Assembly: GCA_020831585.1 (NCBI GenBank)
Contig: JAFIGE010000003.1
Span: 1-64,000 of the forward strand
Length of the DNA stretch: 64,000 bases
Direction of reading: 5' to 3'
Source: Opitutales bacterium
GTDB lineage: Bacteria; Verrucomicrobiota; Verrucomicrobiia; Opitutales; Oceanipulchritudinaceae
Shown here: piece by piece, positions 1-64,000 of the stretch
Layout: every line of letters starts with the position of its first letter
Numbering within the stretch: the first letter of the stretch is position 1
Made by a program: the position numbers and the translations under genes
The notes under the pieces: generated by a model
The model's database searches: none
What the model was told of the DNA's origin: nothing
Seen by the model: only the letters and a program-made list of their open reading frames with translations

Positions 1-442
1 TATGCCGCATCGCCTCCATCGCCTCCTCATCCATCAGCCGCCTTTTCTGCACCACTCTCGAAATAAGGTGGTGGCAAGCTAATCGTGGATACTTCAACCG
101 CCTGCAAAATTTTCTGCCCATCCACCCATCCCAACAGAATGATCTCAAAAATCAACGTAAATGTTCAGAACATTAAAAAATTCTGCCCACTGGAAAAGAG
201 GGTAATCATGGCAATCTTTGTGGGTGAATTCATCGCCTTGGCGCGGAGGGTCTACGAGGAGGAGGGGAGAGGGAGCGTGCTGTCTCTCGCGCGGGGTTGG
301 GTTCGGGTCTCTCGTGCCGCATTCAAAGAAGTTCTTAACTTCTTATTTCATCGCACCTTATCGTTTTTCTTTTGAGGACCGGACGTTCGCCGAATTCTCC
401 GGGCTCCCTATTGGGGAGCGACCCCGGCCCCGAAAATCGCGC
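1..442. other. Gene-free stretch with degenerate GGCAGAA-type repeats
   Basis: I see no convincing gene here; the open frames lack family resemblance and overlap the methyltransferase on the other strand. The stretch is more AT-rich between about 100 and 210 and carries two copies of TTCTGCCCA (near 112-120 and 181-189; TGGGCAGAA on the minus strand), plus related CAGAATGAT and CAGAACATT strings between them. Such GGCAGAA-type intergenic repeats are, to my recollection, common in Verrucomicrobiota. The assignment as a degenerate repeat cluster is an inference. Confidence 0.35.
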
Positions 443-1075
443 CTATCGAAAGACGTTTTGGGATCCGGCACCGATGAGACCTTTGGCACGCTTGCGCCAG
501 ATTTGCCAGTGTTCGCCGCCCTCGAATATGGCGAGCGGTTTTTCCGCAGTTACACTTTGGATGAGATCGAACTCAGCCATGAAGAGGGACCTTTCTTCTC
601 CTTTGGCGAGCGGGTAGGGCGGGGGTGCTCCATTGGTGCCGTAATAAAAATAGCCGAAGAGCCACCCACCCGGCTTCAAAAGGACCTGCATGCGGCGCAC
701 ATACGCTTTCCTTTGCTCCGGCGGGAGGGCGCAGAGGAAGGTGCGCTCGTAAACCGCATCGAAGCTGCCTTCGGGGAGTTCGCGTGTGAAGAAATCGCCC
801 TCCAGCGCCTTGGCCTGGGGAAAGGGACGGAGGCGCCGCCGCAGGGAGCGGATGGCCACGCCGCTGATGTCAAGGGCGGTTACCGTACAGCCCTTTTTTG
901 CGAAAGCTTCCACCTCATGTCCACGCCCGCAGCCCGGAACAAGAACCGACCGGAAGGGGGCCTGTTTAGCGATATAGTCGCGCAGTTCGGGCGGCACGCC
1001 GCCGTAGTCCCATGGGGTTTCTCCGGAAGCGTAGCGTTCGTCCCAGAAAGCGCTGGAATCGGGGTTGGCCATCAA
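443..1075 (-). CDS. TPMT-like SAM-dependent methyltransferase
   Basis: A 210-residue class I methyltransferase resembling the thiopurine S-methyltransferase (TPMT) family. The N-terminus has the family-like [13 protein letters not shown] (residues 11-23), followed by the SAM-binding glycine motif [10 protein letters not shown] (45-54) and the acidic end of strand 2 (ALDIS). Such proteins methylate small thiol, selenol or other acceptors in the cytosol; the substrate cannot be read from sequence. The start codon overlaps the stop of carB by 4 bp (ATGA), so the two are translationally coupled and transcribed leftward together. No functional link to pyrimidine or arginine synthesis is known to me. 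The length fits the bacterial family. Confidence 0.85.
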
Positions 1076-4000
1076 CGCGGGGACTCTTTCAGGCGCTGGT
1101 GATACGATTGGATCGAGTTCACGGAAATCTTGCGGCGGCGCATGGACTGGAGGGCGAGGACGGCGGTGCGCGCCCCGCTCAGAGTGGTCATGACGGGCAT
1201 CCCGTGCTTCATGGCTTCGGAGCGGATGGTGTTTTCGTTGCGGCGGGGGATCATGCCGCTCGGCGTGTTGATGATCATGCGGATCTCGCCGTTCTTGATG
1301 AGGTCGACCACATTCGGGCGGCCCTCATTGACCTTGTGGACGGGGCGGGCGGGCACGTTGTTTTCCTGGAGGACCTTGAGGGTGCCGGAGGTCGAAACAA
1401 TATCGAAGCCCAGGGCGACGAAGCGGCGCGCGATATCCACGGCGAGGGCTTTGTCGGCATCCTTCACGGAAAGGAAGACGCTGCCGGACTCGGGCAGGGC
1501 CGGGCCGACGGCCATCTGCGTCTTGCCGAAAGCGAGGCCGAGGTCGTCGTCGATCCCCATGACCTCGCCGGTGGAGCGCATTTCGGGAGAGAGCGTAATG
1601 GGCGAGCCGGGGAAGCGCACAAAGGGAAAGACGGATTCCTTGACCGACCAGTAGGGCGGGATGATTTCCTCGGTGAAGCCGAGGTCGGTGAGTTTCGACC
1701 CGGCCATGACCTTGGCCGCGAGTTGGGCGAGGGGCACACCGATCGCCTTGGAAACGAAGGGAACGGTGCGGCTGGCGCGGGGATTCACCTCAAGGATGTA
1801 GAGATCGTTATCCTTGATGGCGTATTGAATGTTCATGAGGCCCACGACCTTGAGTTCGCGGGCGAGGGCGTAAGTGGCCTCACGGACATCGTTGAGCATC
1901 TTCCGTCCGAGGGTGTGCGGGGGCATGACCATGGCGGCATCGCCCGAGTGCACCCCGGCGAACTCGATGTGTTCGAGCATGCCCCCGATAACGGTCGTTT
2001 CCCCGTCGCTGATGGCGTCGACATCGAGCTCGATGGCGTCCTCCAGAAACTTGTCGAGGAGGATGGGTTTGCCGGGGGCGACATCGAAGACCTCGCGCAC
2101 AACGGCCTTCATCTCATCCATGTTGTAGAGAATGAACATGCCGCGCCCGCCGAGGACAAAGCTGGGGCGGAGGAGGATGGGGAAGCCGATTTTCTCCGCT
2201 TCCACCATGGCCGCTTCGCGGGTGTAGGCGATGCTGTTGATTGGCTGCTTGAGACCGATTTTGCTGAGGATATTGCGGAAGATTTCGCGGTCTTCGGCGG
2301 CATCGATCATCTCCGGCGAAGTGCCGATGATATTGACACCGTGCTCCTTGAGGGCCGTCGCCAAATTCAGGGGCGTCTGCCCTCCGAACTGCACGATGAC
2401 CCCCTCGCACTTTTCCTGGCGGTAGATTTCGAGCACGTCTTCGAGGGTGAGGGGCTCGAAATAAAGGCGGTCGGAGGTATCGTAGTCGGTGGAGACGGTC
2501 TCCGGGTTGCTGTTGACCATGACGGTCTCAAACCCGGCGTCGCGCAGCGCAAAGCTCGCATGCACGCAGCAGTAGTCGAACTCAATCCCCTGACCGATGC
2601 GGTTGGGGCCGCCGCCAAGGATCATGATTTTCCGGCGGTCGCTGGGGACGATCTCGTTTTCGTCCCCATAGCTGGAATAATAGTAGGGCGTGTAGGCCTC
2701 AAATTCCGCCGCGCAGGTGTCGACGAGACGGAAAACCGTGTGGATGCCGGCCTCGTCGCGCAGAGCACGAATAGCACTCTGCTCCAGACCGGTGCAGTGG
2801 GCGATTTGCACATCGGTGAAGCCCCATTCCTTGGCCTGACGCAGGAGGGCAGGGGAGAGGTCCTTGCCCACCGCTTCCAGGCGGTTTTCCAATTGGACGA
2901 GTTGCTCCAGTTGGACGAGGAACCAGCGGTCAATCTGCGTGAGGTTGAAAATATCCTCCACCGTCATCCCGGCGCGGAAGCCATAGCGGATGAAATACGG
3001 GCGCATACAGGTGGGTCGGGAGAGCCCGGTGCGGATCTCGTCAACGAGGGTGATCTCATCGCCGCCCCATTTGCCGCCCCCGCCGAGGCCGCGCGAACCC
3101 ACTTCGAGCGAGCGCATGGCCTTCTGAAAGGACTCCTTGAAGGTGCGCCCGATGGCCATGGCCTCACCGACGGATTTCATCGAGGACGTGAGGGTGTCGT
3201 CGGTGTTGGGAAATTTTTCGAAAGTGAAGCGCGGAATCTTCACCACCACATAGTCGATCGTGGGCTCAAAGCTGGCCGGGGTCTCGCGCGTGATGTCGTT
3301 TTGCAGCTCGTCGAGGCTGTAGCCCACTGCGAGTTTGGCGGCAATTTTGGCAATGGGAAAACCGGTGGCCTTGGAAGCGAGGGCGGAGGAGCGGCTCACC
3401 CGCGGATTCATTTCGATCACGACCATGCGGCCGTTTTCGGGATTCACGGAAAACTGAATGTTCGAGCCTCCCGTTTCCACCCCGATCTCGCGAATCACGG
3501 CAAAGGAGGCATCGCGCATGAGCTGATACTCCTTGTCCGTAAGGGTCATGGCGGGAGCGACGGTGATGGAGTCGCCCGTGTGCACGCCCATGGGATCAAA
3601 GTTCTCAATCGAGCAGATGACCACGCACTGATCTTTGTGGTCGCGCATCACCTCCATCTCAAACTCCTTCCAGCCGAGGAGGCACTCTTCGATCATGACC
3701 TCGCGGGTGGGGCTGGCATCGAGGCCGCGCTGCACGAGTTCCTCAAAATCTTCGCGGTTGTAGGCCACCCCGCCCCCGGAGCCCCCGAGAGTGAAGCTCG
3801 GTCGGCTGATCACAGGAAACGCGCCGATCTCTTCAATGGCCCGGCGCGCATCTTCCATATTGTGGACGATGACACTGCGGGCCACATCGAGACCGATCTT
3901 TTGCATGGCCTCCTTGAAGAGCTCGCGATCCTCTCCCTTCTGAATCGCATCATACTTCGCCCCGATCATCTCCACGCCGTAGCGTTCGAGAATACCGGCC

Positions 4001-4311
4001 TCATAGAGCTGCACGGAAAGGTTGAGAGCGGTTTGCCCGCCTAACGTGGGGAGCAGCGCGTCGGGCCGCTCTTTCCTGATGATCTCCTCAATCACCGGAA
4101 CCGTAAGCGGCTCAATGTAGGTGACATCCGCAAAATCCGGGTCCGTCATGATGGTGGCCGGATTGCTGTTGATGAGGATCACGCGGTAGCCCTCCTCCCG
4201 GAGAGCCTTGCAGGCCTGCGTTCCGCTGTAGTCGAATTCGCACGCCTGACCGATGACGATGGGTCCCGACCCAATGATCAAAATACTTCCAATGTCCGTT
4301 CGTTTGGGCAT
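1072..4311 (-). CDS. carB: Carbamoyl-phosphate synthase large subunit
   Basis: Large (synthetase) subunit of carbamoyl-phosphate synthase, making carbamoyl phosphate from bicarbonate, ammonia (channelled from CarA glutamine hydrolysis) and 2 ATP for pyrimidine and arginine synthesis. From the start at 4311 it is 1079 residues, close to the E. coli length (1073). It begins [20 protein letters not shown], the standard CarB N-terminus. Both internally duplicated halves are visible: a [20 protein letters not shown]-type nucleotide fold near the N-terminus and the matching [17 protein letters not shown] copy midway, each followed by an ATP-grasp domain. The last ~135 residues form the MGS-like allosteric domain. 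The open frame extends 81 codons further upstream to 4554, but that extension has no family resemblance. carA is not in the window. Confidence 0.97.
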
Positions 4312-4796
4312 TGAAGCGGGAAATAAGCGAACGCGGTTGCGCTCTAGCAAGGTAATATTTTCCCTAATCGACGAGTCCGCTTGGCGAAAGGCCTCAAACG
4401 GGCAGAATGTTCGTTGCCGGATCATGGACTTTTCCACCCGGCCGCCCGATTCCGGCAAGAGAGGGCGGAAGTGGCGCGCCCTTCCCACGCGGTCCTGTTG
4501 CGGTGCCGGAATTTCCCCCGTCTGATTTGCGCCCCCATCTATCTGCATGAGCAAGTAAGTTTTTAGCGCCTATGTGCGTTTCTTCGGCCAGTGGTGAAAA
4601 TTTATTTAAATTTGCAAACAACTGAAAAACAATACTTTACAATGAAGACGACATCCCGAAATCAGGAAAAGTGTCGATCTCCGACAGAAAGGCGAAATTT
4701 TCCGCTTGTATAAGTGCATAAAAATGCATGAGATACCGGCTTATGTGGACCAAGGCGGACCACATTCACGAAACAATAACCTCAATAACCTTATCT

Positions 4797-5489
4797 ATGA
4801 GATTGCTTAAACTACTCGTCGTCGCGGGGACCCTCCCCGCCTCTTCCCTAATTGGGAATTTCATCGTGAACCCCGATTTCAGCTTGGGTCCCAACGGCCT
4901 CGACGGCTACGAAGCCTTCGCGGTTTGGTCGCAGGGTGCGACCGGTTTCTCCTCTGCCTGGGGCCTTGCCGATGCGCCTGTTGTGGCCCCTGGAAATGGC
5001 ACCGCTGTTTTCAGTATGAACACGCAACTTGCGAACGCCGATCCGTTTTGGTCGGGAGCCACCCAGGAAATGACCTTCCAGCAGAATTTCTGGACCCCTG
5101 ACAACAATGCGGGTGTCCCCTCCGGCCCGGACCTTTACAACCTTGAGCTGGTCTTCACCGGCACTGTGGTTGTCTCCGAGGCTTATGCTGCGGGTAACTT
5201 GGGACAGGCGTTTATTCAGTTCCTGGACCAGAGCTACAACGCCGTGGCTTTTGTGAGCGTAGACGTCACCACCTTGGGACCGGACGGAGAGTTTTCCCTC
5301 ACCGCCCTGACGCCCGCCGACGGACTGAACATCATCCAGATTGGCTTCCGGAACTCCGGAATTGAGGGAACCGCCGGCCAGATGACGATTTCAAACATCT
5401 CCCTGGCAGTGATTCCCGAGCCGAGCACGTATGCGCTTATCTTCGGCTTCTTGGGTCTGGCCTGGGTGCTCTACCGTCGCCGCCGCTAA
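4797..5489 (+). CDS. PEP-CTERM sorting domain protein
   Basis: Exported protein of 230 residues with a PEP-CTERM tail: VIPEPS near residue 205, a hydrophobic segment (YALIFGFLGLAWVL) and a terminal RRRR cluster. In this system an exosortase (EpsH/XrtA family) recognises the tail and transfers the protein to the envelope or extracellular matrix; no exosortase is in this window. The start at 4797 (MRLLKLLVVAGTLPASS) gives a short hydrophobic N-terminus usable as a signal peptide; an in-frame upstream ATG at 4728 would bury it behind 23 polar residues. The mature part is rich in N, G, F and T with predicted beta-strand pattern and no recognisable catalytic motif. Monocistronic, followed by a strong terminator. 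Confidence 0.85.
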   Translation: MRLLKLLVVAGTLPASSLIGNFIVNPDFSLGPNGLDGYEAFAVWSQGATGFSSAWGLADAPVVAPGNGTAVFSMNTQLANADPFWSGATQEMTFQQNFWTPDNNAGVPSGPDLYNLELVFTGTVVVSEAYAAGNLGQAFIQFLDQSYNAVAFVSVDVTTLGPDGEFSLTALTPADGLNIIQIGFRNSGIEGTAGQMTISNISLAVIPEPSTYALIFGFLGLAWVLYRRRR

Positions 5490-5527
5490 ATCATCATCGT
5501 TTACCCGGGTCGAATCTTCTGCCCGAC

Positions 5528-5562
5528 GAGCCGCACTGTCATTGGGTGCGGCTCTTTTTTTT
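5528..5562 (+). terminator. Rho-independent terminator of the PEP-CTERM gene
   Basis: Perfect 9-bp stem (GAGCCGCAC at 5528-5536 with GTGCGGCTC at 5546-5554), a 9-nt loop, then eight T residues (5555-5562). It lies 38 bp after the PEP-CTERM stop and isolates it from the giant-protein operon downstream. Confidence 0.92.
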
Positions 5563-5631
5563 GGGCAGAGCCGCGCGTCTCCCAAGGTTGGTGGCCGGCT
5601 ACGGTGATTCCCCTGCACGGATGAAGTGCTT

Positions 5632-5667
5632 TCACCTAAAAAGGATATTATGCTTGATTTTAGGTGA
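5632..5667. promoter_or_regulatory. Perfect 10-bp dyad, candidate operator of the giant-protein operon
   Basis: TCACCTAAAA (5632-5641) and its exact reverse complement TTTTAGGTGA (5658-5667) flank a 16-bp AT-rich spacer containing TATTAT (5646-5651), which could act as a -10 element. A third TCACCTA lies at 5735-5741, just before the 5752 start codon. The arrangement looks like a repressor or activator site for the operon that follows; a role as RNA hairpin is the alternative. No regulator can be assigned. Confidence 0.45.
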
Positions 5668-5751
5668 TCTAATGATGTTGATAAGTCGTTCGCTCAGAGG
5701 CAAGCTGGTGGCGTCCGGGTGAACGTTCTGCCTGTCACCTAGTCATCCGCA

Positions 5752-8700
5752 ATGAGGAACGCCCCATTTTTACCTGTCTGTCTGCTCTGGACCGCTGCGC
5801 GTTGGCGGTTTGTTTTGGCGGTGAGTTGTCTTTGTCTGTCGGCTTCGGGCTTGCAGGCGCAGGTCAATGCCACCGTGCAAAATATCTGGGTGGGTGATCG
5901 AGCCATCGTGGTGGCCCCGGTGAATGCCTCGGCCACCGCCCACCGCGGATCCACCCAAGTGACCTTTTCGCGACAGCTGTTTCAGGACTTTATTGGCGAC
6001 GTGCGGGTGCGGGTGAGCTTGCTCGACAGTTCGCTCAACCCGGTCCCGCTGAATGATCCGAGCGGCAAGAATCCATTTTTTTACGAGAGCGATCCCGCCT
6101 TCATTTTCCTTTCCTCCTTCAGCAATTCCTCCACGCAGTTTTTCACCTATGCGCTGCAGCCGGCGGCGGGTGTCGTTCTCGACGCAGGGGAGAATTACTT
6201 TATCTCAGTGCAGGCGCAGGCGTTTTCGGGCGGCGGCTTCGTCAATGTGGGGAGCGCCTCCGCCACGGGCGCACAGCGCATCTTTCATTTCACCAATACG
6301 GACCCCAACGACGTTCTGGTGAACGTGCGCACGGCGGTTACGGCGGTTTCGATCCAGCGGCGCTGGGCCATCGCGACGTCCCCTTCCGCGCGCGAGTTTG
6401 TTGCAAGGGTGAGCTACGAAGCCTTTCGCTACGATGGGTTTACGGGTGGGGCAGGGACAGATCCCATCTGGATTCACGTGGATCTTGAGCTGCGCGAGGA
6501 GGGCACCCACGCACCCGTGCCCCTTGTGCAAAGCCGCTTCACCACCCTGCGGAACGTTTCCCGGTTTGATGGCCCCTCGGGTGATCGGCGGCCCCATCAG
6601 TTCACCGTGAGCAACGAGGATTTTCTCATCGAACCGCTCGGGCAGCTCGACACGGTGAACCGGCGCTACTACGTGCATGCGGTCGTGCGCCATGTCGAAA
6701 ACCCCCTGTTTGGCACGGAGATGGCAGGCGTGGACCGGGCCACTTCGAACCAGCGTTTCCTCCACTTCAACGGCACCTTGCGCTACGGGGCGGTGGATAT
6801 GCAAATCCACACCATCACGAATAATCCCACTTCCGGAGCCACATTCACGGCGGGCTCCCACCATGGCACCAGCCTCACTTTCGGGCTGGCGCGCTGGCCG
6901 GGTGATGACCGTCTGCAGGTGACGGGGGGCACGGTCAATGTGAGCCTCTTCAACTCCGGTGTGGCCGTCGTCACCTCGGGCACATCCTCGCTCACGGCCA
7001 CCGAGGATGCCGCACGGGAGGGGAGGGCCAATGGGCTGCGGGTGCGGCGCGGCGCTACCGTGAACCTCACGGCAAGCGGAGCCACCTCTTTGATCACGGC
7101 CTACTTTCCTACCGGCAGCGGGTATTCGACCAACCTCGACCGCAATTTCGAGGCGACCGTGGAAGTCGGGAACCGCGCCCTCAACGCCCAGCTCGTGCCC
7201 ACGGGCACCTTCACGCTCAGCACCGGGGGCCCCTTCGTGACCTTTGAGGAGACAAAGCCCCTCATGCTCTTCACCAACTCCTTTGTTTTCGATTTTTCCG
7301 CGGGGGAAATCCGATTTGATATCACGGGGGCTATTGGCGCGCGATTCTTCGACGAGTCGCGCCTCGGTGCGGCACCGCTGAGCGATGAATCCCTCCGCAT
7401 CAAGCCCTCCAACAACAACTTCTTCCATTGGGTGCGCAATGTGAACCACGGGCCGGGCGTGCTTCGTCCGGACAGCCGGGGCGGTGCCCTCCTCACGGCC
7501 ACGGTGAGCCTCAACCCCGGTGGCCTGCGCGCACACTACCCGCTCGACGCCCGTATTATCTGGGGATCGGGGGGCGTCATTGCCATCGTCGACGACGACA
7601 TCGATCCGGCAGCGAGTTTCCTGCCTTCAGCCGACCCAGTGGAGGTGCGCTATCGCCAGGACTGCCCGGAGGGCGACTGCGGAGACACCTTTGGCACGCT
7701 TGTTTTCGCGCCGGATGGGGAATGGATCTTCGACCGCCGCGGGGGCATCTGGGCGACGGGGTCGCTCTCCGCCGGCGCGGGTGAGCCCGACACCGGTCTG
7801 CGCTGGGGGGCCAACAATGGCGGTGCGAGCTTTGCCCACGCCACCGCGCCCTTCGCCTCCGGCACCTTCCGCATGCCCGGCTCTTTTTGGGTCAACGGCA
7901 CCGGCGGACCGGACGTGGGGAGCGCCGCCAATGGGGTAGGGGTCATCCTCGGTGCCGGGCTCGACCCCGACGATCCGGATCTTTTTGATGATCCCGGTTC
8001 CGCCGCCTACGCCAGCGGCACCGGCCTCTACGCCGGTCTCAATTTGCTCCCGCCTCCCGGTCACCAAGCCATTGCCACCCTCGGCGATGCCGACCCCGTG
8101 ACCTTCACCCTTGCTTCCTGGAGCAAATACTACGTGCGGACGTCGGGCGTTTCGGGGGTGCACCAGGCGGCCTCGGGCTCCTTTGCAGGGGCGCTCCCGC
8201 TCTACGGCTACGAGATCACCCTTGCCACCTTCGGGCTGAACTTCCTCAGCAATCTCAACTTCGACTCCGTCACCAGCGGCAACGTCTTCCTCGGCTTCCC
8301 TTCGGATATCGACATCCCGTTCCAAGAACTCACCTTCACCTGCGTGGGCGCGCCCGACCGTGCTTCCGTGGGCGATGATCCGTTGCGGCGCACCCTCGAT
8401 TACTGGGTGGCCAACATCGACATCCACTACCTTCTCTTTTCGCCGGGCAACCGCGCCGAGGCCGCCTGCGACGCCTCCCAGCCCCATGTCCTCACGACCG
8501 CCGTCGGAGCCTTCGCGAGCAACATCCGCGAGGCGCTCTTCGGCTACCTCTATTTCGAGCGCACCGGAGAATTGATGAAACCGGCCAGCGAGGATGCGCC
8601 CGAGGGAGCCGTCTTCAGCCTGTATTCCGACGCCAACGCCACCCTCGTGGGCCTCGGCGAAGAGACCTACGATCTCTCCGTCTCCAAGGTCTACTTCAAC

Positions 8701-11301
8701 GACTTTGCCGCCAATGAGAGTCAGGGCCCCAACGGCTGGATCAACCTCCTCGGCCACCTCAAGGTGCCCTTTTTCGAGCGCCCGGCGGTGCACATCCTCA
8801 CTCTCGCCAATGAAGACAACACCACCGACCCCATCTGGATTCTCGGGGGTGATCTCGATGGGGATGGCCTCCGGCGGGATTATTCTCCCGCGAGCGACCC
8901 CTTCCACCTCGGGCGTCCGGCGGATGTCTCCTTCGTGAACTACCGGCGGGGCGTGCGCGAGCGCGATCTCGTGCGCGTGCGGCAGACCGTCCTCAGCGTC
9001 TTCGACCTGGATTTTCCCGTGCGCTGGTTTTCGGGGCTGCGGGGCTTTCGCGGCACCGGCCCGATCACGGGCGAATACCTCGTCTTTGAGGCCACGCGCG
9101 AGCTCGAGGTCCTGACCTCGAAAGAGATTTCCATCAGCTTTGGAGCGAGTGCCGACGCCCTCCCGCAGATCCGCCAGACCCAAGGGGCCATGCGCGTCAT
9201 CACCCGTGCCGCCGCGGATCCGGACGACGAGGCCAACCCCGGCATGGCCTTTCAGCGGCTGGGTGAAGTCACCGCGCTCGCCATCGAAGAAGCCGTCGGC
9301 GAAGGCTACCTCCTCGCCCCCGAGGCCCTGCGCTCTCTCGTGACCGACGAAGTCTACCACCACGTGCGCAGCCATGTGGCCGCTGTTTTGGGGGAGACGG
9401 CGGATGCGATGTATCCGCAACTCGTCGCTAACTTTACGCCGGGTACCGGCTTCAACCCGGCCTTCGATCTGGCAGGCTTTGTCGACCAATTCCTCAACGA
9501 TCCGGCTTTCCTCGTGAGCGCGCGGTCGCGGCTGGAGGACATGCTCGGTCCCTCGCCCTCGACTCCCGGCACACTCCTCTATGCGATCGACCGCGATCTG
9601 CTCCGCGCCAAGGCGGGGCTGCGCGCCTTCCACACGGCCTCCCGCTACTATCCCGACGATCCCTCCATCCCCGCCGAACTGCGCGGCACGCTCATCTACG
9701 ATCCCGATTACGGCGACGACCAACCCAGCGTCACCCTTCCCGCTCTCTTTGAAAAGCGGGATGGCAAACACATCAAGGTCCGGCAGCTCATCCAATACCT
9801 CGTCGCCACGATGGGCGGGGGCGAGGCCGGGGGGGCCATCGTGGGCATCCTTACCCAGTCCATTCCCAACCAGTTGGACAACGCCACCGTCGGCCTCGAC
9901 ACCATCGTAAAGACCCTGGAGCGCCTGGAAGAGCGTATCGATGAACTGCGCGCCAGTCTTCAGCCGGGCGGCACGCTCCGCGGCGAACTCGAACGCGCGC
10001 TCGAACAGGAGGCTCTCGAAGCCCGGAGCTTCGCGGCCCTCCTCGCGGAGGTGCGGGAGGACCTGCTCCTTGGCTTGAACCATCCCCGCTGGTTCGGCGA
10101 ACGCATGGGCGAAGACGGCCGCTTCTTCCGCGAGACAATGGTCCGCTACACGGATTTTGTCGCCAACGGGTCATTCTCCGGGGCCCTGCGTTCCACCCTC
10201 CGGGGCCATTTCTACGGCATCGATCTGGCCATCGACGATGCCTACGCCTCCTGCTTCCAGTTCCTCAGCCGCCTCCTCGCCGACACCTACGAGCAGATGT
10301 TCGGCATCTTTTTCCCCGATCCCCGCGCGGCGCTCGCCCCCCTCGCCGAATCCATCGGCTACGGCAAAATCTCGGGCAAGGTCCATTTCAACGGCGACAG
10401 CCTCCGCCTCCTTCGCCTCGACTTTGAGGGTAAGGTCAACTTCGGGGAGAGCTTCAATTACGGGCTCAAGCTTTACTTCATCATGAAGGCCCTCAAATCC
10501 GACGGTCCCGGCACCTGTGACTTCGGAGAGGGCAGCGTGGCCGTGGAGGCCAAGATCGGCCTCGCCATCATCGAGTCCGAGAGCAAGCCCAAGGGCAGAT
10601 GGGAGGACAAGCCGGACGGCACCCGCGAATACAAACTGGAGTCGCTCAAACCCAAGGAGAAGACCTTCGGGCTCGAGTTCCGCATGCTCCTGGTCGATGG
10701 AGATGTCCGTGGCATGGGCGGGGGCTTTTCCTGGAAGGGCAGCCTCGAACTCGGCCCCATGAAGCTCGAGAAACTCGCCGCCGCCTGTTCCTTCGGTGAT
10801 TTTGAGAACTTCTTCGCAGCCTCCGTGGCCGGGAAATTCGATAAGACGAAGGTCGAGATCGGGCTCTTCGCGGGCAAGACCTGCACGCTCGATCCGCTCA
10901 AGATGATCGATAAAAAGATCACCGAGCTGCTCACCGGTCCGGCCTTCACCGGTTTCTATGTCTATGCGGAGGGCTGGGTGCCGATCTATGATTTTGGCTG
11001 CCTCTTCAACGTTTCCATCGGGGTAGGGGCGGGCATCCTCTACGATGAGGTCGCTCCTGTCTGGGGCGGCAAGCTCATGGGGGGCATCAAGGCGCAGGCA
11101 GTGTGTCTGCTCACGGTGAAGGGTTCGCTCACCCTCGCATTCCTCAGCGAGGCCGGGGAGTTCAACTTCAGCGGCCTGCTCGATGTCTCCGCCGAACTCG
11201 GCTTCTGCCCCTTCTGTCTGAAATTCCGCATCTGTTCCACGGCCCAATATCTCGGGGCCACGGACACCTGGGACTTTGAATTCGCCGGCTCCTGCCCCTG
11301 A
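5752..11301 (+). CDS. Giant exported protein A of a three-gene operon, function unknown
   Basis: A 1849-residue protein I do not recognise. Residues 1-36 form a signal peptide (hydrophobic VLAVSCLCLSASGLQA, likely cleavage after LQA). Roughly residues 37-1150 are beta-rich, Ser/Thr/Gly/Asp-rich segments typical of extracellular sandwich domains, including an acidic DLDGDGLRRDY loop near 1034 that could bind calcium. Residues about 1160-1500 turn helical, with a likely coiled coil around 1380-1450 (heptad-like LDTIVKTLERLEERIDELRA). From about 1535 to the end there are alternating hydrophobic/polar glycine-rich stretches suggestive of many amphipathic beta strands, with several cysteines close to the C-terminus. 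The stop overlaps the next gene by one base (TGATG), implying translational coupling. The start at 5752 has no clear Shine-Dalgarno site. Export is well supported; any role (adhesion, surface assembly) is inference. Confidence 0.8.
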   Translation: MRNAPFLPVCLLWTAARWRFVLAVSCLCLSASGLQAQVNATVQNIWVGDRAIVVAPVNASATAHRGSTQVTFSRQLFQDFIGDVRVRVSLLDSSLNPVPLNDPSGKNPFFYESDPAFIFLSSFSNSSTQFFTYALQPAAGVVLDAGENYFISVQAQAFSGGGFVNVGSASATGAQRIFHFTNTDPNDVLVNVRTAVTAVSIQRRWAIATSPSAREFVARVSYEAFRYDGFTGGAGTDPIWIHVDLELREEGTHAPVPLVQSRFTTLRNVSRFDGPSGDRRPHQFTVSNEDFLIEPLGQLDTVNRRYYVHAVVRHVENPLFGTEMAGVDRATSNQRFLHFNGTLRYGAVDMQIHTITNNPTSGATFTAGSHHGTSLTFGLARWPGDDRLQVTGGTVNVSLFNSGVAVVTSGTSSLTATEDAAREGRANGLRVRRGATVNLTASGATSLITAYFPTGSGYSTNLDRNFEATVEVGNRALNAQLVPTGTFTLSTGGPFVTFEETKPLMLFTNSFVFDFSAGEIRFDITGAIGARFFDESRLGAAPLSDESLRIKPSNNNFFHWVRNVNHGPGVLRPDSRGGALLTATVSLNPGGLRAHYPLDARIIWGSGGVIAIVDDDIDPAASFLPSADPVEVRYRQDCPEGDCGDTFGTLVFAPDGEWIFDRRGGIWATGSLSAGAGEPDTGLRWGANNGGASFAHATAPFASGTFRMPGSFWVNGTGGPDVGSAANGVGVILGAGLDPDDPDLFDDPGSAAYASGTGLYAGLNLLPPPGHQAIATLGDADPVTFTLASWSKYYVRTSGVSGVHQAASGSFAGALPLYGYEITLATFGLNFLSNLNFDSVTSGNVFLGFPSDIDIPFQELTFTCVGAPDRASVGDDPLRRTLDYWVANIDIHYLLFSPGNRAEAACDASQPHVLTTAVGAFASNIREALFGYLYFERTGELMKPASEDAPEGAVFSLYSDANATLVGLGEETYDLSVSKVYFNDFAANESQGPNGWINLLGHLKVPFFERPAVHILTLANEDNTTDPIWILGGDLDGDGLRRDYSPASDPFHLGRPADVSFVNYRRGVRERDLVRVRQTVLSVFDLDFPVRWFSGLRGFRGTGPITGEYLVFEATRELEVLTSKEISISFGASADALPQIRQTQGAMRVITRAAADPDDEANPGMAFQRLGEVTALAIEEAVGEGYLLAPEALRSLVTDEVYHHVRSHVAAVLGETADAMYPQLVANFTPGTGFNPAFDLAGFVDQFLNDPAFLVSARSRLEDMLGPSPSTPGTLLYAIDRDLLRAKAGLRAFHTASRYYPDDPSIPAELRGTLIYDPDYGDDQPSVTLPALFEKRDGKHIKVRQLIQYLVATMGGGEAGGAIVGILTQSIPNQLDNATVGLDTIVKTLERLEERIDELRASLQPGGTLRGELERALEQEALEARSFAALLAEVREDLLLGLNHPRWFGERMGEDGRFFRETMVRYTDFVANGSFSGALRSTLRGHFYGIDLAIDDAYASCFQFLSRLLADTYEQMFGIFFPDPRAALAPLAESIGYGKISGKVHFNGDSLRLLRLDFEGKVNFGESFNYGLKLYFIMKALKSDGPGTCDFGEGSVAVEAKIGLAIIESESKPKGRWEDKPDGTREYKLESLKPKEKTFGLEFRMLLVDGDVRGMGGGFSWKGSLELGPMKLEKLAAACSFGDFENFFAASVAGKFDKTKVEIGLFAGKTCTLDPLKMIDKKITELLTGPAFTGFYVYAEGWVPIYDFGCLFNVSIGVGAGILYDEVAPVWGGKLMGGIKAQAVCLLTVKGSLTLAFLSEAGEFNFSGLLDVSAELGFCPFCLKFRICSTAQYLGATDTWDFEFAGSCP

Positions 11302-14300
11302 TGAAACACCGTCACCGCCATCTCTCTCTTTCCCTGCCCACCGCCCTGACGCTGGTCTTCTGCACCCTTGGGCTGAGCCTGCCCGTCGCGCCGGCAGCCC
11401 GCGCGCAGCCGCTCGAAAACACGCTCTTTGCCGCTGCCACCACCACGCTCGACGAGCATGGCCGCGCCTGGGCCTACCTTTCCTGGGCCGGTTCCGATTT
11501 GCGCCTGCTCGAGAATCCGCTCTTCGCCATCTATGTGAAGGAGTCGCCGGCTGATGATCTCTCCGCGAACTACCAGGCTCAGGCCCTCATTGGCCGCCAG
11601 ACAGAGCCGGCCACCGTCGCCGCGCTCCTCGAGCGTGGTCGGATGCTCGGCGAAGACCTGGACCTCTTGGAACAACGCCTCGACGGCCTCTTCGCCCAGT
11701 ATGTGCCTTCGCCGGACATCTCCCTCCCGGAGAAACTGGCCGCCATTGTCCTCGCCGCAGAGTTTCTGCCGGAGGTCGAGCGCAACCTCGCCCTGCTCGC
11801 CCGCCAACACCCCTCCGCCGCCATGGCCTCCGGCACCGGCTGGGCCTCCCGCCTTCCTGTGGGGGCCACCTGGACCTACGAAGTGCGCCTCTGTCCGCCT
11901 GATACGGTTCTTCCCGGCGAATGCACCCGAGTGGTTGCGCGGCTCAGCGTCACCGGTGGCGATCCCGTCATTCTTCCCGCGCCCGGCGCCCCCGCCGATC
12001 TTTCCTGGCGCGATCCGCGCGGCCACCTGAATATCCGCATCGCCTGGGCCACGCCGCCCGCCCTGCGCCAGCTCGCCCTTCTCCAGACGGGTTTTGACAT
12101 CTACCGCGTTGATCCGGATTTCTACGCCGTCAACTACGCCGGGCAGACCCTCGAGCCCGGCCGTCTCGCCGCCGACGAGCAGGCAAGCTCCCATCTCATC
12201 CGCCGCGCCAACAACCAGCCGATCTTTCCCGAGCGCAATATGGACCAGAGCGAACTCAACATCCTGGCCGCGCTTTCCCTCGATGGCGAAGAAGTGGAAA
12301 CCTTCTTTTTCGCCGACGATAACGACGCCTTTGCGCCGGGTGGCGCGCCCTTCCAGGACGGCGACCAATTCTATTACATGGTCGTCGCGCGCGACCTTCT
12401 CGGCCGCTCCGGCCTCTCCTCGCCCGGCACCCTCATGACGGTGTGCAGCCGCTACTCGCCTCCGGTGCCGGAGGGCATCCGCGTGGAGGTGTTGCCGCAA
12501 ATCGGCGCCGACGGTGAAAACGATCCCGTCTTCCGCATTGTCTGGACCCCAAACGATAATGCGGACCCGGAAAGCATCCGCACCGATGCCTACTTCGTCT
12601 ACCGCTGGCGTAACCCAAACGAGATCTTTGCGCTGAACGATCCCTTCGATCCCGCCCACCTCGCCGCCGCCTTCATCACCCACGAGGACGAAGTGGCCTT
12701 CCTCATCGCGGAAGACCTCTCCCCCGCCCGCCCCCGCCTCCTCCCCGGCGATCCAGAAGATGCCGCCAACCTCACCCACTGGTACACCGTGCGTGCGGTC
12801 AACCTGAGCGCCTGTCCGCCGGGTCTCGTGCTTTCCGGCCACAGCGCCCCCGTCTCCGGCGTATTGCGCCACTGGGACCCGCCCGGCGATCCCTCCGGCG
12901 AGCTCTTTCCCCGTTGCCCGAGCCCTTCCATCGATTACGTCGGCACCAACACCTTCGACGCCACCGCCAACCCCTTTTACCAGCGCCACCAACTCGTCGG
13001 TCTGCGTTGCCAGCGCACAGGAGACGACGGCATCGAGTGGGTCGAATACTACATCGGCCCCTTCACCGACGATCCCGCTGCCGACCGCGCCCAAGCCGAC
13101 TTCTTCCAGCGGGTCTACTTCCCGGAGGGGGCGGCCTATGTCGACACCTTCCCGGTCTTCCGCGGGGGCGTGGACGGTCCGCCTCCCGGTCCCACCCTCG
13201 CGGCGCGCGTCGGCACCCGTTGGGGCAGTGTCTCGGAATGGACGGGTGTCGGCCAAATCGGGATCTCCCCCGGCTTCTTCACTCTGAGCACCTTCAACGC
13301 CTCGCTCACCCTGTCCGAAGCCAAAGCCGGCGACTCGTGCCGCCAACACCTTACCGTCGATCCGGCCACGGGTGAAGTCACGCCCCTGCGCGTGCTTCTC
13401 AACCTGCCCGTCCGCACCCGCGAATACAAGGTCTACACCCGTTTCAACGACGGCCCCCTCGCCCTCGTTGCCCAGTGGCTCGGCGACTATCGCGAGGTCG
13501 ACGAGGTCGAAGTTTTCCTCGATCAATTCCCCGGCATGGACGGCACCCTCTGCGTCTATTATCAAAACTTCGACGCCGAGGGCACACCGGGTCTGCTCGT
13601 GCAACTGGGCTGCGTGGAGTTGACCGGTCTTCAGCCCATGCCGCCGCCCATGGTGGCCCGCGCGCGTCGCCTCACGGAGACGCCCGCCTCGATGTCTGTC
13701 GGCGGCGAAGGTTCCGGCGAAGTCTTCGGTTCCTTCAGCGATGACCCCGCCGCCTCTCCCGGCATTGAGCTGACCTGGTTCTGCCCACCCCATGGCGTGG
13801 AGCGTTTTGAAATCTGGATCGCCCGCGCCGACGGCAACCCGCTCCCCGATGACATCTCGGACGACCTCTATTCCCGCAAGACGACCGTGGCCAATTACGG
13901 GGGCGTCTGGGATGTGGACTTTTCCGTCTATGAAACCGGGCGTGTGGGCGTGAACATTGGCGAGCGCGGCAGCCCGGAGTTTTCCGCCCTCCTGGCCCTG
14001 GACAGCGCCGCTCACCATCATGTTTTCATCCGCTCCATCGGCCCGTCCGGGCGGGCCAGTGTCGATAGCAATATCGTCCGCATCGGCGGTACCCTGACCG
14101 CCCCGCCACCCGACCCGGAGGCACAAGTGCCCTGGCCCGCCCGGCAGATGGAGGGTCTCGGGGGCAACCCGCTGGCGGTGGCGCTTGCCGGCTACCGCGC
14201 GCGCTTTGTGGAAATTTTCCCCGACACCACTTTTCATTTCCGGGGAGGGGCCATCCGCATCGGACGCACAAACATGCCTTCGATGTTTCAGGCCAACAAC

Positions 14301-14768
14301 CCGATCCTGCCTCCCTCCGGTCCGCCCTGGCACTTCACCATTGGCCACCTCTCGCCCGAGCTTCAGCTCTTCGGTGTGCCCGATCTTGCCCTGATCCGCG
14401 AGGGCGACCGCGGGCTCCTCCCCATCGTCGTCTACCGCTATCAGGTCCCCGGGGGCGACTTTCCCGAGGTCTCCGGCGACATCTATCAGGTCACTCCGTT
14501 GATGCGCAATATCGCCGCCGAGTATGTCCCGGAAGGTGCTTTGCCCGGGGGCGGAAATGAGTTCGTCCAAACCCCCTACTGGGCCATTTTCGATCCCTAC
14601 ATCGCCGTCGTTCCAGGCACCGGCAGCAACCCCAACGATTGGGACATCGTCCTCATCGACCCGCAGTCCACCGTGCGCGGTGCCCATTATCGCTACCTCA
14701 TTGCCCGCTTTGATGACGAAGGTGAACTCCTCGCCATCTATCCCACCAACATCCTTGAAGTCCCATGA
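11301..14768 (+). CDS. Giant exported protein B of a three-gene operon, Fn3-like segments
   Basis: A 1155-residue exported protein of unknown function. A signal peptide covers residues 1-35 (LPTALTLVFCTLGLSLPVA core, ARA cleavage site). Residues about 225-400 and 780-930 contain fibronectin-III-like patterns (for example ADLSW, FDIYRVD, FYYMVVA, VERFEIWIAR), alternating with acidic loops. Cysteines are scattered through the chain, consistent with a disulfide-bonded extracellular protein. No catalytic motif, transmembrane anchor or PEP-CTERM tail is visible. It starts inside the stop codon of protein A and its own end overlaps protein C by 4 bp (14765-14768), so all three should be made in fixed order from one mRNA. 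The most economical inference is that A, B and C form one surface or secreted assembly. Confidence 0.8.
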   Translation: MKHRHRHLSLSLPTALTLVFCTLGLSLPVAPAARAQPLENTLFAAATTTLDEHGRAWAYLSWAGSDLRLLENPLFAIYVKESPADDLSANYQAQALIGRQTEPATVAALLERGRMLGEDLDLLEQRLDGLFAQYVPSPDISLPEKLAAIVLAAEFLPEVERNLALLARQHPSAAMASGTGWASRLPVGATWTYEVRLCPPDTVLPGECTRVVARLSVTGGDPVILPAPGAPADLSWRDPRGHLNIRIAWATPPALRQLALLQTGFDIYRVDPDFYAVNYAGQTLEPGRLAADEQASSHLIRRANNQPIFPERNMDQSELNILAALSLDGEEVETFFFADDNDAFAPGGAPFQDGDQFYYMVVARDLLGRSGLSSPGTLMTVCSRYSPPVPEGIRVEVLPQIGADGENDPVFRIVWTPNDNADPESIRTDAYFVYRWRNPNEIFALNDPFDPAHLAAAFITHEDEVAFLIAEDLSPARPRLLPGDPEDAANLTHWYTVRAVNLSACPPGLVLSGHSAPVSGVLRHWDPPGDPSGELFPRCPSPSIDYVGTNTFDATANPFYQRHQLVGLRCQRTGDDGIEWVEYYIGPFTDDPAADRAQADFFQRVYFPEGAAYVDTFPVFRGGVDGPPPGPTLAARVGTRWGSVSEWTGVGQIGISPGFFTLSTFNASLTLSEAKAGDSCRQHLTVDPATGEVTPLRVLLNLPVRTREYKVYTRFNDGPLALVAQWLGDYREVDEVEVFLDQFPGMDGTLCVYYQNFDAEGTPGLLVQLGCVELTGLQPMPPPMVARARRLTETPASMSVGGEGSGEVFGSFSDDPAASPGIELTWFCPPHGVERFEIWIARADGNPLPDDISDDLYSRKTTVANYGGVWDVDFSVYETGRVGVNIGERGSPEFSALLALDSAAHHHVFIRSIGPSGRASVDSNIVRIGGTLTAPPPDPEAQVPWPARQMEGLGGNPLAVALAGYRARFVEIFPDTTFHFRGGAIRIGRTNMPSMFQANNPILPPSGPPWHFTIGHLSPELQLFGVPDLALIREGDRGLLPIVVYRYQVPGGDFPEVSGDIYQVTPLMRNIAAEYVPEGALPGGGNEFVQTPYWAIFDPYIAVVPGTGSNPNDWDIVLIDPQSTVRGAHYRYLIARFDDEGELLAIYPTNILEVP

Positions 14769-17700
14769 ACCGCCCGTTCCGCCGACTCCTTGTTCCGGCC
14801 GCTCTCTTTCTCAGCGCGGTCCTCTGGCTACCGGCTGCCCAGGTCTCCCGCACGTCCGGTGAAATCCTCCTGCGCGGCGACTTCAACGGCGATGGCGTGG
14901 CCGACATCGCCCTCGTCGATCTCAATGCGGGTGGCCTCCGGATCGGCTTCGGTTTTTTTGATGGCGGTTTTTCCTGGGTGAACCTCGCCTCGGGCTTGCC
15001 CTCGGTGGAAGATGCCGCGGTCGGGAAAATCGATTTCCCCGACCGCGACCAAATCATTCTCGCGTCTGCCACGGGTAACCGCATCCGCGTGCTCACACCA
15101 GGCGCTTCCGGTGTCCCGGAGCCCCCGCGTGATATTTTCGTGCCGGGCATCGGGCCGGGCACCGTGGCACTTCCCCAGTTGGGACCGTTCCCATCGGGCG
15201 CTTTGGCGGATTTCGCCGTCGGCACGACCAAGGACGGAATCGGGACGGTGCCCCGCCTGCACTTTGTCCGAAACGCCGATCCGGCCACCCTCCTTGCTTC
15301 GGCAGATCTGCCGGTGCCGCCCGAGCGGCTGCGCATCTATCAGCCGCGGACCTCCGATTTGCCTCGACTCGGTTTTACCTACTTTACCGAAACGGGTGGT
15401 TTCTTCCGGTTGATAAACTCCGGCGGGCTTCCACCTTTTTCCACCCATTTTGAGATCAGTGGACTGGCACCGGGCACGGAGGTTCTCTCAGGCTTTTTCC
15501 GAAGCGACGCGACCAACGCCACCTTTCTCTTTTTCGTTCCCGGCGATTCCGGTTTTGTCGCCCGGTTAGCCGTTTTTCTAAGTGGCCAATATCTCCTCTT
15601 TCCTCCCACCTTCATGGACCTGGAAGTCGCGATCGAGCGGCTCGAAGTCATTGGTGCGCCCGGCCAGCAGCGCCTCGCCGCCTTTCTTGCTGATGGAAGC
15701 GTGCGCTTCTATCACTTTGAAGGAGCCCCTTCCAGTGCGCCGGAGCTGTTGGGCACCTTCACGCCCCCCCCCGGCGAACGCTATCTGCATGCCTTCCCCG
15801 TGTGGGGAGCGCCCGACAATCTGGAACTGCTCGCGGGTTCTTCCGGCGTGAGCACCCGCCTGGAGGCCTACACGCGCGCGCCCGACGGCACCTACAGCCT
15901 TGCCCGCAGCGACGCGCTCGTCCCGCCCATGGCCCGGTCCGGCGCGAGCACGCTCCTGCTCTTCACGAGCGATCCCTTTGCTTCCCTAAACGCCTCCCTG
16001 CGCGCCCGCCTGGCCGCCGGGGATTGGACCCTTGCCGCCGCCGTGGGCGTGTCCCCCAATCAGGCGGTGGCCGATGTGGCCCTCTTCGGGGATGCCGCAT
16101 CCGGTTTGGTCGAAGCGGGCACAGTCACGTTTGCGCGCCCCGCCGACGCCCTCTTCGCCCTGCCCAATCAATTGCGCCCCGATGTCTCCGCCTTCTCCCT
16201 GGATTCCGCCGACGGGGCTCTGCGCGGCGAAGCCACCCTCCAGCCCGATGGCGGCCACTTCCGCTCCAGCGTGCGGGCCTCCCTCCAATTCCGGGATCCC
16301 GCCGACGCGGGCATCGGCGAGTTGCTCTACCGCATCGGTCCCTCGCAGCCGTGGCAGCCTTACAGCGGGCCCTTTGTTGTGGGCGAGACGGCGCGCGTCG
16401 AATGGCTTTGGCGGGATGTGGCCAACCTCGAGGCATCGGCCATCCGCCAGGCCGACTTTATCATTGAACAGGCGCCCTGGGAGGCCGATTGCAACGGCGA
16501 TGGCATACCCGATTTTGTGCGCTCAGCCCTGGGCCTCGACCCCTGTGGTCCCGCCGATTCGGATGGCAACGGCGTTTCCGATTTCCTCGAAATTCTCCTC
16601 GGCGCGGAGCCTGCGGATCTCCTCGATCCTGATTTTCCATTCCCCGCTCCCGCCCCCGGCGAGTTTGCCCCGCCCCGACCCACGGGTGTCAACGACCTCA
16701 GCCAGTTCGATCTCGCCGTCACGCCCATTTCCACCACTGGCCAACCCGGTTTTCCTCCGGCCCTTGCCCTCAGCCTGAACGGGGTGGCCACAGAGGATAC
16801 TTTCGGGACCGTCGTCAGTGTGCGCGACCTCAACGGGCGCCTCGTCGGTCGACCGGGCGGTGTGCCTGATTTCGGTGGAACCGCCCCCACTTTCATCGAG
16901 ACGCGAGCGCAGGGTTTGCCCGGCGTGCCCGATCCCTCCGCCCTCATCACCCGCCTCGGCAGCAACGATCCGCGCCGCTTCCTCGTCGTCACTACGGGAA
17001 CGCGCTTTGAGATCGACTTCACCAGCCCGGATCCCGCCCGCGGGCGGGAGTTGCTGGGCTTCGTGCCGTTGCCCCGCCTCCAACCGGCGGAGATCGCCTA
17101 CACTTTCGAAGGCCGCCCGCCCGCCGAGGAGGCCGCCGCCTGGATCGCGGCCGCCCGCGCTGCTTACGCCGCCATCGAAAACGAGTTGGTTGCCACTACT
17201 TTGTCGTGGGAAACCACCCTTTCCGCGCTCCTCGCCGAATACATCATGGGCCGCCTCCTGCATGAACGCGGCGTTCTTCCCGCGCCCACGCTCACGCTCA
17301 CCCCCTTCCGCACCAGCGAGACCTCCGTCGAGCCCGATTTTGAGATCTTTCCCGAGCCCGACTACATCGATCTGCGCGTGGGCTTCGAAGTGGAGCCGCT
17401 CACCCTCCTCTCCCTCGAAGAACCGGATGATTCTGGCCAGGCTTACCGGCTGCACGCCATCCTCGGTTACGTCGCCGACCGCCTTGCCGATCCCACCGAC
17501 TCCGGTGCGCAAGCGCTCCGCCAACTCGCTGCCGCCGTCTACCAGGCCAGTGCGCGTGAACTCCATGGCCGTCCGCTCGAATTTCGCTCGCCCATCGACG
17601 TCCTGCGCGAGTTTTTCTGGTCGGGCGAACTCGACGAGCCCTACGCGGAAGCTGCCACCCTCAGTCCTGCAAACATCGCCGCCGCCATCGTCGCCCGTGA

Positions 17701-18409
17701 GGGCTTCGTGGACGGCGTCGGAGGGAGTGCCCGCCCGTTTGAGACGGTCACGGCACGTTTTGTCGAAGGAAACCTCCTCGCCGCCTGCCCGGGCGATCTT
17801 GTCGATCACCTCACCGGCGAGCCGCTCAATCTCGTCACCCCCACGGGCCGACGCTACGTCATCCCCGCCACGCTCGTTCCGCCCCCCGGATCGCTCCTTT
17901 CCATCACCGGCTTTACCGACGCGCTGCCTGGTTCCTGCCCGGGGCGGCCGCTCGAACCCTTCCTCATCCGTCTCGTCCATCTCGCTCTCGGCGGGGAGGC
18001 GCGCGACGACCTTATTCCGCCTTCCTGGACGCGCCTCTTTTTTGTCGAAGGCGCGGACCCCTTTGCCGATCTGGATGGCGACGGCTATTCCGTGCTACAG
18101 GAATTCCTTGCCGGAACGGACCCCACCGATCCCCTGAGCCTCCCCGCCGATCCGCCTGTGGATCTCGGCCCGCCGCCCGTGGTTATTGAGGAGGCGGGTG
18201 GGGTGCATACCTACACGTTCCGGTTCCCTTATCCCGGCCTCTATGCCTCCCGCACGGCCTTTCGCCTCTTCGTTTCGTCGGATCTGGTAAACTTTGTCGA
18301 TACCGGCTTCCACGCGGCCCACGCAGGCGATGACACCTGGCAGCTGACCCTCGATCTCTCGGCCTATCCCGGCCCCCTCTTCGCCTTCTTCCGCATGGAA
18401 TTCCGTTGA
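14765..18409 (+). CDS. Giant exported protein C, FG-GAP/VCBS-like with calcium-type loops
   Basis: A 1214-residue exported protein. The signal peptide ends near residue 25 (LFLSAVLWLPAA). Right after it, GDFNGDGVADIALVD (about 38-52) is an FG-GAP/VCBS-type calcium loop opening a region that resembles beta-propeller blades. Two further EF-hand or thrombospondin-3-like segments occur: DCNGDGIPD and DSDGNGVSD (about 575-610) and DLDGDGYSVLQEF (about 1102-1114). The last ~90 residues form a beta module with SSDLVNFVDTG and the ending FFRMEFR, similar in layout to the C-termini of the secreted proteins at 50120-56290. The ATG overlaps the protein B stop by 4 bp. It probably folds in a calcium-dependent way outside the cell; partner and function are unknown. 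Confidence 0.8.
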   Translation: MNRPFRRLLVPAALFLSAVLWLPAAQVSRTSGEILLRGDFNGDGVADIALVDLNAGGLRIGFGFFDGGFSWVNLASGLPSVEDAAVGKIDFPDRDQIILASATGNRIRVLTPGASGVPEPPRDIFVPGIGPGTVALPQLGPFPSGALADFAVGTTKDGIGTVPRLHFVRNADPATLLASADLPVPPERLRIYQPRTSDLPRLGFTYFTETGGFFRLINSGGLPPFSTHFEISGLAPGTEVLSGFFRSDATNATFLFFVPGDSGFVARLAVFLSGQYLLFPPTFMDLEVAIERLEVIGAPGQQRLAAFLADGSVRFYHFEGAPSSAPELLGTFTPPPGERYLHAFPVWGAPDNLELLAGSSGVSTRLEAYTRAPDGTYSLARSDALVPPMARSGASTLLLFTSDPFASLNASLRARLAAGDWTLAAAVGVSPNQAVADVALFGDAASGLVEAGTVTFARPADALFALPNQLRPDVSAFSLDSADGALRGEATLQPDGGHFRSSVRASLQFRDPADAGIGELLYRIGPSQPWQPYSGPFVVGETARVEWLWRDVANLEASAIRQADFIIEQAPWEADCNGDGIPDFVRSALGLDPCGPADSDGNGVSDFLEILLGAEPADLLDPDFPFPAPAPGEFAPPRPTGVNDLSQFDLAVTPISTTGQPGFPPALALSLNGVATEDTFGTVVSVRDLNGRLVGRPGGVPDFGGTAPTFIETRAQGLPGVPDPSALITRLGSNDPRRFLVVTTGTRFEIDFTSPDPARGRELLGFVPLPRLQPAEIAYTFEGRPPAEEAAAWIAAARAAYAAIENELVATTLSWETTLSALLAEYIMGRLLHERGVLPAPTLTLTPFRTSETSVEPDFEIFPEPDYIDLRVGFEVEPLTLLSLEEPDDSGQAYRLHAILGYVADRLADPTDSGAQALRQLAAAVYQASARELHGRPLEFRSPIDVLREFFWSGELDEPYAEAATLSPANIAAAIVAREGFVDGVGGSARPFETVTARFVEGNLLAACPGDLVDHLTGEPLNLVTPTGRRYVIPATLVPPPGSLLSITGFTDALPGSCPGRPLEPFLIRLVHLALGGEARDDLIPPSWTRLFFVEGADPFADLDGDGYSVLQEFLAGTDPTDPLSLPADPPVDLGPPPVVIEEAGGVHTYTFRFPYPGLYASRTAFRLFVSSDLVNFVDTGFHAAHAGDDTWQLTLDLSAYPGPLFAFFRMEFR

Positions 18410-18532
18410 AAGCACACGTTTTCCAATAGGCCGATCACCCCCTTTACAAAGGAGATACACGCGCCCCCAAACGACAACCCACTTGGCGCAGAAATTGCTG
18501 AATGAATTTATGACCTCTTTGAAGCTCCCTGG

Positions 18533-18973
18533 TTACGTTTTTAAGGGGTTTCGGAGAGCGTCTTCATCGGTGATAAAGGATGCACGGATGCCGTCTTCGT
18601 CCCGCTCAAAAACGATTCTCTTTTGGAACCGGGGACATTCCTAAAGGTGAAGCGCGACGGGGTTCTTCTCGCCCTCAAAGAAAGCGGCCCCTTCGGCGGC
18701 GAGGCGGGTGGGATCGGGATGGGTGTTGGGATTGGCGCCGTGGGCGAAGATCTCTTCGTGTTCCCGGAGGGCGCAATTGCCGGAAAGAAAAATGCCGAAG
18801 GGCGTGCCGTGCAAAAGGAGACAGGGGAGGCCTTCTTTTGCGTTTTCGGGGGCGGCGAGAAAAGCGGCGATCTCGTCTTTGTCTTCCAAATTGTTGCACA
18901 CCCGTCCCATAAGCGCTGCATCGCGCTGAGCGATCCGCTCAACTGTGGGTTTCAATGTCGATTTGATGAGCAA
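18533..18973 (-). pseudogene. Decayed ankyrin-like fragment with in-frame amber codon
   Basis: A leftward frame of about 146 codons interrupted by TAG at 18643-18641. Upstream of the stop the frame reads as plausible protein, with EEIFAHGANPN resembling an ankyrin-repeat turn. After the TAG it continues in the same frame as plausible protein (KRIVFERDEDGIRASFITD) to TAA at 18535-18533. The only available start is TTG at 18973, and coding-like sequence (REVISDL) continues a few codons upstream before a stop, so the 5' end also looks lost. I read this as a nonsense-mutated, 5'-truncated gene. A short 110-residue product is the alternative. Confidence 0.4.
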
Positions 18974-19016
18974 GTCAGAAATGACTTCGCGGGATCATTA
19001 CCGGCAATCAGGCGGG

Positions 19017-19113
19017 TGCTGTCCCATGGCCGCATGGGTTTATGGAGCCAAGCCTGGCAAATAAGCTGTCTGCGAGCAGGTTTTCATGCGCCATCGCTCA
19101 CCTGCTGTCCCAT
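19017..19113. repeat. Direct repeat TGCTGTCCCAT near the IS remnant end
   Basis: The 11-mer TGCTGTCCCAT occurs at 19017-19027 and again at 19103-19113, bracketing the terminal part of the transposase remnant. It may be part of a duplicated insertion-sequence terminus. The function is not established. Confidence 0.5.
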
Positions 19114-19486
19114 AGAATGAGAGAATCTCGCCGAGATCGTAGCGGTCCCAGGCGATGCCGCGCAGCAGGGTGAAGAGCCGCGTGAAGCTGTGCGGCCACT
19201 TCCAGCACCACTGCTGGAAACGCAGCAGCACGTAGAGCAGCAGGGCGGCCCACAACTGCCAGCGGATAGGGTGTTTGCTGTGCCTGAGGAAGTCACAGAC
19301 CTGCAGAGTCTGCTTGATTTTCTTGAAGAAGACCTCGATCAACCAACGGCTTTTGTAGAGATCGCAGACACTTCCGGCAGCCCAATCGAGGTTGTTGGTG
19401 ATGAAGGCTTCCGCGCTTTTGCGGGGTGTGCCCGCCGGGTTTGAGCCTGTCAGGGGTTCGTCGCCGGCGGAATTTTCCTCTTCAAT
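19040..19486 (-). pseudogene. IS4-type transposase C-terminal remnant
   Basis: Only the C-terminal part of a DDE transposase of the IS4/Transposase_11 type remains. FITNNLDWAAGSVCDLYKSR and LIEVFFKKIKQTLQ contain the catalytic Glu helix (YKSRWLIEVFF pattern), followed by the usual tail (LWAALLLYVLLR, FTRLFTLLRGIAWDRYDL). The N-terminal two-thirds with the two catalytic Asp residues are absent. The frame abuts the miaB stop with only a TTG available as start, so it is not an independent functional gene. A hairpin with arms CCCATG and CATGGG (19023-19038) lies just past the stop, possibly the old IS end. Confidence 0.8.
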
Positions 19487-20865
19487 CAAACGGCGGTCAG
19501 GACCGGCGTGCGTTCGTCAATCAGAACCAGCTCGCCGAGAAGGGTGCTCACCGTCGCGGAGAGTGCCCGAACGGGAACGATTTCACCCACCAGGCGCTCG
19601 CTGGCGGGGAAGATGACTTTGCGGTTCTCCGGGGTGCGGCCCTGATACATGGACTCCCCGCGCTTCGCCGGGCCTTCCACCAGGACTTGCAGCGTTTGCC
19701 CCACCGTGGACTCGTTGCGCCGCAGCGAGTGCTTGGCGAGGATGTCGAGGAGCACCTGATTGCGAGCCTCTTTCACCTCGGCGGGCACGTCATCGGGCAA
19801 CTCGGCGGCGCGCGTGCCGGAGCGTTCAGAATAGCGGAAGATAAAGGCCATATCGAAGCCAATCTCGTCGAAGAAGCGGCGGGTCTCCTCAAAGTCGGCA
19901 TCGGTCTCGCCGGGATACCCGACAATCACGTCCGTGGAAAGGGCGATGTTGGGCTGCACTGCACGCAGCTGCTCCACGATTTCCCGGAAACGTCGCGTGG
20001 TGTAGGGGCGGCGCATCTCCCGAAGGACGCGGTCCGAACCGCTTTGCAGGGGCAGGTGAACATAAGGCATCAGCTTGGGAAGGCGACCGTAGGCTTCCAC
20101 GAGATCACGCTGGAACCCGCGCGGATGCGGGGAGGTGAATCGAATACGTTCGAGCCCTTCGATGGCGTCGACCCGCTCCAGCAACTGCACGAAGGGGCTC
20201 TTTTTGTCCACGAAGGGCATTTGGCGGATGCCGTAGTTGTTCACGATCTGCCCGAGGAGGGTAACTTCGCGGGTGCCTTTGGCCACAAGTTCGCGGATTT
20301 CCGCGCAGATCGAGTCCATTTCACGGTAGCGCTCGGCTCCGCGGGTCTTGGGCACGATGCAAAAGCTGCAGTGCATGTTACACCCCTGCATGATGCTCAC
20401 GAAGGCCGAAACCTGGCGCTCTTCGCCGTGTTCGCGAATGGTTTCGGCGGAGCCTTCTTCCTCGTCGAGGTCAACCAGCGTGGAGGGGCGGGGGCCGAGA
20501 CCCCGCTGGCTGGCAAGCACGGCATCCAGCATCTCGGGCACGCGGTGAAATTTTTGCGTGCCCACGAGGAGATCCAGATCGGGAAGTTGATCAAGGAGCG
20601 CCTCGCCGCGGTTTTGCGCCATGCAGCCCATGATGCCGACAACGAAATTGGGATCGCGGCGCTTCCGTTTGGCGAGGCGGCCGGTCTTGCCGATGGCCTT
20701 TTGCTCCGCCTGATCGCGCACCGCGCAGGTGTTGAGGAGCACGATGTCGGCGTCGTTTTCATGGTCCACCATGCTGTATCCGCGCCCGCGCAGTAGGGTG
20801 GCCACGGCGTCGGAGTCACGCTCGTTCATCTGGCAACCATAGGTTTTAATGTAGACGCGGTTCAT
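19486..20865 (-). CDS. miaB: tRNA-2-methylthio-N6-dimethylallyladenosine synthase MiaB
   Basis: Radical-SAM methylthiotransferase that converts i6A37 to ms2i6A37 in tRNAs reading UNN codons. At 459 residues it has the full MiaB layout: N-terminal UPF0004 domain with three cluster cysteines (TYGCQMN at 9-14, LLNTCAVRDQ, GIMGCMAQ), the radical-SAM motif GCNMHCSFC near residue 160 followed by VPKTRG, and a C-terminal TRAM domain (VLVEGPAKRGESMYQGRTPE). TYGCQMNERDSD is typical of MiaB rather than RimO or MtaB. The gene is transcribed leftward and its stop abuts the transposase remnant, so downstream sequence has been replaced by insertion debris without truncating the enzyme. Confidence 0.96.
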   Translation of the reverse strand: MNRVYIKTYGCQMNERDSDAVATLLRGRGYSMVDHENDADIVLLNTCAVRDQAEQKAIGKTGRLAKRKRRDPNFVVGIMGCMAQNRGEALLDQLPDLDLLVGTQKFHRVPEMLDAVLASQRGLGPRPSTLVDLDEEEGSAETIREHGEERQVSAFVSIMQGCNMHCSFCIVPKTRGAERYREMDSICAEIRELVAKGTREVTLLGQIVNNYGIRQMPFVDKKSPFVQLLERVDAIEGLERIRFTSPHPRGFQRDLVEAYGRLPKLMPYVHLPLQSGSDRVLREMRRPYTTRRFREIVEQLRAVQPNIALSTDVIVGYPGETDADFEETRRFFDEIGFDMAFIFRYSERSGTRAAELPDDVPAEVKEARNQVLLDILAKHSLRRNESTVGQTLQVLVEGPAKRGESMYQGRTPENRKVIFPASERLVGEIVPVRALSATVSTLLGELVLIDERTPVLTAV

Positions 20866-20995
20866 GAAAAAAAGAGCGTCACTTCAAGCCGACCAGGCGG
20901 CGGGGTCAAGCACGGCCAGCGGGACGGACCGGCACGGTTGTAGCCACAAAATGTATCATCGGGTCAGAATCATTCGGCGGCTCCCGTCGGACGTG

Positions 20996-21991
20996 TCAGC
21001 GAAGTCTAAACAGAGAAGATGCATCCTCCTCAGAAAACAGGGACTTGGGGCGTTTCGGACGTTTGGGGAAATACTTTCCTTTGTTTTCCGCTGTCCACGC
21101 CTCAATAAAGGCTTTTAATCCGATGATTCCTCCCCGCGTCATGTGGCGAAGCTGGCAAAGCAACGATTCCCCCCGGGTGAGGGTGCCGCCTTGGCGGAGC
21201 GTCCGCTCCAAACCCTCCTTCGAGACTGTGCCCCCCTTGCCCGGATCGCTCCCGGAAACAAACAACCGCCGACGATACAGCGCGGCGATCTCCTCGATCG
21301 ACTCCGCATGTTCCGCCGCCAGGCGCACAAACAGCGGAAAGCGGCTGAATCCCCTCCGCGTGCCCGCCGCTTCCCCGTAGCCGCTGAAGCGATAGTCCTT
21401 GGGATCCTTCACGATCCCCGCCCGCACCGCATTCAAATCGATATACGCCGCCACCGCTGTCAGCGCCGCCGCCGAATCCTCCACTAAAACACTGTGGAAA
21501 CGCTCCTCCCAGAGCGTCCCCAGGCGGTCCTGTTTCCGGTTGTGGATGATCGAAAAGCGTTGTTTGAGGATTTTCACAAACATCGGCAGTGAGCCCATGC
21601 GCCCGATCAGCAGGGTCCGCATGCGTTCGCGGATCTCTCCCCCGGCGGCCAAAGCCCGATCAATGCGGAAAAAGGAGAGCGGTTGCCCCTTCCGCTCCTC
21701 GCCATAGAGCAAGCGCGCCCGTCGGCGAAGCTCTTCATCATCCGGTTCCCCCGGCGAAGCCGGCACCTCCACCAGGAGATGAAAGTGGTTGTCCAGAATC
21801 GCATACGTGAGCACCCTCACCCCGCAAAACGCCTCCACCCGCCGCAGCAATCCGCGGAAGACCTCCTTGTCCACATCGGTCAGACGAAACGACCGGTCAA
21901 CCACCCGGCTGACAACGTGATAATACGCCCGGGCACCCCTGATCAGTATCCGGGGCGCACGGCGGGACTTCGGTGGAATCAATTGCATCAT
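20996..21991 (-). CDS. REP-associated tyrosine transposase-like protein (RAYT, Y1_Tnp)
   Basis: A 331-residue protein of the TnpA_REP/IS200-like HUH superfamily. Features are GARAYYHVVSRV at residues 19-30, the metal-binding HUH motif HFHLLVEV (His69, His71), and YIDLNAVRAGIV, the usual RAYT catalytic tyrosine segment. RAYTs are single-copy domesticated transposases that bind and cleave REP hairpins and are held to spread REP/REPIN elements. No IS ends or accessory genes flank it, consistent with a RAYT rather than a mobile IS200. ATG start at 21991 or 21988 is preferred over a TTG at 22030. An inverted pair of REP-like hairpins at 49894-49948 is a possible substrate. The extended C-terminal part beyond the Y1 domain is not recognised. 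Confidence 0.85.
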   Translation of the reverse strand: MMQLIPPKSRRAPRILIRGARAYYHVVSRVVDRSFRLTDVDKEVFRGLLRRVEAFCGVRVLTYAILDNHFHLLVEVPASPGEPDDEELRRRARLLYGEERKGQPLSFFRIDRALAAGGEIRERMRTLLIGRMGSLPMFVKILKQRFSIIHNRKQDRLGTLWEERFHSVLVEDSAAALTAVAAYIDLNAVRAGIVKDPKDYRFSGYGEAAGTRRGFSRFPLFVRLAAEHAESIEEIAALYRRRLFVSGSDPGKGGTVSKEGLERTLRQGGTLTRGESLLCQLRHMTRGGIIGLKAFIEAWTAENKGKYFPKRPKRPKSLFSEEDASSLFRLR

Positions 21992-22064
21992 GGTAACTTC
22001 ACAATCTGCTCCAAGAACCACACGAGTCAAGAAAAAATATATCAGGTATATTTATTTTTGATTA

Positions 22065-23069
22065 TTAGCGCTGATGGCGGGCTTCGGCTTCTGCGCGGCG
22101 GAGGGCTTGGGCGGCCATTTCGAGTTCAAAAAGGGATCCGAAGAAAGCGGCCTCGACAGCGGGTTGCTCGAAGGTGAGGCGGTTGACGCCGGAATCGAAG
22201 CGCCAGCGGCCCCAGTGGGCGAGGAGGGTGTTGATCGCTTCGAGGGCGAGGGCGAGCAGGTCGATCTCCAGCGCGCGCAGTTGCTCGATGCGCTGCAGGG
22301 CGGGATCTTGCAAGATACGTTCGGTTTCGGCAATGGCAATGCGGCGGGTGCGGTCGTCGAGATCGAGGGTCTTCCATCCTGCATGGTAGCGTTCACCGAG
22401 GCTCTCCAAATGATCGAGGACGGCACGCGTGGCCGCATAGGCGGCGGCAAATCCGTCGCGGTCGGCCTCCAAGTCTTCGCGCCGGGTTCGGTGCAGCCAG
22501 GTGTCGGGCGACAGGCCGGCGGTGGCTTCCTGGGCGACGACCCAGCGGTCGAGAGTGCGGGCGAGTTCTTCGAGCACCTGTTCGTCGATTGCGCGAAGGC
22601 GGGCGATGGTGGCGCGGTCGAGGCTGCCCGCGTAGCGTTCAAAGCGTTCTCCCATGGCTTGCCACGTATCAGCGGATGGGCGCTCGGTGCGCGAGGTGCC
22701 CGTGGAGAGGATACGGCGGCTTTCGGCGAGACGGGCGTTTATTTCGGCATCGTGGGCCACCTGGAGCGTGCGGCCGTGGATGAGGAGGCCGAGCCCTCCG
22801 CAAGCGACGAGGGCGAGGAGTACGGGATCGTAGGTCGAACGCTCTCGCGCGGATCGAATCCACAAAAGAGCCGTAAGAAGATAAGAGAGCCCGACCCAAC
22901 CGGCCACCCAGACCCAGACAGGTGCCAGCGCCTCCCAAAAGGCGAGGCTTTGCGGATAGGCGGTGAGTCGATAGTGGGTGAGGATGCCGAGGCCGGCAAG
23001 GATGAGGAGGGTCACCCAGGAGGGGACGTAAAGGGGCGGGGGAGCCGGATCGCGCGGTTGACCGGTCAT
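22065..23069 (-). CDS. Membrane protein with helical cytoplasmic domain, unknown function
   Basis: A 334-residue protein with three hydrophobic segments in the first ~100 residues (about 17-36, 46-70 and 81-97), then a long charged, mostly helical region rich in Arg, Glu, Leu and Ala, likely coiled coil in parts (SLDRATIARLRAIDEQVLEE and following). No catalytic motif is visible and I do not recognise a family. Its start overlaps the TatD gene stop by 4 bp (23066-23069), indicating co-translation with tatD. The RAYT gene begins about 75 bp beyond its stop on the same strand. Confidence 0.75.
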   Translation of the reverse strand: MTGQPRDPAPPPLYVPSWVTLLILAGLGILTHYRLTAYPQSLAFWEALAPVWVWVAGWVGLSYLLTALLWIRSARERSTYDPVLLALVACGGLGLLIHGRTLQVAHDAEINARLAESRRILSTGTSRTERPSADTWQAMGERFERYAGSLDRATIARLRAIDEQVLEELARTLDRWVVAQEATAGLSPDTWLHRTRREDLEADRDGFAAAYAATRAVLDHLESLGERYHAGWKTLDLDDRTRRIAIAETERILQDPALQRIEQLRALEIDLLALALEAINTLLAHWGRWRFDSGVNRLTFEQPAVEAAFFGSLFELEMAAQALRRAEAEARHQR

Positions 23070-23869
23070 GGGAGCATGAAGAAACGTCGGGTATTGGCGG
23101 TGGTCAACTCAGCAAGGGTCTCCAGCGGCATGTCCAGCTCGCGCGCGAGGGCCTCTGCCACGTGGCGCACGTAGGCGGGTTCGTTGGGTCGACCACGGTG
23201 GGGCTCGGGCGTGAGGTAGGGGGCATCGGTTTCCACCATGAGACGGGCGGGGTCCTGGGCGCGCGCGGAAGCCCGCACGGGGTCGGCATTTTTTGCCTTG
23301 TAGCTCACGATGCCGGTAAAGGAGGCCCAGCCGCCGCGATCACGCAGGATGGCAAGGGATTCCGGGCCTTCTACGAAGCAATGGAAAACGACCTTTCGCC
23401 AGTCCACGCCGCTCTCATCGATCATACGCACACAGTCGGCAAAGGCGTTGCGCGAATGCACGATCACCGGGCAATCGAGCTGGTAGGCCAGTTCAAGCTG
23501 GGCCTTGAAGGCGGCCGTTTGGCGTGACCGCACTTCCACCGCTTCATCAGGGAATTTGGGCAAATGAAAATAATCCAAGCCAATTTCCCCCAGGGCCACG
23601 GGCAGCGGATCGGTTGCAAAGTAGGAAGGGATGGCCTTGATTTCATCGGCCCAGGTGTCCTCCACGCAGCCCGGATGGATGCCCACCGTCCAATGGACAC
23701 GCCCCGGATGCTTTTCCGCGATGGAGCGGTAGAGTTCCCAATCCTTCAGTCCGGTTCCAACAGTGATGCAGCTCTGCACGCCCGCGGCAAGGGCACGCTC
23801 AAGCACGCTTTCCAGTTCGCCGGCTTTGGCCGCCTTTTCGAGATGACAATGGCTGTCGATCAATTTCAC
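23066..23869 (-). CDS. TatD family metal-dependent hydrolase
   Basis: Amidohydrolase-superfamily protein of the TatD type, a metal-dependent 3'-5' exonuclease/DNase family acting in DNA quality control. Seen: LIDSHCHLEK at the N-terminus (metal His pair), GEIGLDYFH, PVIVHSRNA, FHCFVEG, and near the C-terminus ETDAPYLTPEPHRGRPNEP, the family signature. I prefer the GTG start at 23869, preceded by AAGGG at suitable spacing and opening VKLIDSHCH; in-frame ATGs at 23911 and 23935 add 14-22 residues outside the family fold. From the GTG it is 267 residues, near the usual 255-265. It heads an overlapping pair with the membrane protein downstream. Confidence 0.93.
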   Translation of the reverse strand: MKLIDSHCHLEKAAKAGELESVLERALAAGVQSCITVGTGLKDWELYRSIAEKHPGRVHWTVGIHPGCVEDTWADEIKAIPSYFATDPLPVALGEIGLDYFHLPKFPDEAVEVRSRQTAAFKAQLELAYQLDCPVIVHSRNAFADCVRMIDESGVDWRKVVFHCFVEGPESLAILRDRGGWASFTGIVSYKAKNADPVRASARAQDPARLMVETDAPYLTPEPHRGRPNEPAYVRHVAEALARELDMPLETLAELTTANTRRFFMLP

Positions 23870-24114
23870 AGAGACAAACCCTTCACCAGAACTTGGGGAA
23901 AATCGAGCCATGAAAACAGACTGGTGGGAAATCAATTCCCGGGGGGTGGCAGGTTCACCTCAGTCTTTGCCCTTTTACCCCCCGATTTGTGAAACGGTGA
24001 ACACAGACCGGAATCGCTTTCACGCCGGGCGGGTGGTCCCCATTCGGTTGCGCATGTTGCGCCACCACGCTTTGGAGTGGACGTCTCCAAACGCTTGCGA
24101 AAAGTGATCGGTCG

Positions 24115-27100
24115 ATGCTCCCGGCAAATCCCTTTCTTCAACTCGTTCCCCAGCGTTCCGCGCGCACCCTTCGCCGTATCGAGGCGCTCATTTGGCAAGA
24201 GGTTGCGCCTCTCCCGATCGAGTGGGCCGGTTGCTCGCCACACCGTCGACCCCTCTCGGAAATCCCCACATCGGCCTGGGAGCCGGTGCAGACTCCTTTC
24301 TTTTGGGGCAAACAGTTTGACCACGCGTGGTTTCGTCTGCGCCTGCCGGCTTCGGTGCGCGGCAAGGGCCTCTGGTTACGCTGGGCCGAGCAGGGGGAGA
24401 CCACGGTTTATGTGAACGGGCAGCCCTGGGCGGGTCTCGATGTGGCCCACCGCGAGTGCCCCTTGCCGGACGAGGTCGACGAGGTTTTCCTGGAGGTGGT
24501 CTGCATGGAGTCGGCGATCTGGAAGGCGACTCCCCGCGCCGCGCTCACATCGGAGGGTTGCCGGGTGGAGAAGGCTAGCCTCCTGCGCCGGAACGAAGCC
24601 GCTTGGAAGGCCTACTTTGATTTGCAGGCGGTCCATGAGATCGCGCTTCGTGAATACCAGCAGTGGTGCCCGCGTGGGGCGGAGGGCGACTTTGCATTCG
24701 GTCCGGGTATGCGGGCGCACCTCGACTCGGCTCCCGTTCTCTATCGCCGGTTGCTGCGCGCGCTGGATGAAGCCACGAGCGCCTTCGACAATGGGGGCGT
24801 GGAAGCGCTTTCGGCTTCGCTGGAACCCTACTACGCGGAGCTGCGCGCGCATTCTTCGGACATCGCGGTCGCCCTCACGGGACATGCCCACATCGATCTG
24901 GTTTGGCTCTGGCCGGAGGCGGCGGGGGAGTTCAAGGCTGTGCACACGTTTTCCTCGATGGATCGTCTCATGGAGATGTATCCGGAATTCCGCTTTGGCT
25001 ATAGCCAACCGGCCAGCTACGAAGCAGTCGCGCGGCAGGAACCTGGTCTGATGGAGCGGGTGCGCGCGCGCATTCAATCCGGCCAGTGGGAAGCTCTTGG
25101 GGCGACCTACGTGGAGAGCGATACGCTCATGGCCTGCGGTGAGGCCCTGGCGCGGAGTTTTCTGCTCGGTCAGGAGGGATTTGCGGATTTGAACGGAGAC
25201 CCCTCGCGCATCCTTTGGTTGCCGGATGTTTTTGGATACGCCGGTTGCCTGCCCCAGATCATGCGCCAAACCGGTGTGGACCGATTTTACACGACCAAAC
25301 TGACCTGGGGATCCGTCACCAAATTTCCTTACAGCAGCTTTATTTGGCGGGGCACGGACGGTTCGGAGATTCTCGCCCACGTGAGTCAGGGTTTCGGCTA
25401 CAACTGCGTTGTGAAGCCGCACGAGTTGCGCATCGCCGCCGATGAATACCGCCAGGCCGATGTGCATGGGGAGGTGCTCATGCCCTCCGGCTATGGGGAT
25501 GGGGGCGGGGGGGCCACGGTGGATATGTGCGAGCGAGCGCGCCGCTTCGCTGATCTGGCTGGGGTTCCGCGTGTCAAATGGTCCCGCGTGGATGAATTTT
25601 TCGACCGCCTGGACGCCGTGCGCGCCAGGCTGCCTGTCTATCAGGGTGAGCTCTATTTGCAATATCACCGCGGTGTGCTGACAACCCACGGTGATCTCAA
25701 ATACGCCTTCCGGGCAGCTGAGCGCGCGCTTCAGACGGAAGAGGCGGCGCGCGTCGTGCGGGGATCGGGTCCGATGGATAACCATGCGTGGAAGCGCGTC
25801 GTCTTTTCCCAGTTCCACGATTATATTCCCGGCAGTTCCATTCAGGAGGTTTACGATGAGGGGTTGCCGGAGTTGCGGAAAATCGCCGATGAGGCGGCCC
25901 GAAACACGGCCGGGTTGCTCAATGCGGATGCGCCGCCGGCCGCCGCCGCTCTCTTCAACCCACTGCCCGTCGCCCGCTCTTTCGAGCACGAAAGTCGGCA
26001 TTATCGGATGGCACCCTTGTCCGGCGCGCCCCTCGCGGATTTACCCCGGGTGGCGGATGCGGCCGTGCGTGGCGAAGGCCTTCGCATCGAAAATAGCCGG
26101 GTGCGCGCGGAGTTCACGGCGGAGGGCCGCATAGCGGTCTTTGCTGTGGATGAGTATGAGATTCCGTTCGCGGAAGCGGGCGGACGCCTGGTATTCTATC
26201 CGGACCTTCCCCATCAATTCGACGCATGGGATATCGACCGGCCGACATTGGCCCTCGGTTCTCCCGTTGGCCTCACACATACCGAAACGGCTGTGGATGC
26301 CAGCGGGGCGGCCTGCATTCGCTTCTCGGGTAAAGTGGGTGAAAAGAGTGAATTGTCGCTGCTCTACCGGTTGCGCCCGGAAAGTCCCGTGCTGGATATC
26401 CAAATACAGGGCGAGTGGCGGGAGACGGAAAAGCTCCTGCGCATGGACTTTCCCACCGCCTTTTCCGGTCGCCAGGCGCGATTCGGCGCACCCTTCGGCA
26501 GTGTATTGCGCAGCCAGCAACCGGGCGAACCGCGCGATGAGTCTATGTGGGAAGTGCCTGCGAGCCGCTGGGCCATCGTCAGTGACGACGGTGAGCGCGA
26601 GGGTTTCGCCCTCATGAGCGAGGCGAAATATGGCTGGAGTGCGCGGGAGGGAACGCTCGGCGTGAGCCTTCTGCGCGCGGCCAAGGTCACGATGTCGGGT
26701 ATACATCCGCCCATTCGACGGGAGACGCCACCGAGTCCTTTTTCCGATCAGGGAGAGTTTTGTATCCGATTGGCCATTACGCGATTTGATGCGGGTGCGC
26801 GACGTGAGGAAATGCCCGCCGCCCTCGCCGAGACGCTCTTCACGCCGGCTTTGGTCTATGCCGGGGCAGCAGCGGGAACCGTCTTCGAGGGCCTGGAGGG
26901 TCCGTCGAGCCTCTTGCCGAGCTGGGCCCGGCCAGAGGCCGGGGGATCGTGGGTGCTTCGCATGCACGAGACGATGGGCTGGCGCGGGCGTGCCCGGATT
27001 CGCCTGGCCGATGGATGGGAAGCGATGCTCACGGATCTCGCCGGAAAGGCGGAAGCACCGCTCCAGGACGGGCGCTTTTCCGTCGATCCCTACGCCCTCA

Positions 27101-27132
27101 TCAGTCTGCGGATTCGACCGTCGGCGGGCTGA
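24115..27132 (+). CDS. Alpha-mannosidase, glycoside hydrolase family 38
   Basis: Retaining exo-alpha-mannosidase of GH38, 1005 residues, cleaving terminal alpha-mannose from glycans. An N-terminal beta domain with a carbohydrate-binding look (VYVNGQPWAGLD) is followed by the zinc-dependent catalytic barrel: GHAHIDLVWLWP near 257-268 (zinc His and Asp), LPDVFGYAG near 368 with the nucleophile Asp, and QFHDYIPGSS near 566 (zinc His). The middle and C-terminal beta domains complete the usual layout. No signal peptide is evident, so it is probably cytosolic and acts on imported oligosaccharides. It is a single rightward gene; its 3' end overlaps the convergent deacylase gene by 32 bp (27101-27132). 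No transporter or regulator is adjacent. Confidence 0.93.
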   Translation: MLPANPFLQLVPQRSARTLRRIEALIWQEVAPLPIEWAGCSPHRRPLSEIPTSAWEPVQTPFFWGKQFDHAWFRLRLPASVRGKGLWLRWAEQGETTVYVNGQPWAGLDVAHRECPLPDEVDEVFLEVVCMESAIWKATPRAALTSEGCRVEKASLLRRNEAAWKAYFDLQAVHEIALREYQQWCPRGAEGDFAFGPGMRAHLDSAPVLYRRLLRALDEATSAFDNGGVEALSASLEPYYAELRAHSSDIAVALTGHAHIDLVWLWPEAAGEFKAVHTFSSMDRLMEMYPEFRFGYSQPASYEAVARQEPGLMERVRARIQSGQWEALGATYVESDTLMACGEALARSFLLGQEGFADLNGDPSRILWLPDVFGYAGCLPQIMRQTGVDRFYTTKLTWGSVTKFPYSSFIWRGTDGSEILAHVSQGFGYNCVVKPHELRIAADEYRQADVHGEVLMPSGYGDGGGGATVDMCERARRFADLAGVPRVKWSRVDEFFDRLDAVRARLPVYQGELYLQYHRGVLTTHGDLKYAFRAAERALQTEEAARVVRGSGPMDNHAWKRVVFSQFHDYIPGSSIQEVYDEGLPELRKIADEAARNTAGLLNADAPPAAAALFNPLPVARSFEHESRHYRMAPLSGAPLADLPRVADAAVRGEGLRIENSRVRAEFTAEGRIAVFAVDEYEIPFAEAGGRLVFYPDLPHQFDAWDIDRPTLALGSPVGLTHTETAVDASGAACIRFSGKVGEKSELSLLYRLRPESPVLDIQIQGEWRETEKLLRMDFPTAFSGRQARFGAPFGSVLRSQQPGEPRDESMWEVPASRWAIVSDDGEREGFALMSEAKYGWSAREGTLGVSLLRAAKVTMSGIHPPIRRETPPSPFSDQGEFCIRLAITRFDAGARREEMPAALAETLFTPALVYAGAAAGTVFEGLEGPSSLLPSWARPEAGGSWVLRMHETMGWRGRARIRLADGWEAMLTDLAGKAEAPLQDGRFSVDPYALISLRIRPSAG

Positions 27133-28216
27133 CGCTCAAACTCGTTGCCAGATCGCGCCTGAGGCGGTCTTGCAGGGTGGTCTTGGCGGCGGCGTTTTCG
27201 CGGCGGAGGCGGGCAATGCGCTGCGCGGGGAGGGCCACATGGCAAATCGGTTCGCCCGGTTTCACGGCGGGCATCGTCGTCATGCCCAGGACAATGCCCT
27301 CGCTCGGGGTGGTGATGACATCCTTTTGCTCACCGAGAATGCCATAGGTGGTGGCCACGGCCTGGCGCGCTTCGATGAAATCGCCCGGGGCCACGTGGAA
27401 GCGGAGGATGCCGCCTTGCGCCGCGCGGATCCAGATGGTTTTGCGAATCTTGGCTTCGTAGGGTGGGGGTGTGGGTTGGCCCTTGAGCAGCCCGTAGTGG
27501 CGGAGAACGTTGCGCAAGCCGCGCACTCCCAGAGCGAGAATGCCCGGCTCGATTTTGTATGGCTCGCCCGCTTCCAGAATGATGGTGGGCACGTCCGCCG
27601 CGCAGGCCGCCCGGCGGAGGGAACCTTCCGGGCCCTTGCCGTTGACAATCAGGGTGACCCCGAAAGCCTCAGCCAGTTCACGCACGGCGGGAAGGGTGAG
27701 GTCGGCGCGCACATTGGGAAAGTTCGTCCGCTGGAAAGCGGCCGTGTGAAAGTCCACACCGAGATCCGCGCGGAGGATGATCTCGCGAATGATCACCGCT
27801 GCCACGCGTGAGGCCAGGCTGCCAACGCTTGTTCCCGGGAAGGAGCGGTTGAGATCGCGCCGGTCCGGCAGGTAGCGCTCGTTGTGCTCGAAACCGAAGA
27901 TGTTCACTACCGGCGCGAGGATGAGGGTGCCCGCCACCAGCTCGAGGGGTTCGCCGTAGAGCAGGTCATGGATGATCCCGGTTCCGTTCAGTTCATCGCC
28001 ATGAACGGCCGCCGTGATATAGATCACTTTGCCCGGGGCCCTTCCCCGCACGACGCGCAGCGGGAGGACCACTTCTTCGCCCGTATACGTCTCGGAGATT
28101 TTCAGGCGAATGTCAGCGGATTCTCCCCGCCGAACGGCGACCCCGCCAACCGTGAGAACCGCTTTGTCTTTCCGCTTGGCTGCGGACGGGCCTTTAGCAG
28201 TGCGCGGGGATTTCAT
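27101..28216 (-). CDS. Succinylglutamate desuccinylase/aspartoacylase family protein
   Basis: Zinc carboxypeptidase-fold (M14, AstE/AspA type) deacylase of 371 residues. The metal motif AAVHGDELNG (HxxE) and the third ligand in DLGVDFHTA are both present, followed by a C-terminal beta domain (IWIRAAQGGILRFHVAPGDF) similar to a lipoyl or barrel-sandwich fold. Members remove acyl or amino-acid caps from N-acyl amino acids or peptides. The ATG at 28216 overlaps the rimK stop by 4 bp; a longer frame to 28306 would intrude far into rimK. RimK-type ligase, RimB-like protein and this deacylase are a known operon theme (amidoligase systems surveyed by Iyer and colleagues), so it may trim or reverse glutamate ligation; the substrate is unknown. 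Confidence 0.9.
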   Translation of the reverse strand: MKSPRTAKGPSAAKRKDKAVLTVGGVAVRRGESADIRLKISETYTGEEVVLPLRVVRGRAPGKVIYITAAVHGDELNGTGIIHDLLYGEPLELVAGTLILAPVVNIFGFEHNERYLPDRRDLNRSFPGTSVGSLASRVAAVIIREIILRADLGVDFHTAAFQRTNFPNVRADLTLPAVRELAEAFGVTLIVNGKGPEGSLRRAACAADVPTIILEAGEPYKIEPGILALGVRGLRNVLRHYGLLKGQPTPPPYEAKIRKTIWIRAAQGGILRFHVAPGDFIEARQAVATTYGILGEQKDVITTPSEGIVLGMTTMPAVKPGEPICHVALPAQRIARLRRENAAAKTTLQDRLRRDLATSLSVSPPTVESAD

Positions 28217-29412
28217 GGGGACGTGGACTTCCTTTTCCTTTTCCGGGCGGAGGTCTCTTTCAAATGGGGGAGAAACTCCCGCAGGGTGATCTTGGGACCG
28301 TAGCAAAGGAGGAGATCTCCCGCGACGAGCACATCGCTCCCCCGCGGAACGGGAAAGTGCTGGCCGTTGCGGTCGATGCTCATGACCACGATGTCGCGCT
28401 CGCGCAAACCCGATTCGGAGAGCGGCTTCCCGGCGAGCGGAGAGTCCGTGACAATGGGGAACTCCGCCACCGCGTAGCCCCGCGCGAAGCTCAGCCGCTG
28501 GCGGAGATCGAGGTCGGAAAAACGCACATGCTCGGCGAGGTAATCGATTATTTCGCCCGCCACATCCACGCCCGTGGCTCCCTCGATGCCCTCCAGACCA
28601 GGCGACGCATTCACTTCCATAATCACGGGGCCGTCCTTGCCCTCCAACATGTCGACACCTGCCACACGCAGGCCAATGATGTGGGCCGCGCGGACCGCCG
28701 TACGCTCATACTCCGCTGGCAACTCCACCGGTTCGGTTTTGCCTCCGCGGTGCACATTGCTGCGAAACTCGGAGCCCACGGCGCGGCGCCGCATCGCTGC
28801 CACCACACGGTCCCCCACAACGAATGCGCGAATGTCCCGTCCCTTCGACTCCGCGACAAACTTTTGAATGAGGACGTTTTGCTGGGTGATCTGCAGGGTC
28901 TCGATAATCGTTTCCGCCACCTTCTCCGTGTCGGCGAGGATGACCCCCATCCCCTGGGTGCCTGCGAGCAGCTTGATGATAACAGGAGCTCCGCCCACCC
29001 GCTTGATCGCCGGAAGGATGTCCCGGCGGTTTTGCACAAACGCGCTCGTCGCGATCCCGATATCGTGGCGGCTCAGGACTTGCAGGGAGCGCAGCTTGTC
29101 CCGGGCGGTGGTGAGGCCGTTGGAGGAGTTCAGCGAAAAGACGCCCATCTGTTCGAACTGGCGCACCACCGCGTGCCCGTAGAAACTGATGGAACCCCCA
29201 ATGCGCGGAATAATGACATCCACCGGGCTGAAGTTTCTTCCCCGATAGGTCAGTTGCGGTGCGGCGTGCTCAACAAACATGCCAAACTGAAGCGTGTCGC
29301 GCACATGGCAGGAGTGCCCCCGTTTCTTAGCCGCCGTCAACAGCCGCTTGGTGCTGTAGAGCTGGGCGTTGCGCGAGAGGATGGCAATGCGGAGAGAATC
29401 CCGGGGAGTCAT
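28213..29412 (-). CDS. rimK: RimK family glutamate ligase with C-terminal TrkA_C-like domain
   Basis: ATP-grasp ligase of the RimK family, which adds glutamate residues to the C-terminus of ribosomal protein S6 or makes related poly-glutamyl products. Residues 1-300 match the enzyme: IPRIGGSISFYGHAVVRQFE, the ATP-grasp core (VIIKLLAGTQGMGVILA), AFVVGDRVVAAMRR, and the metal motif PVIMEVNASPGLEGIE. Bacterial RimK is normally about 300 residues; this one has 399, and the extra C-terminal ~95 residues (about 305-390: FPIVTDSPLAGKPLSE, IVVMSIDRNG, VPRGSDVLVAGDLLLCYG) have the pattern of an RCK_C/TrkA_C ligand-binding domain. That suggests allosteric control by a small ligand. Both ends overlap neighbours by 4 bp, coupling it to the RimB-like and deacylase genes. 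Confidence 0.92.
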   Translation of the reverse strand: MTPRDSLRIAILSRNAQLYSTKRLLTAAKKRGHSCHVRDTLQFGMFVEHAAPQLTYRGRNFSPVDVIIPRIGGSISFYGHAVVRQFEQMGVFSLNSSNGLTTARDKLRSLQVLSRHDIGIATSAFVQNRRDILPAIKRVGGAPVIIKLLAGTQGMGVILADTEKVAETIIETLQITQQNVLIQKFVAESKGRDIRAFVVGDRVVAAMRRRAVGSEFRSNVHRGGKTEPVELPAEYERTAVRAAHIIGLRVAGVDMLEGKDGPVIMEVNASPGLEGIEGATGVDVAGEIIDYLAEHVRFSDLDLRQRLSFARGYAVAEFPIVTDSPLAGKPLSESGLRERDIVVMSIDRNGQHFPVPRGSDVLVAGDLLLCYGPKITLREFLPHLKETSARKRKRKSTSP

Positions 29413-29867
29413 GATGCTGAGGAAGGTTTTCGACGACGCCTCTTTCCAAGGGTGAAGCGGGCTCCGCTGTCGACGAGAAAAGCAGGCGAGAGGAAAATTC
29501 GCCCAAGGAGCACGCGGTGAATCATGCGCTTGCGCGAGACGAGGGAAAACTCGACGGCCTGGACCATCCCCCCCAGCCGCACCCGGGTGCGCACCCGCAG
29601 ACGCCGTTGCGTGATCCCGTTGCTCGAGCGCACACGGGTTTCTCCGGCAATTTCCGCTTCCACCGGGTGCGTTCGCGCCCCTTTACCCCGATCCAAAATC
29701 ACCTGAAACCGCACCCGGCCATCACTCAATGGCTCAATCCCCGCCACATCCAACGCCGCCCCCCGTGCCCCCGTATCGAGCTTCGCTGTCATCTGCTCAA
29801 TCCCCCAATCCGGGAGGTCAATCCGCTCCCGCCAACCCACCACCTGTCTGCTTTCCATACCGCGCAC
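29409..29867 (-). CDS. RimB-like protein (retropepsin-like, PF05618 family)
   Basis: A 152-residue member of the family annotated as ATP-dependent zinc protease or RimB (PF05618), a single-domain retropepsin-like fold. The catalytic-type motif KLDTGARGAALD (Asp-Thr-Gly) lies near residues 30-40, and RMIHRVLLGRIFL matches the family C-terminal signature. In Pseudomonas, RimB is encoded with RimK and is reported to modulate its glutamyl-ligase function. Here it is the first gene of the trio and overlaps rimK by 4 bp. Whether it is an active protease is not established. ATG choices at 29867 or 29858 differ by three residues. The C-terminus ends in a basic cluster. Confidence 0.88.
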   Translation of the reverse strand: MRGMESRQVVGWRERIDLPDWGIEQMTAKLDTGARGAALDVAGIEPLSDGRVRFQVILDRGKGARTHPVEAEIAGETRVRSSNGITQRRLRVRTRVRLGGMVQAVEFSLVSRKRMIHRVLLGRIFLSPAFLVDSGARFTLGKRRRRKPSSAS

Positions 29868-30063
29868 CGAATCCCAAATCCCGCCCCACGTCCAGCCTCG
29901 AAAGCGACAAGTAAATAAACCTGGTAAATTAAATCACTTGACAAGCTGCCGGTCGCAGGTTGGCGTGGGGTAGTGTGAATGGATCATCCGCACAGCAAGG
30001 CAGGTATGAGGCCGTGCGGAGCGGGCTACTACCAAGTCGTCGGATTCAGCCCCGCGATTTCCC

Positions 30064-30777
30064 TTACTTTGCGAGGATGGTGTAGGCGAGAACACCTGGT
30101 TCCGGCGAGAGAAAGTGGGCATCCACGACATCACCTCCATCCAAGCGGATATTCACGAAATCGGTCGGATCAGAGCTGCGGTCGCGGGTGCGGAAGTCCA
30201 GGGCAACGCCGATTTCGCGCGGGCTGTTGGAGAGATTTCGCACGCGCACCCATACGCGCAAGCGGTTGTCCGACAGAGGATGGGCTTCGATGCGCTCCAG
30301 GCGAACATCTGAAGTAAAGGCGCGGGACATCTTGTTCACGTCGGGAACGAGGATAATGGAACCCCAGCTACGAACTTCATTGGACGCCGGCGGCACCAGA
30401 ACCACGGTCTGAGGCCTCGCTCCCTCGACCTCTGTGTTCTTGGGAGTGGGTGTGAGTCCCGTCGCCCGGCGTTCTGCAGTGACGACGGCGACCGATCGCA
30501 GCTCGGTCTCCCGAAAAGTTGGTTTCTTCGCATCCTCGGCAACGGTTTCGAGGGCCGCCTCAAATTCTGTTGCTGAATCGACGGTGTGCGGGAGAACCTC
30601 CGCCGCGATTTCAGGAGGAGGGTTCACCAGTGTCTGCGCGGCCTCGGGGAGGTCCGGCTCGGTGGCCTGTTTCCCGCAGCCGCCTATCAGGTGCAGGATG
30701 GCGAGGACAAGACCGGCCGCGAGAAAGCGGATCGCCTGCTGATGAAAAGAAGAGATGATACTGGGGGTAACTGCCAT
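30064..30777 (-). CDS. Putative lipoprotein, unknown function
   Basis: A 237-residue lipoprotein: from the ATG at 30777, a hydrophobic stretch (FLAAGLVLAILHLIGGC) ends in a lipobox with Cys34, after which the chain is GKQATEP. The middle is a Pro/Glu/Ala/Thr-rich linker (about 40-135). The last ~100 residues form a compact beta-type domain (RLERIEAHPLSDNRLRVWVR, VRNLSNSPREIGVALDFR), loosely like YcfL/DUF1425 lipoproteins, in which conserved N/S-containing strands describe an Ig-like fold. A frame extension upstream to 30819 is possible but not needed. No operon partner: 97 bp separate its start from the carbonic anhydrase stop on the same strand. Confidence 0.75.
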   Translation of the reverse strand: MAVTPSIISSFHQQAIRFLAAGLVLAILHLIGGCGKQATEPDLPEAAQTLVNPPPEIAAEVLPHTVDSATEFEAALETVAEDAKKPTFRETELRSVAVVTAERRATGLTPTPKNTEVEGARPQTVVLVPPASNEVRSWGSIILVPDVNKMSRAFTSDVRLERIEAHPLSDNRLRVWVRVRNLSNSPREIGVALDFRTRDRSSDPTDFVNIRLDGGDVVDAHFLSPEPGVLAYTILAK

Positions 30778-30874
30778 GGAATGAGAAGGGATTGCCTCAG
30801 ATTTGAGGGTGCCTATCAATCGTCAAATTGAATGAGGCTCCATTTGTGAGGCCCGTCCAATTTTAGGGGATTCT

Positions 30875-31429
30875 TTACACGGGCGGTCGATGGATGCGGT
30901 GAGCCGCGGCGACGAGGACATACTTGTCGGCCCAGTGGCGGATGTCGGCTTGTTCCTCAGTGGTGAGGGGGCGAACGACTTTGGCCGGCATTCCGAGGAC
31001 AAGAGAGCCGGGAGGGATGATGGTTCCTTTTGTGACGAGGGCACCGGCTCCGATAATCGAGCGGTGCCCAATGACCGCGCCATCCAGAATCGTCGCCTTC
31101 ATTCCAATGAGGCATTCGTCTTCGATTGTGCATGCGTGGATCATGGCGAGGTGGCCAATTGTGCAATGCGCCCCAATATAAGCCCCGAAGTCATCGGCCA
31201 GATGAACGACCGAGCCGTCCTGAATGTTGGAGCCCTTCCCCAGGCGGATTTCATGAATATCTCCGCGTAGAACCGCTCCCGGCCAGACGGAGGATTCGGC
31301 TGCCAACTGGACATCCCCCATGACGATGGCCCCGGGGGCGACGTAGGCAGAGGGGTCAACCTGTGGCGTGCGCCGCAGATGGCGTTCGAGGCGTTCATTC
31401 AAACTTTGCTTTTCTTCTGGGTTGAGCAT
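30875..31429 (-). CDS. Gamma-class carbonic anhydrase family protein
   Basis: Left-handed beta-helix (hexapeptide repeat) protein of the gamma-carbonic anhydrase/PaaY/YrdA group, 184 residues from ATG 31429. The three metal-ligand histidines are visible in VVHLADD, TIGHLAMIHAC (two His), spaced as in Cam-type enzymes; repeats such as GAIVMGDVQL, GAVLRGDIHEI and GAVIGHRSIIGAGALV build the helix. The acidic loop with the proton-shuttle Glu of archaeal Cam is absent, as is usual in the bacterial subgroup, so activity is uncertain. sbtA/sbtB, encoding bicarbonate uptake, lie about 3.6 kb away on the other strand, which would fit an inorganic-carbon role, but they are not in one operon. Confidence 0.88.
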   Translation of the reverse strand: MLNPEEKQSLNERLERHLRRTPQVDPSAYVAPGAIVMGDVQLAAESSVWPGAVLRGDIHEIRLGKGSNIQDGSVVHLADDFGAYIGAHCTIGHLAMIHACTIEDECLIGMKATILDGAVIGHRSIIGAGALVTKGTIIPPGSLVLGMPAKVVRPLTTEEQADIRHWADKYVLVAAAHRIHRPPV

Positions 31430-31518
31430 CGAGCCGGAGCCTGTGAAGGAGCCGCCAAAGAAGCGAGAGATTTCCGTTGCCGAACGGGACAAGCCCCATA
31501 AGCCTGCTTCTTTCGACT

Positions 31519-31947
31519 ATGTTGGCAAAATCACTTTTTCTCAGGCTTACCCAAGTGGTCGCCACCGTGGCGGGGGTCTACATTGGCCTGATCGCCGGAA
31601 CCTTTCACGTGGGCAACGAGCCTTCCCTTGCCCTGACATACTTTCTCATTTCGGCCGCCTTGCTGGGCCTCTCCCTGCTGTTGCTGATCGTTATCCGCGT
31701 CACGGACCCGGAAATGGTTTCTGAAGTGGGGTGGGTCATTTATCCCGGAGGCATCGCCTTGTCTCTGGTGGGAGCTTTCTTTTTTTCCGTCCACCTGTTG
31801 GAGCATTTGGAGAATGCCCGACGGGAACACCACACCCTGATTTTAGCTGGTCTTTTGCTGACGCTGTTTTTCGTTATCCGTATTTTCGACATCAAATGGC
31901 TGAAATCCGCCAGAGACGTCTACCGTATTCAGAAGCGTTTTCGATGA
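31519..31947 (+). CDS. Small membrane protein with four predicted TM helices
   Basis: A 142-residue integral membrane protein. From ATG 31519, hydrophobic segments lie at about residues 11-28, 40-59, 70-90 and 103-122, ending in a basic tail (KSARDVYRIQKRFR). No known family is recognised. It is divergent from the carbonic anhydrase gene and is followed after 28 bp by the LptF/G-type permease on the same strand, so the two may be co-transcribed and share an envelope role. An in-frame upstream start at 31477 would overlap the carbonic anhydrase gene's 5' region. Confidence 0.65.
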   Translation: MLAKSLFLRLTQVVATVAGVYIGLIAGTFHVGNEPSLALTYFLISAALLGLSLLLLIVIRVTDPEMVSEVGWVIYPGGIALSLVGAFFFSVHLLEHLENARREHHTLILAGLLLTLFFVIRIFDIKWLKSARDVYRIQKRFR

Positions 31948-31975
31948 CGGGTTCTTCGCTGCGGGGAGGGGAGCC

Positions 31976-33100
31976 GTGACGCTTCTGGACCGCTACATTT
32001 TCCGGGAGTGGCTGATTGTTTTCGCTCTGACCCTTTTTGCCGTCCTTGGGCTGCTCGTCCTTGATGATGTGCAGAGCAACCTTCCCGACCTCCTTGCCGC
32101 CGAGGTCGGCGTGGAAGTTATTTGGCAGTATTATTTCCTGACGCTGCCCACGTATATCCCTTCGGTTGTGCCCTTGGCGCTGCTCGTTTCCCTGCTTTTC
32201 GCCCTGGGCCGGATGCATCGTTACCATGAGTTCACGGCGATGCGGGCCGCCGGACTGGGCCTTTTTCGCATCACGCGGACCCTGTGGGTCACGGGTTTTG
32301 CGCTGGCGGGGCTCCTTTTTTACCTCAACGGAGACTGGATCCCCCGTTCGATGGAGAGCGCGCGCGAGCTCAGGGAGGGCGCTCACCGTCAGCAAATCAT
32401 CGAAACGGCCGGGGCGGATTCGGCCGCCTCGTGGCTCTACAACCTCACCTTCTACAACCACCGGGCCGGGCGTTTGTGGTTCATCAACCGCCTCGATGAG
32501 GTTACCTATCGCGCCCACGGCGTGACGGTGTCCGAAGTCGAAGATTCCGGGGCCCGGGAGACCCGCCGCTGGGCAGCAAATGAAGCTTATTTCGACGATA
32601 TATTGGGCCATTGGGTCTTCCTTCAAGGAAGAGAGACGACCTTCGACGCGGATTCCGGGCGGGCCGTTCGCAGCCGTCCGTTTGCTCAGCAAAACATGGA
32701 GGGGTTCGCCGAAGATCCTCAGTTGATGAAGTTTCTCGAAAAGCGTCCACGCGACCTCTCCTTCTTTGAGCTTCATCAGTTGATCACCACTCTTTCCGCC
32801 GATGAAGATGCGCGTGTCGCCGACTACCAGCGGCAGTATTTTGAGATCCTCCTCAGCCCCCTTTCTGTGATCATTATCGTGGCCATCGCGGTTCCCTTCG
32901 CTATCGGAGGAGTTCGGACAGATCCCATGGTCGGGGTGTCTAAATCACTCGGCCTTTTCGTGATCTATTACGTCTCGCTGAATGTCGCCCGTTTTGTTGG
33001 GCACGATATCTTCTCGCCGGCTCTCGCGGCCTTCGTGCCGAATGCGGTCATGCTGCTCCTGGCCATTTATTTCTTCCGCAAGGCTACCCGGCCCGTTTAG
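31976..33100 (+). CDS. LptF/LptG family permease
   Basis: A 374-residue member of the YjgP/YjgQ family, the membrane subunits of the Lpt exporter that carries lipopolysaccharide from inner to outer membrane. The N-terminus (LLDRYIFREWLIVFALTLF) is the family signature. TM helices lie near residues 12-32, 52-80 and 100-117, a periplasmic jellyroll domain spans about 125-280, and three more TM helices follow at about 290-370. It starts with GTG at 31976 behind a strong purine-rich site (GGGGAGGGGAG). Both LptF and LptG are needed; the partner, LptB and LptC are not in this window. Only 10 bp separate it from the downstream methyltransferase gene. Confidence 0.9.
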   Translation: MTLLDRYIFREWLIVFALTLFAVLGLLVLDDVQSNLPDLLAAEVGVEVIWQYYFLTLPTYIPSVVPLALLVSLLFALGRMHRYHEFTAMRAAGLGLFRITRTLWVTGFALAGLLFYLNGDWIPRSMESARELREGAHRQQIIETAGADSAASWLYNLTFYNHRAGRLWFINRLDEVTYRAHGVTVSEVEDSGARETRRWAANEAYFDDILGHWVFLQGRETTFDADSGRAVRSRPFAQQNMEGFAEDPQLMKFLEKRPRDLSFFELHQLITTLSADEDARVADYQRQYFEILLSPLSVIIIVAIAVPFAIGGVRTDPMVGVSKSLGLFVIYYVSLNVARFVGHDIFSPALAAFVPNAVMLLLAIYFFRKATRPV

Positions 33101-33110
33101 AAAACAATTT

Positions 33111-34268
33111 ATGCATAATCTTCAATTAAAGCGGAGCCGACGGCATCCGCGCGCTCTCCACGGCCACCCTTGGGCCTTCGCCGGTGAGGTGACCGAAGCC
33201 CTCCCGGATGCGGCTAACGGAACAGGCGTCCGGTTGCTCGATACCGCAGGGCGCTTGCTTGGTTGCGGCATCTACAACAACCGTTCCCAGCTTGTCTGGC
33301 GCCGCTACAGTCGCCGCGAACAAGAGTGGAGCCCGGCCGTGGTGCAAGCGCTTCTGGACACCGCTCTCAGCCGGCGGCCGGCGGAAGAACCCTTCCAGCG
33401 CCTGGTTTGGTCAGAGGCCGACGATTTGCCGGGCCTCGTCGTCGACCGACTGGGCGACATGCTCGTTTTGCAATCGCTCACTCTGGGAATGGACACCCTC
33501 CAGCCGGTCGTCTCCGACTTCCTCCAGAGTCGTTTTCCCGACTGTGAGGTAGTTCTCCGCAACGATGCACCTATTCGGAAGCGGGAAGGGCTGGAACTGT
33601 ATGTGCGCACGCTCAGCGGGCATCCGTGCGAGCCCCGCTTGGCTGAAATCGACGGGGTTCGCTATCGGCTCACTCTGGATGCCGGGCAGAAAACCGGTTT
33701 TTACCTCGACCAGCGCCATGAACACGCGGCCCTCGCCCCCCTTGCGCAGGGCCAGCGGGTGCTCGACGTCTGCACGCATGAAGGCGGCTTTGCCTTGCAC
33801 TGTGCGCGAGCGGGCGCTGCCTCTGTCACCGCTCTGGACATCTCCGCTACAGCCATCAGTGCCGCCATGGAAAACGCCGCCCGCAATGGGGTGAACATTC
33901 GCTTTCTCACGGAAAACGCTTTCGATTACTTTTCCCGTCCCTCGGCGGATACCTACGACTGGATTATCCTCGATCCGCCGCCTTTCGCGAGAAACCGCGC
34001 CGCCGTGGAAGGAGCGCTGCGCGGCTACAAGGAACTCAACCTGCGCGCCCTTCAGCGCTTGCCGGTGGGAGGGCATTTGGCCACCTACACCTGCTCTCAG
34101 CACGTCGACCGCGCCACCTTTCGCGAAGTCCTCCGCTCCGCCGCTCACGATTCCGGGCGCACGGTCACCATCCTCTCCGAGCGCCGCCAACCCCCGGACC
34201 ACCCCGTGCGCCTCGACTTTCCGGAGAGTGAGTACCTTCACGGCTTCTGGCTGCGTGTCGACGCCTAG
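33111..34268 (+). CDS. RlmI/RlmK-type class I SAM-dependent 23S rRNA methyltransferase
   Basis: A 385-residue protein with an N-terminal PUA domain (KRSRRHPRALHGHPWAFAGE), a central EEHEE-like domain with KTGFYLDQRHEH, and a C-terminal Rossmann methyltransferase: VLDVCTHEGGFALHCARAGA (SAM motif I), ALDIS, and LDPPPFARN (DPPPF catalytic motif of m5C enzymes). This is the layout of RlmI (m5C1962 of 23S rRNA) and YccW relatives. The ATG at 33111 (MHNLQLKRSRRHPRA) fits family length; an in-frame frame extends back to 32982 inside the permease gene but lacks resemblance. It is probably co-transcribed with the LptF/G gene 10 bp upstream. Confidence 0.92.
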   Translation: MHNLQLKRSRRHPRALHGHPWAFAGEVTEALPDAANGTGVRLLDTAGRLLGCGIYNNRSQLVWRRYSRREQEWSPAVVQALLDTALSRRPAEEPFQRLVWSEADDLPGLVVDRLGDMLVLQSLTLGMDTLQPVVSDFLQSRFPDCEVVLRNDAPIRKREGLELYVRTLSGHPCEPRLAEIDGVRYRLTLDAGQKTGFYLDQRHEHAALAPLAQGQRVLDVCTHEGGFALHCARAGAASVTALDISATAISAAMENAARNGVNIRFLTENAFDYFSRPSADTYDWIILDPPPFARNRAAVEGALRGYKELNLRALQRLPVGGHLATYTCSQHVDRATFREVLRSAAHDSGRTVTILSERRQPPDHPVRLDFPESEYLHGFWLRVDA

Positions 34269-34544
34269 CGGCCCGCCACGTGGAAGCCCGCTGCCGCTCT
34301 CGGCTGATACACATTCACGCAACAGAGCCAGGTTTGCGCATCCATACATAACGGAACTTAGGTTGGCTGCTTCAATTTGCGTCAATAAAATAAACGCGGT
34401 TGATTTGATTAGGCTGCCGCTTCCGCGAATTCCTTCGCCACGTAGAAGGTTGCCGTCGCCTTTGGCTGATATGCACCTGCGCCAATTTCATTCACAACAA
34501 GAACGCGGGTGATCACGACAACATTTTTAAACGCGGTAGATTTG
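34265..34544 (-). repeat. Two diverged tandem copies of a ~110-134 bp element with peptide-like ends
   Basis: Two head-to-tail copies, about 34274-34407 and 34436-34544. Shared blocks are CGCCACGT(G/A)GAAG and GGCTGATA at one end and TAAACGCGGT(T/A)GATTTG at the other. On the minus strand both copies contain a short open frame opening GTG-AAT and encoding a similar peptide: YQPRAAAGFHVA in copy 1 (frame 34265-34345, 26 residues from ATG) and YQPKATATFYVA in copy 2 (frame 34409-34516, 35 residues from GTG). The copy 1 frame ends at a TAG overlapping the rRNA methyltransferase stop. The element could be a mobile intergenic repeat or a decayed duplicated gene end; I do not recognise it. Confidence 0.45.
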
Positions 34545-34611
34545 TATGTAGATTTCAGGAGGAGGGTTTTCGGCTTGCTTTGTTTGGGGGAGGGGGGAGC
34601 ATGGGGGGCAA

Positions 34612-34991
34612 CCTTCGGGGAGCGGACGCTCGCGGGGTGGCTTCGGTCACTTCGAGGAAAGTCCGGACACCATAGGGCAGGATTCCCGGTGAAAGTCGGG
34701 GCGGGCGGCTTCAAGGCCGCTTGACGGAAAGTGCCACAGAAAATATACCGCCTTTGGCCGCGAGGCTGAGGGTAAGGGTGAAATGGTGGGGTAAGGGCCC
34801 ACCGCCCGCGCGGTAACGTGCGGGGCAGGGAAAACCCAATCCGGTGCAAGACCAAATAGGGGATCGGGCGGCCCGCCCAATGATCCCGGGTGAGTCGCAC
34901 CCGCTTCGGCGGGAATCCGCGCAAGCGGGTTAGACAAATGGGCGTCCAGGCCGCAAGGCTGGACAGAATCCGGCTTACAGCTCCCCGAAGG
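34612..34991 (+). ncRNA. rnpB: RNase P RNA, bacterial type A
   Basis: Catalytic RNA of RNase P, which matures the 5' ends of tRNA precursors. P1 is a perfect 12-bp helix between 34612-34623 (CCTTCGGGGAGC) and 34980-34991 (GCTCCCCGAAGG), fixing both ends. The universally conserved 5' core GAGGAAAGTCCGGACACC lies near 34651, the GGTAAGGGCCCACCGC-type P12-region strings near 34790, and the 3' core (AGACAAATGG followed by ACAGAATCCGGCTTACAG) at 34932-34980. The length of about 380 nt fits class A. It lies only 78 bp before sbtA, and no U-rich terminator follows; a hairpin with arms TTCGCA and TGCGAA (about 35018-35047) sits between them. Confidence 0.96.
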
Positions 34992-35068
34992 CCCTCTTTC
35001 CCAATGTGTTCGGCTGTGTTCGCATCCTTCCAACATTTTGGTTGCGAAGGGGGAGAGAATGAAAATGC

Positions 35069-36043
35069 ATGGGGGCGATGTCGGCCCTCGATCTCGTCCA
35101 ACTCAACCTGCTCTCGCCGCCCATCCTGTGCTTTCTCCTCGGGATTTTAGCGACGTTGGTGAAGAGCGACCTCCGCATTCCGGAGTCCATTTACCAGGCT
35201 CTCTCGATCTACCTTCTTCTCTCCATCGGGATCAAGGGTGGGGCGGCGATTATGGCCAGCGAGGGGTCGGCCTTTCTTTTGCCGATGGGTGTGGCGGTCC
35301 TTCTGACCGGTCTGATGCCTTTGTGGACTTATCCGGTTCTGCGTTATTTGGGTAGACTTTCTGTGGTGGATGCGGGTGCTGTGGCGGCGCACTACGCATC
35401 TGTCTCCGTGGTTACTTTTCTGGCGGCGACGACTTTTCTCCAAGCGTTGGGGGAGCCTTATGAAGGTTTTTTGCCCGCTTTGGTCGCGCTCATGGAGGTG
35501 CCGGGCATCGTCGTGGCGCTTCTTTTGGTGCAGCGCATTTCGGGCAAGAGTGCGCCGCTTCTGGATTCCGTTAAGACAGTCCTGGCGGGCAAAAGTGTTT
35601 TTCTCCTTCTTGGCGGGCTCCTGGTTGGTATCATTGGCGGTGAGCGGGGTTTGCTGAAAGTAGAACCGTTTTTCGTCGCACCGTTTTACGGTGTGCTCTG
35701 CATCTTTCTTTTGGAGATGGGCATGGTTGCTTCCCGCCGCTTTGAGGACTTTGGCAAAGTGGGACCGTTCCTTGTTGTTTTCGGTTTCCTTATGCCGATC
35801 ATCCATGCTCTCATCGGAATCTACGCGGGTTTCCTCTGCGGGATGACGCGCGGCGGGAGCTTTGTTCTGGGGACGCTTGTGGCCAGTGCGTCATACATTG
35901 CCGCGCCGGCCACGATCCGCCTTGCTCTACCGGAGGCCAACCCCGGATATTACCTCACTGCCGCCCTCGCCATTACCTTTCCGTTTAATCTCACCATCGG
36001 AATCCCCCTTTACTACGCGCTCTCCGGTCTCTTTTTTTCCTGA
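35069..36043 (+). CDS. sbtA: Sodium-dependent bicarbonate transporter SbtA family
   Basis: A 324-residue membrane protein of the SbtA (DUF897) family, high-affinity Na+/HCO3- symporters first known from cyanobacteria. About ten hydrophobic helices with an inverted-repeat look are visible, including LSIYLLLSIGIKGGAA near the N-terminus and AAHYASVSVVTFLAA, both family-typical, and SFVLGTLVASASYIAAPATI in the second half (the conserved SASYIAAPA region). Start is ATG 35069 or 35078 (MSALDL), the latter closer to family alignments. sbtB follows after 12 bp, confirming the assignment by context. A non-photosynthetic host using this pair would import bicarbonate for carboxylation reactions; that use is inference. 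Confidence 0.92.
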   Translation: MGAMSALDLVQLNLLSPPILCFLLGILATLVKSDLRIPESIYQALSIYLLLSIGIKGGAAIMASEGSAFLLPMGVAVLLTGLMPLWTYPVLRYLGRLSVVDAGAVAAHYASVSVVTFLAATTFLQALGEPYEGFLPALVALMEVPGIVVALLLVQRISGKSAPLLDSVKTVLAGKSVFLLLGGLLVGIIGGERGLLKVEPFFVAPFYGVLCIFLLEMGMVASRRFEDFGKVGPFLVVFGFLMPIIHALIGIYAGFLCGMTRGGSFVLGTLVASASYIAAPATIRLALPEANPGYYLTAALAITFPFNLTIGIPLYYALSGLFFS

Positions 36044-36055
36044 AATCTCACAAAA

Positions 36056-36379
36056 TTGCTCATTATGGAACCGCTGCCGGGTATGGAGAAACTGAAACGG
36101 GTCACGATCGTGGCCGAGTCAGTCGTGTCTGAACGGATTCAGGAAGATGTCCTGCGTCTCGGCGCCAAAGGCTACACAACGACCCATGCTGAAGGGCGCG
36201 GATCCCGCGGTGTGCGCGCAAGCGAATGGGAGGGGCATAACGTGAAGCTGGAAACGATCGTCACGCCGGAGGTTGCCGGTAAAATCCTCAAATATATGGA
36301 GGATAAATATTTCCAACACTTCGCGGTCATCGCCTACACGATTGATGTCGAGGTGATTCGCGCGAAAAAATACCGCTGA
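36056..36379 (+). CDS. sbtB: PII-like bicarbonate transporter regulator SbtB
   Basis: PII-superfamily protein of the SbtB type, up to 107 residues. KRVTIVAESVVSERIQEDVL opens the ferredoxin-like fold; the T-loop region (TTHAEGRGSRGVRASEW) and VKLETIVTPEVAGKILKYM follow, then HFAVIAYTIDVEVIRAKKY. SbtB trimers bind adenyl nucleotides, including cAMP, and gate SbtA. Family alignment favours a start at 36065 or 36083 (MEKLKRV) over 36056 (a TTG). There is no Tyr51-type uridylylation site of GlnB. It immediately follows sbtA in one transcription unit. Confidence 0.88.
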   Translation: MLIMEPLPGMEKLKRVTIVAESVVSERIQEDVLRLGAKGYTTTHAEGRGSRGVRASEWEGHNVKLETIVTPEVAGKILKYMEDKYFQHFAVIAYTIDVEVIRAKKYR

Positions 36380-36683
36380 TTGCCTCCCACGCGTCCAAAG
36401 CCCCTACCGCCTGCGGGCCGACGAGGGGATTCCCCTGAATCGCCTTTGGCGGGTTTTACAGGATATCGAACGCAGGCGGTTGAGTCTTTGTCTCATTGCG
36501 GTAAGGTGCCTCGTTCGAAAGGTTTGCTTGGCAAAGGCGAGCCCCCCGTCTGATGATTTCGTTTAGAATGATGATGATTGATATCTCCAGAGCTGGCGCG
36601 CGTGCCGCCGCATGTCCTGTTTGGGCAAACGGTCAAAGGAACCCTGCCGGGTCATTGGATCATTGGAAGGGAAGCTGTCCTGT
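36380..36683. other. Intergenic stretch with a three-stem structured element
   Basis: No gene seen. ACCGCCTGCG (36406-36415) pairs perfectly with CGCAGGCGGT (36471-36480), enclosing two small hairpins: AGGGG/CCCCT (about 36424-36436) and CGCC/GGCG (about 36441-36451). It is either the processed 3' end of the sbtAB transcript or an independent structured RNA; there is no U-tract, so it is not a standard terminator. Confidence 0.4.
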
Positions 36684-38672
36684 ATGGTGACCTTTGGCGC
36701 AGCCGCCTTTCTTTTCGGGGGTGTCCTCCTGGCCGTCCCGATCATCGCCCACCTCATTCAGCGCGAAATCGCCATCTCGCTGCGCTTTCCATCGACGCGC
36801 TTCATCCGCGTGGCCCGTCGACCCCAACAGGAACGTCGGCGCATCCGCGACCTCTTTTTGCTTTTCCTGCGTATGCTGATGCTGGCGGCGTTGGTTCTCG
36901 CGCTGGCGCAGCCCCGGTGGTTGCCAGCTGGCGGAGCTTCGGCGCTGGAGGCGGAAAATGTGACCGTGTTGCTCGTCGACCAATCCGCGAGCATGGATGG
37001 CTGGGGCGGCTGGAGCGAGGCCGGAGAGCGCATCGCGGAGATTCTGCGGGATCGTCCGGATCGACCCGTCGGGCTCATTTTGTATGCGGATGCGCCGTGG
37101 ACAATCCTTCCGCCCACACTTGACCACGCTGAGCTGGAGAGGACGCTAGCGGCGGCTTCTCCGCTCCCCCTGGCCGGACGTCCGGCGGAGGCCGTGCGCG
37201 AGGCACTTCGTTTGTTCGGCAATGCTGGTGAACGGGAATTGATTATCGTATCGGACTTCCAGGAAACGGATTGGCTGACCGATTTGCCCGATGTGCCGGC
37301 GGATTTTTCGGTCGTTCCGGTGAAAGTAGGGGAGACCGCCCGGGCGGAGCAGCCCAATCTCGGCATCACCGGCGTCGAAGTTTTTCCGGTGGGGGATCAG
37401 GGTTCGCGTGCGGTTGTGCGCGTGCGCAACCACGGTTCCGAGCCAGCCGGGGTGCGCGTGCGCCTGGTCCTGGACGACGGCGAAGAGCTTGAGCAGACCG
37501 CCTCCGTTCCGGCGGGGCAGGCGCGGCCGGTGGTCTTTGAGAGCACCTCCCGCGAACGGGTGGGGGCGCGCGCGGAGCTGCTGGAAGGCGGGGCGTTTGC
37601 GGGGGACGATGTTTTTCATTTCTGGATGGGGCCGCCGCCGCCCCTGCGGGTCTTGGCTTTCATGGCGAATTTTGAAGAGCCGGAGCGGGCCGAGGAGTTC
37701 TTTTTTGTGCAAACTGCCCTGGGCGTGGAAGTGGAGGGCGACTGGGTTCGCTTCGAGGCCGACTCGCTCGACCGGGCCTTCCTTCGCGGACCGACGCTGC
37801 GCGACGCCGAAGCCGTATTTCTTCCTGGAACGGCGGCTTATCTCGATTCGGTTCAATGGGAAGCCCTGCGGACCTTTGTGGAAGAGGGTGGGGTGCTCGT
37901 TGTCACACCGGGGCGTTCGCCCATGCGGGTGCTGCGCGGCCTGGAAAATGCCGGTTTGGCCGATCTGCGCTTTCGGGCGGTGCACGGTGGAGCAACGGGG
38001 CGACGCGAGTTTCTGCACCCGGCCTGGCTCAATCCGGAGTCCAGCCTTGCCGCCGTCTTCGAAGAGAATTCGCGCGAGGATCTCTATCGGGTGAGCATTT
38101 TGCGGGGTGCGCTCATGGAAGCTGGTCGGGAGACGGCGACGATTCTCCGGGGCGAGGGCGGGGAAGTCCTTTTGGGGCGAACGACGCGGGGTCAGGGCGT
38201 CGTGTATGTGCTCGCGTTCGGGCTTGACCCGCAGTCTTCCGATTTGCCCTTGCGCAACAGCTTTTTGCCCCTCGTGCGGGAGATGTTCGGAGACGGGGCG
38301 ACGGTGGAAAGCGGCTTGGTGCGGCTCGCCACGGGAGAGTCACCGCCTCCCGGTCTTTTCCCCGGTGAAGGCCCCGGCGCGTGGCAGCGCGTTCCCGGAT
38401 TGCTCGAAGAGGACGGCTTTTATGTGGCCATCAACATACCCGCCACGGAGGGTGTGCCCGCCACGGTCGATCCCTCCCGGCGCTTTCTCGATACAAGCGG
38501 GGCCATCTTCACGGGTGACCGCGCACCCTTTCTGCCCGCCCATGAACGCGGCGGCGTGGAGCTGTGGCCCTGGCTTCTGCTTATTCTCCTGATCACTTTG
38601 CTAATCGAATTTTTTGCCGCTTTTTGGATGGGACGGACCCAGGGATCGGCCAACCAACCCGTTACCGCATGA
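36684..38672 (+). CDS. BatA-type membrane protein with VWA domain
   Basis: A 662-residue protein with the aerotolerance-operon (BatA) N-terminal module: a hydrophobic segment (AAAFLFGGVLLAVPIIAHLI), an arginine-rich cytoplasmic loop (RRPQQERRRIRDLFLLFLRM) and a second TM (LMLAALVLALAQPRWLPA). The VWA domain follows, with MIDAS motif LVDQSASMDG near residue 97. Later beta-rich domains end with a C-terminal TM helix (WPWLLLILLITLLIEFFAAFWM). Such proteins occur with MoxR ATPase, DUF58 and DUF4175-type proteins and are held to support envelope stress tolerance or protein assembly. ATG 36684 has GGAAGGGAAG upstream; its stop overlaps the next gene by 4 bp. No MoxR or DUF58 gene is adjacent. Confidence 0.82.
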   Translation: MVTFGAAAFLFGGVLLAVPIIAHLIQREIAISLRFPSTRFIRVARRPQQERRRIRDLFLLFLRMLMLAALVLALAQPRWLPAGGASALEAENVTVLLVDQSASMDGWGGWSEAGERIAEILRDRPDRPVGLILYADAPWTILPPTLDHAELERTLAAASPLPLAGRPAEAVREALRLFGNAGERELIIVSDFQETDWLTDLPDVPADFSVVPVKVGETARAEQPNLGITGVEVFPVGDQGSRAVVRVRNHGSEPAGVRVRLVLDDGEELEQTASVPAGQARPVVFESTSRERVGARAELLEGGAFAGDDVFHFWMGPPPPLRVLAFMANFEEPERAEEFFFVQTALGVEVEGDWVRFEADSLDRAFLRGPTLRDAEAVFLPGTAAYLDSVQWEALRTFVEEGGVLVVTPGRSPMRVLRGLENAGLADLRFRAVHGGATGRREFLHPAWLNPESSLAAVFEENSREDLYRVSILRGALMEAGRETATILRGEGGEVLLGRTTRGQGVVYVLAFGLDPQSSDLPLRNSFLPLVREMFGDGATVESGLVRLATGESPPPGLFPGEGPGAWQRVPGLLEEDGFYVAINIPATEGVPATVDPSRRFLDTSGAIFTGDRAPFLPAHERGGVELWPWLLLILLITLLIEFFAAFWMGRTQGSANQPVTA

Positions 38673-41600
38673 CCCGATTTTACCAGCGTTTTCTTCAAGC
38701 CCGCCGCCATCTCCGTCTCCGCCTCCTTGTCTTGGCTCTGGGCGGCACGCTCCTCCTCTTCGGAATTGGCCTGGGTGCGCTCGCTCTCCTGAACAGCCTT
38801 GCTCCGGTGAAGGAGGGCACGGCCCTCACGCTCTTTGCGGTGTGGGCGGTATTGAGCGTTGTGCTCGGGGTGATTGGGATGGTCGCGACCTGGCGGCGGG
38901 AAGCCGCTCTCGGGCGGATGGCAGGCCGTGTCGAGGGCCTGCATCCCGAATTCATGAGCGCGCTCGATTGCGCGATGGAGTTGAGCGGACGCGAGGCCCG
39001 CGAGCCCAACCCGATCGAGGCGGCTTTGCTCCGCCAGGTTGAGCGTCAAACGGCAAACCTGCCGCTCGAATCGGAAGCCCTGCCGCCGCTCTTGCGTGGC
39101 GTGAGACCCTTCGGATTGCTGGTCCTCGGAATGGTTCTTGCGACCGCCTGCCTCTTCACGCCCGTTGCCCGCAAGGCACAGTTTCATCTCGGGGACAGCC
39201 TGCGGGGCGAGTTCACAGGCATGGCCGTCGAGCCCGGCAACGCCGAGCACGCGCGCGGGCAGGATCTTGTTGTGAGTGCGGAGGCTCTTCGCTGGGAGAC
39301 CGCTGTGGAAATCGAATACATCGAGGGCGGGGGCCGCGCCCACCGCTACCCGCTCATTGTCGGGCGCGAGGGGCGGCCCGAATTCCGGCTCTTTGAGGTC
39401 GCCGACAACCTCCGCTACCGCTTCCACACGGCCTCGCTCACATCGCCGTGGTTTACCCTCGAAATCTACGATCCGCCGCGCCTCGACGAGCTTCACATCG
39501 AAGCCATCCCACCGGCATACAGCCAACTGCCGCGCGTCACGGTCCAGCGCGTGGAGGATTTTGAGGTTCTTGAAGGCACCCGCGTGGAGGTCCGCCTCGC
39601 CACGCGGTTTGCCGGGGAAGCCTTTCTGCGTATCGACGAAGCTGATACGGCCTTGCGGGATGACGGCAACGGCCACTTCAGCGGCTCGCTCACGCTCGAC
39701 AGATCCGTGCGTTACAGCCTTGTGCTGCGTGCCGGCGAGCGCGAGACCCGCACCGCGCGCCGCGCCATCAGCGTCTTCCCCGACGAGCCCCCCGTGATCG
39801 AAATCACCGCCCCGGGCCGCGATCTCACACTGGAGCCCGGTTCGACCGTCCCGCTGGAAATCTACACCGCCGATGACTTTGGTGTGGCGGCGGTCGATCT
39901 CACCACGACCATCGCGGGCGGAGAACCGGTGGATCGCCGCCTTTTCCGCTCCGGGGAGGCCCCGCGCCGCGAGGAGACGGTCTTCAATCGTATCGACCTC
40001 GACAGCATCGGCGCGCGCGACGGCGACATCGTGATCTACTTCGCCACCGTGCGCGACAACCGCGAGCCGCGCCCGCAGGCCGTCCGCTCGGAGGTCTTTT
40101 TTATTGAGGTCCGCGAAGAGGTCGAACCGGAGGAGATGGACGGGATGGATGGCGAGCAGGAGCAGATCGACCTGCGCGCATTGATTGTGGAAGTGAAACG
40201 CCTCATCCGTGACACCTACGGGGCGCTTTCCCTCGAAGAGCGCGAGCAGCTGCTGGCAAACCAGGAGATTGCCACGGGCCTCGCCAACGTGCGCAACGAA
40301 GTGCGCTTCCTCCTGCGTGAACTCGGCACCCTCGATATGAGCGATGAGGAGCGGGAATTTGTCCTCGGTTCGCTCGAACGCACCATTCACCAGTTACAGG
40401 AGGCGATCAGCGCCCTCAACAACAACCGCACACCCGACGCCCTGCCGCCGGAGATCGAGGCTTTGCGGGAGCTCGTGGCGCTGGAAAACGCCCTGCGCGA
40501 CAACACCGTCTCGCGCGAGTCGGAAGGTGAGGGCGGCGGCGAGGGTGCGGAGTCCGAGTCCACTGAACCCGGTGAGGAAAGCGGGCAGGGTGAGGGACCT
40601 CCGCCGCTTCCGAGTATAGCCGATCTGGCTGATGCGCTCTCCGATCTCAATTCCCTGATCGACGACCAGTCCGCTCTCAACCGGCGTATGGGCCGGGCCG
40701 AGCGCACGAACGCCCCGCCCGCCGAAACCTCGGCTCTGGGCGATAACCAAAGTGGCCTCGCCGACCGCAACCGGGCGGTCGCCGGGCGGATTGCCCGTAT
40801 GCCGGCCGCCGCCCCTCTCACGCAACTCCTCGGCCAAGCCGATGCGCACATGGGTCGCGCTGAAAGCGCCCTGCAGGCCCACGAGGCGGGGGCCGGGGAA
40901 CGCCACGGCATCCGCGCCGGTGAGTCGCTCGTGCGCGCCGCCGGGCTCCTCGAAGGGCTCATCAACGAGATTGCCGGAGGCATGGTTTCGAGCCTCGGTC
41001 AGGCCGCCGAATCCCTCTCGCGCGAACAGAGCGCGGCCGCCGGTGAAAGCGGAGCTGCCGGTCGCGGAGAGCGTCCCGGCGACGGTCTCGAAGACAACCA
41101 GCGGGGCCTCGGTGAACGCTTTGACGACCTCCGTGAGGGCATGGGGCGCGTTGCGGCGGAACTGCGCGATCTCTTCCCGGACGCGGCCTCCGCCCTCGAC
41201 CAAGTTGCTCGCCAGCTTGAAGCCGCCCAGACCGAATCCACCATGACGCGCGCGGAGAACGCCCTCCTCTACGAGCGCTTCGACCGCGCGGAGCAGTTTC
41301 AGGAGCGCGCCGCCGGTGATTTGGCGGCCGCCGCAAGCGGTATCCAATCCGCCGGAGAAGGCCTCCCCACGATGGGTGAAGCCGCTCTTCGCGAAGCCCT
41401 GGCCCGCCTGAGCCAAGCGCGCGACGAACTCGACGCCCTCGCTCAGGGCGATACCGGTGCAGGCGAGAGCCCGGGCCAAAACGGGCAGGAAAGCGGCGCA
41501 CCCGGCGACGGCGCGGAAGGCGGCGAAGGCGTGCCCGGCGAAGGCGAGGGGGAAGGCATCGCGCAGGCTGGCAGGCCCGGTCCCGGTTCCGCTTCCGAGC

Positions 41601-41902
41601 AACTCGGTTCTCTGCGCCAGGAAATGGCCAACATGCTGCGCGAAATCAGTGGTCGCCTGGACGACAACCAGCTCCGCGATCTCGCCGAAGCGCTCGGTGG
41701 CGGTATCGCGGCGGATGATTTGGTGGCCTCTATGCGGGAGACCGACGGCACCCTTACCGAGGCCTCCCGTGCGCTCCTGCGCTATCTACAAACGGAAGGC
41801 CGCAGTCGGCAGCTCGACCAAATCCGTCGGGGCGCTCCCCCGCCCGGGCGTTATCAGCGCCAAATCGAAGCCTACTTCCGCAACCTTGCCGAAGGGCAGT
41901 GA
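38669..41902 (+). CDS. Large DUF4175-like membrane protein
   Basis: A 1077-residue protein. Two TM segments near residues 18-38 and 48-70 and a third near 150-170 precede a long extracytoplasmic part. The middle (about 300-480) is beta-rich and Ig-like, a layout I associate with DUF4175 proteins encoded next to BatA-type VWA genes. From about residue 500 the chain is helical with Glu/Gln/Arg-rich coiled coils, separated by low-complexity acidic linkers (SEGEGGGEGAESESTEPGEE near 640; GEGVPGEGEGEGIAQAG near 955). It starts inside the BatA-type stop codon (ATGA), so the two proteins are co-translated and probably act together in the cytoplasmic membrane. Function unknown. Confidence 0.75.
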   Translation: MTRFYQRFLQARRHLRLRLLVLALGGTLLLFGIGLGALALLNSLAPVKEGTALTLFAVWAVLSVVLGVIGMVATWRREAALGRMAGRVEGLHPEFMSALDCAMELSGREAREPNPIEAALLRQVERQTANLPLESEALPPLLRGVRPFGLLVLGMVLATACLFTPVARKAQFHLGDSLRGEFTGMAVEPGNAEHARGQDLVVSAEALRWETAVEIEYIEGGGRAHRYPLIVGREGRPEFRLFEVADNLRYRFHTASLTSPWFTLEIYDPPRLDELHIEAIPPAYSQLPRVTVQRVEDFEVLEGTRVEVRLATRFAGEAFLRIDEADTALRDDGNGHFSGSLTLDRSVRYSLVLRAGERETRTARRAISVFPDEPPVIEITAPGRDLTLEPGSTVPLEIYTADDFGVAAVDLTTTIAGGEPVDRRLFRSGEAPRREETVFNRIDLDSIGARDGDIVIYFATVRDNREPRPQAVRSEVFFIEVREEVEPEEMDGMDGEQEQIDLRALIVEVKRLIRDTYGALSLEEREQLLANQEIATGLANVRNEVRFLLRELGTLDMSDEEREFVLGSLERTIHQLQEAISALNNNRTPDALPPEIEALRELVALENALRDNTVSRESEGEGGGEGAESESTEPGEESGQGEGPPPLPSIADLADALSDLNSLIDDQSALNRRMGRAERTNAPPAETSALGDNQSGLADRNRAVAGRIARMPAAAPLTQLLGQADAHMGRAESALQAHEAGAGERHGIRAGESLVRAAGLLEGLINEIAGGMVSSLGQAAESLSREQSAAAGESGAAGRGERPGDGLEDNQRGLGERFDDLREGMGRVAAELRDLFPDAASALDQVARQLEAAQTESTMTRAENALLYERFDRAEQFQERAAGDLAAAASGIQSAGEGLPTMGEAALREALARLSQARDELDALAQGDTGAGESPGQNGQESGAPGDGAEGGEGVPGEGEGEGIAQAGRPGPGSASEQLGSLRQEMANMLREISGRLDDNQLRDLAEALGGGIAADDLVASMRETDGTLTEASRALLRYLQTEGRSRQLDQIRRGAPPPGRYQRQIEAYFRNLAEGQ

Positions 41903-41975
41903 GCGTCGGAGCCTCGCTCTCAGCTTTTCCGTTGATGCCGTATTCACGGTGCCCTTGCGGATGATCCCTTTTGCC

Positions 41976-42001
41976 GCCCGGGCCTCCCCGGATGCCCGGG
42001 C
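41976..42001. other. Strong GC hairpin upstream of nuoJ
   Basis: GCCCGGGC at 41976-41983 and again at 41994-42001 (self-complementary) form an 8-bp stem with a 10-nt loop. There is no T-run, so it is more likely a transcript-stabilising or Rho-associated hairpin after the DUF4175-like gene than an intrinsic terminator. Confidence 0.45.
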
Positions 42002-42139
42002 GCCAAATTTGGCCCGCCCTCAGCGCGAATCCGAACCGGCCACCCCCCCGGCACTCTCGGCTCCACCGAATTTTCGAGAAAATCCTTCCATTCGCTTGCG
42101 CCCAACCTACACTGGCTCGTTTTTGATTTTCCTTTGCAC

Positions 42140-42655
42140 ATGACTGACTGGCTCTTCTACATATTTGCCATCCTCGCGGTCCTCGCCGCGTTGTCGGTGG
42201 CGATCAGCCGGAATCCGGTGAACGCCGCGATGGGCATGATCGTGTCGTTTATCGGGATGGCCGCTCTTTTCGTGCTCCTGGAGACTTATTTTTTGGCGGT
42301 CCTCCAGGTCCTCGTTTACGCGGGGGCTATCGTTGTCCTCTTTCTCTTTATCATCATGATGATGGACGTAACCTCGGCCGCCGCGCCCAAGCCGGCCGCC
42401 CTCATCGCGTCGGCCGCCGCCCTCGGTGTGATGGTCGCGGGGAGCTGGTTTGTCTCCTTCAGTGAACTGGCCGGTCCCTTCCCCGAACGTTCGGTCGACG
42501 CCCCCGCGGCGGTCGCGAAAATTTTCGGCGTGGAGTTGTTCACGCGCCACATCCTCGCCTTTCAAGTGATCGGATTTCTTCTCCTCATTGCCATGATCGG
42601 CGTCATTGTTGTGAGCCGGAAAATGCCTCAACCGACGGAAGGAGGGGCGAAATGA
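42140..42655 (+). CDS. nuoJ: NADH-quinone oxidoreductase subunit J
   Basis: Membrane-arm subunit of respiratory complex I (proton-pumping NADH dehydrogenase), 171 residues with five TM helices. The second to third helix region (NPVNAAMGMIVSFIGMAALFVLLETYFLAVLQVLVYAGAI in part) carries the conserved VLQVLVYAGAIVVLFLF pattern of NuoJ, lining the quinone-to-pump coupling path. ATG 42140 is the natural start. The stop overlaps nuoK (ATGA). nuoA-I are not in the window, so either the operon is split or the upstream genes lie elsewhere. Confidence 0.95.
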   Translation: MTDWLFYIFAILAVLAALSVAISRNPVNAAMGMIVSFIGMAALFVLLETYFLAVLQVLVYAGAIVVLFLFIIMMMDVTSAAAPKPAALIASAAALGVMVAGSWFVSFSELAGPFPERSVDAPAAVAKIFGVELFTRHILAFQVIGFLLLIAMIGVIVVSRKMPQPTEGGAK

Positions 42656-42981
42656 CGCTCACACCCGTCGGTTTGGAACATTACCTCTTTGTTGCCTGTC
42701 TACTCTTCTCCATTGGCGTCTTCGGGGTGCTTCTCCGGAGCAACACGCTCATCATTCTGATGTGCCTGGAGCTGATGCTGAGCGCCTCGATTGTGGCCCT
42801 CATCGCCTTCTCCCGCTTCAATGCGATCGAGGGCAGCCTGATGATGGGGGGCAACCTCTTTGTTCTTTTCATTATTGCCATTGCCGCCGCGGAAGTGGCT
42901 ATCGGTCTGGCCATCATCGTCGCCCTCTGGCGGCGGCAACAGACCCTTGATGCGACGGAAATCACTTCTTTGAAGCACTGA
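42652..42981 (+). CDS. nuoK: NADH-quinone oxidoreductase subunit K
   Basis: A 109-residue complex I subunit with three TM helices. The conserved acidic residues are in place: the Glu in LIILMCLELMLSAS (helix 2) and in AAAEVAIGLAIIVAL (helix 3), both needed for proton transfer. The length fits the family (about 100). It overlaps nuoJ by 4 bp and nuoL by 1 bp (TGATG at 42979-42983), so translation of J, K and L is coupled. Confidence 0.95.
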   Translation: MTLTPVGLEHYLFVACLLFSIGVFGVLLRSNTLIILMCLELMLSASIVALIAFSRFNAIEGSLMMGGNLFVLFIIAIAAAEVAIGLAIIVALWRRQQTLDATEITSLKH

Positions 42982-44900
42982 TGCACCTCCCGGATATTCT
43001 GCTGCTCATCCTCCTCGCCCCTCTAGTCTCGGCGGGGCTCATCTGGCTCTTCGGACGCCGCAACGGCCACCTCGCCGCCACGCTTTCGGTGGGGGCGGCG
43101 GGCATCATCGCCGTGGCCAGCCTCTACCTCCTCTTTGCCTTCTGGGACGGAGCGGTGGCCGAGGACATGGCCATTCGCTGGGTCACGTTGGGTGAGTTTT
43201 CCCTCTCCCTTGGGTTTTCTCTGAATATGGTCTCGGCCACGATGCTCTTTGTCGTGGGCGTTGTCGGCTTCCTGATCCATATCTTCAGCCTTGGATACAT
43301 GGCTGATGATGCCGGCAAGGGGCGCTTTTTCGGCGGGCTCTCCATCTTCATGTTTTCCATGTTGGGGATGGTTCTCTCAGACAACCTCTTCATGATCTTC
43401 GTCTTTTGGGAGTTGGTGGGCTTCAGCTCCTACATGCTCATCGGCCATTACATGAAAAAAGGGGAGGCCGCTGAAGCTTCGAAAAAGGCTTTCATTGTCA
43501 ATCGGGTGGGGGACTTTGGCCTCCTCATCGGTTTCATTATCGTCTTCTGGACCTTTGGCACGACGCAGATTTCCGAACTCGCCGTCGCGGTGGGAGCGGA
43601 GCCCGAGCTGCTCTCCACGATTATGGGCCTCCTGCTTTTTTGCGGGGTGGCGGGGAAGTCCGCCCAATTGCCCCTGCATGTCTGGTTGCCCGATGCCATG
43701 GCCGGCCCCACCCCGATCTCCGCGCTCATTCACGCCGCCACAATGGCGGCGGCGGGCGTTTTCCTGGTTGCCCGGCTTCCCTTCCTTTTCACCGTCGACG
43801 CGCTCACCATCATCGCCTGGATCGGTGTGATCACCGCCTTGAGCTCGGCCATCTGGGCCTTTGCGCAGAATGACATCAAGAAGATCCTCGCCTACTCGAC
43901 GCTCTCGCAACTGGGCTTCATGGTGGCTGGTTTCGGTTTCGGCTCCCTTTACGGGGGCTCGGCTGCCGCGATTGAAGCCTATGGGGCGCAGGCCGCCCTC
44001 TTCGGGGTGGGTGCCGCGCTCTTCCACATGACGACGCACGCCTTTTTCAAAGCGTTGCTCTTCCTCGGCGCGGGCAGTGTGATCCACGCCTGCCACCACG
44101 AACAGGATATCTACAAGATGGGCGGCCTCCTCAAAAAGATGCCCATCACGGGGATCACCTTTGCCATCGGCGTGATCACCATCGCAGCCGTGCCTTTTGT
44201 GGCTTCGGGCTTTTTCAGCAAAGACGCCATCCTTTACGTGGCCAAGCTCGTCAATCCGGTGGCCTTCGGTCTTCTCGTGGGCGCGGCCTTGCTCACCGCC
44301 ACCTACATGGGGCGCCTCTTTGTCGTGGTTTTTCTTGGCAAGCCCCGCAGCGAAGCCGCCGAGCATGCCCACGAGACGAGCTGGGTCATGTGGCTGCCCC
44401 TCGCCGTCCTCGCCTTCTTCAGCGTCTTCGCCGGCTACGTGAAGCAGTTTCCGCTCATCCCCGCGACGCTGCACCCGATCCTGTATGATGCCGTGCCGCA
44501 CCCCGCCGGGAGTGAGCATACGCTCCTCATTATCATTTCCGCCGTTGCCGCCACCATGGGTCTGCTCGGCGCGTTCCTTTTCTACCGCAAGGCCGATCAG
44601 ATCGATCCGCTCCAGGAAAAGGCCTATCCGCTCTGGGTCGTGGCGAAGAGCCGCTTCTTCTTCGACGAAGTCTACGACGCCTATGTGGCCAAGGTGCAAC
44701 AGCGCGTTGCCGAGGTGCTTTCGTTCCTCGATGCGCTGCTCATTTCCGGACTGCTTGTGCGCGGCTCGGCGGGCCTCGTCGGAGTCTTCGGCATCCTTGC
44801 CCGCACCCTCCACACCGGCAACGTGCACAGCTACGTTTGGTGGTTTTTCGCCGGTCTTTTCATCTTTTCCCTATACGCCTTTGGCCTGCTCGGGGGATAA
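42981..44900 (+). CDS. nuoL: NADH-quinone oxidoreductase subunit L
   Basis: Antiporter-like, distal proton-pumping subunit of complex I, 639 residues with about 16 TM helices including the long lateral helix toward the C-terminus. The pump Glu falls at residue 144 (MIFVFWELVGFSSYMLIGHY), the E. coli position, and the lysine-bearing helix region (GKSAQLPLHVWLPDAMAGPT) is intact with its signature. LAYSTLSQLGFMVAGFG and HMTTHAFFKALLFLGAGSVIH are further family hallmarks. It begins within the nuoK stop and is followed after 6 bp by nuoM. Confidence 0.97.
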   Translation: MHLPDILLLILLAPLVSAGLIWLFGRRNGHLAATLSVGAAGIIAVASLYLLFAFWDGAVAEDMAIRWVTLGEFSLSLGFSLNMVSATMLFVVGVVGFLIHIFSLGYMADDAGKGRFFGGLSIFMFSMLGMVLSDNLFMIFVFWELVGFSSYMLIGHYMKKGEAAEASKKAFIVNRVGDFGLLIGFIIVFWTFGTTQISELAVAVGAEPELLSTIMGLLLFCGVAGKSAQLPLHVWLPDAMAGPTPISALIHAATMAAAGVFLVARLPFLFTVDALTIIAWIGVITALSSAIWAFAQNDIKKILAYSTLSQLGFMVAGFGFGSLYGGSAAAIEAYGAQAALFGVGAALFHMTTHAFFKALLFLGAGSVIHACHHEQDIYKMGGLLKKMPITGITFAIGVITIAAVPFVASGFFSKDAILYVAKLVNPVAFGLLVGAALLTATYMGRLFVVVFLGKPRSEAAEHAHETSWVMWLPLAVLAFFSVFAGYVKQFPLIPATLHPILYDAVPHPAGSEHTLLIIISAVAATMGLLGAFLFYRKADQIDPLQEKAYPLWVVAKSRFFFDEVYDAYVAKVQQRVAEVLSFLDALLISGLLVRGSAGLVGVFGILARTLHTGNVHSYVWWFFAGLFIFSLYAFGLLGG

Positions 44901-44906
44901 CACGCC

Positions 44907-46490
44907 ATGATGTCTTCAATCGCCCATCTCGCCCTATTCGACGGCGTCGCGGAACTTTTCCGAGCGATGGACGCGGCCAGCCCGCGCGCCCACACCTCCG
45001 TCCTTCTCCTGGGGATCTTCGGCCCGCTCGCGTTTGCCCTCGCCCTCGCCATTTCCGGTAAGCTGGAGGACCGTGCGGTCAAGATCGCGGGCTTTCTCGG
45101 CTTCCTCCTCCCCGCCCTCAGCGGCCTCTGGCTCTGGATCGCCTACCTCAGCCTCGGGGTGGAGGGCGGATACGCCTTTCTCATCAATGCCTCCACCGGC
45201 CTCGATTTCCTCGGGGTGAGCCTCTTCCTCGGGCTTAACGGCATCTCCCTCCCGCTCTATGTGATGTCGGGAATCGTCGGCCTGGCGGCGGGCATCTATG
45301 CCATCCAGAGTGGGGTGGAGCGACTGCGGCTCTACATCATTCTCCACCTCATCATGCTCGGGGGGCTCATGGGGCTCTTCGCCTCGATTGACCTCTTTTT
45401 CTTCTTCTTCTTCCACGAATTCGCGCTCATCCCGACCTTCCTCCTCATCGCCATCTGGGGGCGGCAGGGGCGGCGCGCGGTCGCTCTGGAGCTGACGATT
45501 TACCTGACTCTCGGGGCCATGCTCACGCTGGCTGGCCTGATCGCGCTGGCCGTACTCAGCGGGGCCGGGTCCTTCAACCTCATCGCCCTGCGCGTCGCGC
45601 TGATGGAAACGGGCTGGCAGAATGCCGTCTACGGTCTTCTCCTCATCGGCATGGGGATTTTGGTTTCCCTCTTTCCTTTTCACAGCTGGGCACCGCGCGG
45701 ATACGCCACCGCCCCGGCACCCACGGCGATGCTCCATGCCGGCGTGCTGAAAAAGTTTGGCCTCTATGGGCTCATCCAAATCGCCGTACCCCTCCTGCCG
45801 GAGGGCGCGATGGCGTGGAACCCCCTCCTTCTTTGGCTCGCCCTGGGCAACATCCTCATTATCGGGCTCATCACGCTCGCCCAGCGCGACCTCAAGCTCA
45901 TGCTCGGCAATGCCTCCGTGATGCACATGGGCTATGCCTTCCTCGGGATTTTCGCCTTTTCCGCCGCCGGCATTGGCGGGGCGGTCCTGATGATGGTGGC
46001 GCACGGGCTCTCCGTGGCCCTGCTCTTCCTCCTCGCCGATAGCATCGAAACCCGTTGTGGCACGACCGATATGCGCGACCTCGGCGGTCTCGGGAACCAG
46101 GCTCCCGTGCTCATGGCGTTCTTTGTCGCCGCCATCATGGCCAGCATCGGCTTGCCCGGCTTTGCCAACTTCTGGGGCGAACTCGCCATCTTCACCGCGC
46201 TCTGGGCCTCCGCCTCGCCCTGGGTCATCGCCCCGACCGTGGCGGGTATTGTCATTTCCGCCATTTACGGACTGCGCGCGGTCGCCCGCATCTTCTTCGG
46301 GGAGTCCGCCACCGAATTCCGCGGAGGCGACCTGCGCGGCGCCGAAAAGGCAGCCGCTCTCATCCTTCTCCTTTCCCTTTTCTTCGTCGGGTTCTGGCCC
46401 CGCTCGATGTCCGATTCCATTGACGCGGCCGTGGCGGATTCTTTTCCGCCCGCCGCCACCTTCGCACCGGTTGCCGCCCTCGACGATTAA
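44907..46490 (+). CDS. nuoM: NADH-quinone oxidoreductase subunit M
   Basis: Antiporter-like complex I subunit, 527 residues. The key Glu is at residue 171 in LFFFFFFHEFALIPTFLLIA (a His replaces the usual Trp before it), and PFHSWAPRGYATAPAPTAMLH is the conserved loop. The helix with LKLMLGNASVMHMGYAFLGI replaces the usual AYSS motif with GNAS, a visible departure from textbook NuoM. The position between nuoL and nuoN leaves no doubt about identity. The N-terminal ~30 residues are longer than usual. Confidence 0.95.
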   Translation: MMSSIAHLALFDGVAELFRAMDAASPRAHTSVLLLGIFGPLAFALALAISGKLEDRAVKIAGFLGFLLPALSGLWLWIAYLSLGVEGGYAFLINASTGLDFLGVSLFLGLNGISLPLYVMSGIVGLAAGIYAIQSGVERLRLYIILHLIMLGGLMGLFASIDLFFFFFFHEFALIPTFLLIAIWGRQGRRAVALELTIYLTLGAMLTLAGLIALAVLSGAGSFNLIALRVALMETGWQNAVYGLLLIGMGILVSLFPFHSWAPRGYATAPAPTAMLHAGVLKKFGLYGLIQIAVPLLPEGAMAWNPLLLWLALGNILIIGLITLAQRDLKLMLGNASVMHMGYAFLGIFAFSAAGIGGAVLMMVAHGLSVALLFLLADSIETRCGTTDMRDLGGLGNQAPVLMAFFVAAIMASIGLPGFANFWGELAIFTALWASASPWVIAPTVAGIVISAIYGLRAVARIFFGESATEFRGGDLRGAEKAAALILLLSLFFVGFWPRSMSDSIDAAVADSFPPAATFAPVAALDD

Positions 46491-46502
46491 TCCGATTTTC
46501 CC

Positions 46503-48032
46503 ATGCCCTCCACGGAAGAACTTCAGGCCCTAGTCGCGGCCAACACCTGGTCCGCTCTCCTCCCGGAAATCCTTCTCGGCGTGCTGGCCCTTGCTCTCCT
46601 CGCAGTGGATGCCTTTGCGCCCCGCCGCCAACCGCAAACCCTCCTCGCGGCCATGGTCGGCCAGGCTGCCATCCTTGCCTGGCTCCTCTTTGCCGTCTTT
46701 ACCGCCGAAGCCGGTGAAGCCCGCGTGTATTTTGCCGGATCCGTCGTGCAAACGGCCCTGAGCGACTGGATGCGCATCTTCTTTGTCACCTGCTCGCTTT
46801 TCACAACCCACCTCGCGCTTGTTTATCTGCGCAACCGGGAGTATCCACGCGTCGAATACATCCACGTCAGCCTGGTCGTTACGGCGAGCTTCATGCTCCT
46901 TGTCCAGAGCGGGAATTTCCTTCTCTTCTTTGTCGCCCTGGAGACGCTCACGATCGGGTTTTACGTCCTCGTGGCTTTCGCCCGCACGAGCCGCTTCTCC
47001 CTTGAAGCCGGCCTCAAATACCTCGTTATGGGCGGGTTCTCCTCCGGCATTCTCCTCTTTGGCATCGCCCTCCTGTATGGGGTGGCGGGCAATCCGCTCC
47101 TTCCCGCGACCGCCGTCGACCCCCTCAACTTCATCGAGTTGGGTGCCTTTATCGGCGCAGTCGGGATCGACGGAGCCAACGCCGCGCACCCGCTCGTGAT
47201 CGCCGGATCTCTCCTCGTCCTCACGGGCGTGCTCTTCAAGGTCGGCGCGGTGCCTTTCCAGATTTGGGTGCCGGATGTCTACCAGGGCGCCCCCACGCCC
47301 ACCACCGCCGCGCTCGCCGTGGCTTCCAAGGCTGGGGGCTTTTTCGTGCTCTTCATCCTCCTTTCCGGTCCCTTCCTTGCCCTCGAAAGCCTGCTCTTTC
47401 CCGTCCTTGCGGGCGTCACGGCGGTCACCCTTGTTTTTGGCAACATCGCTCCGCTCGGCCAGCAGAATGTGAAGCGGATCATGGGCCTCTCCGGGGTGGC
47501 GCACGCGGGTGTTTTGCTGCTCGGCATGCTGGCGGCCTATCAGGTGCCCTGGGCTTTCCACGCCGTTCTTTTCTACCTCCTGGTTTACGCCATCGCCTCC
47601 TTTGCCGTCTTTGAAGTGATGGCTCACCTCGCGCCCGATGAGGATGCCGACCAGGACATCAGCCACTACCGCGGCTTGCTCAAGCGCCATCCCTTGCTCG
47701 GCAGCGCCCTGGTCATTGGCCTCGGTTCGCTCGCCGGCATCCCGCCCCTGGCCGGCTTTATCGCCAAGGTCCTCATCTTTGTGGCGGCGTTTCAGGCGGG
47801 ACTCTACACCCTCCTCGCCGTCGCCATCCTCGGTGTGGTGATTTCGATTTATTACTATTTCGGTTGGATGCGCGCGGCTGTCCTGCGCGAGCTGGTCGAC
47901 GACGGCGAATCCGGTCGTGAGCCCCTCCGCGTGACGATCCCCACCAAGGTGATACTCGTCGCGTTGGCGCTGATCACAGTCGTCGGGGGTATCTTCCAGG
48001 CCGGTTTGACCAAGCTCGTCGGGCTTTCCTGA
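46503..48032 (+). CDS. nuoN: NADH-quinone oxidoreductase subunit N
   Basis: Third antiporter-like complex I subunit, 509 residues. The pump Glu lies at residue 147 (NFLLFFVALETLTIGFYVL), followed by AGLKYLVMGGFSSGILLFGI, FKVGAVPFQIWVPDVYQGAPTP-type signature (within 240-262) and MGLSGVAHAGVLLLG. IPPLAGFIAKVLIF near 420 is also diagnostic. It is the last gene of the nuoJKLMN block; 12 bp separate it from nuoM. A GC hairpin follows at 48056-48095. Confidence 0.96.
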   Translation: MPSTEELQALVAANTWSALLPEILLGVLALALLAVDAFAPRRQPQTLLAAMVGQAAILAWLLFAVFTAEAGEARVYFAGSVVQTALSDWMRIFFVTCSLFTTHLALVYLRNREYPRVEYIHVSLVVTASFMLLVQSGNFLLFFVALETLTIGFYVLVAFARTSRFSLEAGLKYLVMGGFSSGILLFGIALLYGVAGNPLLPATAVDPLNFIELGAFIGAVGIDGANAAHPLVIAGSLLVLTGVLFKVGAVPFQIWVPDVYQGAPTPTTAALAVASKAGGFFVLFILLSGPFLALESLLFPVLAGVTAVTLVFGNIAPLGQQNVKRIMGLSGVAHAGVLLLGMLAAYQVPWAFHAVLFYLLVYAIASFAVFEVMAHLAPDEDADQDISHYRGLLKRHPLLGSALVIGLGSLAGIPPLAGFIAKVLIFVAAFQAGLYTLLAVAILGVVISIYYYFGWMRAAVLRELVDDGESGREPLRVTIPTKVILVALALITVVGGIFQAGLTKLVGLS

Positions 48033-48055
48033 TCCGATCTCTTCTCTCTTCTGGC

Positions 48056-48095
48056 ACGGACCGCCGTTCAATCCCGCTTTCGGGCGGTGGTCCGT
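48056..48095 (+). terminator. GC-rich hairpin after nuoN, terminator-like without U-tract
   Basis: ACGGACCGCCG (48056-48066) pairs with CGGTGGTCCGT (48085-48095), 11 bp with one G-U, loop 18 nt. No T-run follows and the ABC exporter starts 20 bp later, so it may be a weak or Rho-assisted terminator, or an mRNA 3'-end stabiliser that lowers read-through. Confidence 0.45.
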
Positions 48096-48114
48096 CGCTC
48101 CAATCCCCATTCTC

Positions 48115-49890
48115 ATGCAAAGTGCAGCTTCATCCGCGACCAGCGGGGGAGCGGACGCCGCTATCGACAAGCGCCCGCTGGGCCGGATTTTGGATATTCT
48201 CCTGAGCGACCGGAAACTCGCCTTGCGCGGGGCCGGGCACCAAATCATGCAGGCGCTCACGTTCCTTCCCTTCACGGCCGCCGTGGGGTGGTTTATTGAC
48301 GAAGTCATCATGAAGGAGCGCGGTTGGGTCTGGGTGCTTGCCTACGCCCTCGCCAACCTCCTCTGGTGGCCCATCCACATGTATTTCACCGTGCGCGCCT
48401 TCGCCTGCACGCAAATGATGGTGCGCACCACCGTTGCGCGCCTCCGGCGGATGACCGTGGACAAGCTCCAGAGCCTTTCCGTCGGCTTCTTCACGCGACA
48501 AGGAGCGGGAGCGCTCTCCAACAAGGTGACCGTCGATATCACCCGCGTGGAGAATTTTCTCAGCAACGTCACAAACAACCTCCTCGTGGGCATCAGCGTG
48601 GGGGTGGGGACCCTCGCTTACCTCTTCTTTCTCAATTACCGCCTGGCGCTCTTATCGCTGGCCCTCGTGCCTCTGCAAATTCTCATCATCCGCCTCATGC
48701 AGCGCCGCTTGCAGGCCCTCAACAAGCGCGTGCAAGTCGTGGGGGAGAATTTTTCCGAGAAGATGGTGGAGTTCGTCGCCGGCATGCGCCTGACAAAGAG
48801 CTACGGTAACGAGGATATGGTTGCGGGAAAGCTCGCGCGCACGATTGAGACGCTCCGCTCGGCGGGCTACGAGGCCAGCATCGCCACCCGTTGGATGATG
48901 ATGCTCCTGCAAATGGCGAATCAATACATGCCCATTATCATTTGGTCGGTCGGGGCGCTCATGTTCTGGCAGGGCACCGTGACGATCGGCCAGCTGGTCG
49001 CCTTTGTCGGGCTCCTTGCCTTTGTGCAATCCGGCATCAACGCCGTCCTCAACGCCTACGAGCAGTGGCTCCCCGCCAAACCCGGTATGGAAGCCGTCCT
49101 CGAAATTCTCGATTCTTCCGAGCTCGACGAAATCACGCAACCCCGCCGCCCCGTGCCCCTGCGCGGCGAGATTCGCTTTCACGACGTGACCTTCACCTAT
49201 CCCGGCACCGACAGCCCCGCACTTCACGGAATCTCTCTCGCCATCCCCGCCGGGCAGCGCATCGGCCTGGTTGGGGAAACCGGTGCGGGCAAATCCACCT
49301 TTCTCGATCTCATTCTCGGCTTCTATCGCACCACGAAGGGGCGCATCACCTGGGACGGCGAGGAACTCGACCAAATCGGCTGCCTGCACCTGCGCCGCTC
49401 CGCCGCCATCATGAGCCAGGACGCCTTCATTTGGAACGACACCATCCGCGAAAATATCCGCTTCGGGCGCGCCAACGCCTCCGAGCCCGAGATTGAAGAG
49501 GCCGCCCGCCGCGCCCAGGCTCTCACCTTTATTTCCCAACAGGAAAGCGGCTTCGACACCGTCTGTGGCGAGCGCGGCAGCCGCCTCTCGGGAGGCCAGC
49601 GTCAGCGCATTGCCCTCGCCCGCATCTTCCTCCGCGATCCCGCCATTATTGTCCTCGATGAGCCCACAAGCGCGCTCGATGTGGAAACCGAGGCCCGTCT
49701 TCAGCAAGACCTCGACTCGCTTTGCCAGGGCCGCACCACCTTCATCGTCGCCCACCGCCTCTCCACTCTCCGCGCGGTCGAGCGCGTCCTCGTCTTCAGC
49801 CGCGGCCGCATCGTTGAAGACGGCCCGCCCAAAGCCCTCCTCGCCGACCCCACGACCCACTTTCACAAACTCCACGCCCTCCAATCCTGA
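48115..49890 (+). CDS. ABC-type exporter, fused permease and ATPase
   Basis: A 591-residue half-transporter of the MsbA/MdlB type. Residues about 40-330 form the six-helix type-1 exporter membrane domain; the NBD follows with Walker A GLVGETGAGKST near 384-395, Q-loop MSQDAFIW, signature LSGGQRQRIALARI, Walker B IIVLDEPTSALD and the H-loop VAHRLSTL. It probably homodimerises and exports a lipid, peptide or drug; the substrate cannot be assigned, and no partner half-transporter or fusion protein is adjacent. It stands between nuoN and an inverted REP-like pair, with no evident co-regulation. Confidence 0.93.
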   Translation: MQSAASSATSGGADAAIDKRPLGRILDILLSDRKLALRGAGHQIMQALTFLPFTAAVGWFIDEVIMKERGWVWVLAYALANLLWWPIHMYFTVRAFACTQMMVRTTVARLRRMTVDKLQSLSVGFFTRQGAGALSNKVTVDITRVENFLSNVTNNLLVGISVGVGTLAYLFFLNYRLALLSLALVPLQILIIRLMQRRLQALNKRVQVVGENFSEKMVEFVAGMRLTKSYGNEDMVAGKLARTIETLRSAGYEASIATRWMMMLLQMANQYMPIIIWSVGALMFWQGTVTIGQLVAFVGLLAFVQSGINAVLNAYEQWLPAKPGMEAVLEILDSSELDEITQPRRPVPLRGEIRFHDVTFTYPGTDSPALHGISLAIPAGQRIGLVGETGAGKSTFLDLILGFYRTTKGRITWDGEELDQIGCLHLRRSAAIMSQDAFIWNDTIRENIRFGRANASEPEIEEAARRAQALTFISQQESGFDTVCGERGSRLSGGQRQRIALARIFLRDPAIIVLDEPTSALDVETEARLQQDLDSLCQGRTTFIVAHRLSTLRAVERVLVFSRGRIVEDGPPKALLADPTTHFHKLHALQS

Positions 49891-49893
49891 GGC

Positions 49894-49950
49894 TCAGACA
49901 GAAATGTCTGTGTCACAATCAAAGTGAAACAGGCATTCCTGCCTGTTTTT
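49894..49950. repeat. Inverted pair of REP-like hairpins (REPIN-like), also terminator-like
   Basis: Two hairpins in opposite orientation, 7 bp apart. Unit 1 (49895-49916) has arms CAGACA and TGTCTG around GAAA, then TGTCAC. Unit 2 read on the minus strand (49945-49924) has arms CAGGCA and TGCCTG around GGAA, then TTTCAC. They match at 18 of 22 positions, and two of the differences are a compensatory A-T to G-C change inside the stem. This is the layout of a REPIN, the element mobilised by RAYTs such as the one at 20996-21991. Unit 2 ends in TTTTT (49946-49950) and may serve as the exporter's terminator. Confidence 0.7.
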
Positions 49951-50119
49951 CCCCATTTCCGTTGGCGGAGTGCTGGAGGCTGAGCTTTCCGCTGATGGAG
50001 CTTAAAGCGACCACCGGTAATCGAGCGGGCAGCGAGGGCGAAAGTGAGGGTAAAGGGTGATATGGGTTTCATGGTTGATCGATTCTTGTGAGAGCGGGGG
50101 GCTGAGGGTGAGCTTCGGA

Positions 50120-51328
50120 TTACGGAGTGCCGGTGAGCGCGCTTTCGCGGCGCACGCGGTAGAAACGGGCCTCGTTTGCGGCCGGTGGCCCGAGGTCGGC
50201 GGAGAGTGGCCAACCGGAACCTTCCCACGGGCCAGTGTGCGCCTGCCATTCGTTGAGGTCTGCGGAGACTTCGATCCAGTAGCGGTGACCGGGGAGGGTG
50301 GGGAAGGCCAAGCGGGCGCTGCCGTCCGCCTGCGCGGTCCATTCGGCCGCAAAGGGTTTTTCGGGAACCCACGAAGCGTGCAGGTAGTCCATGCTCACAT
50401 TCTCGTAGCCGCGGAGGTAGAGGCGGATGCCTTCAAAGGACTCGAAGTAGCGGTAGAGGGGCGCTGTCGCCGGGGCATCGGCTTCTTCCGGCAAAGGCAT
50501 GAAGCCATCGCGCACCCAATGCAGGCCATCGTCGGCGGCATTGATCCACAGCTCCTGATAACCGGGTGCGACGACGTAGCGGAAGCGTTGCCACGCGGTG
50601 GAGGCGAGACCGCGCGAGCTGCGCACCCACCCGTTGTCGGGCCAGGGATCGCCCACGCCCGGACTGGGACCGCCATTGGAGGCGCTGCCGCCCGCCGTGG
50701 AGGAAAAACCGGCAAGCCACCAAAGGGGGTTGCCGCGGTTGTCATAGTAGATCTCGAACTCACCGTCCGGGTGGTAACCGCCGCCATACATGAGGAGGGC
50801 GGTGGCGGCGTTGTAGCCGGTGGTGTCGCTGCCGCGCAGGCGCACCTGGTAGGCTGGCCGCCCCCACCATTCGGCGGAGAAATCATAAACTTTGTCGTCG
50901 CGCGTGAGGTCGAGGCCCCCCTCCGGATAATCATGCACGAGGGTGATGCCGATGCGGTTCCATTCGCCGCGGACTTCGTTGATGAGGGAGTGCCAGCGCA
51001 CGCGGAACTCGATCACAAGGGTGCCCGTCCGGTGTGCCAAGGGCTCGGCGAAGCGGCGGTCGAGGGCAGTGAAGGAGCGCGACCGGGTCTCGCTCTCCCA
51101 CGGACGAAGCCCCACCGAGGCGATCCCGGCGGCGGAGAGTTGGAGGGTGTCGCCGACAATCTCGAAGGCCGATCCGGAGGCAGGCTGCCCGGCCCAGCTG
51201 AGGGCCGTGCTGAGATCGTCCCAGGCATCGAGGGAAGAGAAATTCTCCTCGATGAGCGATTGGCTGCCGATGGCCGTGGCGAAGCTGCCGAGGAACAGGA
51301 AAATCGCTGTGCGGGAGGGCCTCTTCAT
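50120..51328 (-). CDS. Secreted protein with lectin-like domain and shared C-terminal module
   Basis: A 402-residue exported protein. Signal peptide about residues 1-22 (AIFLFLGSFATAIGSQ). The main part is beta-rich and aromatic (LVIEFRVRWHSLI, YDFSAEWWGRPAYQVRLRG, FEIYYDNRGNPLWWLAGFSS), with a jelly-roll/concanavalin-like look typical of carbohydrate-binding or lyase-associated domains, but I cannot name a family or see a catalytic motif. The last ~75 residues (HRYWIEVSADLNEWQAHTG to ARFYRVRRES) match the C-terminal module of the neighbouring secreted proteins. It is the most downstream of three tandem secreted-protein genes and starts 39 bp after the preceding stop, so it is probably co-transcribed. 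Confidence 0.75.
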   Translation of the reverse strand: MKRPSRTAIFLFLGSFATAIGSQSLIEENFSSLDAWDDLSTALSWAGQPASGSAFEIVGDTLQLSAAGIASVGLRPWESETRSRSFTALDRRFAEPLAHRTGTLVIEFRVRWHSLINEVRGEWNRIGITLVHDYPEGGLDLTRDDKVYDFSAEWWGRPAYQVRLRGSDTTGYNAATALLMYGGGYHPDGEFEIYYDNRGNPLWWLAGFSSTAGGSASNGGPSPGVGDPWPDNGWVRSSRGLASTAWQRFRYVVAPGYQELWINAADDGLHWVRDGFMPLPEEADAPATAPLYRYFESFEGIRLYLRGYENVSMDYLHASWVPEKPFAAEWTAQADGSARLAFPTLPGHRYWIEVSADLNEWQAHTGPWEGSGWPLSADLGPPAANEARFYRVRRESALTGTP

Positions 51329-51367
51329 GGGTATGTGATGGGTGCGAGTTCGGTTGCGGAGATTGGA

Positions 51368-53776
51368 TCAGGGAAGGGATACGGCCAAGCGGAAGAAGCG
51401 CCCATCGGCGGCCTCCCAGCCATTCAGTTCGACCGTGACAGCTTCGGAGGTGGCATCGCGGGGCGCGGAGTCGAAGGTGATGTCGTCGCTCGCAGGAAGG
51501 CTTTCCCAGCTTTGCAGATCCCCCGATGTCTCCACATGGATTTCCGTGAAACCGGTGCGCCGCACATAATGCAGGGCTATGCCCCCAACCCGCTCTTCAA
51601 CGCGAAGGAAGTGGGGGGCCATGGAATCGGCGGCGGCTTCGCCTCCGAGGGCGAAGCGCAGGAGATTGGGGATGCCGTCGGCAAACGGCATGGCGGTGAG
51701 GGCACGGGCATCGGGCGGCAGCGCGTTTGCCCACACTTCGTACCCGGGGGGTAACGCGGGCGGGGTTCCCAGGGAAGGCAGGCGGACCGGACCGACGGCG
51801 GCCGAAGCGCCCGAGTCGTCGTCGGCGCAATTGATGGCGACCGCGCGGTAGTAGAGGTCCACATTGCGGGGGGCGAGGGAGTCGAGCCAGGCGGGCGGGT
51901 TCCAGGGGTGCGCCGTGCTCTGGCGCGGGCGATAGGCAATGGCGGTCCACGAACCATCAGCACCGATGCGGCGGTCGATGCGGTAGCCGATTTCGTGGTC
52001 GGTGGTATCTTCGTAAGTGATCCAAACGGCGTCGCCATCGATCAACACGGTGACATTTTCGGGCGGGGTCAGGGCGAGGGTGGGGCAGGTGAGGAGCCCA
52101 CCATCGGGATCTGTGCTGTTCCCCACCGAAGGAGTGGCACCGGTGTTGCCGACGACCGAGACATCGCGGGTGGTGTTGTTCCCGACCACGCCAACCCAGC
52201 GGTGGGTCTGGTTCCAAGCCCAGAAGGAACCGTAGTGGAGCACGTTGTAGCCCGCCATGTATTCGGGACCGCTGTTGCGCGTGACGGCCCACGAGAAGAG
52301 CTGCGTGCCGCCATGGTCCTGGCAGAGGATACCCTCACCATCATTGGCATGAAACGAACGGGCGGCGGTGAAGGTGTTGCTGTCCACCCAGAGCGGCCCC
52401 GCGACGAGATCGAAGGCGCGCGAGAGGGTGTCGGAAATACTCCCGGAGCCTCCGCGTTTCACCTCCACGTAGCCGTCTATGGTCATAAAATACTCCTGCC
52501 CGGAGGCGGGCCCGTAATCCTGCGGCAGGATAGGTCCGAAGACGGCGCGCGGGTTGGTGTTGTTGCGCACCACGGCATAGGCTCCGCCGATGTTGAAGCC
52601 CTTGCGGCCGTGGTTGTAGACGTAGTTGTCTTGCACAATCACGCCGGGAAGAAAGTAGACGTTGCCGGAAAAGGCGGGGGTGCGCCGGTTTTCGGGGACA
52701 AAGGGATTGAGCAGCTCATTGTTCACGTCGACACCGGAGACGTAGTTGTAATCGAAAGCGATGGTGTGCTCCTCATGAATCCAGGTATTGGCGTTTTCGG
52801 ACTGTTGCGGATTGCGCCCGACAAACTGGCGGTAGAGGAAGCTGCGGCGGCTTTTGGGGAGGACATTGTTGGCAATGAAAACATCGGAGCCGTGCACCTG
52901 GATGCGTGCACCGAATTTCTGTGTGAAGTAGCCGTCCGGCCCGAAGTTTCGGTTCGGACGGTTTTCCATGACGGCATTGTTCACGGGTGCGGAATCCTCA
53001 AAGACACAGCCGAAAACCAGGCGCCCCGGCCCGGCCCCGTCGCCCACCGGACGCCGGGCAAAACCGGAACCGGCAAAAAAGTCCCAGTGGTAGGTGCCGT
53101 CGGCCACGCGATTCGCCCAAGCCGGGTTGACCACACCGGACTTCCAACCGCCCGCATGGGCGTAGGGAGTCATTCCATCCCAATCGAGTTCGAAACCCCA
53201 GAAAATCGAGGCCCCGACAAAGTGTATCCACGCCACACCGATGGTGTGCACATCGGCGATCCCTTCGTCACCGCTCGGAATGAGGCCGACGAAGTTCCAG
53301 TCGCGCGGGGTCTCGCCCGTGGGGGTGACGCCCGTGCCGACCCGCTCGGTGAAGCCGAAATGAAAGCGCGTGGGCAGGTCGAGCACGCCGTCCTCGCCCC
53401 CGCCGTCCCCGCGTGCCCAGCGGTCGCCCGTCGGGGTGGCTCCGCGAATGACCACGCCCGAGCGGAGCATGAGCCCGCGGCCGTCGGGACCGTCGGCGGG
53501 CATGTCGGTAAAGTCGTAATCCCCCGGCGGGTAGTAGAGCACGCCGCCGCCCTGCGCGTGGAGTTCGTCGCGGGCGTTTTCGAAGCGCTCGAAGGCCGTC
53601 GCCCCGTTGGTGTAGACGGACATGTCGATGACGTTGTCCCAGGCGATGCGGTCAGACCAGGCGGGGTAGCCATCGTCGCCGGCATAGTGGGTGGCGACCG
53701 GGTTGTCGGTCGGAACACCGGAGAGCAGCGAGGCGGCCAGAAAAAGGCCGGGAAGAAGGGCATGGAGGGATTTCAT
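51368..53776 (-). CDS. Secreted pectate-lyase-like beta-helix protein
   Basis: An 802-residue exported protein. Signal peptide about 1-20 (LLPGLFLAASLLSGVP). Residues about 25-480 carry the short-strand, Asn/Gly-rich rungs of a right-handed parallel beta-helix (GGGVLYYPPGDYDF, SGVVIRGATP, VIVQDNYVYNHGRKGFNIGG, YAVVRNN), as in pectate-lyase/GH28-type superfamilies that cleave acidic or galacturonan-type polysaccharides; the exact fold family and active-site residues are not determined. A fibronectin-like region follows near 590-660, then GIPNLLRFALGG and the C-terminal module ending FFRLAVSLP. The three-copy 12-bp repeat lies just before its start codon, where no Shine-Dalgarno site is seen. 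Confidence 0.78.
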   Translation of the reverse strand: MKSLHALLPGLFLAASLLSGVPTDNPVATHYAGDDGYPAWSDRIAWDNVIDMSVYTNGATAFERFENARDELHAQGGGVLYYPPGDYDFTDMPADGPDGRGLMLRSGVVIRGATPTGDRWARGDGGGEDGVLDLPTRFHFGFTERVGTGVTPTGETPRDWNFVGLIPSGDEGIADVHTIGVAWIHFVGASIFWGFELDWDGMTPYAHAGGWKSGVVNPAWANRVADGTYHWDFFAGSGFARRPVGDGAGPGRLVFGCVFEDSAPVNNAVMENRPNRNFGPDGYFTQKFGARIQVHGSDVFIANNVLPKSRRSFLYRQFVGRNPQQSENANTWIHEEHTIAFDYNYVSGVDVNNELLNPFVPENRRTPAFSGNVYFLPGVIVQDNYVYNHGRKGFNIGGAYAVVRNNTNPRAVFGPILPQDYGPASGQEYFMTIDGYVEVKRGGSGSISDTLSRAFDLVAGPLWVDSNTFTAARSFHANDGEGILCQDHGGTQLFSWAVTRNSGPEYMAGYNVLHYGSFWAWNQTHRWVGVVGNNTTRDVSVVGNTGATPSVGNSTDPDGGLLTCPTLALTPPENVTVLIDGDAVWITYEDTTDHEIGYRIDRRIGADGSWTAIAYRPRQSTAHPWNPPAWLDSLAPRNVDLYYRAVAINCADDDSGASAAVGPVRLPSLGTPPALPPGYEVWANALPPDARALTAMPFADGIPNLLRFALGGEAAADSMAPHFLRVEERVGGIALHYVRRTGFTEIHVETSGDLQSWESLPASDDITFDSAPRDATSEAVTVELNGWEAADGRFFRLAVSLP

Positions 53777-53784
53777 GTTGGGGA

Positions 53785-53828
53785 GAGGGAGACGAAGAGG
53801 GAGACGAAGAGGGAGACGAAGAGGGAGA
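53785..53828. repeat. 12-bp tandem repeat, 3.7 copies
   Basis: GAGGGAGACGAA is repeated exactly at 53785-53796, 53797-53808 and 53809-53820, with a further partial copy to 53828. It fills the gap between the stop of the 818-residue gene and the start of the 802-residue gene. In the mRNA (minus strand) it is a CU-rich tract, UUCGUCUCCCUC, ending about 8 nt before the start codon, taking the place of a ribosome-binding site. Copy-number change could alter expression. Confidence 0.9.
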
Positions 53829-53833
53829 GGGGG

Positions 53834-56290
53834 TTAGGGGAGGGTGGTTTTAAGGCGGAGGAAGCGGGGGGTGGGGAGGGGGTCGGGAAGGGTTGCGGTG
53901 ACCGCTTCGCGGGGGCCGAGGGGGATGGTTTCGATGGCGAGGGCGTCGGCTTCGGTGAAGCTCTCCCAGCTTACCATGTCGGGGGAGTGCTGAAGGGTGA
54001 TGTTTTCGAACCCGGCCCGGCGGGTGTAGTGAATTCTCCATACATCGCCCGCTTGCTCCAGCCGGGGGAGATGGGAGGCGATGTTTTCGCCGGCGGTGCT
54101 GCCGCCGAGGGCAAAGCGCAGGAGGTTGCTTATCCCGTCGCCAAAGGGGGCGTCTTCCGGTCCGCGCTGTCCTTCGGGGAGATCGCCCGCCCAATCGGCG
54201 AAACCGGGGGAAGCCGCCGAAGCGCTGAGGTGGAAGTAGGCCACATCGGCTGTCTCCGGGTCCACGCGGATTTCCATGCCTTCGCCGCCGGCGGTGAGGC
54301 GCAGGATGCCGCTGCCCCACGTCTGATGAATAATCGGTTCGCCCTCGACCACGCGGTAGCTGTCCCAGGTGTGGAAATCGACTTCCGCGCCATCCCGCCA
54401 GACCCTCGCGGGCACCCCGGCGGTATTCCAGACGCGGGGACTATCGGCCCAGTTCCCCGGATTGAGGAGGAGGGTGCCCGGCGGAACGTATTCCATTTCC
54501 AATACTCGGTCTGCCGTCGATACATAGCGGAAGCGGTCGGTGGCGGGTCGGCTGAAATGACCCGCGCCCTTACCGGCCTGGATGGCGGCCTTGAACGCGG
54601 CGAAACTACCGTGAGCCGCTTCCGTACCGACTTCGAGAACAAGGGCGGCGTGCTGGCCGGCAGCCACGGGCCAAACATAGCGGACATGGGTGCCGGGGTT
54701 GTAGGTTTCCTCGACGGGAGCCCCCGTGTTTTCCGAGAGCACGGCGAAGTAGACCCCTTGCCCGACGTCGACGTAGAGGTCGTTGCCGACCACCTGGCGT
54801 TCCGCTTGCGCGGGCACGTTTTTGAAAACGCTTTGCACGCTGCTGGGATGGGGGCCAATCACGCGCATCATGACGTTGGCGTATTGCCCGATCTGCTCGC
54901 GCGGGTTGCGCCCGGCGGTGTCGCGGAAAAACGAAAAGCCCGAGTTTCCGGTGACCTGAATCCCTCCGTTGTCACTCCCCTTGGCGACAATCCGCCAGAG
55001 GCTTTGCTCAGTGAAAAAGCCGCTCTGCGAGGGAATCCAGGCGGCGCGGTCAGGGCGGTAGGTGGCCAGTGAGGAGAGCAAGTAGTTGTCGTCCAGATAC
55101 AGGGTCTCGAACTCAAAGCGGCGGCTCATCTCCGTATCACCCCGCCAGTCGGCATAGCGATTGACGTCGAGGTAGTAAAAGGGCTTGGCCGACTGTATTT
55201 CAACGGGGAGGGCGAAGTTCCGCCGGGCGATGTCGAGGAGCACTTGCGGCGGGCGGTAGTTTGACCACATGAGGTAGCCGATGAGGTCATTGTAGAAGTC
55301 AGGCTCAAGGGTGGCCGGATCGTAGGTGGGGAGGTTGTCGGCATCGACAAAATAGGCATAAATCGCGCTCCAGATTCCCCCGGCAAAAGGGCGGTAGGCA
55401 TTGCTCTTGGCGCGCACATCGGCCCCGCCGTAGGCTCCATCCATGTGGTGGAGGGCGGCTTCCGTGAGCATCCAGTCGGCGATTGCCTGAGCCTGGCGGC
55501 GCATTTGCTCGGTGGGGGCGAAGTCGTAGAGGTTCAGCACCGAAGTGAAGGAGTGGACCCAGTAATTGTTCGAGTTCCACTCCACCCGCCCGGTGTGAAA
55601 AAGGGCGCGGGTGAGGTTGTTGATATAGCTCGTGTAAAACTCGCGGCTGCCTCCCCGGTCGACGCCGGGGTTGTCCGGATGGGTGCCCATCGGAAAATCG
55701 TCCACTTCAAATGCCCAGATGAGCCCGCCGAAATGCATCATCCAGTTGAAGTTTTCCGAGTTGAACAGGGAAGGCTGGTAAAGCGTGTCGTAAAAGCGAT
55801 CGGGGCGGGAGAGAAATCGCGTGAAGCTGGTGGCGGAGGTGGCCCGGTTGTGGGCGAAGACGGCGGTGTCGGCGGGCAGGGGAACGGTGGGGTGATCGCG
55901 GAACTGGAAGTAGTAGCGGGTGTAGCCGGGAACGGAAAAGGCTCTCCCGAAAGAACCTGCGCCGCTGCTCCGGAAGAGCGCATCGGCCCGCCCGGCATGC
56001 TCGCTCAAGACGGCCGCCGGGTTATCCATCTTTTTCCAAACCTCCGCCAGAAGGGGGGACCACGATCCCTTTCCGGCGTCGGCGCTCTGGTTGCCGTTGC
56101 GCACCGACCAGGTGCGGCTTTCCGCGACACCCGCGAGGCGGTTAACGAATTCCGTGTCCCATGCCGCGCCTGTGCGGAAGTCGGCACCATCGGCGGGCGT
56201 GATTTGCCAGTCGGTCGCGAGGAGGGTATGCGGGGAAAGGAGGGAGGTGAGCAGGCCGAGGCCGCCAATGGCCTTGAAGCAGGTATTCAT
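53834..56290 (-). CDS. Large secreted protein, probable polysaccharide lyase-like toroid
   Basis: An 818-residue exported protein. Signal peptide about 1-25 (AIGGLGLLTSLLSPHTLLA). Residues about 100-420 are helical and aromatic (NSNNYWVHSFTSVLNLYDFA, QAQAIADWMLTEAALHHMDG, AYRPFAGGIWSAIYAYF), resembling the alpha/alpha toroid of heparinase- or chondroitinase-type lyases; a long beta region follows (about 450-690: HAALVLEVGTEAAHGSF, VPPGTLLLNPGNW). It ends with GISNLLRFALGGS and the C-terminal module closing FLRLKTTLP. The fold call is a resemblance, not a demonstrated family match. It is first of the three tandem secreted-protein genes, downstream of lacI-type and AraC-type regulators on the same strand. 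Confidence 0.72.
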   Translation of the reverse strand: MNTCFKAIGGLGLLTSLLSPHTLLATDWQITPADGADFRTGAAWDTEFVNRLAGVAESRTWSVRNGNQSADAGKGSWSPLLAEVWKKMDNPAAVLSEHAGRADALFRSSGAGSFGRAFSVPGYTRYYFQFRDHPTVPLPADTAVFAHNRATSATSFTRFLSRPDRFYDTLYQPSLFNSENFNWMMHFGGLIWAFEVDDFPMGTHPDNPGVDRGGSREFYTSYINNLTRALFHTGRVEWNSNNYWVHSFTSVLNLYDFAPTEQMRRQAQAIADWMLTEAALHHMDGAYGGADVRAKSNAYRPFAGGIWSAIYAYFVDADNLPTYDPATLEPDFYNDLIGYLMWSNYRPPQVLLDIARRNFALPVEIQSAKPFYYLDVNRYADWRGDTEMSRRFEFETLYLDDNYLLSSLATYRPDRAAWIPSQSGFFTEQSLWRIVAKGSDNGGIQVTGNSGFSFFRDTAGRNPREQIGQYANVMMRVIGPHPSSVQSVFKNVPAQAERQVVGNDLYVDVGQGVYFAVLSENTGAPVEETYNPGTHVRYVWPVAAGQHAALVLEVGTEAAHGSFAAFKAAIQAGKGAGHFSRPATDRFRYVSTADRVLEMEYVPPGTLLLNPGNWADSPRVWNTAGVPARVWRDGAEVDFHTWDSYRVVEGEPIIHQTWGSGILRLTAGGEGMEIRVDPETADVAYFHLSASAASPGFADWAGDLPEGQRGPEDAPFGDGISNLLRFALGGSTAGENIASHLPRLEQAGDVWRIHYTRRAGFENITLQHSPDMVSWESFTEADALAIETIPLGPREAVTATLPDPLPTPRFLRLKTTLP

Positions 56291-56485
56291 GATTAGAGGA
56301 TTTCTCGTTAGGGGTTAGCGATCGCACCCGCCGCGAGGGAACCAACCCCAGTGGGCGCGTTTGGATAAATGGGATTGGACGCCGATCAGAGCCGTCCAGA
56401 GCCCTTCTGTCAAATTATTCCGGCAAGCGGGTCTATGGAGCGGTCACACGGATGCGATAAAAGGCGCGGAGCGGGAAGAACGCTT

Positions 56486-57592
56486 TCACCGGGCTTGCAA
56501 AGGTAAGCCGGGACGGTTCCGGGGAGGTTTTCGCGATGGTTTCCGCGAATCGGTTTCGAGCGGGCGCAGGGTGGCACCCTCCTCCCACTTAAACGACGTG
56601 AGCATGAGGCTGGGAGCGGATTCAAGGAGCCCCTTTTCATCCCGGTCGAGGAGCCAGTGAACGAGATCGACGGCCCAGCTTCCGTAACCGGCGGGATCAA
56701 AGACGAAGCCACTCACGCCGGGCAGGGGCGCGTGCATGCTGATATGGGCGAAGCCGATGTCGTGCGGCACCGCAAGGCCGATTGCCGGGAGCATCTGTTC
56801 CATTTGATCCTGCCGGTGCACGAGAATGCCGTCGACCTGCCAGTGGCCGATCCACTCACGCAGGTTTTCCGGCGAAAGGGCTTCGGGGAGGAGCGGCGGC
56901 ACCCGTTCTGCCGCCGGTATGCCCAAACGCTCACAAACCCCGAAATAGCCGGAAACGTTCCGATAGGCATTTTTCACACAATCCCCCATCTCCATGGCCA
57001 GACCGATCCGGCGGTAGCCGCGCGCGCGCATCCGCTCGTACGCTTCGCCCACGGCTTGCACGTGGTTGATGACCACGCGGGGGAGATCGGGATGGCGGAT
57101 CGCCCGGCCGATGGCCACCGTGGCAAAATGGGGCCACTCCAAGCTCGCTGAATCCGTCCCCGGGGGAGGTTGACCGAGAATCACGCCTTGAATGCCCCGC
57201 GACCGGAGAATTTCCGAAACCCGCTTCCAGCCCCCGAGGGCGTGAACCTCAAAAGCGTCCAGTTCATAGCCCAGTTCGCGCGCCCGTCGCCCGGCCCCCT
57301 CGTAGGCCTCCATGTAGTGGCTTCCACGGAATTTCCACGTCTGCGCGCTTTGGTGCAGATTGAGCCAGGCCAGCGTCACGCCGGTGGCCTCGCGGCGCTG
57401 CATCGTCCGGTAGGAGGCCAGACGCTTCATCATGGGATCGGGTTGATAGCCCAGATCTTCGGCAATCTTGCGCACACGCTGCCGGGTCTCCGGCGAGACT
57501 CGATTCAAGTCCCGCAGGGCATACGACACCGTCATGAGCGAAACACCCGCCGCCGCCGCCACATCTTTGAGAATGACTCGTTTTTCACCCAT
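56486..57592 (-). CDS. LacI family transcriptional regulator
   Basis: A 368-residue LacI/GalR regulator. The N-terminal HTH (VILKDVAAAAGVSLMTVSYA) and hinge (RVRKIAEDLGYQPDPMMKRL) are clear, followed by a periplasmic-binding-protein-like effector domain (ASLEWPHFATVAIGRAIRHP, GYRRIGLAMEMGDCV, DGILVHRQDQM). It should repress or activate in response to a sugar. The position upstream of three secreted polysaccharide-type genes on the same strand makes them its likely targets; I did not identify a palindromic operator in the 195 bp before 56290. The basic C-terminal tail (RKPSRKPPRNRPG) is longer than usual. Confidence 0.93.
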   Translation of the reverse strand: MGEKRVILKDVAAAAGVSLMTVSYALRDLNRVSPETRQRVRKIAEDLGYQPDPMMKRLASYRTMQRREATGVTLAWLNLHQSAQTWKFRGSHYMEAYEGAGRRARELGYELDAFEVHALGGWKRVSEILRSRGIQGVILGQPPPGTDSASLEWPHFATVAIGRAIRHPDLPRVVINHVQAVGEAYERMRARGYRRIGLAMEMGDCVKNAYRNVSGYFGVCERLGIPAAERVPPLLPEALSPENLREWIGHWQVDGILVHRQDQMEQMLPAIGLAVPHDIGFAHISMHAPLPGVSGFVFDPAGYGSWAVDLVHWLLDRDEKGLLESAPSLMLTSFKWEEGATLRPLETDSRKPSRKPPRNRPGLPLQAR

Positions 57593-57814
57593 GGGGGAAG
57601 GCCTCCCTGGATGCCGGGTTGAGGAATGGGGTTTGTGTAAAGATCATTTGCCGGTCGAGGGAGACGATCCTCCGCGTGAAAAGACCCTATCAAAATTACC
57701 GGCCTTCGCCTACCCCAAGCGGGCTTTTGAATGACTGATTTTGAGGGGCTCTTGTGGACGGTAACACCGACCACTGTATGCTCTGTGGACGGCTCCGCTG
57801 GGACGGTTTGATTC

Positions 57815-58996
57815 CTAAAGGAAGGCGTCGTCCCCGCGCTTTTGCGATTTTTGGCGGAACTCGCGGGGAGTCATGCCGTGGAATTCGCGGAAGCGGTGGG
57901 AGAGGTTGCTTTGCTTGCTGAAACCGGTGGAAAGGGCAATGTCGGCAATGCTTCGGTCGGTCTCCCGCAGGAGTTTGGCGGCGTGGCGCACACGCTCCTC
58001 AATGAGGTAATCGCGCAGGGTGCAATCGGTCGAATCGCGGAAGCGGCTGAGGAGTGTGCGCCGGGATACCCCGAGCTCGTGGGCAAGCGTGGAAACTGTT
58101 GGGGAGTCCCCTTTGGCGAGGGCATGATTGACCCGGTGGACACAGCGTGCGACCAGCGGGTTGCGAGATCCGGGGCCGCCCCAGGTGGTTTCCCGTTCAA
58201 TCCATTGGGCTCCGGGAATCCGCTGGACAGCGCCCTTGTCAAGTTGGCCGCTGTTGAGGGCCTCTGCGAGTGTATCAGCCAGTGCCTTGCCGACGGCATC
58301 GAAGTTCGGACGAATACTGCTGAGGTTGTGATCCCCACTCAGAGCGGGCGAGTTGTCCACTCCAGCCACTGAGAGCAGCCACGCGCGGTTCCCCAGGAGG
58401 TCTTCAGCCATGGTGAGAAGGCTGGCGGCCAGCTCATCGTTGGCGCAAAAGATCGCCGCCGGTAGTTCAAGGTCGTTAAACCAGGACCGGAAGGTTTCCC
58501 GTTTGGTGGAGACGAGGCGCATCGGGTTCTCGCGGTTGAAGGGGTTCAACTGCCAAATCCGGGTTGCCTTGCCCACTTTTTGGAGATCTTCGGAAAAAGC
58601 CGCGATCCGCTCATCACTGAAGGCGAATCCTTTATACCCGACGGCCACAAAGTTACTGTGGCCCTTGCGAATAAAGATCTCGGCGGCAAGCCGGCCCACT
58701 TCCCCGTCGTCCGCAAAAATATTCATGGCGGCCGGGCTCTTGCCGAGGCGATTGCTGTAGTTCAGAACCGGAATGGCGAGCTCCCCGGCAAGGTGCCTTT
58801 CGTTTTCCCCACTCAGCGTTGAGACCCACGCGCGACAGTCCGCGCTGCAGGCGCCCCGCCGCGCACTTTCGCCCCGGCCGGCATCAAAAATCGGCAGGTC
58901 GGAGATTTCCGCCCAGCGCCGGGAAAATCCGTCGAAGGTTACCCGCATCGGGACGTAGCTGCAGAAGTGTTGAACGTATCCGGCAGGATCACTCAT
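57815..58996 (-). CDS. XylR-type AraC family transcriptional regulator
   Basis: A fusion of a LacI-type sugar-binding domain with an AraC DNA-binding domain, the XylR architecture common in Verrucomicrobiota. Residues about 10-270 form the effector domain (VTFDGFSRRWAEISDLPIFD, MNIFADDGEVGRLAAEIFIR, AAIFCANDELAASLLTMAED). The C-terminal ~110 residues carry two HTHs (TVSTLAHELGVSRRTLLSRF and RSIADIALSTGFSKQSNLSHRF), ending MTPREFRQK. Start at 58996 (ATG) or a TTG seven codons upstream. Same strand as lacI and the secreted genes; target sugar unknown (xylose is the family precedent). Confidence 0.9.
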   Translation of the reverse strand: MSDPAGYVQHFCSYVPMRVTFDGFSRRWAEISDLPIFDAGRGESARRGACSADCRAWVSTLSGENERHLAGELAIPVLNYSNRLGKSPAAMNIFADDGEVGRLAAEIFIRKGHSNFVAVGYKGFAFSDERIAAFSEDLQKVGKATRIWQLNPFNRENPMRLVSTKRETFRSWFNDLELPAAIFCANDELAASLLTMAEDLLGNRAWLLSVAGVDNSPALSGDHNLSSIRPNFDAVGKALADTLAEALNSGQLDKGAVQRIPGAQWIERETTWGGPGSRNPLVARCVHRVNHALAKGDSPTVSTLAHELGVSRRTLLSRFRDSTDCTLRDYLIEERVRHAAKLLRETDRSIADIALSTGFSKQSNLSHRFREFHGMTPREFRQKSQKRGDDAFL

Positions 58997-59133
58997 TCTC
59001 CCGAGGGTAGGCCGCAACCTTTCCGGAAAGCAAATTGAATCTCCCGAAATCAGTCCTTTCGGATTGCGGAACAGGGTCGGATGGGTCAGCAGAGAGCCAC
59101 CTCGACTTTGATGGATTCCTTTACCGCGGTTCC

Positions 59134-60450
59134 TCAGCCCAGCACACTTTCCATGGCTACGAGGGCCGCCGCCACCTCGGCCAGGCGGCGGTTTTGCTTC
59201 ATTGAGAGATCGCGGAGAAATTTGTGGGCCTGGGGTTCGGTGAGATGGCGGTGCTTCATCAAAAGGCCTTTTGCCTTTTCAATGACTTTGCGGTCTTCGA
59301 GGGCCTCTTTCGCAGCGAGCAGTTCCTCGTTTGTCTTTTGCAGTCGGCGGGATTGGCTGTGGAGCATATCCACCAGCGAGCGCCCGAGGCGCGGACCGGA
59401 AGTCACCGCTGAAATCGCGGTCTGCCCTCCGGGAGGATCCATCTCCGCAGAGGTCCGAAAAACCACCACCGGAGGACCGGCTTCCCCGCCCCGCTGCACG
59501 AAGCCGTCGAGGGCACAGGCCTCCTCCCGCAACCCCGATCGCGCTTCGGTCAACTTTTCCCGGCAAAGCTCTTCGAGATGCGCAATGAGGCTCTCTTCGA
59601 TCTCCTTGATGGCATCAATCCGCCGGGTTGTGTGCGTGAACCAAGCCTTGCTCTGCGTGCGGTCGAGTGCCTGGCCACCTTCCCTGGCGCAGAAGACGCG
59701 CCGCAGATTTTCCACCTCGCGGGTGTCAAAGCTGTTTTCCAAGCTACGCCAGAGCTGGCGGACGGGCTCCTCGGCGAAGTTGCCGAAGTAGAGGAAACAC
59801 CGGTTTTGCTCCTCCAGCAGCGCAATCAGGCGCGTGCACGTGGCTTTGTCGGCGCTGCCCACGGCGAAAGCCCCCGCTCCCGTGGCCCGTTCCTGTCCCG
59901 CAAATTCCTTGCCCTCCATGAGGTTGAAGAGAGCCACGAGTGTCCGCGAGATGCGCGGGTCCACTGCCGCATCAGCCGCCTCGAAGATGATTTCCAGAAG
60001 CAGGCGAATGAGGTCGCTGTAAGCCTCCACCGCTCCCTTCGGCGAAATCCGCAACCCGACAACGCTCGCCCGCAGATCCTCCAGCTTGCCCAGGCCGTGC
60101 ACCGCGTGCGCGATGCGGCTGAAGAGCCGTGTGCGATCCTGGCTTGCCGGGCGCTCGGCCTCCAGGCCCCGGAGGGATTCCAGGAAGACCCCCAGCGCCT
60201 TCCCGGAGGCGGCGATGTGTTCGCGCCGTTCCTCGTCGAAAGCGCTTCCCCGCGAGCCCACATACAAATTGGAGGCCCCGCGTTCGCGTTGCAGAGCATG
60301 GATCAGGTCGCTCACCGAGGTCACCCATGGAGCCATTCCTAAAAACGTTTCCAGGGCATCGATTTCACAGCGCTTCGACGCGATGAGGAAGCGGGAAGCG
60401 GTCCGCACGAGTTCCCAAGGATCGGATTCGGTTGCTGGCGTGGTTTTCAC
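59134..60450 (-). CDS. NIT-ANTAR nitrate sensor and transcription antiterminator (NasR-like)
   Basis: A 438-residue homologue of Klebsiella NasR. Residues about 40-330 are the all-helical NIT sensor, which binds nitrate/nitrite (VSDLIHALQRERGASNLYVG is the typical opening, with the conserved ERG). The C-terminal 58 residues (381-438) are an ANTAR domain: RKVIEKAKGLLMKHRHLTEP matches the conserved K-A-K-G-L-L-M core, then AHKFLRDLSMKQNRRLAEVA. ANTAR proteins bind pairs of hexaloop hairpins and stop terminator formation. It is divergent from nrtA, whose leader carries exactly this kind of target (60693-60733), so it should switch on nrtABC when nitrate is present. Confidence 0.94.
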   Translation of the reverse strand: MKTTPATESDPWELVRTASRFLIASKRCEIDALETFLGMAPWVTSVSDLIHALQRERGASNLYVGSRGSAFDEERREHIAASGKALGVFLESLRGLEAERPASQDRTRLFSRIAHAVHGLGKLEDLRASVVGLRISPKGAVEAYSDLIRLLLEIIFEAADAAVDPRISRTLVALFNLMEGKEFAGQERATGAGAFAVGSADKATCTRLIALLEEQNRCFLYFGNFAEEPVRQLWRSLENSFDTREVENLRRVFCAREGGQALDRTQSKAWFTHTTRRIDAIKEIEESLIAHLEELCREKLTEARSGLREEACALDGFVQRGGEAGPPVVVFRTSAEMDPPGGQTAISAVTSGPRLGRSLVDMLHSQSRRLQKTNEELLAAKEALEDRKVIEKAKGLLMKHRHLTEPQAHKFLRDLSMKQNRRLAEVAAALVAMESVLG

Positions 60451-60662
60451 AAAAAAAGGGAGAACAGGTTGGCTCCGGCCCCCTTGGCGCAGGTGTCATA
60501 CCAATTTCTCTGCCCGGCGGATTTCCTCCCCCAAACCCGGTGCGCGGGGCTGGTCGAATTTGAAGCAAACAGGGATCGGCCCACTGGATAATTTTTCCCA
60601 ATTCTCCTGTAAAGAGCGGTGCCTTCTGCGAAAATGTGTTCATCTGGGGTGCTCCTAAACGA

Positions 60663-60680
60663 TTGGCACGTTCTGTGCAT
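60663..60680 (+). promoter_or_regulatory. Sigma-54 promoter of nrtABC
   Basis: TTGGCACGTTCTGTGCAT matches the sigma-54 consensus: YTGGCACG at -24 and TGCW at -12, with the GG (60665-60666) and GC (60677-60678) dinucleotides exactly 10 nt apart. Only one of the core -12 positions differs (G for T). Transcription should start near 60690, just before the first ANTAR hairpin. An NtrC-type activator would be needed; its binding sites were not identified in the upstream ~200 bp. Confidence 0.75.
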
Positions 60681-60689
60681 AACGGTTGT

Positions 60690-60785
60690 TCAGAATGTCC
60701 AACGACGGGCATTCACTCTTCGGCAACGACGCCTTTCCCGCCTCATCGGCTTTCTCGATGGGTTACGGGGCAGGCGTCTTTTTTT
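60690..60785 (+). promoter_or_regulatory. ANTAR-responsive leader RNA of nrtABC
   Basis: Two hairpins with the same hexaloop AACGAC (A at position 1, G at position 4, as the ANTAR target rule requires). Hairpin 1 (60693-60714) has perfect 8-bp arms GAATGTCC and GGGCATTC. A 7-nt linker follows. Hairpin 2 (60722-60733) has arms GGC and GCC, and its 3' half is shared with the 5' arm of the terminator at 60728-60785. Stabilising hairpin 2 by the NIT-ANTAR protein would therefore prevent termination. Confidence 0.8.
60728..60785 (+). terminator. Regulated intrinsic terminator in the nrtA leader
   Basis: GACGCCT (60728-60734) pairs with AGGCGTC (60772-60778) and is followed by seven T residues. 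The long loop can pair further (TCCCG with CGGGG and CATCG with CGATG), giving an extended hairpin. It lies 44 bp before the nrtA start codon, so it would stop nrtABC transcription unless antiterminated. Confidence 0.85.
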
Positions 60786-60828
60786 GTGCAAATTTCTCAC
60801 CCATTCTCTCAACGAACCGTCATCTGTC

Positions 60829-62151
60829 ATGAATCCTCACCTTTCCGAAAATACAGAATCCCCGGCCGTCGGCCTGAGCCGGCGCCGCTTTATCCAGCGC
60901 TCGGCCATGGCCGCTGCCGCCACGGCTTTCATGGGCGTCGGCCCCTCCGTGCTCAAGGCCCGGTCCCCGGCCGGGCGTCCGGAGACGACTGCCGCCAAGT
61001 TGGGCTTCATTGCCCTGACCGACGCCGCCCCGCTTTTTGTGGCCCTTGAAAAGGGCTTCTTTTCCAAGCATGGCATGACGCAGGTGGAAGTGCTCAAGCA
61101 GTCTTCCTGGGGCACTACGCGCGACAACCTTGTTCTCGGTTCCCGCCGGAATGGAATAGACGGCGCGCATATCCTCTCGCCCATGCCCTACCTGATGGCC
61201 ACGGGCGCGATTACATCCAACAGCGTACCGCTTCCGATCAGCCTCGTCGCCCGCCTGAATCTCAGCGGGCAGTGCATCTCGGTCTCCAACGAATACGCGG
61301 ACCTGAAGGTGGGCCTGGATGCTTCCGGCTTCGGTCGTGCGGTCGCGGCCAAGCGGGCTTCCGGGCAGGCGGTCAATGCCGCCAATACCTTCCCCGGCGG
61401 TACCCACGATATGTGGATCCGCTATTGGATGGCGGCGGGCGGCATCCATCCCGACCGCGACATCAATACGATCACGGTGCCGCCTGCTCAAATGGTGGCC
61501 AACATGCGGGTCGGTTCCATGGAGGCCTTCTGTGTGTGCGAGCCGTGGAACTTGCAGTTGATCAATCAAGGCATCGGTCACACGGCAACGATCACGGGCG
61601 AGATCTGGCACAATCACCCGGAAAAAGCCCTTGCTCTGCGCAACGACTACATCGAGGCCAATCCCCGCGCCACCCAAGCCATCCTCATGGCCGTCATGGA
61701 AGCGCAAATGTTTTGCGACGATCCGGCCAATGCCGAGGAGGTTGCCCGCATCTGCTCCCGCCGCCGGTGGGTCAATGCTCCCTTCAACGACATTATCGAC
61801 CGGGTGCGCGGACGCTTTGATTATGGCAACGGGCGCATCGTGGAACAGAGCCCCCACATGATGCGCTATTGGAATGACCACGCCTCCTATCCCTTTCAAA
61901 GCCACGACCTCTGGTTTCTCACGGAAAACCAGCGCTGGGGCATTCTGCCAGCCGACCTGGACACCACCTCCCTCATCAATCGCGTGAACCGCGAGGACCT
62001 CTGGCGCAGCGCCGCGGAAGCCCTCGGTGTCGACAAGGCCGCCATCCCCGCATCCACCTCGCGCGGGGTCGAAACCTTCTTCGACGGCAAGGTTTTTGAT
62101 CCTGAATCCCCCCGTGCCTATCTCGATAGCCTGGCCATCAAACGCATCTGA
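60829..62151 (+). CDS. nrtA: Nitrate ABC transporter substrate-binding protein
   Basis: CmpA/NrtA-family binding protein, 440 residues. A twin-arginine signal (SRRRFIQ at 17-23, then a hydrophobic AMAAAATAFMGVGPSVL) sends it folded through Tat. The mature N-terminus (KLGFIALTDAAPLFVALEKG) and SSWGTTRDNLVLGSRRNGID are standard NrtA segments, as are GTHDMWIRYWMAAGGIHP and FCVCEPWNLQLINQGIGHTA. It captures nitrate (or nitrite) for the NrtBC importer. ATG 60829 is 44 bp after the leader terminator; a longer frame from 60619 would include the leader RNA and is not used. Control by sigma-54 and ANTAR antitermination is predicted from the leader. Confidence 0.96.
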   Translation: MNPHLSENTESPAVGLSRRRFIQRSAMAAAATAFMGVGPSVLKARSPAGRPETTAAKLGFIALTDAAPLFVALEKGFFSKHGMTQVEVLKQSSWGTTRDNLVLGSRRNGIDGAHILSPMPYLMATGAITSNSVPLPISLVARLNLSGQCISVSNEYADLKVGLDASGFGRAVAAKRASGQAVNAANTFPGGTHDMWIRYWMAAGGIHPDRDINTITVPPAQMVANMRVGSMEAFCVCEPWNLQLINQGIGHTATITGEIWHNHPEKALALRNDYIEANPRATQAILMAVMEAQMFCDDPANAEEVARICSRRRWVNAPFNDIIDRVRGRFDYGNGRIVEQSPHMMRYWNDHASYPFQSHDLWFLTENQRWGILPADLDTTSLINRVNREDLWRSAAEALGVDKAAIPASTSRGVETFFDGKVFDPESPRAYLDSLAIKRI

Positions 62152-62200
62152 CCGGTCGCCCTCTGTCCCTTCGCCCAATCGCCAATCACCCGTTCCAGCC

Positions 62201-63028
62201 ATGACCACCACCACATTTTCCGACGACTTCTTCCAACGCCTGCAAACTGTTCGCGACTGCCTCGTTCACCGGGCGCTTCCCCCGGTAACCGTGATTCTGG
62301 GTCTCCTCATTGTCTGGCAGATTCTCTGTTCGCGCGAGGGGGCGCACTTGCCCACGCCGGTAGCGGTTGTGCAAGAGACATGGGAGCTGATCATCCACCC
62401 CTTCTATGACCACGGCGGAAACGATGTCGGCATGGGGTGGCAAATTCTCGCCAGCCTCAAGCGCGTCGCCTACGGCTACAGCCTCGCCGTCATCGCCGGT
62501 GTGAGCCTCGGTGTGCTTGTCGGTATATCCACCTGGGCGATGCGCGGGCTCGACCCGGTCTTTCAGGTGCTCCGCACAGTCCCGCCCCTGGCCTGGCTGC
62601 CCATTGCCCTGGCCGGCTTCCAAAATAACAACCCCTCGGCCATCTTCGTCATCTTCATCACCGCGATTTGGCCCATCATCATCAACACCTCCGTGGGCGT
62701 GCGCCAGATCCCGATGGATTACCGCAACGTCGCCCGCGTCATCCGCTTGAACGGCTGGGAGTATTTTCACCGCATCATGCTCCCGGCCGCCGCCCCCTAC
62801 ATCTTCTCCGGGCTGCGCATCGGTATCGGCCTCTCCTGGCTCGCCATCGTCGCCGCGGAAATGCTCATCGGCGGAGTCGGCATTGGCTTCTTTATCTGGG
62901 ATGCATGGAACGCCTCTCTCATCAGCGACATTGTCCTCGCTCTCGTTTACGTCGGCATCGTCGGCTTCATTCTCGACCGCATCGTCGCCCGTATCGGCCA
63001 ACAGCTCACCCGCGGGGTCACCGTTTAA
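62201..63028 (+). CDS. nrtB: Nitrate ABC transporter permease
   Basis: BPD-type inner-membrane permease of the nitrate/sulfonate/taurine family, 275 residues with about six TM helices (for example PPVTVILGLLIVWQIL, YSLAVIAGVSLGVLVG, IGLSWLAIVAAEMLIGG). The EAA loop (YRNVARVIRLNGWEYFHRIM) contacts the ATPase. ATG 62201 gives the expected length; the open frame runs back to 62027 inside nrtA but that part is not homologous. 49 bp separate it from nrtA. Confidence 0.95.
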   Translation: MTTTTFSDDFFQRLQTVRDCLVHRALPPVTVILGLLIVWQILCSREGAHLPTPVAVVQETWELIIHPFYDHGGNDVGMGWQILASLKRVAYGYSLAVIAGVSLGVLVGISTWAMRGLDPVFQVLRTVPPLAWLPIALAGFQNNNPSAIFVIFITAIWPIIINTSVGVRQIPMDYRNVARVIRLNGWEYFHRIMLPAAAPYIFSGLRIGIGLSWLAIVAAEMLIGGVGIGFFIWDAWNASLISDIVLALVYVGIVGFILDRIVARIGQQLTRGVTV

Positions 63029-63075
63029 ACCGCCTCCGGTTCCCCCACATTTCCACCATCAACGACTAGCCAATT

Positions 63076-63975
63076 ATGAGTTCCCACTATCTTTCTATCG
63101 AAGGGCTGAACAAAGTCTTCCGCAAGGGCAAGGACGTCACCGATGTCCTCCGCAATGTGAACCTCCACGTGGACCAGGGCGAATACGTCTCCATCATCGG
63201 CCACTCCGGTTGCGGTAAATCCACCGTTCTGAACATCATTGCCGGTCTCATCGAGCCGAGCACCGGTTGCGTTATCCTCGATCGGAAAGAGGTCACCCAT
63301 CCCGGGCCCGACCGCGCGGTGGTTTTTCAAAACCATTCCCTTCTGCCCTGGCTCACCGTGTATGAAAATGTCCATCTGGCTGTGAAAAAGACTTTCCAGG
63401 GGATCAAGTCCAGGGCGGAGATGCGCGCCTGGACGGAGCACAACCTCGAACTGGTCAACATGGGCCATGCCCTGAGGAAAATTCCATCAGAAATATCGGG
63501 GGGCATGAAGCAGCGGGTGGGAATCGCCCGTGCCCTCGCCATGGAACCCAAGGTCCTCCTCCTTGATGAGCCCTTTGGTGCCCTCGATGCCCTCACCCGC
63601 GCCCACCTCCAGGACGAGGTCATGCGCATCCACAACGAGCTGGGCAACACCGTCATCATGATCACCCATGATGTCGATGAGGCCGTGCTCCTTTCCGACC
63701 GCATTGTCATGATGACGAATGGACCGGCGGCCACCATCGGAGAAATCCTCACAATCGACATCCCTCACCCGCGCGACCGCGTGGCCATGGCCGATCACCC
63801 AAAGTTCAACGAGTACCGTGCCGCCGTTCTCCGCTTCCTCTACGACCGCTCGACCCTCGGCGGAAAGGGCGCGGCGGATGGCGACTCCGCCGCGCGCGAC
63901 CAAAGGGATCCTGATGCGTCTCCCGAAGATACCGAGAACAACAAAAAGATAATCCCGCTCAGCCGCATCGCCTGA
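63076..63975 (+). CDS. nrtC: Nitrate ABC transporter ATP-binding protein
   Basis: ATPase of the nitrate importer, 299 residues. Walker A GHSGCGKST at 42-50, Q-loop FQNHSLLPW, signature SEISGGMKQRVGIARAL near 137, Walker B VLLLDEPFGALD near 160, and ITHDVDEAVLLSDRI with the H-loop His. It has only the NBD plus a ~40-residue polar tail, so it is NrtD-like in architecture rather than the cyanobacterial NrtC with a fused binding domain; the name nrtC is positional. Nitrate or nitrite reductase genes probably follow outside the window. Confidence 0.93.
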   Translation: MSSHYLSIEGLNKVFRKGKDVTDVLRNVNLHVDQGEYVSIIGHSGCGKSTVLNIIAGLIEPSTGCVILDRKEVTHPGPDRAVVFQNHSLLPWLTVYENVHLAVKKTFQGIKSRAEMRAWTEHNLELVNMGHALRKIPSEISGGMKQRVGIARALAMEPKVLLLDEPFGALDALTRAHLQDEVMRIHNELGNTVIMITHDVDEAVLLSDRIVMMTNGPAATIGEILTIDIPHPRDRVAMADHPKFNEYRAAVLRFLYDRSTLGGKGAADGDSAARDQRDPDASPEDTENNKKIIPLSRIA

Positions 63976-64000
63976 ACGGTTTCCCCGCGTCCCTCCATGT

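Follow-up and report, generated by a model that had tools for sequence, protein, structure and literature searches.

The window, the 64,000-nucleotide stretch of an Opitutales contig analyzed here, contains three adjacent genes for large exported proteins, designated A, B, and C, preceded by two sequence elements:

5528..5554, + strand: terminator-like hairpin with T8 at the end of the upstream gene, read from the sequence
5632..5667, + strand: 10-bp perfect inverted repeat, TCACCTAAAA-16-TTTTAGGTGA, a possible operator in front of A, read from the sequence
5752..11301, + strand: gene A, exported protein of 1849 aa without Pfam or NCBIfam match (ORF, homologues)
11301..14768, + strand: gene B, exported protein of 1155 aa, an N-terminal helical stretch followed by Fn3-like repeats (ORF, alignment)
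14765..18409, + strand: gene C, exported protein of 1214 aa (ORF, alignment)

Each protein starts with a hydrophobic, signal-peptide-like stretch, as read from the translations. The TGA stop of A and the ATG of B have one base in common (TGATG), and B and C overlap by 4 bp (ATGA); the description given by the first-pass annotation, of three exported reading frames totaling 4218 residues and joined by 1-bp and 4-bp overlaps, was confirmed from the sequence and the ORF list. The overlaps suggest translational coupling, which falls short of the fixed stoichiometric production read from them in the first-pass annotation. Because the terminator-like hairpin closes the upstream gene, A, B, and C appear to form a separate transcription unit. 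The core pattern of the inverted repeat occurs only once in the genome, and a search for RNA elements gave none. The flanks of the unit in the window resemble carB, a PEP-CTERM gene, and miaB. The upstream protein (4728-5489) matches PEP-CTERM; A, B, and C, unlike it, have no such match and were rejected as PEP-CTERM/exosortase substrates.

The single sequence of window A had no match among the GTDB genome contigs, but a profile built from A recovered at least 80 loci, with Verrucomicrobiota as the source in every record whose title gives a lineage. Orthologues occurring independently and without conserved order had been named beforehand as what would refute an undescribed system; the order A-B-C was found in 62 of the 80 loci listed, 13 more run into a contig edge, and 5 are exceptions. 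Among the listed loci, L116 reads B-C-A, L099 and L128 read C-A, and at L091 A and B are 6.6 kb apart; Roseibacillus persicicus carries one lone A and one separate B-C pair, that is, unlinked. The three genes occur in the same 23 of 387 genomes of the phylum, with gaps at contig ends only (Fisher P = 6e-35 for co-occurrence of A and B across the 387 genomes, kinship ignored). Distance matrices of the three proteins over 59 loci mirror one another, with r values of 0.91 (A-B), 0.89 (A-C), and 0.94 (B-C) against a null maximum of 0.16. Because A-B-C is kept over many loci at about 22 to 34% identity to the window copy, the unit is not a product of chance, and its status as a conserved unit is well supported. 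A crude h-region test was passed by 65/72 A, 69/80 B, and 61/74 C homologues; lipobox-like starts were few (1/72 A, 1/80 B, and 6/74 C). No flanking family is present in more than 11 of the 80 listed loci. The commonest flanking cluster, found at 11 of these, is a mix of kinases, histidine kinases, and cNMP proteins, named by eye.

The unit is also repeated within genomes. The genome of the window holds about seven A-B-C cassettes, roughly 30 to 38% identical where compared. Some of its A copies are broken, by reading breaks in C36, C126, C183, and C143 and by stops in C181; gene decay, phase variation by strand slippage at poly-C tracts, and errors of assembly are alike candidate causes.

Window A had no Pfam match at an E value of ≤1 and no NCBIfam match. 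Its regions were delimited as follows:

5863..7191, + strand: residues 38-480, N-terminal beta-rich region (approximate limits), the fastest-evolving part of A by relative divergence
7699..9153, + strand: residues 650-1134, conserved beta domain (AF2 model, conservation)
9169..10311, + strand: residues about 1140-1520, helical/coiled-coil region (DSSP of the model)
10363..11298, + strand: residues 1538-1849, C-terminal domain, the slowest-evolving part of A (AF2 model, conservation)

Divergence is about 1.2 to 2.2 times the protein mean over residues 76-450 and 3.0 times over residues 1-75, which include the signal peptide; across 20 pairs, the contrast is 2.2 times the mean at residues 76-150 versus 0.18 at residues 1726-1800. 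The AF2 model was built for residues 650-1849, with pLDDT mostly 85 to 96 over its first 430 residues. According to DSSP, the helical region of the model includes helices of 43 and 47 residues; its profile matches, to apolipoprotein and coiled-coil families, are all weak. The C-terminal domain is predicted to form about 16 amphipathic antiparallel strands of 7 to 17 residues each in a barrel-like arrangement, with conserved Cys residues in the loops, which are short on both sides. This domain is found in A alone and, among the 387 genomes, only in those having A (21).

Structural comparisons of A gave divergent leads. For the C-terminal domain, outer-membrane barrels head the VIA rows (Z 14.3 to 10.6, rmsd 6 to 12), the absence of other folds from VIA results carrying no evidence. 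Foldseek returned no outer-membrane barrel at E ≤ 0.001 for the A model; its first rows are ApoB100 and vitellogenin, with MTP sixth (E 5e-3 to 8e-2, probability 0.05 to 0.14; for ApoB, E 5e-3 and probability 0.14). A BFVD search with the same model had no match at E ≤ 0.001. In structure-profile searches, the A profile matched helical coiled coils only, the A5 profile gave one weak titin match, and the B and C profiles gave nothing useful. The Tyr+Trp content of the C-terminal domain is 4.4%, compared with 9 to 10% in OmpF, LamB, and BtuB, and the dyad pattern amounts to 35 to 42%, versus 21 to 25% in porins and 34 to 38% in TamB/AsmA. The C-terminal beta-signal of outer-membrane barrels consists of alternating hydrophobic residues ending in F, Y, W, or L. 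The ends of 99 A proteins mostly read Y..NGxWxVD[LFY], and hydrophobic residues occupy position -1 in 69%, -3 in 64%, and -5 in 71%; a short strand comes last, and five additional residues are present in the window copy.

In window B, no Pfam or NCBIfam profile matched, fn3 included, so the Fn3-like segments proposed earlier are weakly backed by homologues, 2/20 of which matched the fn3 profile, and not by the window copy itself. Protein C was divided as follows:

14840..15916, + strand: residues 26-384, beta-propeller (AF2, VIA)
16487..16624, + strand: residues about 575-620, first set of calcium-type loops, Asp-rich and TSP3-like (alignment consensus, homologue hits)
17120..17728, + strand: residues 786-988, helical domain (DSSP of the model)
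18020..18133, + strand: residues about 1086-1123, the second of the TSP3-like motifs (subthreshold profile), after which comes a C-terminal beta module

The N terminus of C is clearly predicted to fold as a beta-propeller (VIA Z about 21 to 23.5, rmsd 3.1 to 3.9, about 290 to 323 residues aligned). At the FG-GAP-like start suggested for C, where this propeller lies, the FG-GAP profile itself is subthreshold in Pfam (E 0.037). The suggested calcium loops resemble TSP3, with a match that is subthreshold in the window copy (E 0.31) and above the cutoff in homologues L151 and L102. The C profile matches 311/387 genomes, in most cases at no other profile positions than 538-620 and 985-1124, and the region of the C-terminal beta module also matches many further proteins in the phylum. 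Some A-B-C homologues have accreted surface-type modules (DUF5122 propellers, Big_9, cadherin-like).

Hits to well-described unrelated families, the other test named at the outset, were not obtained: A, B, and C match none. Autotransporters (type V secretion) and certain other outer-membrane beta-barrel proteins have an exported N-terminal part, and A shares with them a signal peptide, a variable N terminus, and a conserved, barrel-like C-terminal domain with a hydrophobic last residue; unlike them, it has about 16 strands, a helical insert, and obligate partners B and C. A was rejected as a classical (type Va) autotransporter because no autotransporter family was matched at E ≤ 1 in 48 A C-terminal domains or in the whole of window A. 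SusC/SusD uptake relies on a TonB-dependent receptor, comprising plug and barrel, plus the SusD lipoprotein. These systems resemble A-B-C in their large exported proteins, tight linkage, and many diverged paralogues, but A-B-C consists of three proteins of another architecture; membership was rejected, as A, B, and C have no Pfam match to TonB-dependent receptors or SusD and few lipoboxes. The C propeller resembles the PHL/PLL propeller lectins (PHL rows at Z 21.9, rmsd 3.3 to 3.5), although identity is 8 to 9%, C continues with other domains, and many unrelated propellers score as high in VIA. A Tc (ABC) toxin complex was rejected in the absence of RHS/YD repeats and SpvB or TcdB mid domains from Pfam searches of window A, B, and C. 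PADLOC models did not match the three proteins, and PHROGs gave one weak hit, to the TSP3 region of C. The A profile found no relative in viral contigs, nor did window B in phage records; phage or plasmid origin was rejected on searches each made with one protein or the A profile. In the accessible part of PMC12057145, single giant surface genes encoding up to 85,800 aa are described from other clades of the PVC superphylum; they are like A-B-C in the very large predicted surface proteins and unlike it in having, as described there, no conserved triad. No description of the triad was found in the open-access literature searched, the accessible parts of PMC12057145 and PMC13274419 included.

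Large exported proteins without a family, kept in one order in one phylum and often in several diverged copies, point to an undescribed cell-surface or envelope assembly. The first-pass view of an undescribed exported set is supported; its placement at the surface is presumptive. We give even chances to the explanation that A-B-C encodes three obligate subunits of one exported complex, located in the cell envelope or at the cell surface, with A as its anchor. In its favor are the gene order, the shared genomes, the mirrored distance matrices, the signal-peptide-like starts with few lipoboxes, the strands, VIA rows, and terminal motif of the C-terminal domain of A, the contrast in divergence along A, the propeller of C, and the accreted surface-type modules. 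In the physical complex that we infer, A would be the scaffold: its barrel-like amphipathic domain would anchor it to a lipid surface, either the outer membrane (inserted in it or attached to it) or another one; its helical part would act as stalk or plug; and the N-terminal beta domains, which evolve fast, would point outward. B may serve as an Fn3-type spacer or connector, and the propeller and calcium-type loops of C probably bind a ligand or surface. Diverged cassettes of one genome would then yield assemblies of differing specificity. Counting against this explanation are the high rmsd of the barrel matches, the lack of a Foldseek barrel, and the one genome in which A and B-C are unlinked. 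A bolder version, which we hold to be unlikely, has A founding a separate, new class of outer-membrane scaffolds: as a barrel of at least 16 strands containing a helical insert, A would export or display its variable N terminus and keep B and C outside. The result would be a new machine for surface display or secretion, built of three parts, particular to Verrucomicrobiota and, like SusCD in Bacteroidota, duplicated and diversified within genomes.

Because of its low Tyr+Trp content, conserved Cys, short loops, and TamB/AsmA-like dyads, the C-terminal domain of A may be lipid-binding and not transmembrane. A could accordingly be a soluble or periplasmic carrier with an AsmA/TamB-like groove or an LLTP-like sheet (ApoB, vitellogenin, MTP), and A-B-C would move or store lipid or other hydrophobic cargo across the envelope. 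This reading, improbable on balance, draws on the long amphipathic strands, the Foldseek rows, ApoB at VIA Z 12.9, and the weak apolipoprotein matches of the helical part; however, the Foldseek probabilities are low, the alignments have huge rmsd, and porins rank equal or higher in VIA. The best Pfam match among the A C-terminal domains is TamB at E 0.12, in 1/48, with no lipid-transfer family above the cutoff; the vitellogenin N-terminal domain profile of LLTPs has no match at E ≤ 1 in the whole of window A. The helical part of LLTPs is a superhelix, whereas the helices of A are long and coiled-coil-like.

The paralogous cassettes, the lectin-like matches among those of the C propeller (Z about 22), sulfatase-like genes seen by eye close to 5 loci, and saccharolytic relatives (accessible part of PMC13274419) would fit a nutrient or polysaccharide capture machine, functionally analogous to SusC/SusD, with one substrate per cassette. 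We consider it quite unlikely, as A, B, and C lack the domains of TonB-dependent receptors, SusD, and CAZymes, flanking genes are not conserved and in general not CAZyme clusters, and the flanks in the window are of the kind described above. Surface coats and adhesins typically contain Fn3, propeller, and TSP3 modules and Ig/cadherin modules like those accreted here, and the N terminus of A evolves fast; an adhesin, S-layer-like, or matrix assembly, along the lines suggested by the first-pass annotation and with B and C as a structural coat held by A, is nevertheless quite improbable, because a unit present in only 23/387 genomes is no general coat, and no known adhesin repeats or anchoring signals were matched in A, B, or C. 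That the three are merely co-transcribed secreted proteins, duplicated as one block and forming no complex, agrees with their modules being common extracellular domains but is highly improbable given linkage conserved at about 30% identity, genes permuted yet adjacent at L116, the presence of all three in Roseibacillus despite the lost linkage, and the mirrored distance matrices.

If the three-subunit explanation is right, Verrucomicrobiota possess a multi-protein machine of the envelope that is restricted to this phylum, reaches up to about seven diverged copies in one genome, and is missing from the family databases searched. Such a machine would offer a handle on how these important polysaccharide degraders interact with surfaces or substrates, and the C-terminal region of A would give structural biologists a large, new, barrel-like domain to work on. 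The system is experimentally tractable because cultured carriers exist, namely, Roseibacillus persicicus KCTC 12988 and Luteolibacter marinus NBU1238.

The three giant genes A, B and C encode exported-type proteins and form one conserved, co-inherited, multi-copy unit. In the window, they are consecutive and together encode 4,218 aa:

4728-5489, upstream of A: PEP-CTERM gene (sequence reading and profile match)
5752-11301, + strand: gene A, 1,849 aa
11301-14768, + strand: gene B, 1,155 aa
14765-18409, + strand: gene C, 1,214 aa
Flank, - strand: carB (sequence reading)
Flank, - strand: miaB-like gene (sequence reading)

The coordinates and the TGATG (A/B) and ATGA (B/C) junctions bear out the overlapping arrangement proposed in the first-pass annotation, and the flanking carB, PEP-CTERM and miaB-like genes leave the operon, as stated there, unexplained by its neighbors. 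A hairpin with a T8 tail follows the PEP-CTERM gene and closes it off, and a perfect 10-bp inverted repeat (5632-5667) lies 85 to 120 bp upstream of A, the only place in the whole genome where its core pattern occurs. By eye, positions 20996-22030 (- strand) resemble a REP-associated transposase.

The search for conserved gene order across Verrucomicrobiota, suggested as a check on the operon, gave A-B-C order in 62 of the 80 loci listed and A, B and C in the same 23 of 387 phylum genomes, apart from gaps at contig ends. Scanning GTDB genome contigs with the A profile yielded at least 80 loci (105 stretches fit the pattern, and the true number may be larger), from lineages titled Verrucomicrobiota, including Kiritimatiellales and Pontiellaceae, apart from two titled merely “bacterium.” Among the 80, the contig ends after A-B in 12 and after A alone in 1; the exceptions are B-C-A (L116), C-A (L099 and L128), A and B 6.6 kb apart (L091, interval 5789-12389) and a lone A in Roseibacillus persicicus (L121). 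The genome of the latter, taken to be G307 from identical B coordinates, holds one full A-B-C, the lone A and a B-C pair on another contig, so that A can be unlinked while all three genes are retained. Median intergenic gaps, taken from the longest ORF start in pooled, overlapping own-genome and GTDB locus sets, are -4 bp for A-B (n = 93) and +6 bp for B-C (n = 81), with 88/93 and 76/81, respectively, within -450 to +150 bp.

Among 89 related genomes, A and B occupy the identical 13, of which 12 carry strong C matches; in the thirteenth (G069), a C-like frame following B was found by the C profile only, at L151, which is taken from its length (14441) to be the G069 contig. A single-sequence search with C matched 22 of the 89, 10 of them through short, weak matches only, mostly in the Asp-rich TSP3 stretch. 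Strong A matches were found in 22 of the 387 phylum genomes (2 more have weak, helical-only matches), and B is present in 23. The C profile matches 311, nearly all through the widespread TSP3/C-terminal module, and broad C matches (E < 1e-40 plus coverage, a criterion set after viewing the list) number 22. The only gaps in the union of 23 genomes, C in G324 and A in G280, sit at contig ends, judged by coordinates. Fisher P values (6e-35 for A/B and 2e-32 for A/C) treat nonindependent genomes as independent and therefore overstate the evidence. Exported-looking proteins across the phylum commonly carry the C-terminal TSP3 and beta module of C, which may serve generally in sorting or anchoring.

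Distance matrices of A, B and C from 59 complete loci (68 before duplicates were dropped) correlate at r = 0.91 (A-B), 0.89 (A-C) and 0.94 (B-C), against a maximum of 0.16 in 1,000 permutations; species relatedness alone would account for part of the correlation, but paralogues from single genomes are among the loci. In the window's own genome, the cassettes number about seven (contigs C52, C199, C36, C126, C183, C143 and C181/C142). C181 carries A and C142 carries B-C, each at a contig end; no end overlap was found between them, and they may be one locus or two. Where compared, these cassettes are 28 to 38% identical to one another, and some are 57 to 77% identical to cassettes of other genomes, which points to old, separately inherited lineages. 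The window cassette lacks a close orthologue (best B match, 34%).

A is broken in five of the seven own-genome copies (L042 on C36, L044 on C126, L045 on C183, L047 on C143 and L043 on C181), B in one, and none of the six C copies seen has a break. Two breaks fall at C7 and C9 tracts, and phase variation, decay or assembly error may lie behind the broken copies. Poly-C/G tracts of at least 7 occur more often in the own-genome loci than in 18 loci from relatives; gene C in the window has a C9 tract at 15764.

In keeping with its first-pass annotation as a candidate undescribed system, A-B-C fits none of the known families or systems tested. At E ≤ 1, Pfam and NCBIfam yield nothing for A or B of the window and, for C, only subthreshold matches to FG-GAP, TSP3, OmpL47-type and similar families; PADLOC matched none of the three, and PHROGs gave a single weak match in the TSP3 region of C. 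The Fn3-like character ascribed to B has weak profile support: 2 of 20 B proteins scanned match fn3, and window B does not at that cutoff. The FG-GAP-like start of C is subthreshold by profile and is a propeller in the predicted fold. The B and C modules (Fn3, propeller and TSP3) are ordinary. The C-terminal domain of A and the fixed triad are new: 48 such domains gave best E values of 0.12 (Pfam) and 0.03 (NCBIfam), and the triad is absent from the open-access papers searched.

Structure prediction, also suggested at first pass, was run on A 650-1849 and C 24-1214 and gave a barrel-like domain and a propeller. The A model (52 sequences; mean pLDDT, 78; pTM, 0.57) runs from a confident beta domain through strands at 1084-1134 and a long helical stretch to residues 1538-1845, where about 16 long strands lie antiparallel. 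Foldseek found no solved structure at E ≤ 0.001; its top rows were ApoB100, vitellogenin and then LamB, with poor rmsd. The VIA fold comparison ranked outer-membrane barrels at the top (Z = 14.3; rmsd, 10.8; 275 aligned), with ApoB at Z = 12.9. The C-terminal strands are two-faced, one hydrophobic (L, V, A, F, G and I) and one polar. In Tyr+Trp content (4.4%) and dyad fraction (35 to 42%), this domain is nearer to TamB/AsmA (3% and 34 to 38%) than to OmpF/LamB/BtuB (9 to 10% and 21 to 25%). It occurs in 21 of 387 phylum genomes, all of which also carry A. A barrel-like amphipathic character of the C-terminal domain is thus shown in the model; “transmembrane” would go beyond this evidence. We infer that A, B and C would assemble into one complex, anchored at the outer membrane through A, with the A N terminus, B and C pointing outward, and that paralogous cassettes might have different targets. 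The main rival reading is that A would form a lipid-binding groove.

Sequence divergence, profiled in 20 close pairs from overlapping, nonindependent sets of related loci, fits an anchored C terminus and an exposed N terminus of A: residues 76-150 diverge 2.2-fold over the A mean and 151-300 about 1.55-fold, and divergence falls to 0.18 of the mean at 1726-1800. B has a mild peak (1.56 at residues 601-675). No strong hot spot was found in C in these pairs, and the profile lends no special support to C as the variable binding part. The C model (44 sequences; pLDDT, 81; pTM, 0.66) has an N-terminal propeller (VIA Z, 23.5 to 21.5); given how common propellers are, and that the top rows come from eukaryotes, this names a fold and not a function.

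DUF5122-type propellers have been added N-terminally to A in one lineage (L082:729-7412) and to a long C frame in another (L150:18867-25331). By eye, ABC adjoins a serine/threonine kinase-like gene, usually with an ECF-type sigma factor-like gene, at L099, L116, L119, L128, L134 and L150, LuxR-like genes at L080, L109 and L141, and cNMP/histidine-kinase-like genes at L089 and L129.

Follow-up and report, generated by a model that had tools for sequence, protein, structure and literature searches.

A sigma-54 promoter and probable NasR-type antitermination leader upstream of an nrtABC-nirA operon in an Opitutales bacterium

The stretch of DNA analysed here, referred to as the window, comprises 64,000 nt (positions 1 to 64,000 of contig JAFIGE010000003.1) from an Opitutales bacterium, assembly GCA_020831585.1. 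Towards its end, genes for an ABC transporter follow a leader that carries a promoter, two hairpins and a terminator, with a regulatory gene on the opposite strand. The features, with the evidence for each in brackets, are as follows.

59134-60450, minus strand: divergent gene for a NIT-ANTAR antiterminator of the NasR type (Pfam NIT and ANTAR; 4AKK; pocket and RNA-binding residues conserved apart from His409)
60663-60679, plus strand: sigma-54 (-24/-12) promoter, TTGGCACG-N4-GTGCA (sequence; GG-N10-GC; RpoN in the genome)
About 60690, plus strand: predicted transcription start (-12 position and promoter geometry only)
60693-60714, plus strand: ANTAR hairpin P1, 8 bp, loop AACGAC at 60701-60706, C-G closing pair (fold, covariation)
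60722-60733, plus strand: ANTAR hairpin P2, 3 bp, loop AACGAC at 60725-60730, C-G closing pair (stepwise fold, covariation)
60728-60785, plus strand: intrinsic terminator (sequence, fold, stepwise fold)
60829-62151, plus strand: nrtA-like Tat-signal substrate-binding protein, NMT1_2 (profile matches; NrtA tree)
62201-63028, plus strand: nrtB/ntrB permease (TIGR01183, 320.8 bits, over cut-off)
63076-63975, plus strand: nrtC/D-type ATPase, ntrCD (TIGR01184, 343.4 bits, over cut-off)
L021:3997-5799, same contig past the window end: NirA-family reductase
L021:5833-7584, past the window end, after NirA: CysJ-like flavoprotein

Two further observations concern the surroundings. Within the NirA gene, a short A/T-rich unit is repeated in frame (L021 4763-4830; CAAATCTCAAATC..., protein KSQISNLKSQISNLESQ). 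At 5807, immediately past the end of that gene, a similar repeat occurs, and the flavoprotein encoded downstream contains ISNLKSEI. Elsewhere in the window, a class A bacterial RNase P RNA was found at 34614-34993 on the plus strand (241 bits).

The promoter combines a -24 element, TTGGCACG (60663-60670), with a -12 element, GTGCA (60675-60679), and the gap between the GG (60665-66) and the GC (60677-78) is exactly the 10 nt of a sigma-54 site, as a sequence-only reading of the locus had proposed. The -12 element is GTGC, compared with the commonest TTGC, and GTGC also occurs in two other leaders. One RpoN is encoded in the genome, together with five strong sigma-54 activators. Downstream, P1 (GAAUGUCC[AACGAC]GGGCAUUC) and P2 (GGC[AACGAC]GCC) make up the two small stem-loops of an ANTAR target, with hexaloops that carry A at position 1 (A1) and G at position 4 (G4). 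Both loops are closed by C:G pairs (C60700-G60707 in P1, C60724-G60731 in P2), in agreement with the consensus that SELEX and genetics gave for the targets of NasR and EutV (PMC7496416, PMC3369931). The terminator consists of a hairpin at 60728-60778, with its 3' arm at 60772-60778, followed by a T7 run at 60779-60785; its 5' arm, GACGCCU (60728-60734), includes the 3' strand of the P2 stem together with the final three bases of its loop. The two identical hexaloops and the overlap of the terminator with the second hairpin, both part of the same earlier reading, were upheld by the sequence and by folding.

Folding of 60690-60800, a check named beforehand, returned P1 plus the terminator (-42.6 kcal/mol, z = -4.9), and none of 200 shuffled sequences folded as well. 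In a stepwise fold of the growing transcript, P1 and P2 form and last to about 60773, after which the terminator wins. The predicted energies are -42.5 kcal/mol for the terminator fold and -31.6 kcal/mol with P2 held, and P2 and the terminator were shown to be mutually exclusive in these folding models. Since P2 persists until about 60773, it is predicted to form without the protein, which would be needed against displacement instead; the earlier suggestion that P2 may require the protein in order to form is contradicted by this result. The companion claim of an unusually weak P2 was rejected. With flanks, its energy is -4.2 kcal/mol, compared with -3.2 in Klebsiella and -2.1 in Peteryoungia, which puts its predicted stability at or above that of the Klebsiella P2, and the 3-bp form, also present in Peteryoungia, Sinorhizobium and Phyllobacterium, is usual among rhizobial nrtA leaders.

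Simple A1/G4 hairpins are common (143 in the 64-kb window), and the locus could in principle consist of chance hairpins and promoter-like bases in ordinary intergenic DNA. P1 plus P2 alone would be expected 0.6 times per random window, so significance rests on the combination. In 150 first-order Markov random windows with the same dinucleotide make-up, P1 plus P2 plus a sigma-54 site arose 0.013 times per window, and the full set with an overlapping terminator in none, compared with one occurrence on both strands of the real window. Together with the covariation in homologous leaders, in which the set is kept, and a genome-wide search in which this leader is the best match to an Rfam model (both described below), these counts in effect refute a chance origin, to which next to no probability is assigned.

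The divergent gene had been taken to encode a NIT-ANTAR protein, and this identification was confirmed by Pfam domains and by homology to 4AKK. NIT (186.4 bits) is fused to a C-terminal ANTAR domain (73.8 bits), both above cut-off, and the closest solved structure is that of Klebsiella NasR, 4AKK. The nitrate-pocket Arg188 (Arg176 of Klebsiella NasR) and the RNA-binding Arg387 (Arg340) are conserved. The position of NasR Trp362 is occupied by His409, and His is also found there in G004, a low-coverage metagenome-assembled genome of the same family, and in Pseudoalteromonas; in Klebsiella NasR, replacement of Trp362 by Ala abolished binding. Klebsiella NasR requires nitrate or nitrite for RNA binding (PMC7496416). 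The window protein is 39% identical to that of Azospirillum and only 30% identical to that of G004.

Loci encoding proteins similar to NrtA or to the NIT-ANTAR protein were collected, and their leaders were then inspected. A sigma-54 site, P1 and P2 occur in that order in 16 leaders, including that of the window; in Sphingobium, Paracoccus, Leisingera and some other fetched loci, inspected by eye, at least one of the parts is missing. The architecture is shared by the leaders of nrtA orthologues in Peteryoungia, Sinorhizobium, Phyllobacterium and Methylobacterium and by the Klebsiella nas leader, and the distance from the -12 GC to the P1 loop, 23 nt in the window, is 20-22 nt in eight others. 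An alignment of 15 rows was built from the window and 14 Pseudomonadota leaders, one of two near-identical Pantoea rows being left out. With cores hand-placed on the A1/G4 loops, every P1 loop has A1, A2 and G4, while in P2 A1 is invariant and G4 is present in 14 of 15 rows. Across the stems, 94.7% of cells are paired, and double changes number 42, compared with 13.3 in shuffles; the covariation score of 0.88 (0.32 in shuffles) was reached by none of 500 shuffles, and the signal was lost in controls with the partner offset by one to three columns. The six top pairs of P1 are 97.8% paired, with both-side changes in five; most leaders were first spotted by a scan requiring stems of at least three pairs, a requirement that partly selects for the innermost pairs but not for the three outer pairs of P1. 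Loss of conservation or covariation of the AACGAC loops in related leaders had been named as grounds for abandoning the reading; instead, across the 15 aligned leaders the loops proved to be conserved and the stems to covary.

Comparison with characterized systems places the leader close to that of Klebsiella nasF, which likewise combines a NIT-ANTAR protein with a sigma-54-type site (TGGCATCCCGTTTGCA) and drives nrtABC homologues. Its hairpins, P1 CGAACC[AATGGC]GGTTCG and P2 GGAT[AAAGGC]GTCC, show the same overlap of P2 with the terminator. In contrast, Klebsiella nasR is an upstream gene with the same orientation as its target, whereas the window gene is divergent and its protein 33% identical; the P1 loop lies 39 nt from the -12 GC in Klebsiella, compared with 23 nt here; and the transporter is followed by nirB in Klebsiella but by nirA in the window operon. 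The rhizobial nrtA leaders share the sigma-54 site, P1 and a 3-bp P2 (GAC[ATCGAC]GTC or GAC[ACCGAC]GTC), with NrtA proteins 62-66% identical and a -12-to-P1 distance of 20-22 nt, but their P1 and P2 loops are spaced by 45-47, compared with 24 in the window, and the neighbouring regulator in Peteryoungia is a NasT-type ANTAR response regulator rather than a NIT-ANTAR protein. Furthermore, the eut leaders of Enterococcus present an A1/G4-hexaloop P1-P2 antiterminator overlapping a terminator (PMC3369931), although EutV/EutW is a two-component system with a phosphorylated response regulator and an ethanolamine signal, whereas the window protein carries a one-component NIT sensor.

The Rfam narK RNA model (RF03032; gathering threshold 43.2 bits), built independently of the present analysis, spans the sigma-54 site, P1 and P2, as in the window leader. 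When the stretch was searched against all Rfam families, this model aligned at full length over 60665-60735 with 36.6 bits and E = 1.1e-5. The Rfam check that had been proposed therefore gave a full-length alignment with a low E-value but a score below 43.2 bits, and for that reason the leader is not filed as a narK RNA member. In the 5.28-Mb genome, this leader is the best narK match (E = 5.4e-5), the next having E = 0.056; the second-best, at 58227-58291 on the minus strand (23.7 bits), falls within the coding region for an AraC-type regulator and is taken as a chance match. The model also scores 33-34 bits on the Methylobacterium and Niveispirillum leaders, and a second family, P11 (RF00625), matches the Pantoea and Erwinia nas leaders at 31-36 bits, below threshold. 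P11 is entered in Rfam as an sRNA gene, unlike the reading as a promoter-plus-ANTAR leader; both models look like the class of sigma-54 promoter with an ANTAR P1-P2 leader. The consensus of narK RNA and P11 includes untranscribed promoter bases. Papers linking either family to such a leader were not found in the open literature searched, nor, outside the subscription literature, any paper naming the narK RNA or motif. A covariance model made in this work from P1 and P2 (R1; 32 positions, spacer removed, 150 candidates scored) was also tried for the genome search, in which it missed its own training site, probably through the spacer penalty and the scoring of only 150 candidates, and the Rfam narK model was used instead. 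SNORD94 matches in loci L003 and L005 were set aside as chance.

Within the phylum, a Pfam ANTAR match was found in one of 388 sampled Verrucomicrobiota genomes, namely the present one. A protein search of relatives added one NIT-ANTAR relative, that of G004 (locus L005), and also gave two Clostridia ANTAR loci. The dual hexaloop was found in none of 29 other Verrucomicrobiota nrtA loci; for most nrtA leaders of the phylum, its absence is explained by a genome without any ANTAR domain. The leader of G004, the nearest relative with a NIT-ANTAR gene, keeps a GG-N10-GC site (TTGGCATTTTATGTGCT), P2 (GGC[AAAGGC]GCC) and an overlapping terminator, which supports the NasR-like reading; its P1 region has AACGGG but no canonical A1/G4 hexaloop fold. 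Near its 3' end, the NIT-ANTAR gene of G004 has a shift of reading frame, which may reflect errors in the sequence. In the NrtA tree, the window protein groups with those of G004 and of G067, another related genome, inside an alphaproteobacterial clade (100/100), while 19 other Verrucomicrobiota NrtA proteins stand apart (100/99). Given this nesting, the operon, probably together with its leader, was probably acquired from a lineage of alphaproteobacterial type, transfer being the simplest reading of the tree; GC content (60.9% vs 62.3%) gives no sign of recent transfer. Outside the subscription literature, no paper joining the ANTAR domain, Verrucomicrobiota and nitrate was found.

G067 encodes an NrtA 75% identical to that of the window, and its nrtA leader (L074, G067:C173, 5790-5945) combines a sigma-54 site with a strong terminator, arranged as in the window. 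Neither hexaloops in this leader nor an ANTAR protein in the G067 genome were detected, and G067 thereby illustrates how a plain sigma-54 promoter with an attenuating leader terminator might operate without an ANTAR protein, the hexaloops of the window being relics. Such an account is very improbable here, as the window loops are intact and identical, their stems covary in homologues, and an intact NIT-ANTAR gene adjoins the leader.

Altogether, the NIT-ANTAR protein, RpoN and the covarying A1/G4 hairpins support antitermination of the NasR type, and there is high confidence that the leader is a nitrate/nitrite-responsive transcription attenuator working by this known mechanism. Sigma-54 RNA polymerase, possibly activated by NtrC, would start at about 60690, and P1 and P2 would form first in the nascent RNA. 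If P2 were left unheld, the 3' arm of the terminator would displace it and transcription would stop at 60779-60785. Upon binding of nitrate or nitrite by the NIT domain of the divergent protein, the ANTAR domain would grip the two AACGAC loops via A1 and G4 and keep P2 closed, which should allow the polymerase to read into nrtABC-nirA. Against the attenuator reading stand the His at the Trp362 position, the narK score below threshold, the non-canonical P1 of G004, the GTGC form of the -12 element and, as regards the signal, the lack of a detected nitrate reductase.

The physiological signal is less certain. It had been assumed that nitrate is reduced in this cell, an assumption that fared poorly: a molybdopterin nitrate reductase was not found in the assembly, PF01568 giving no match and PF00384 only NuoG, whereas of five comparison genomes four have PF01568 matches. 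With a completeness of 98.5% (stated contamination 0.05%) but a division into 262 contigs, the assembly makes a true absence likely, short of proof. Nitrite may then be the substrate that matters, and a compatible variant of the attenuator reading holds that the switch answers nitrite in practice, in a cell that imports and reduces nitrite. The NirA-family reductase inside the operon fits this variant, as does the finding that nitrite as well as nitrate supports RNA binding by Klebsiella NasR (PMC7496416). However, the missing gene could have escaped such a fragmented assembly, the matched NrtB and NrtC models are nitrate-transporter families, and G067 carries a molybdopterin oxidoreductase of the family searched for, on the contig that holds its nrtA gene; the variant is therefore regarded as a possibility of somewhat less than even standing.

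The mechanism itself has a precedent in Klebsiella; new here is the presence of the complete set in a phylum from which it is almost always absent. A broader proposal, tentatively held at just under an even chance, is that the ANTAR layer is an add-on to a mobile sigma-54 nitrate/nitrite operon, that G067 uses another anti-attenuation device, and that narK RNA and P11 represent this same leader. The findings extend NasR-type antitermination to Verrucomicrobiota and point to a function for the two Rfam families, narK RNA and P11. In addition, they suggest that a complete two-layer switch, made up of a sigma-54 promoter and an RNA antiterminator with its sensor, can cross phyla with the operon that it controls.
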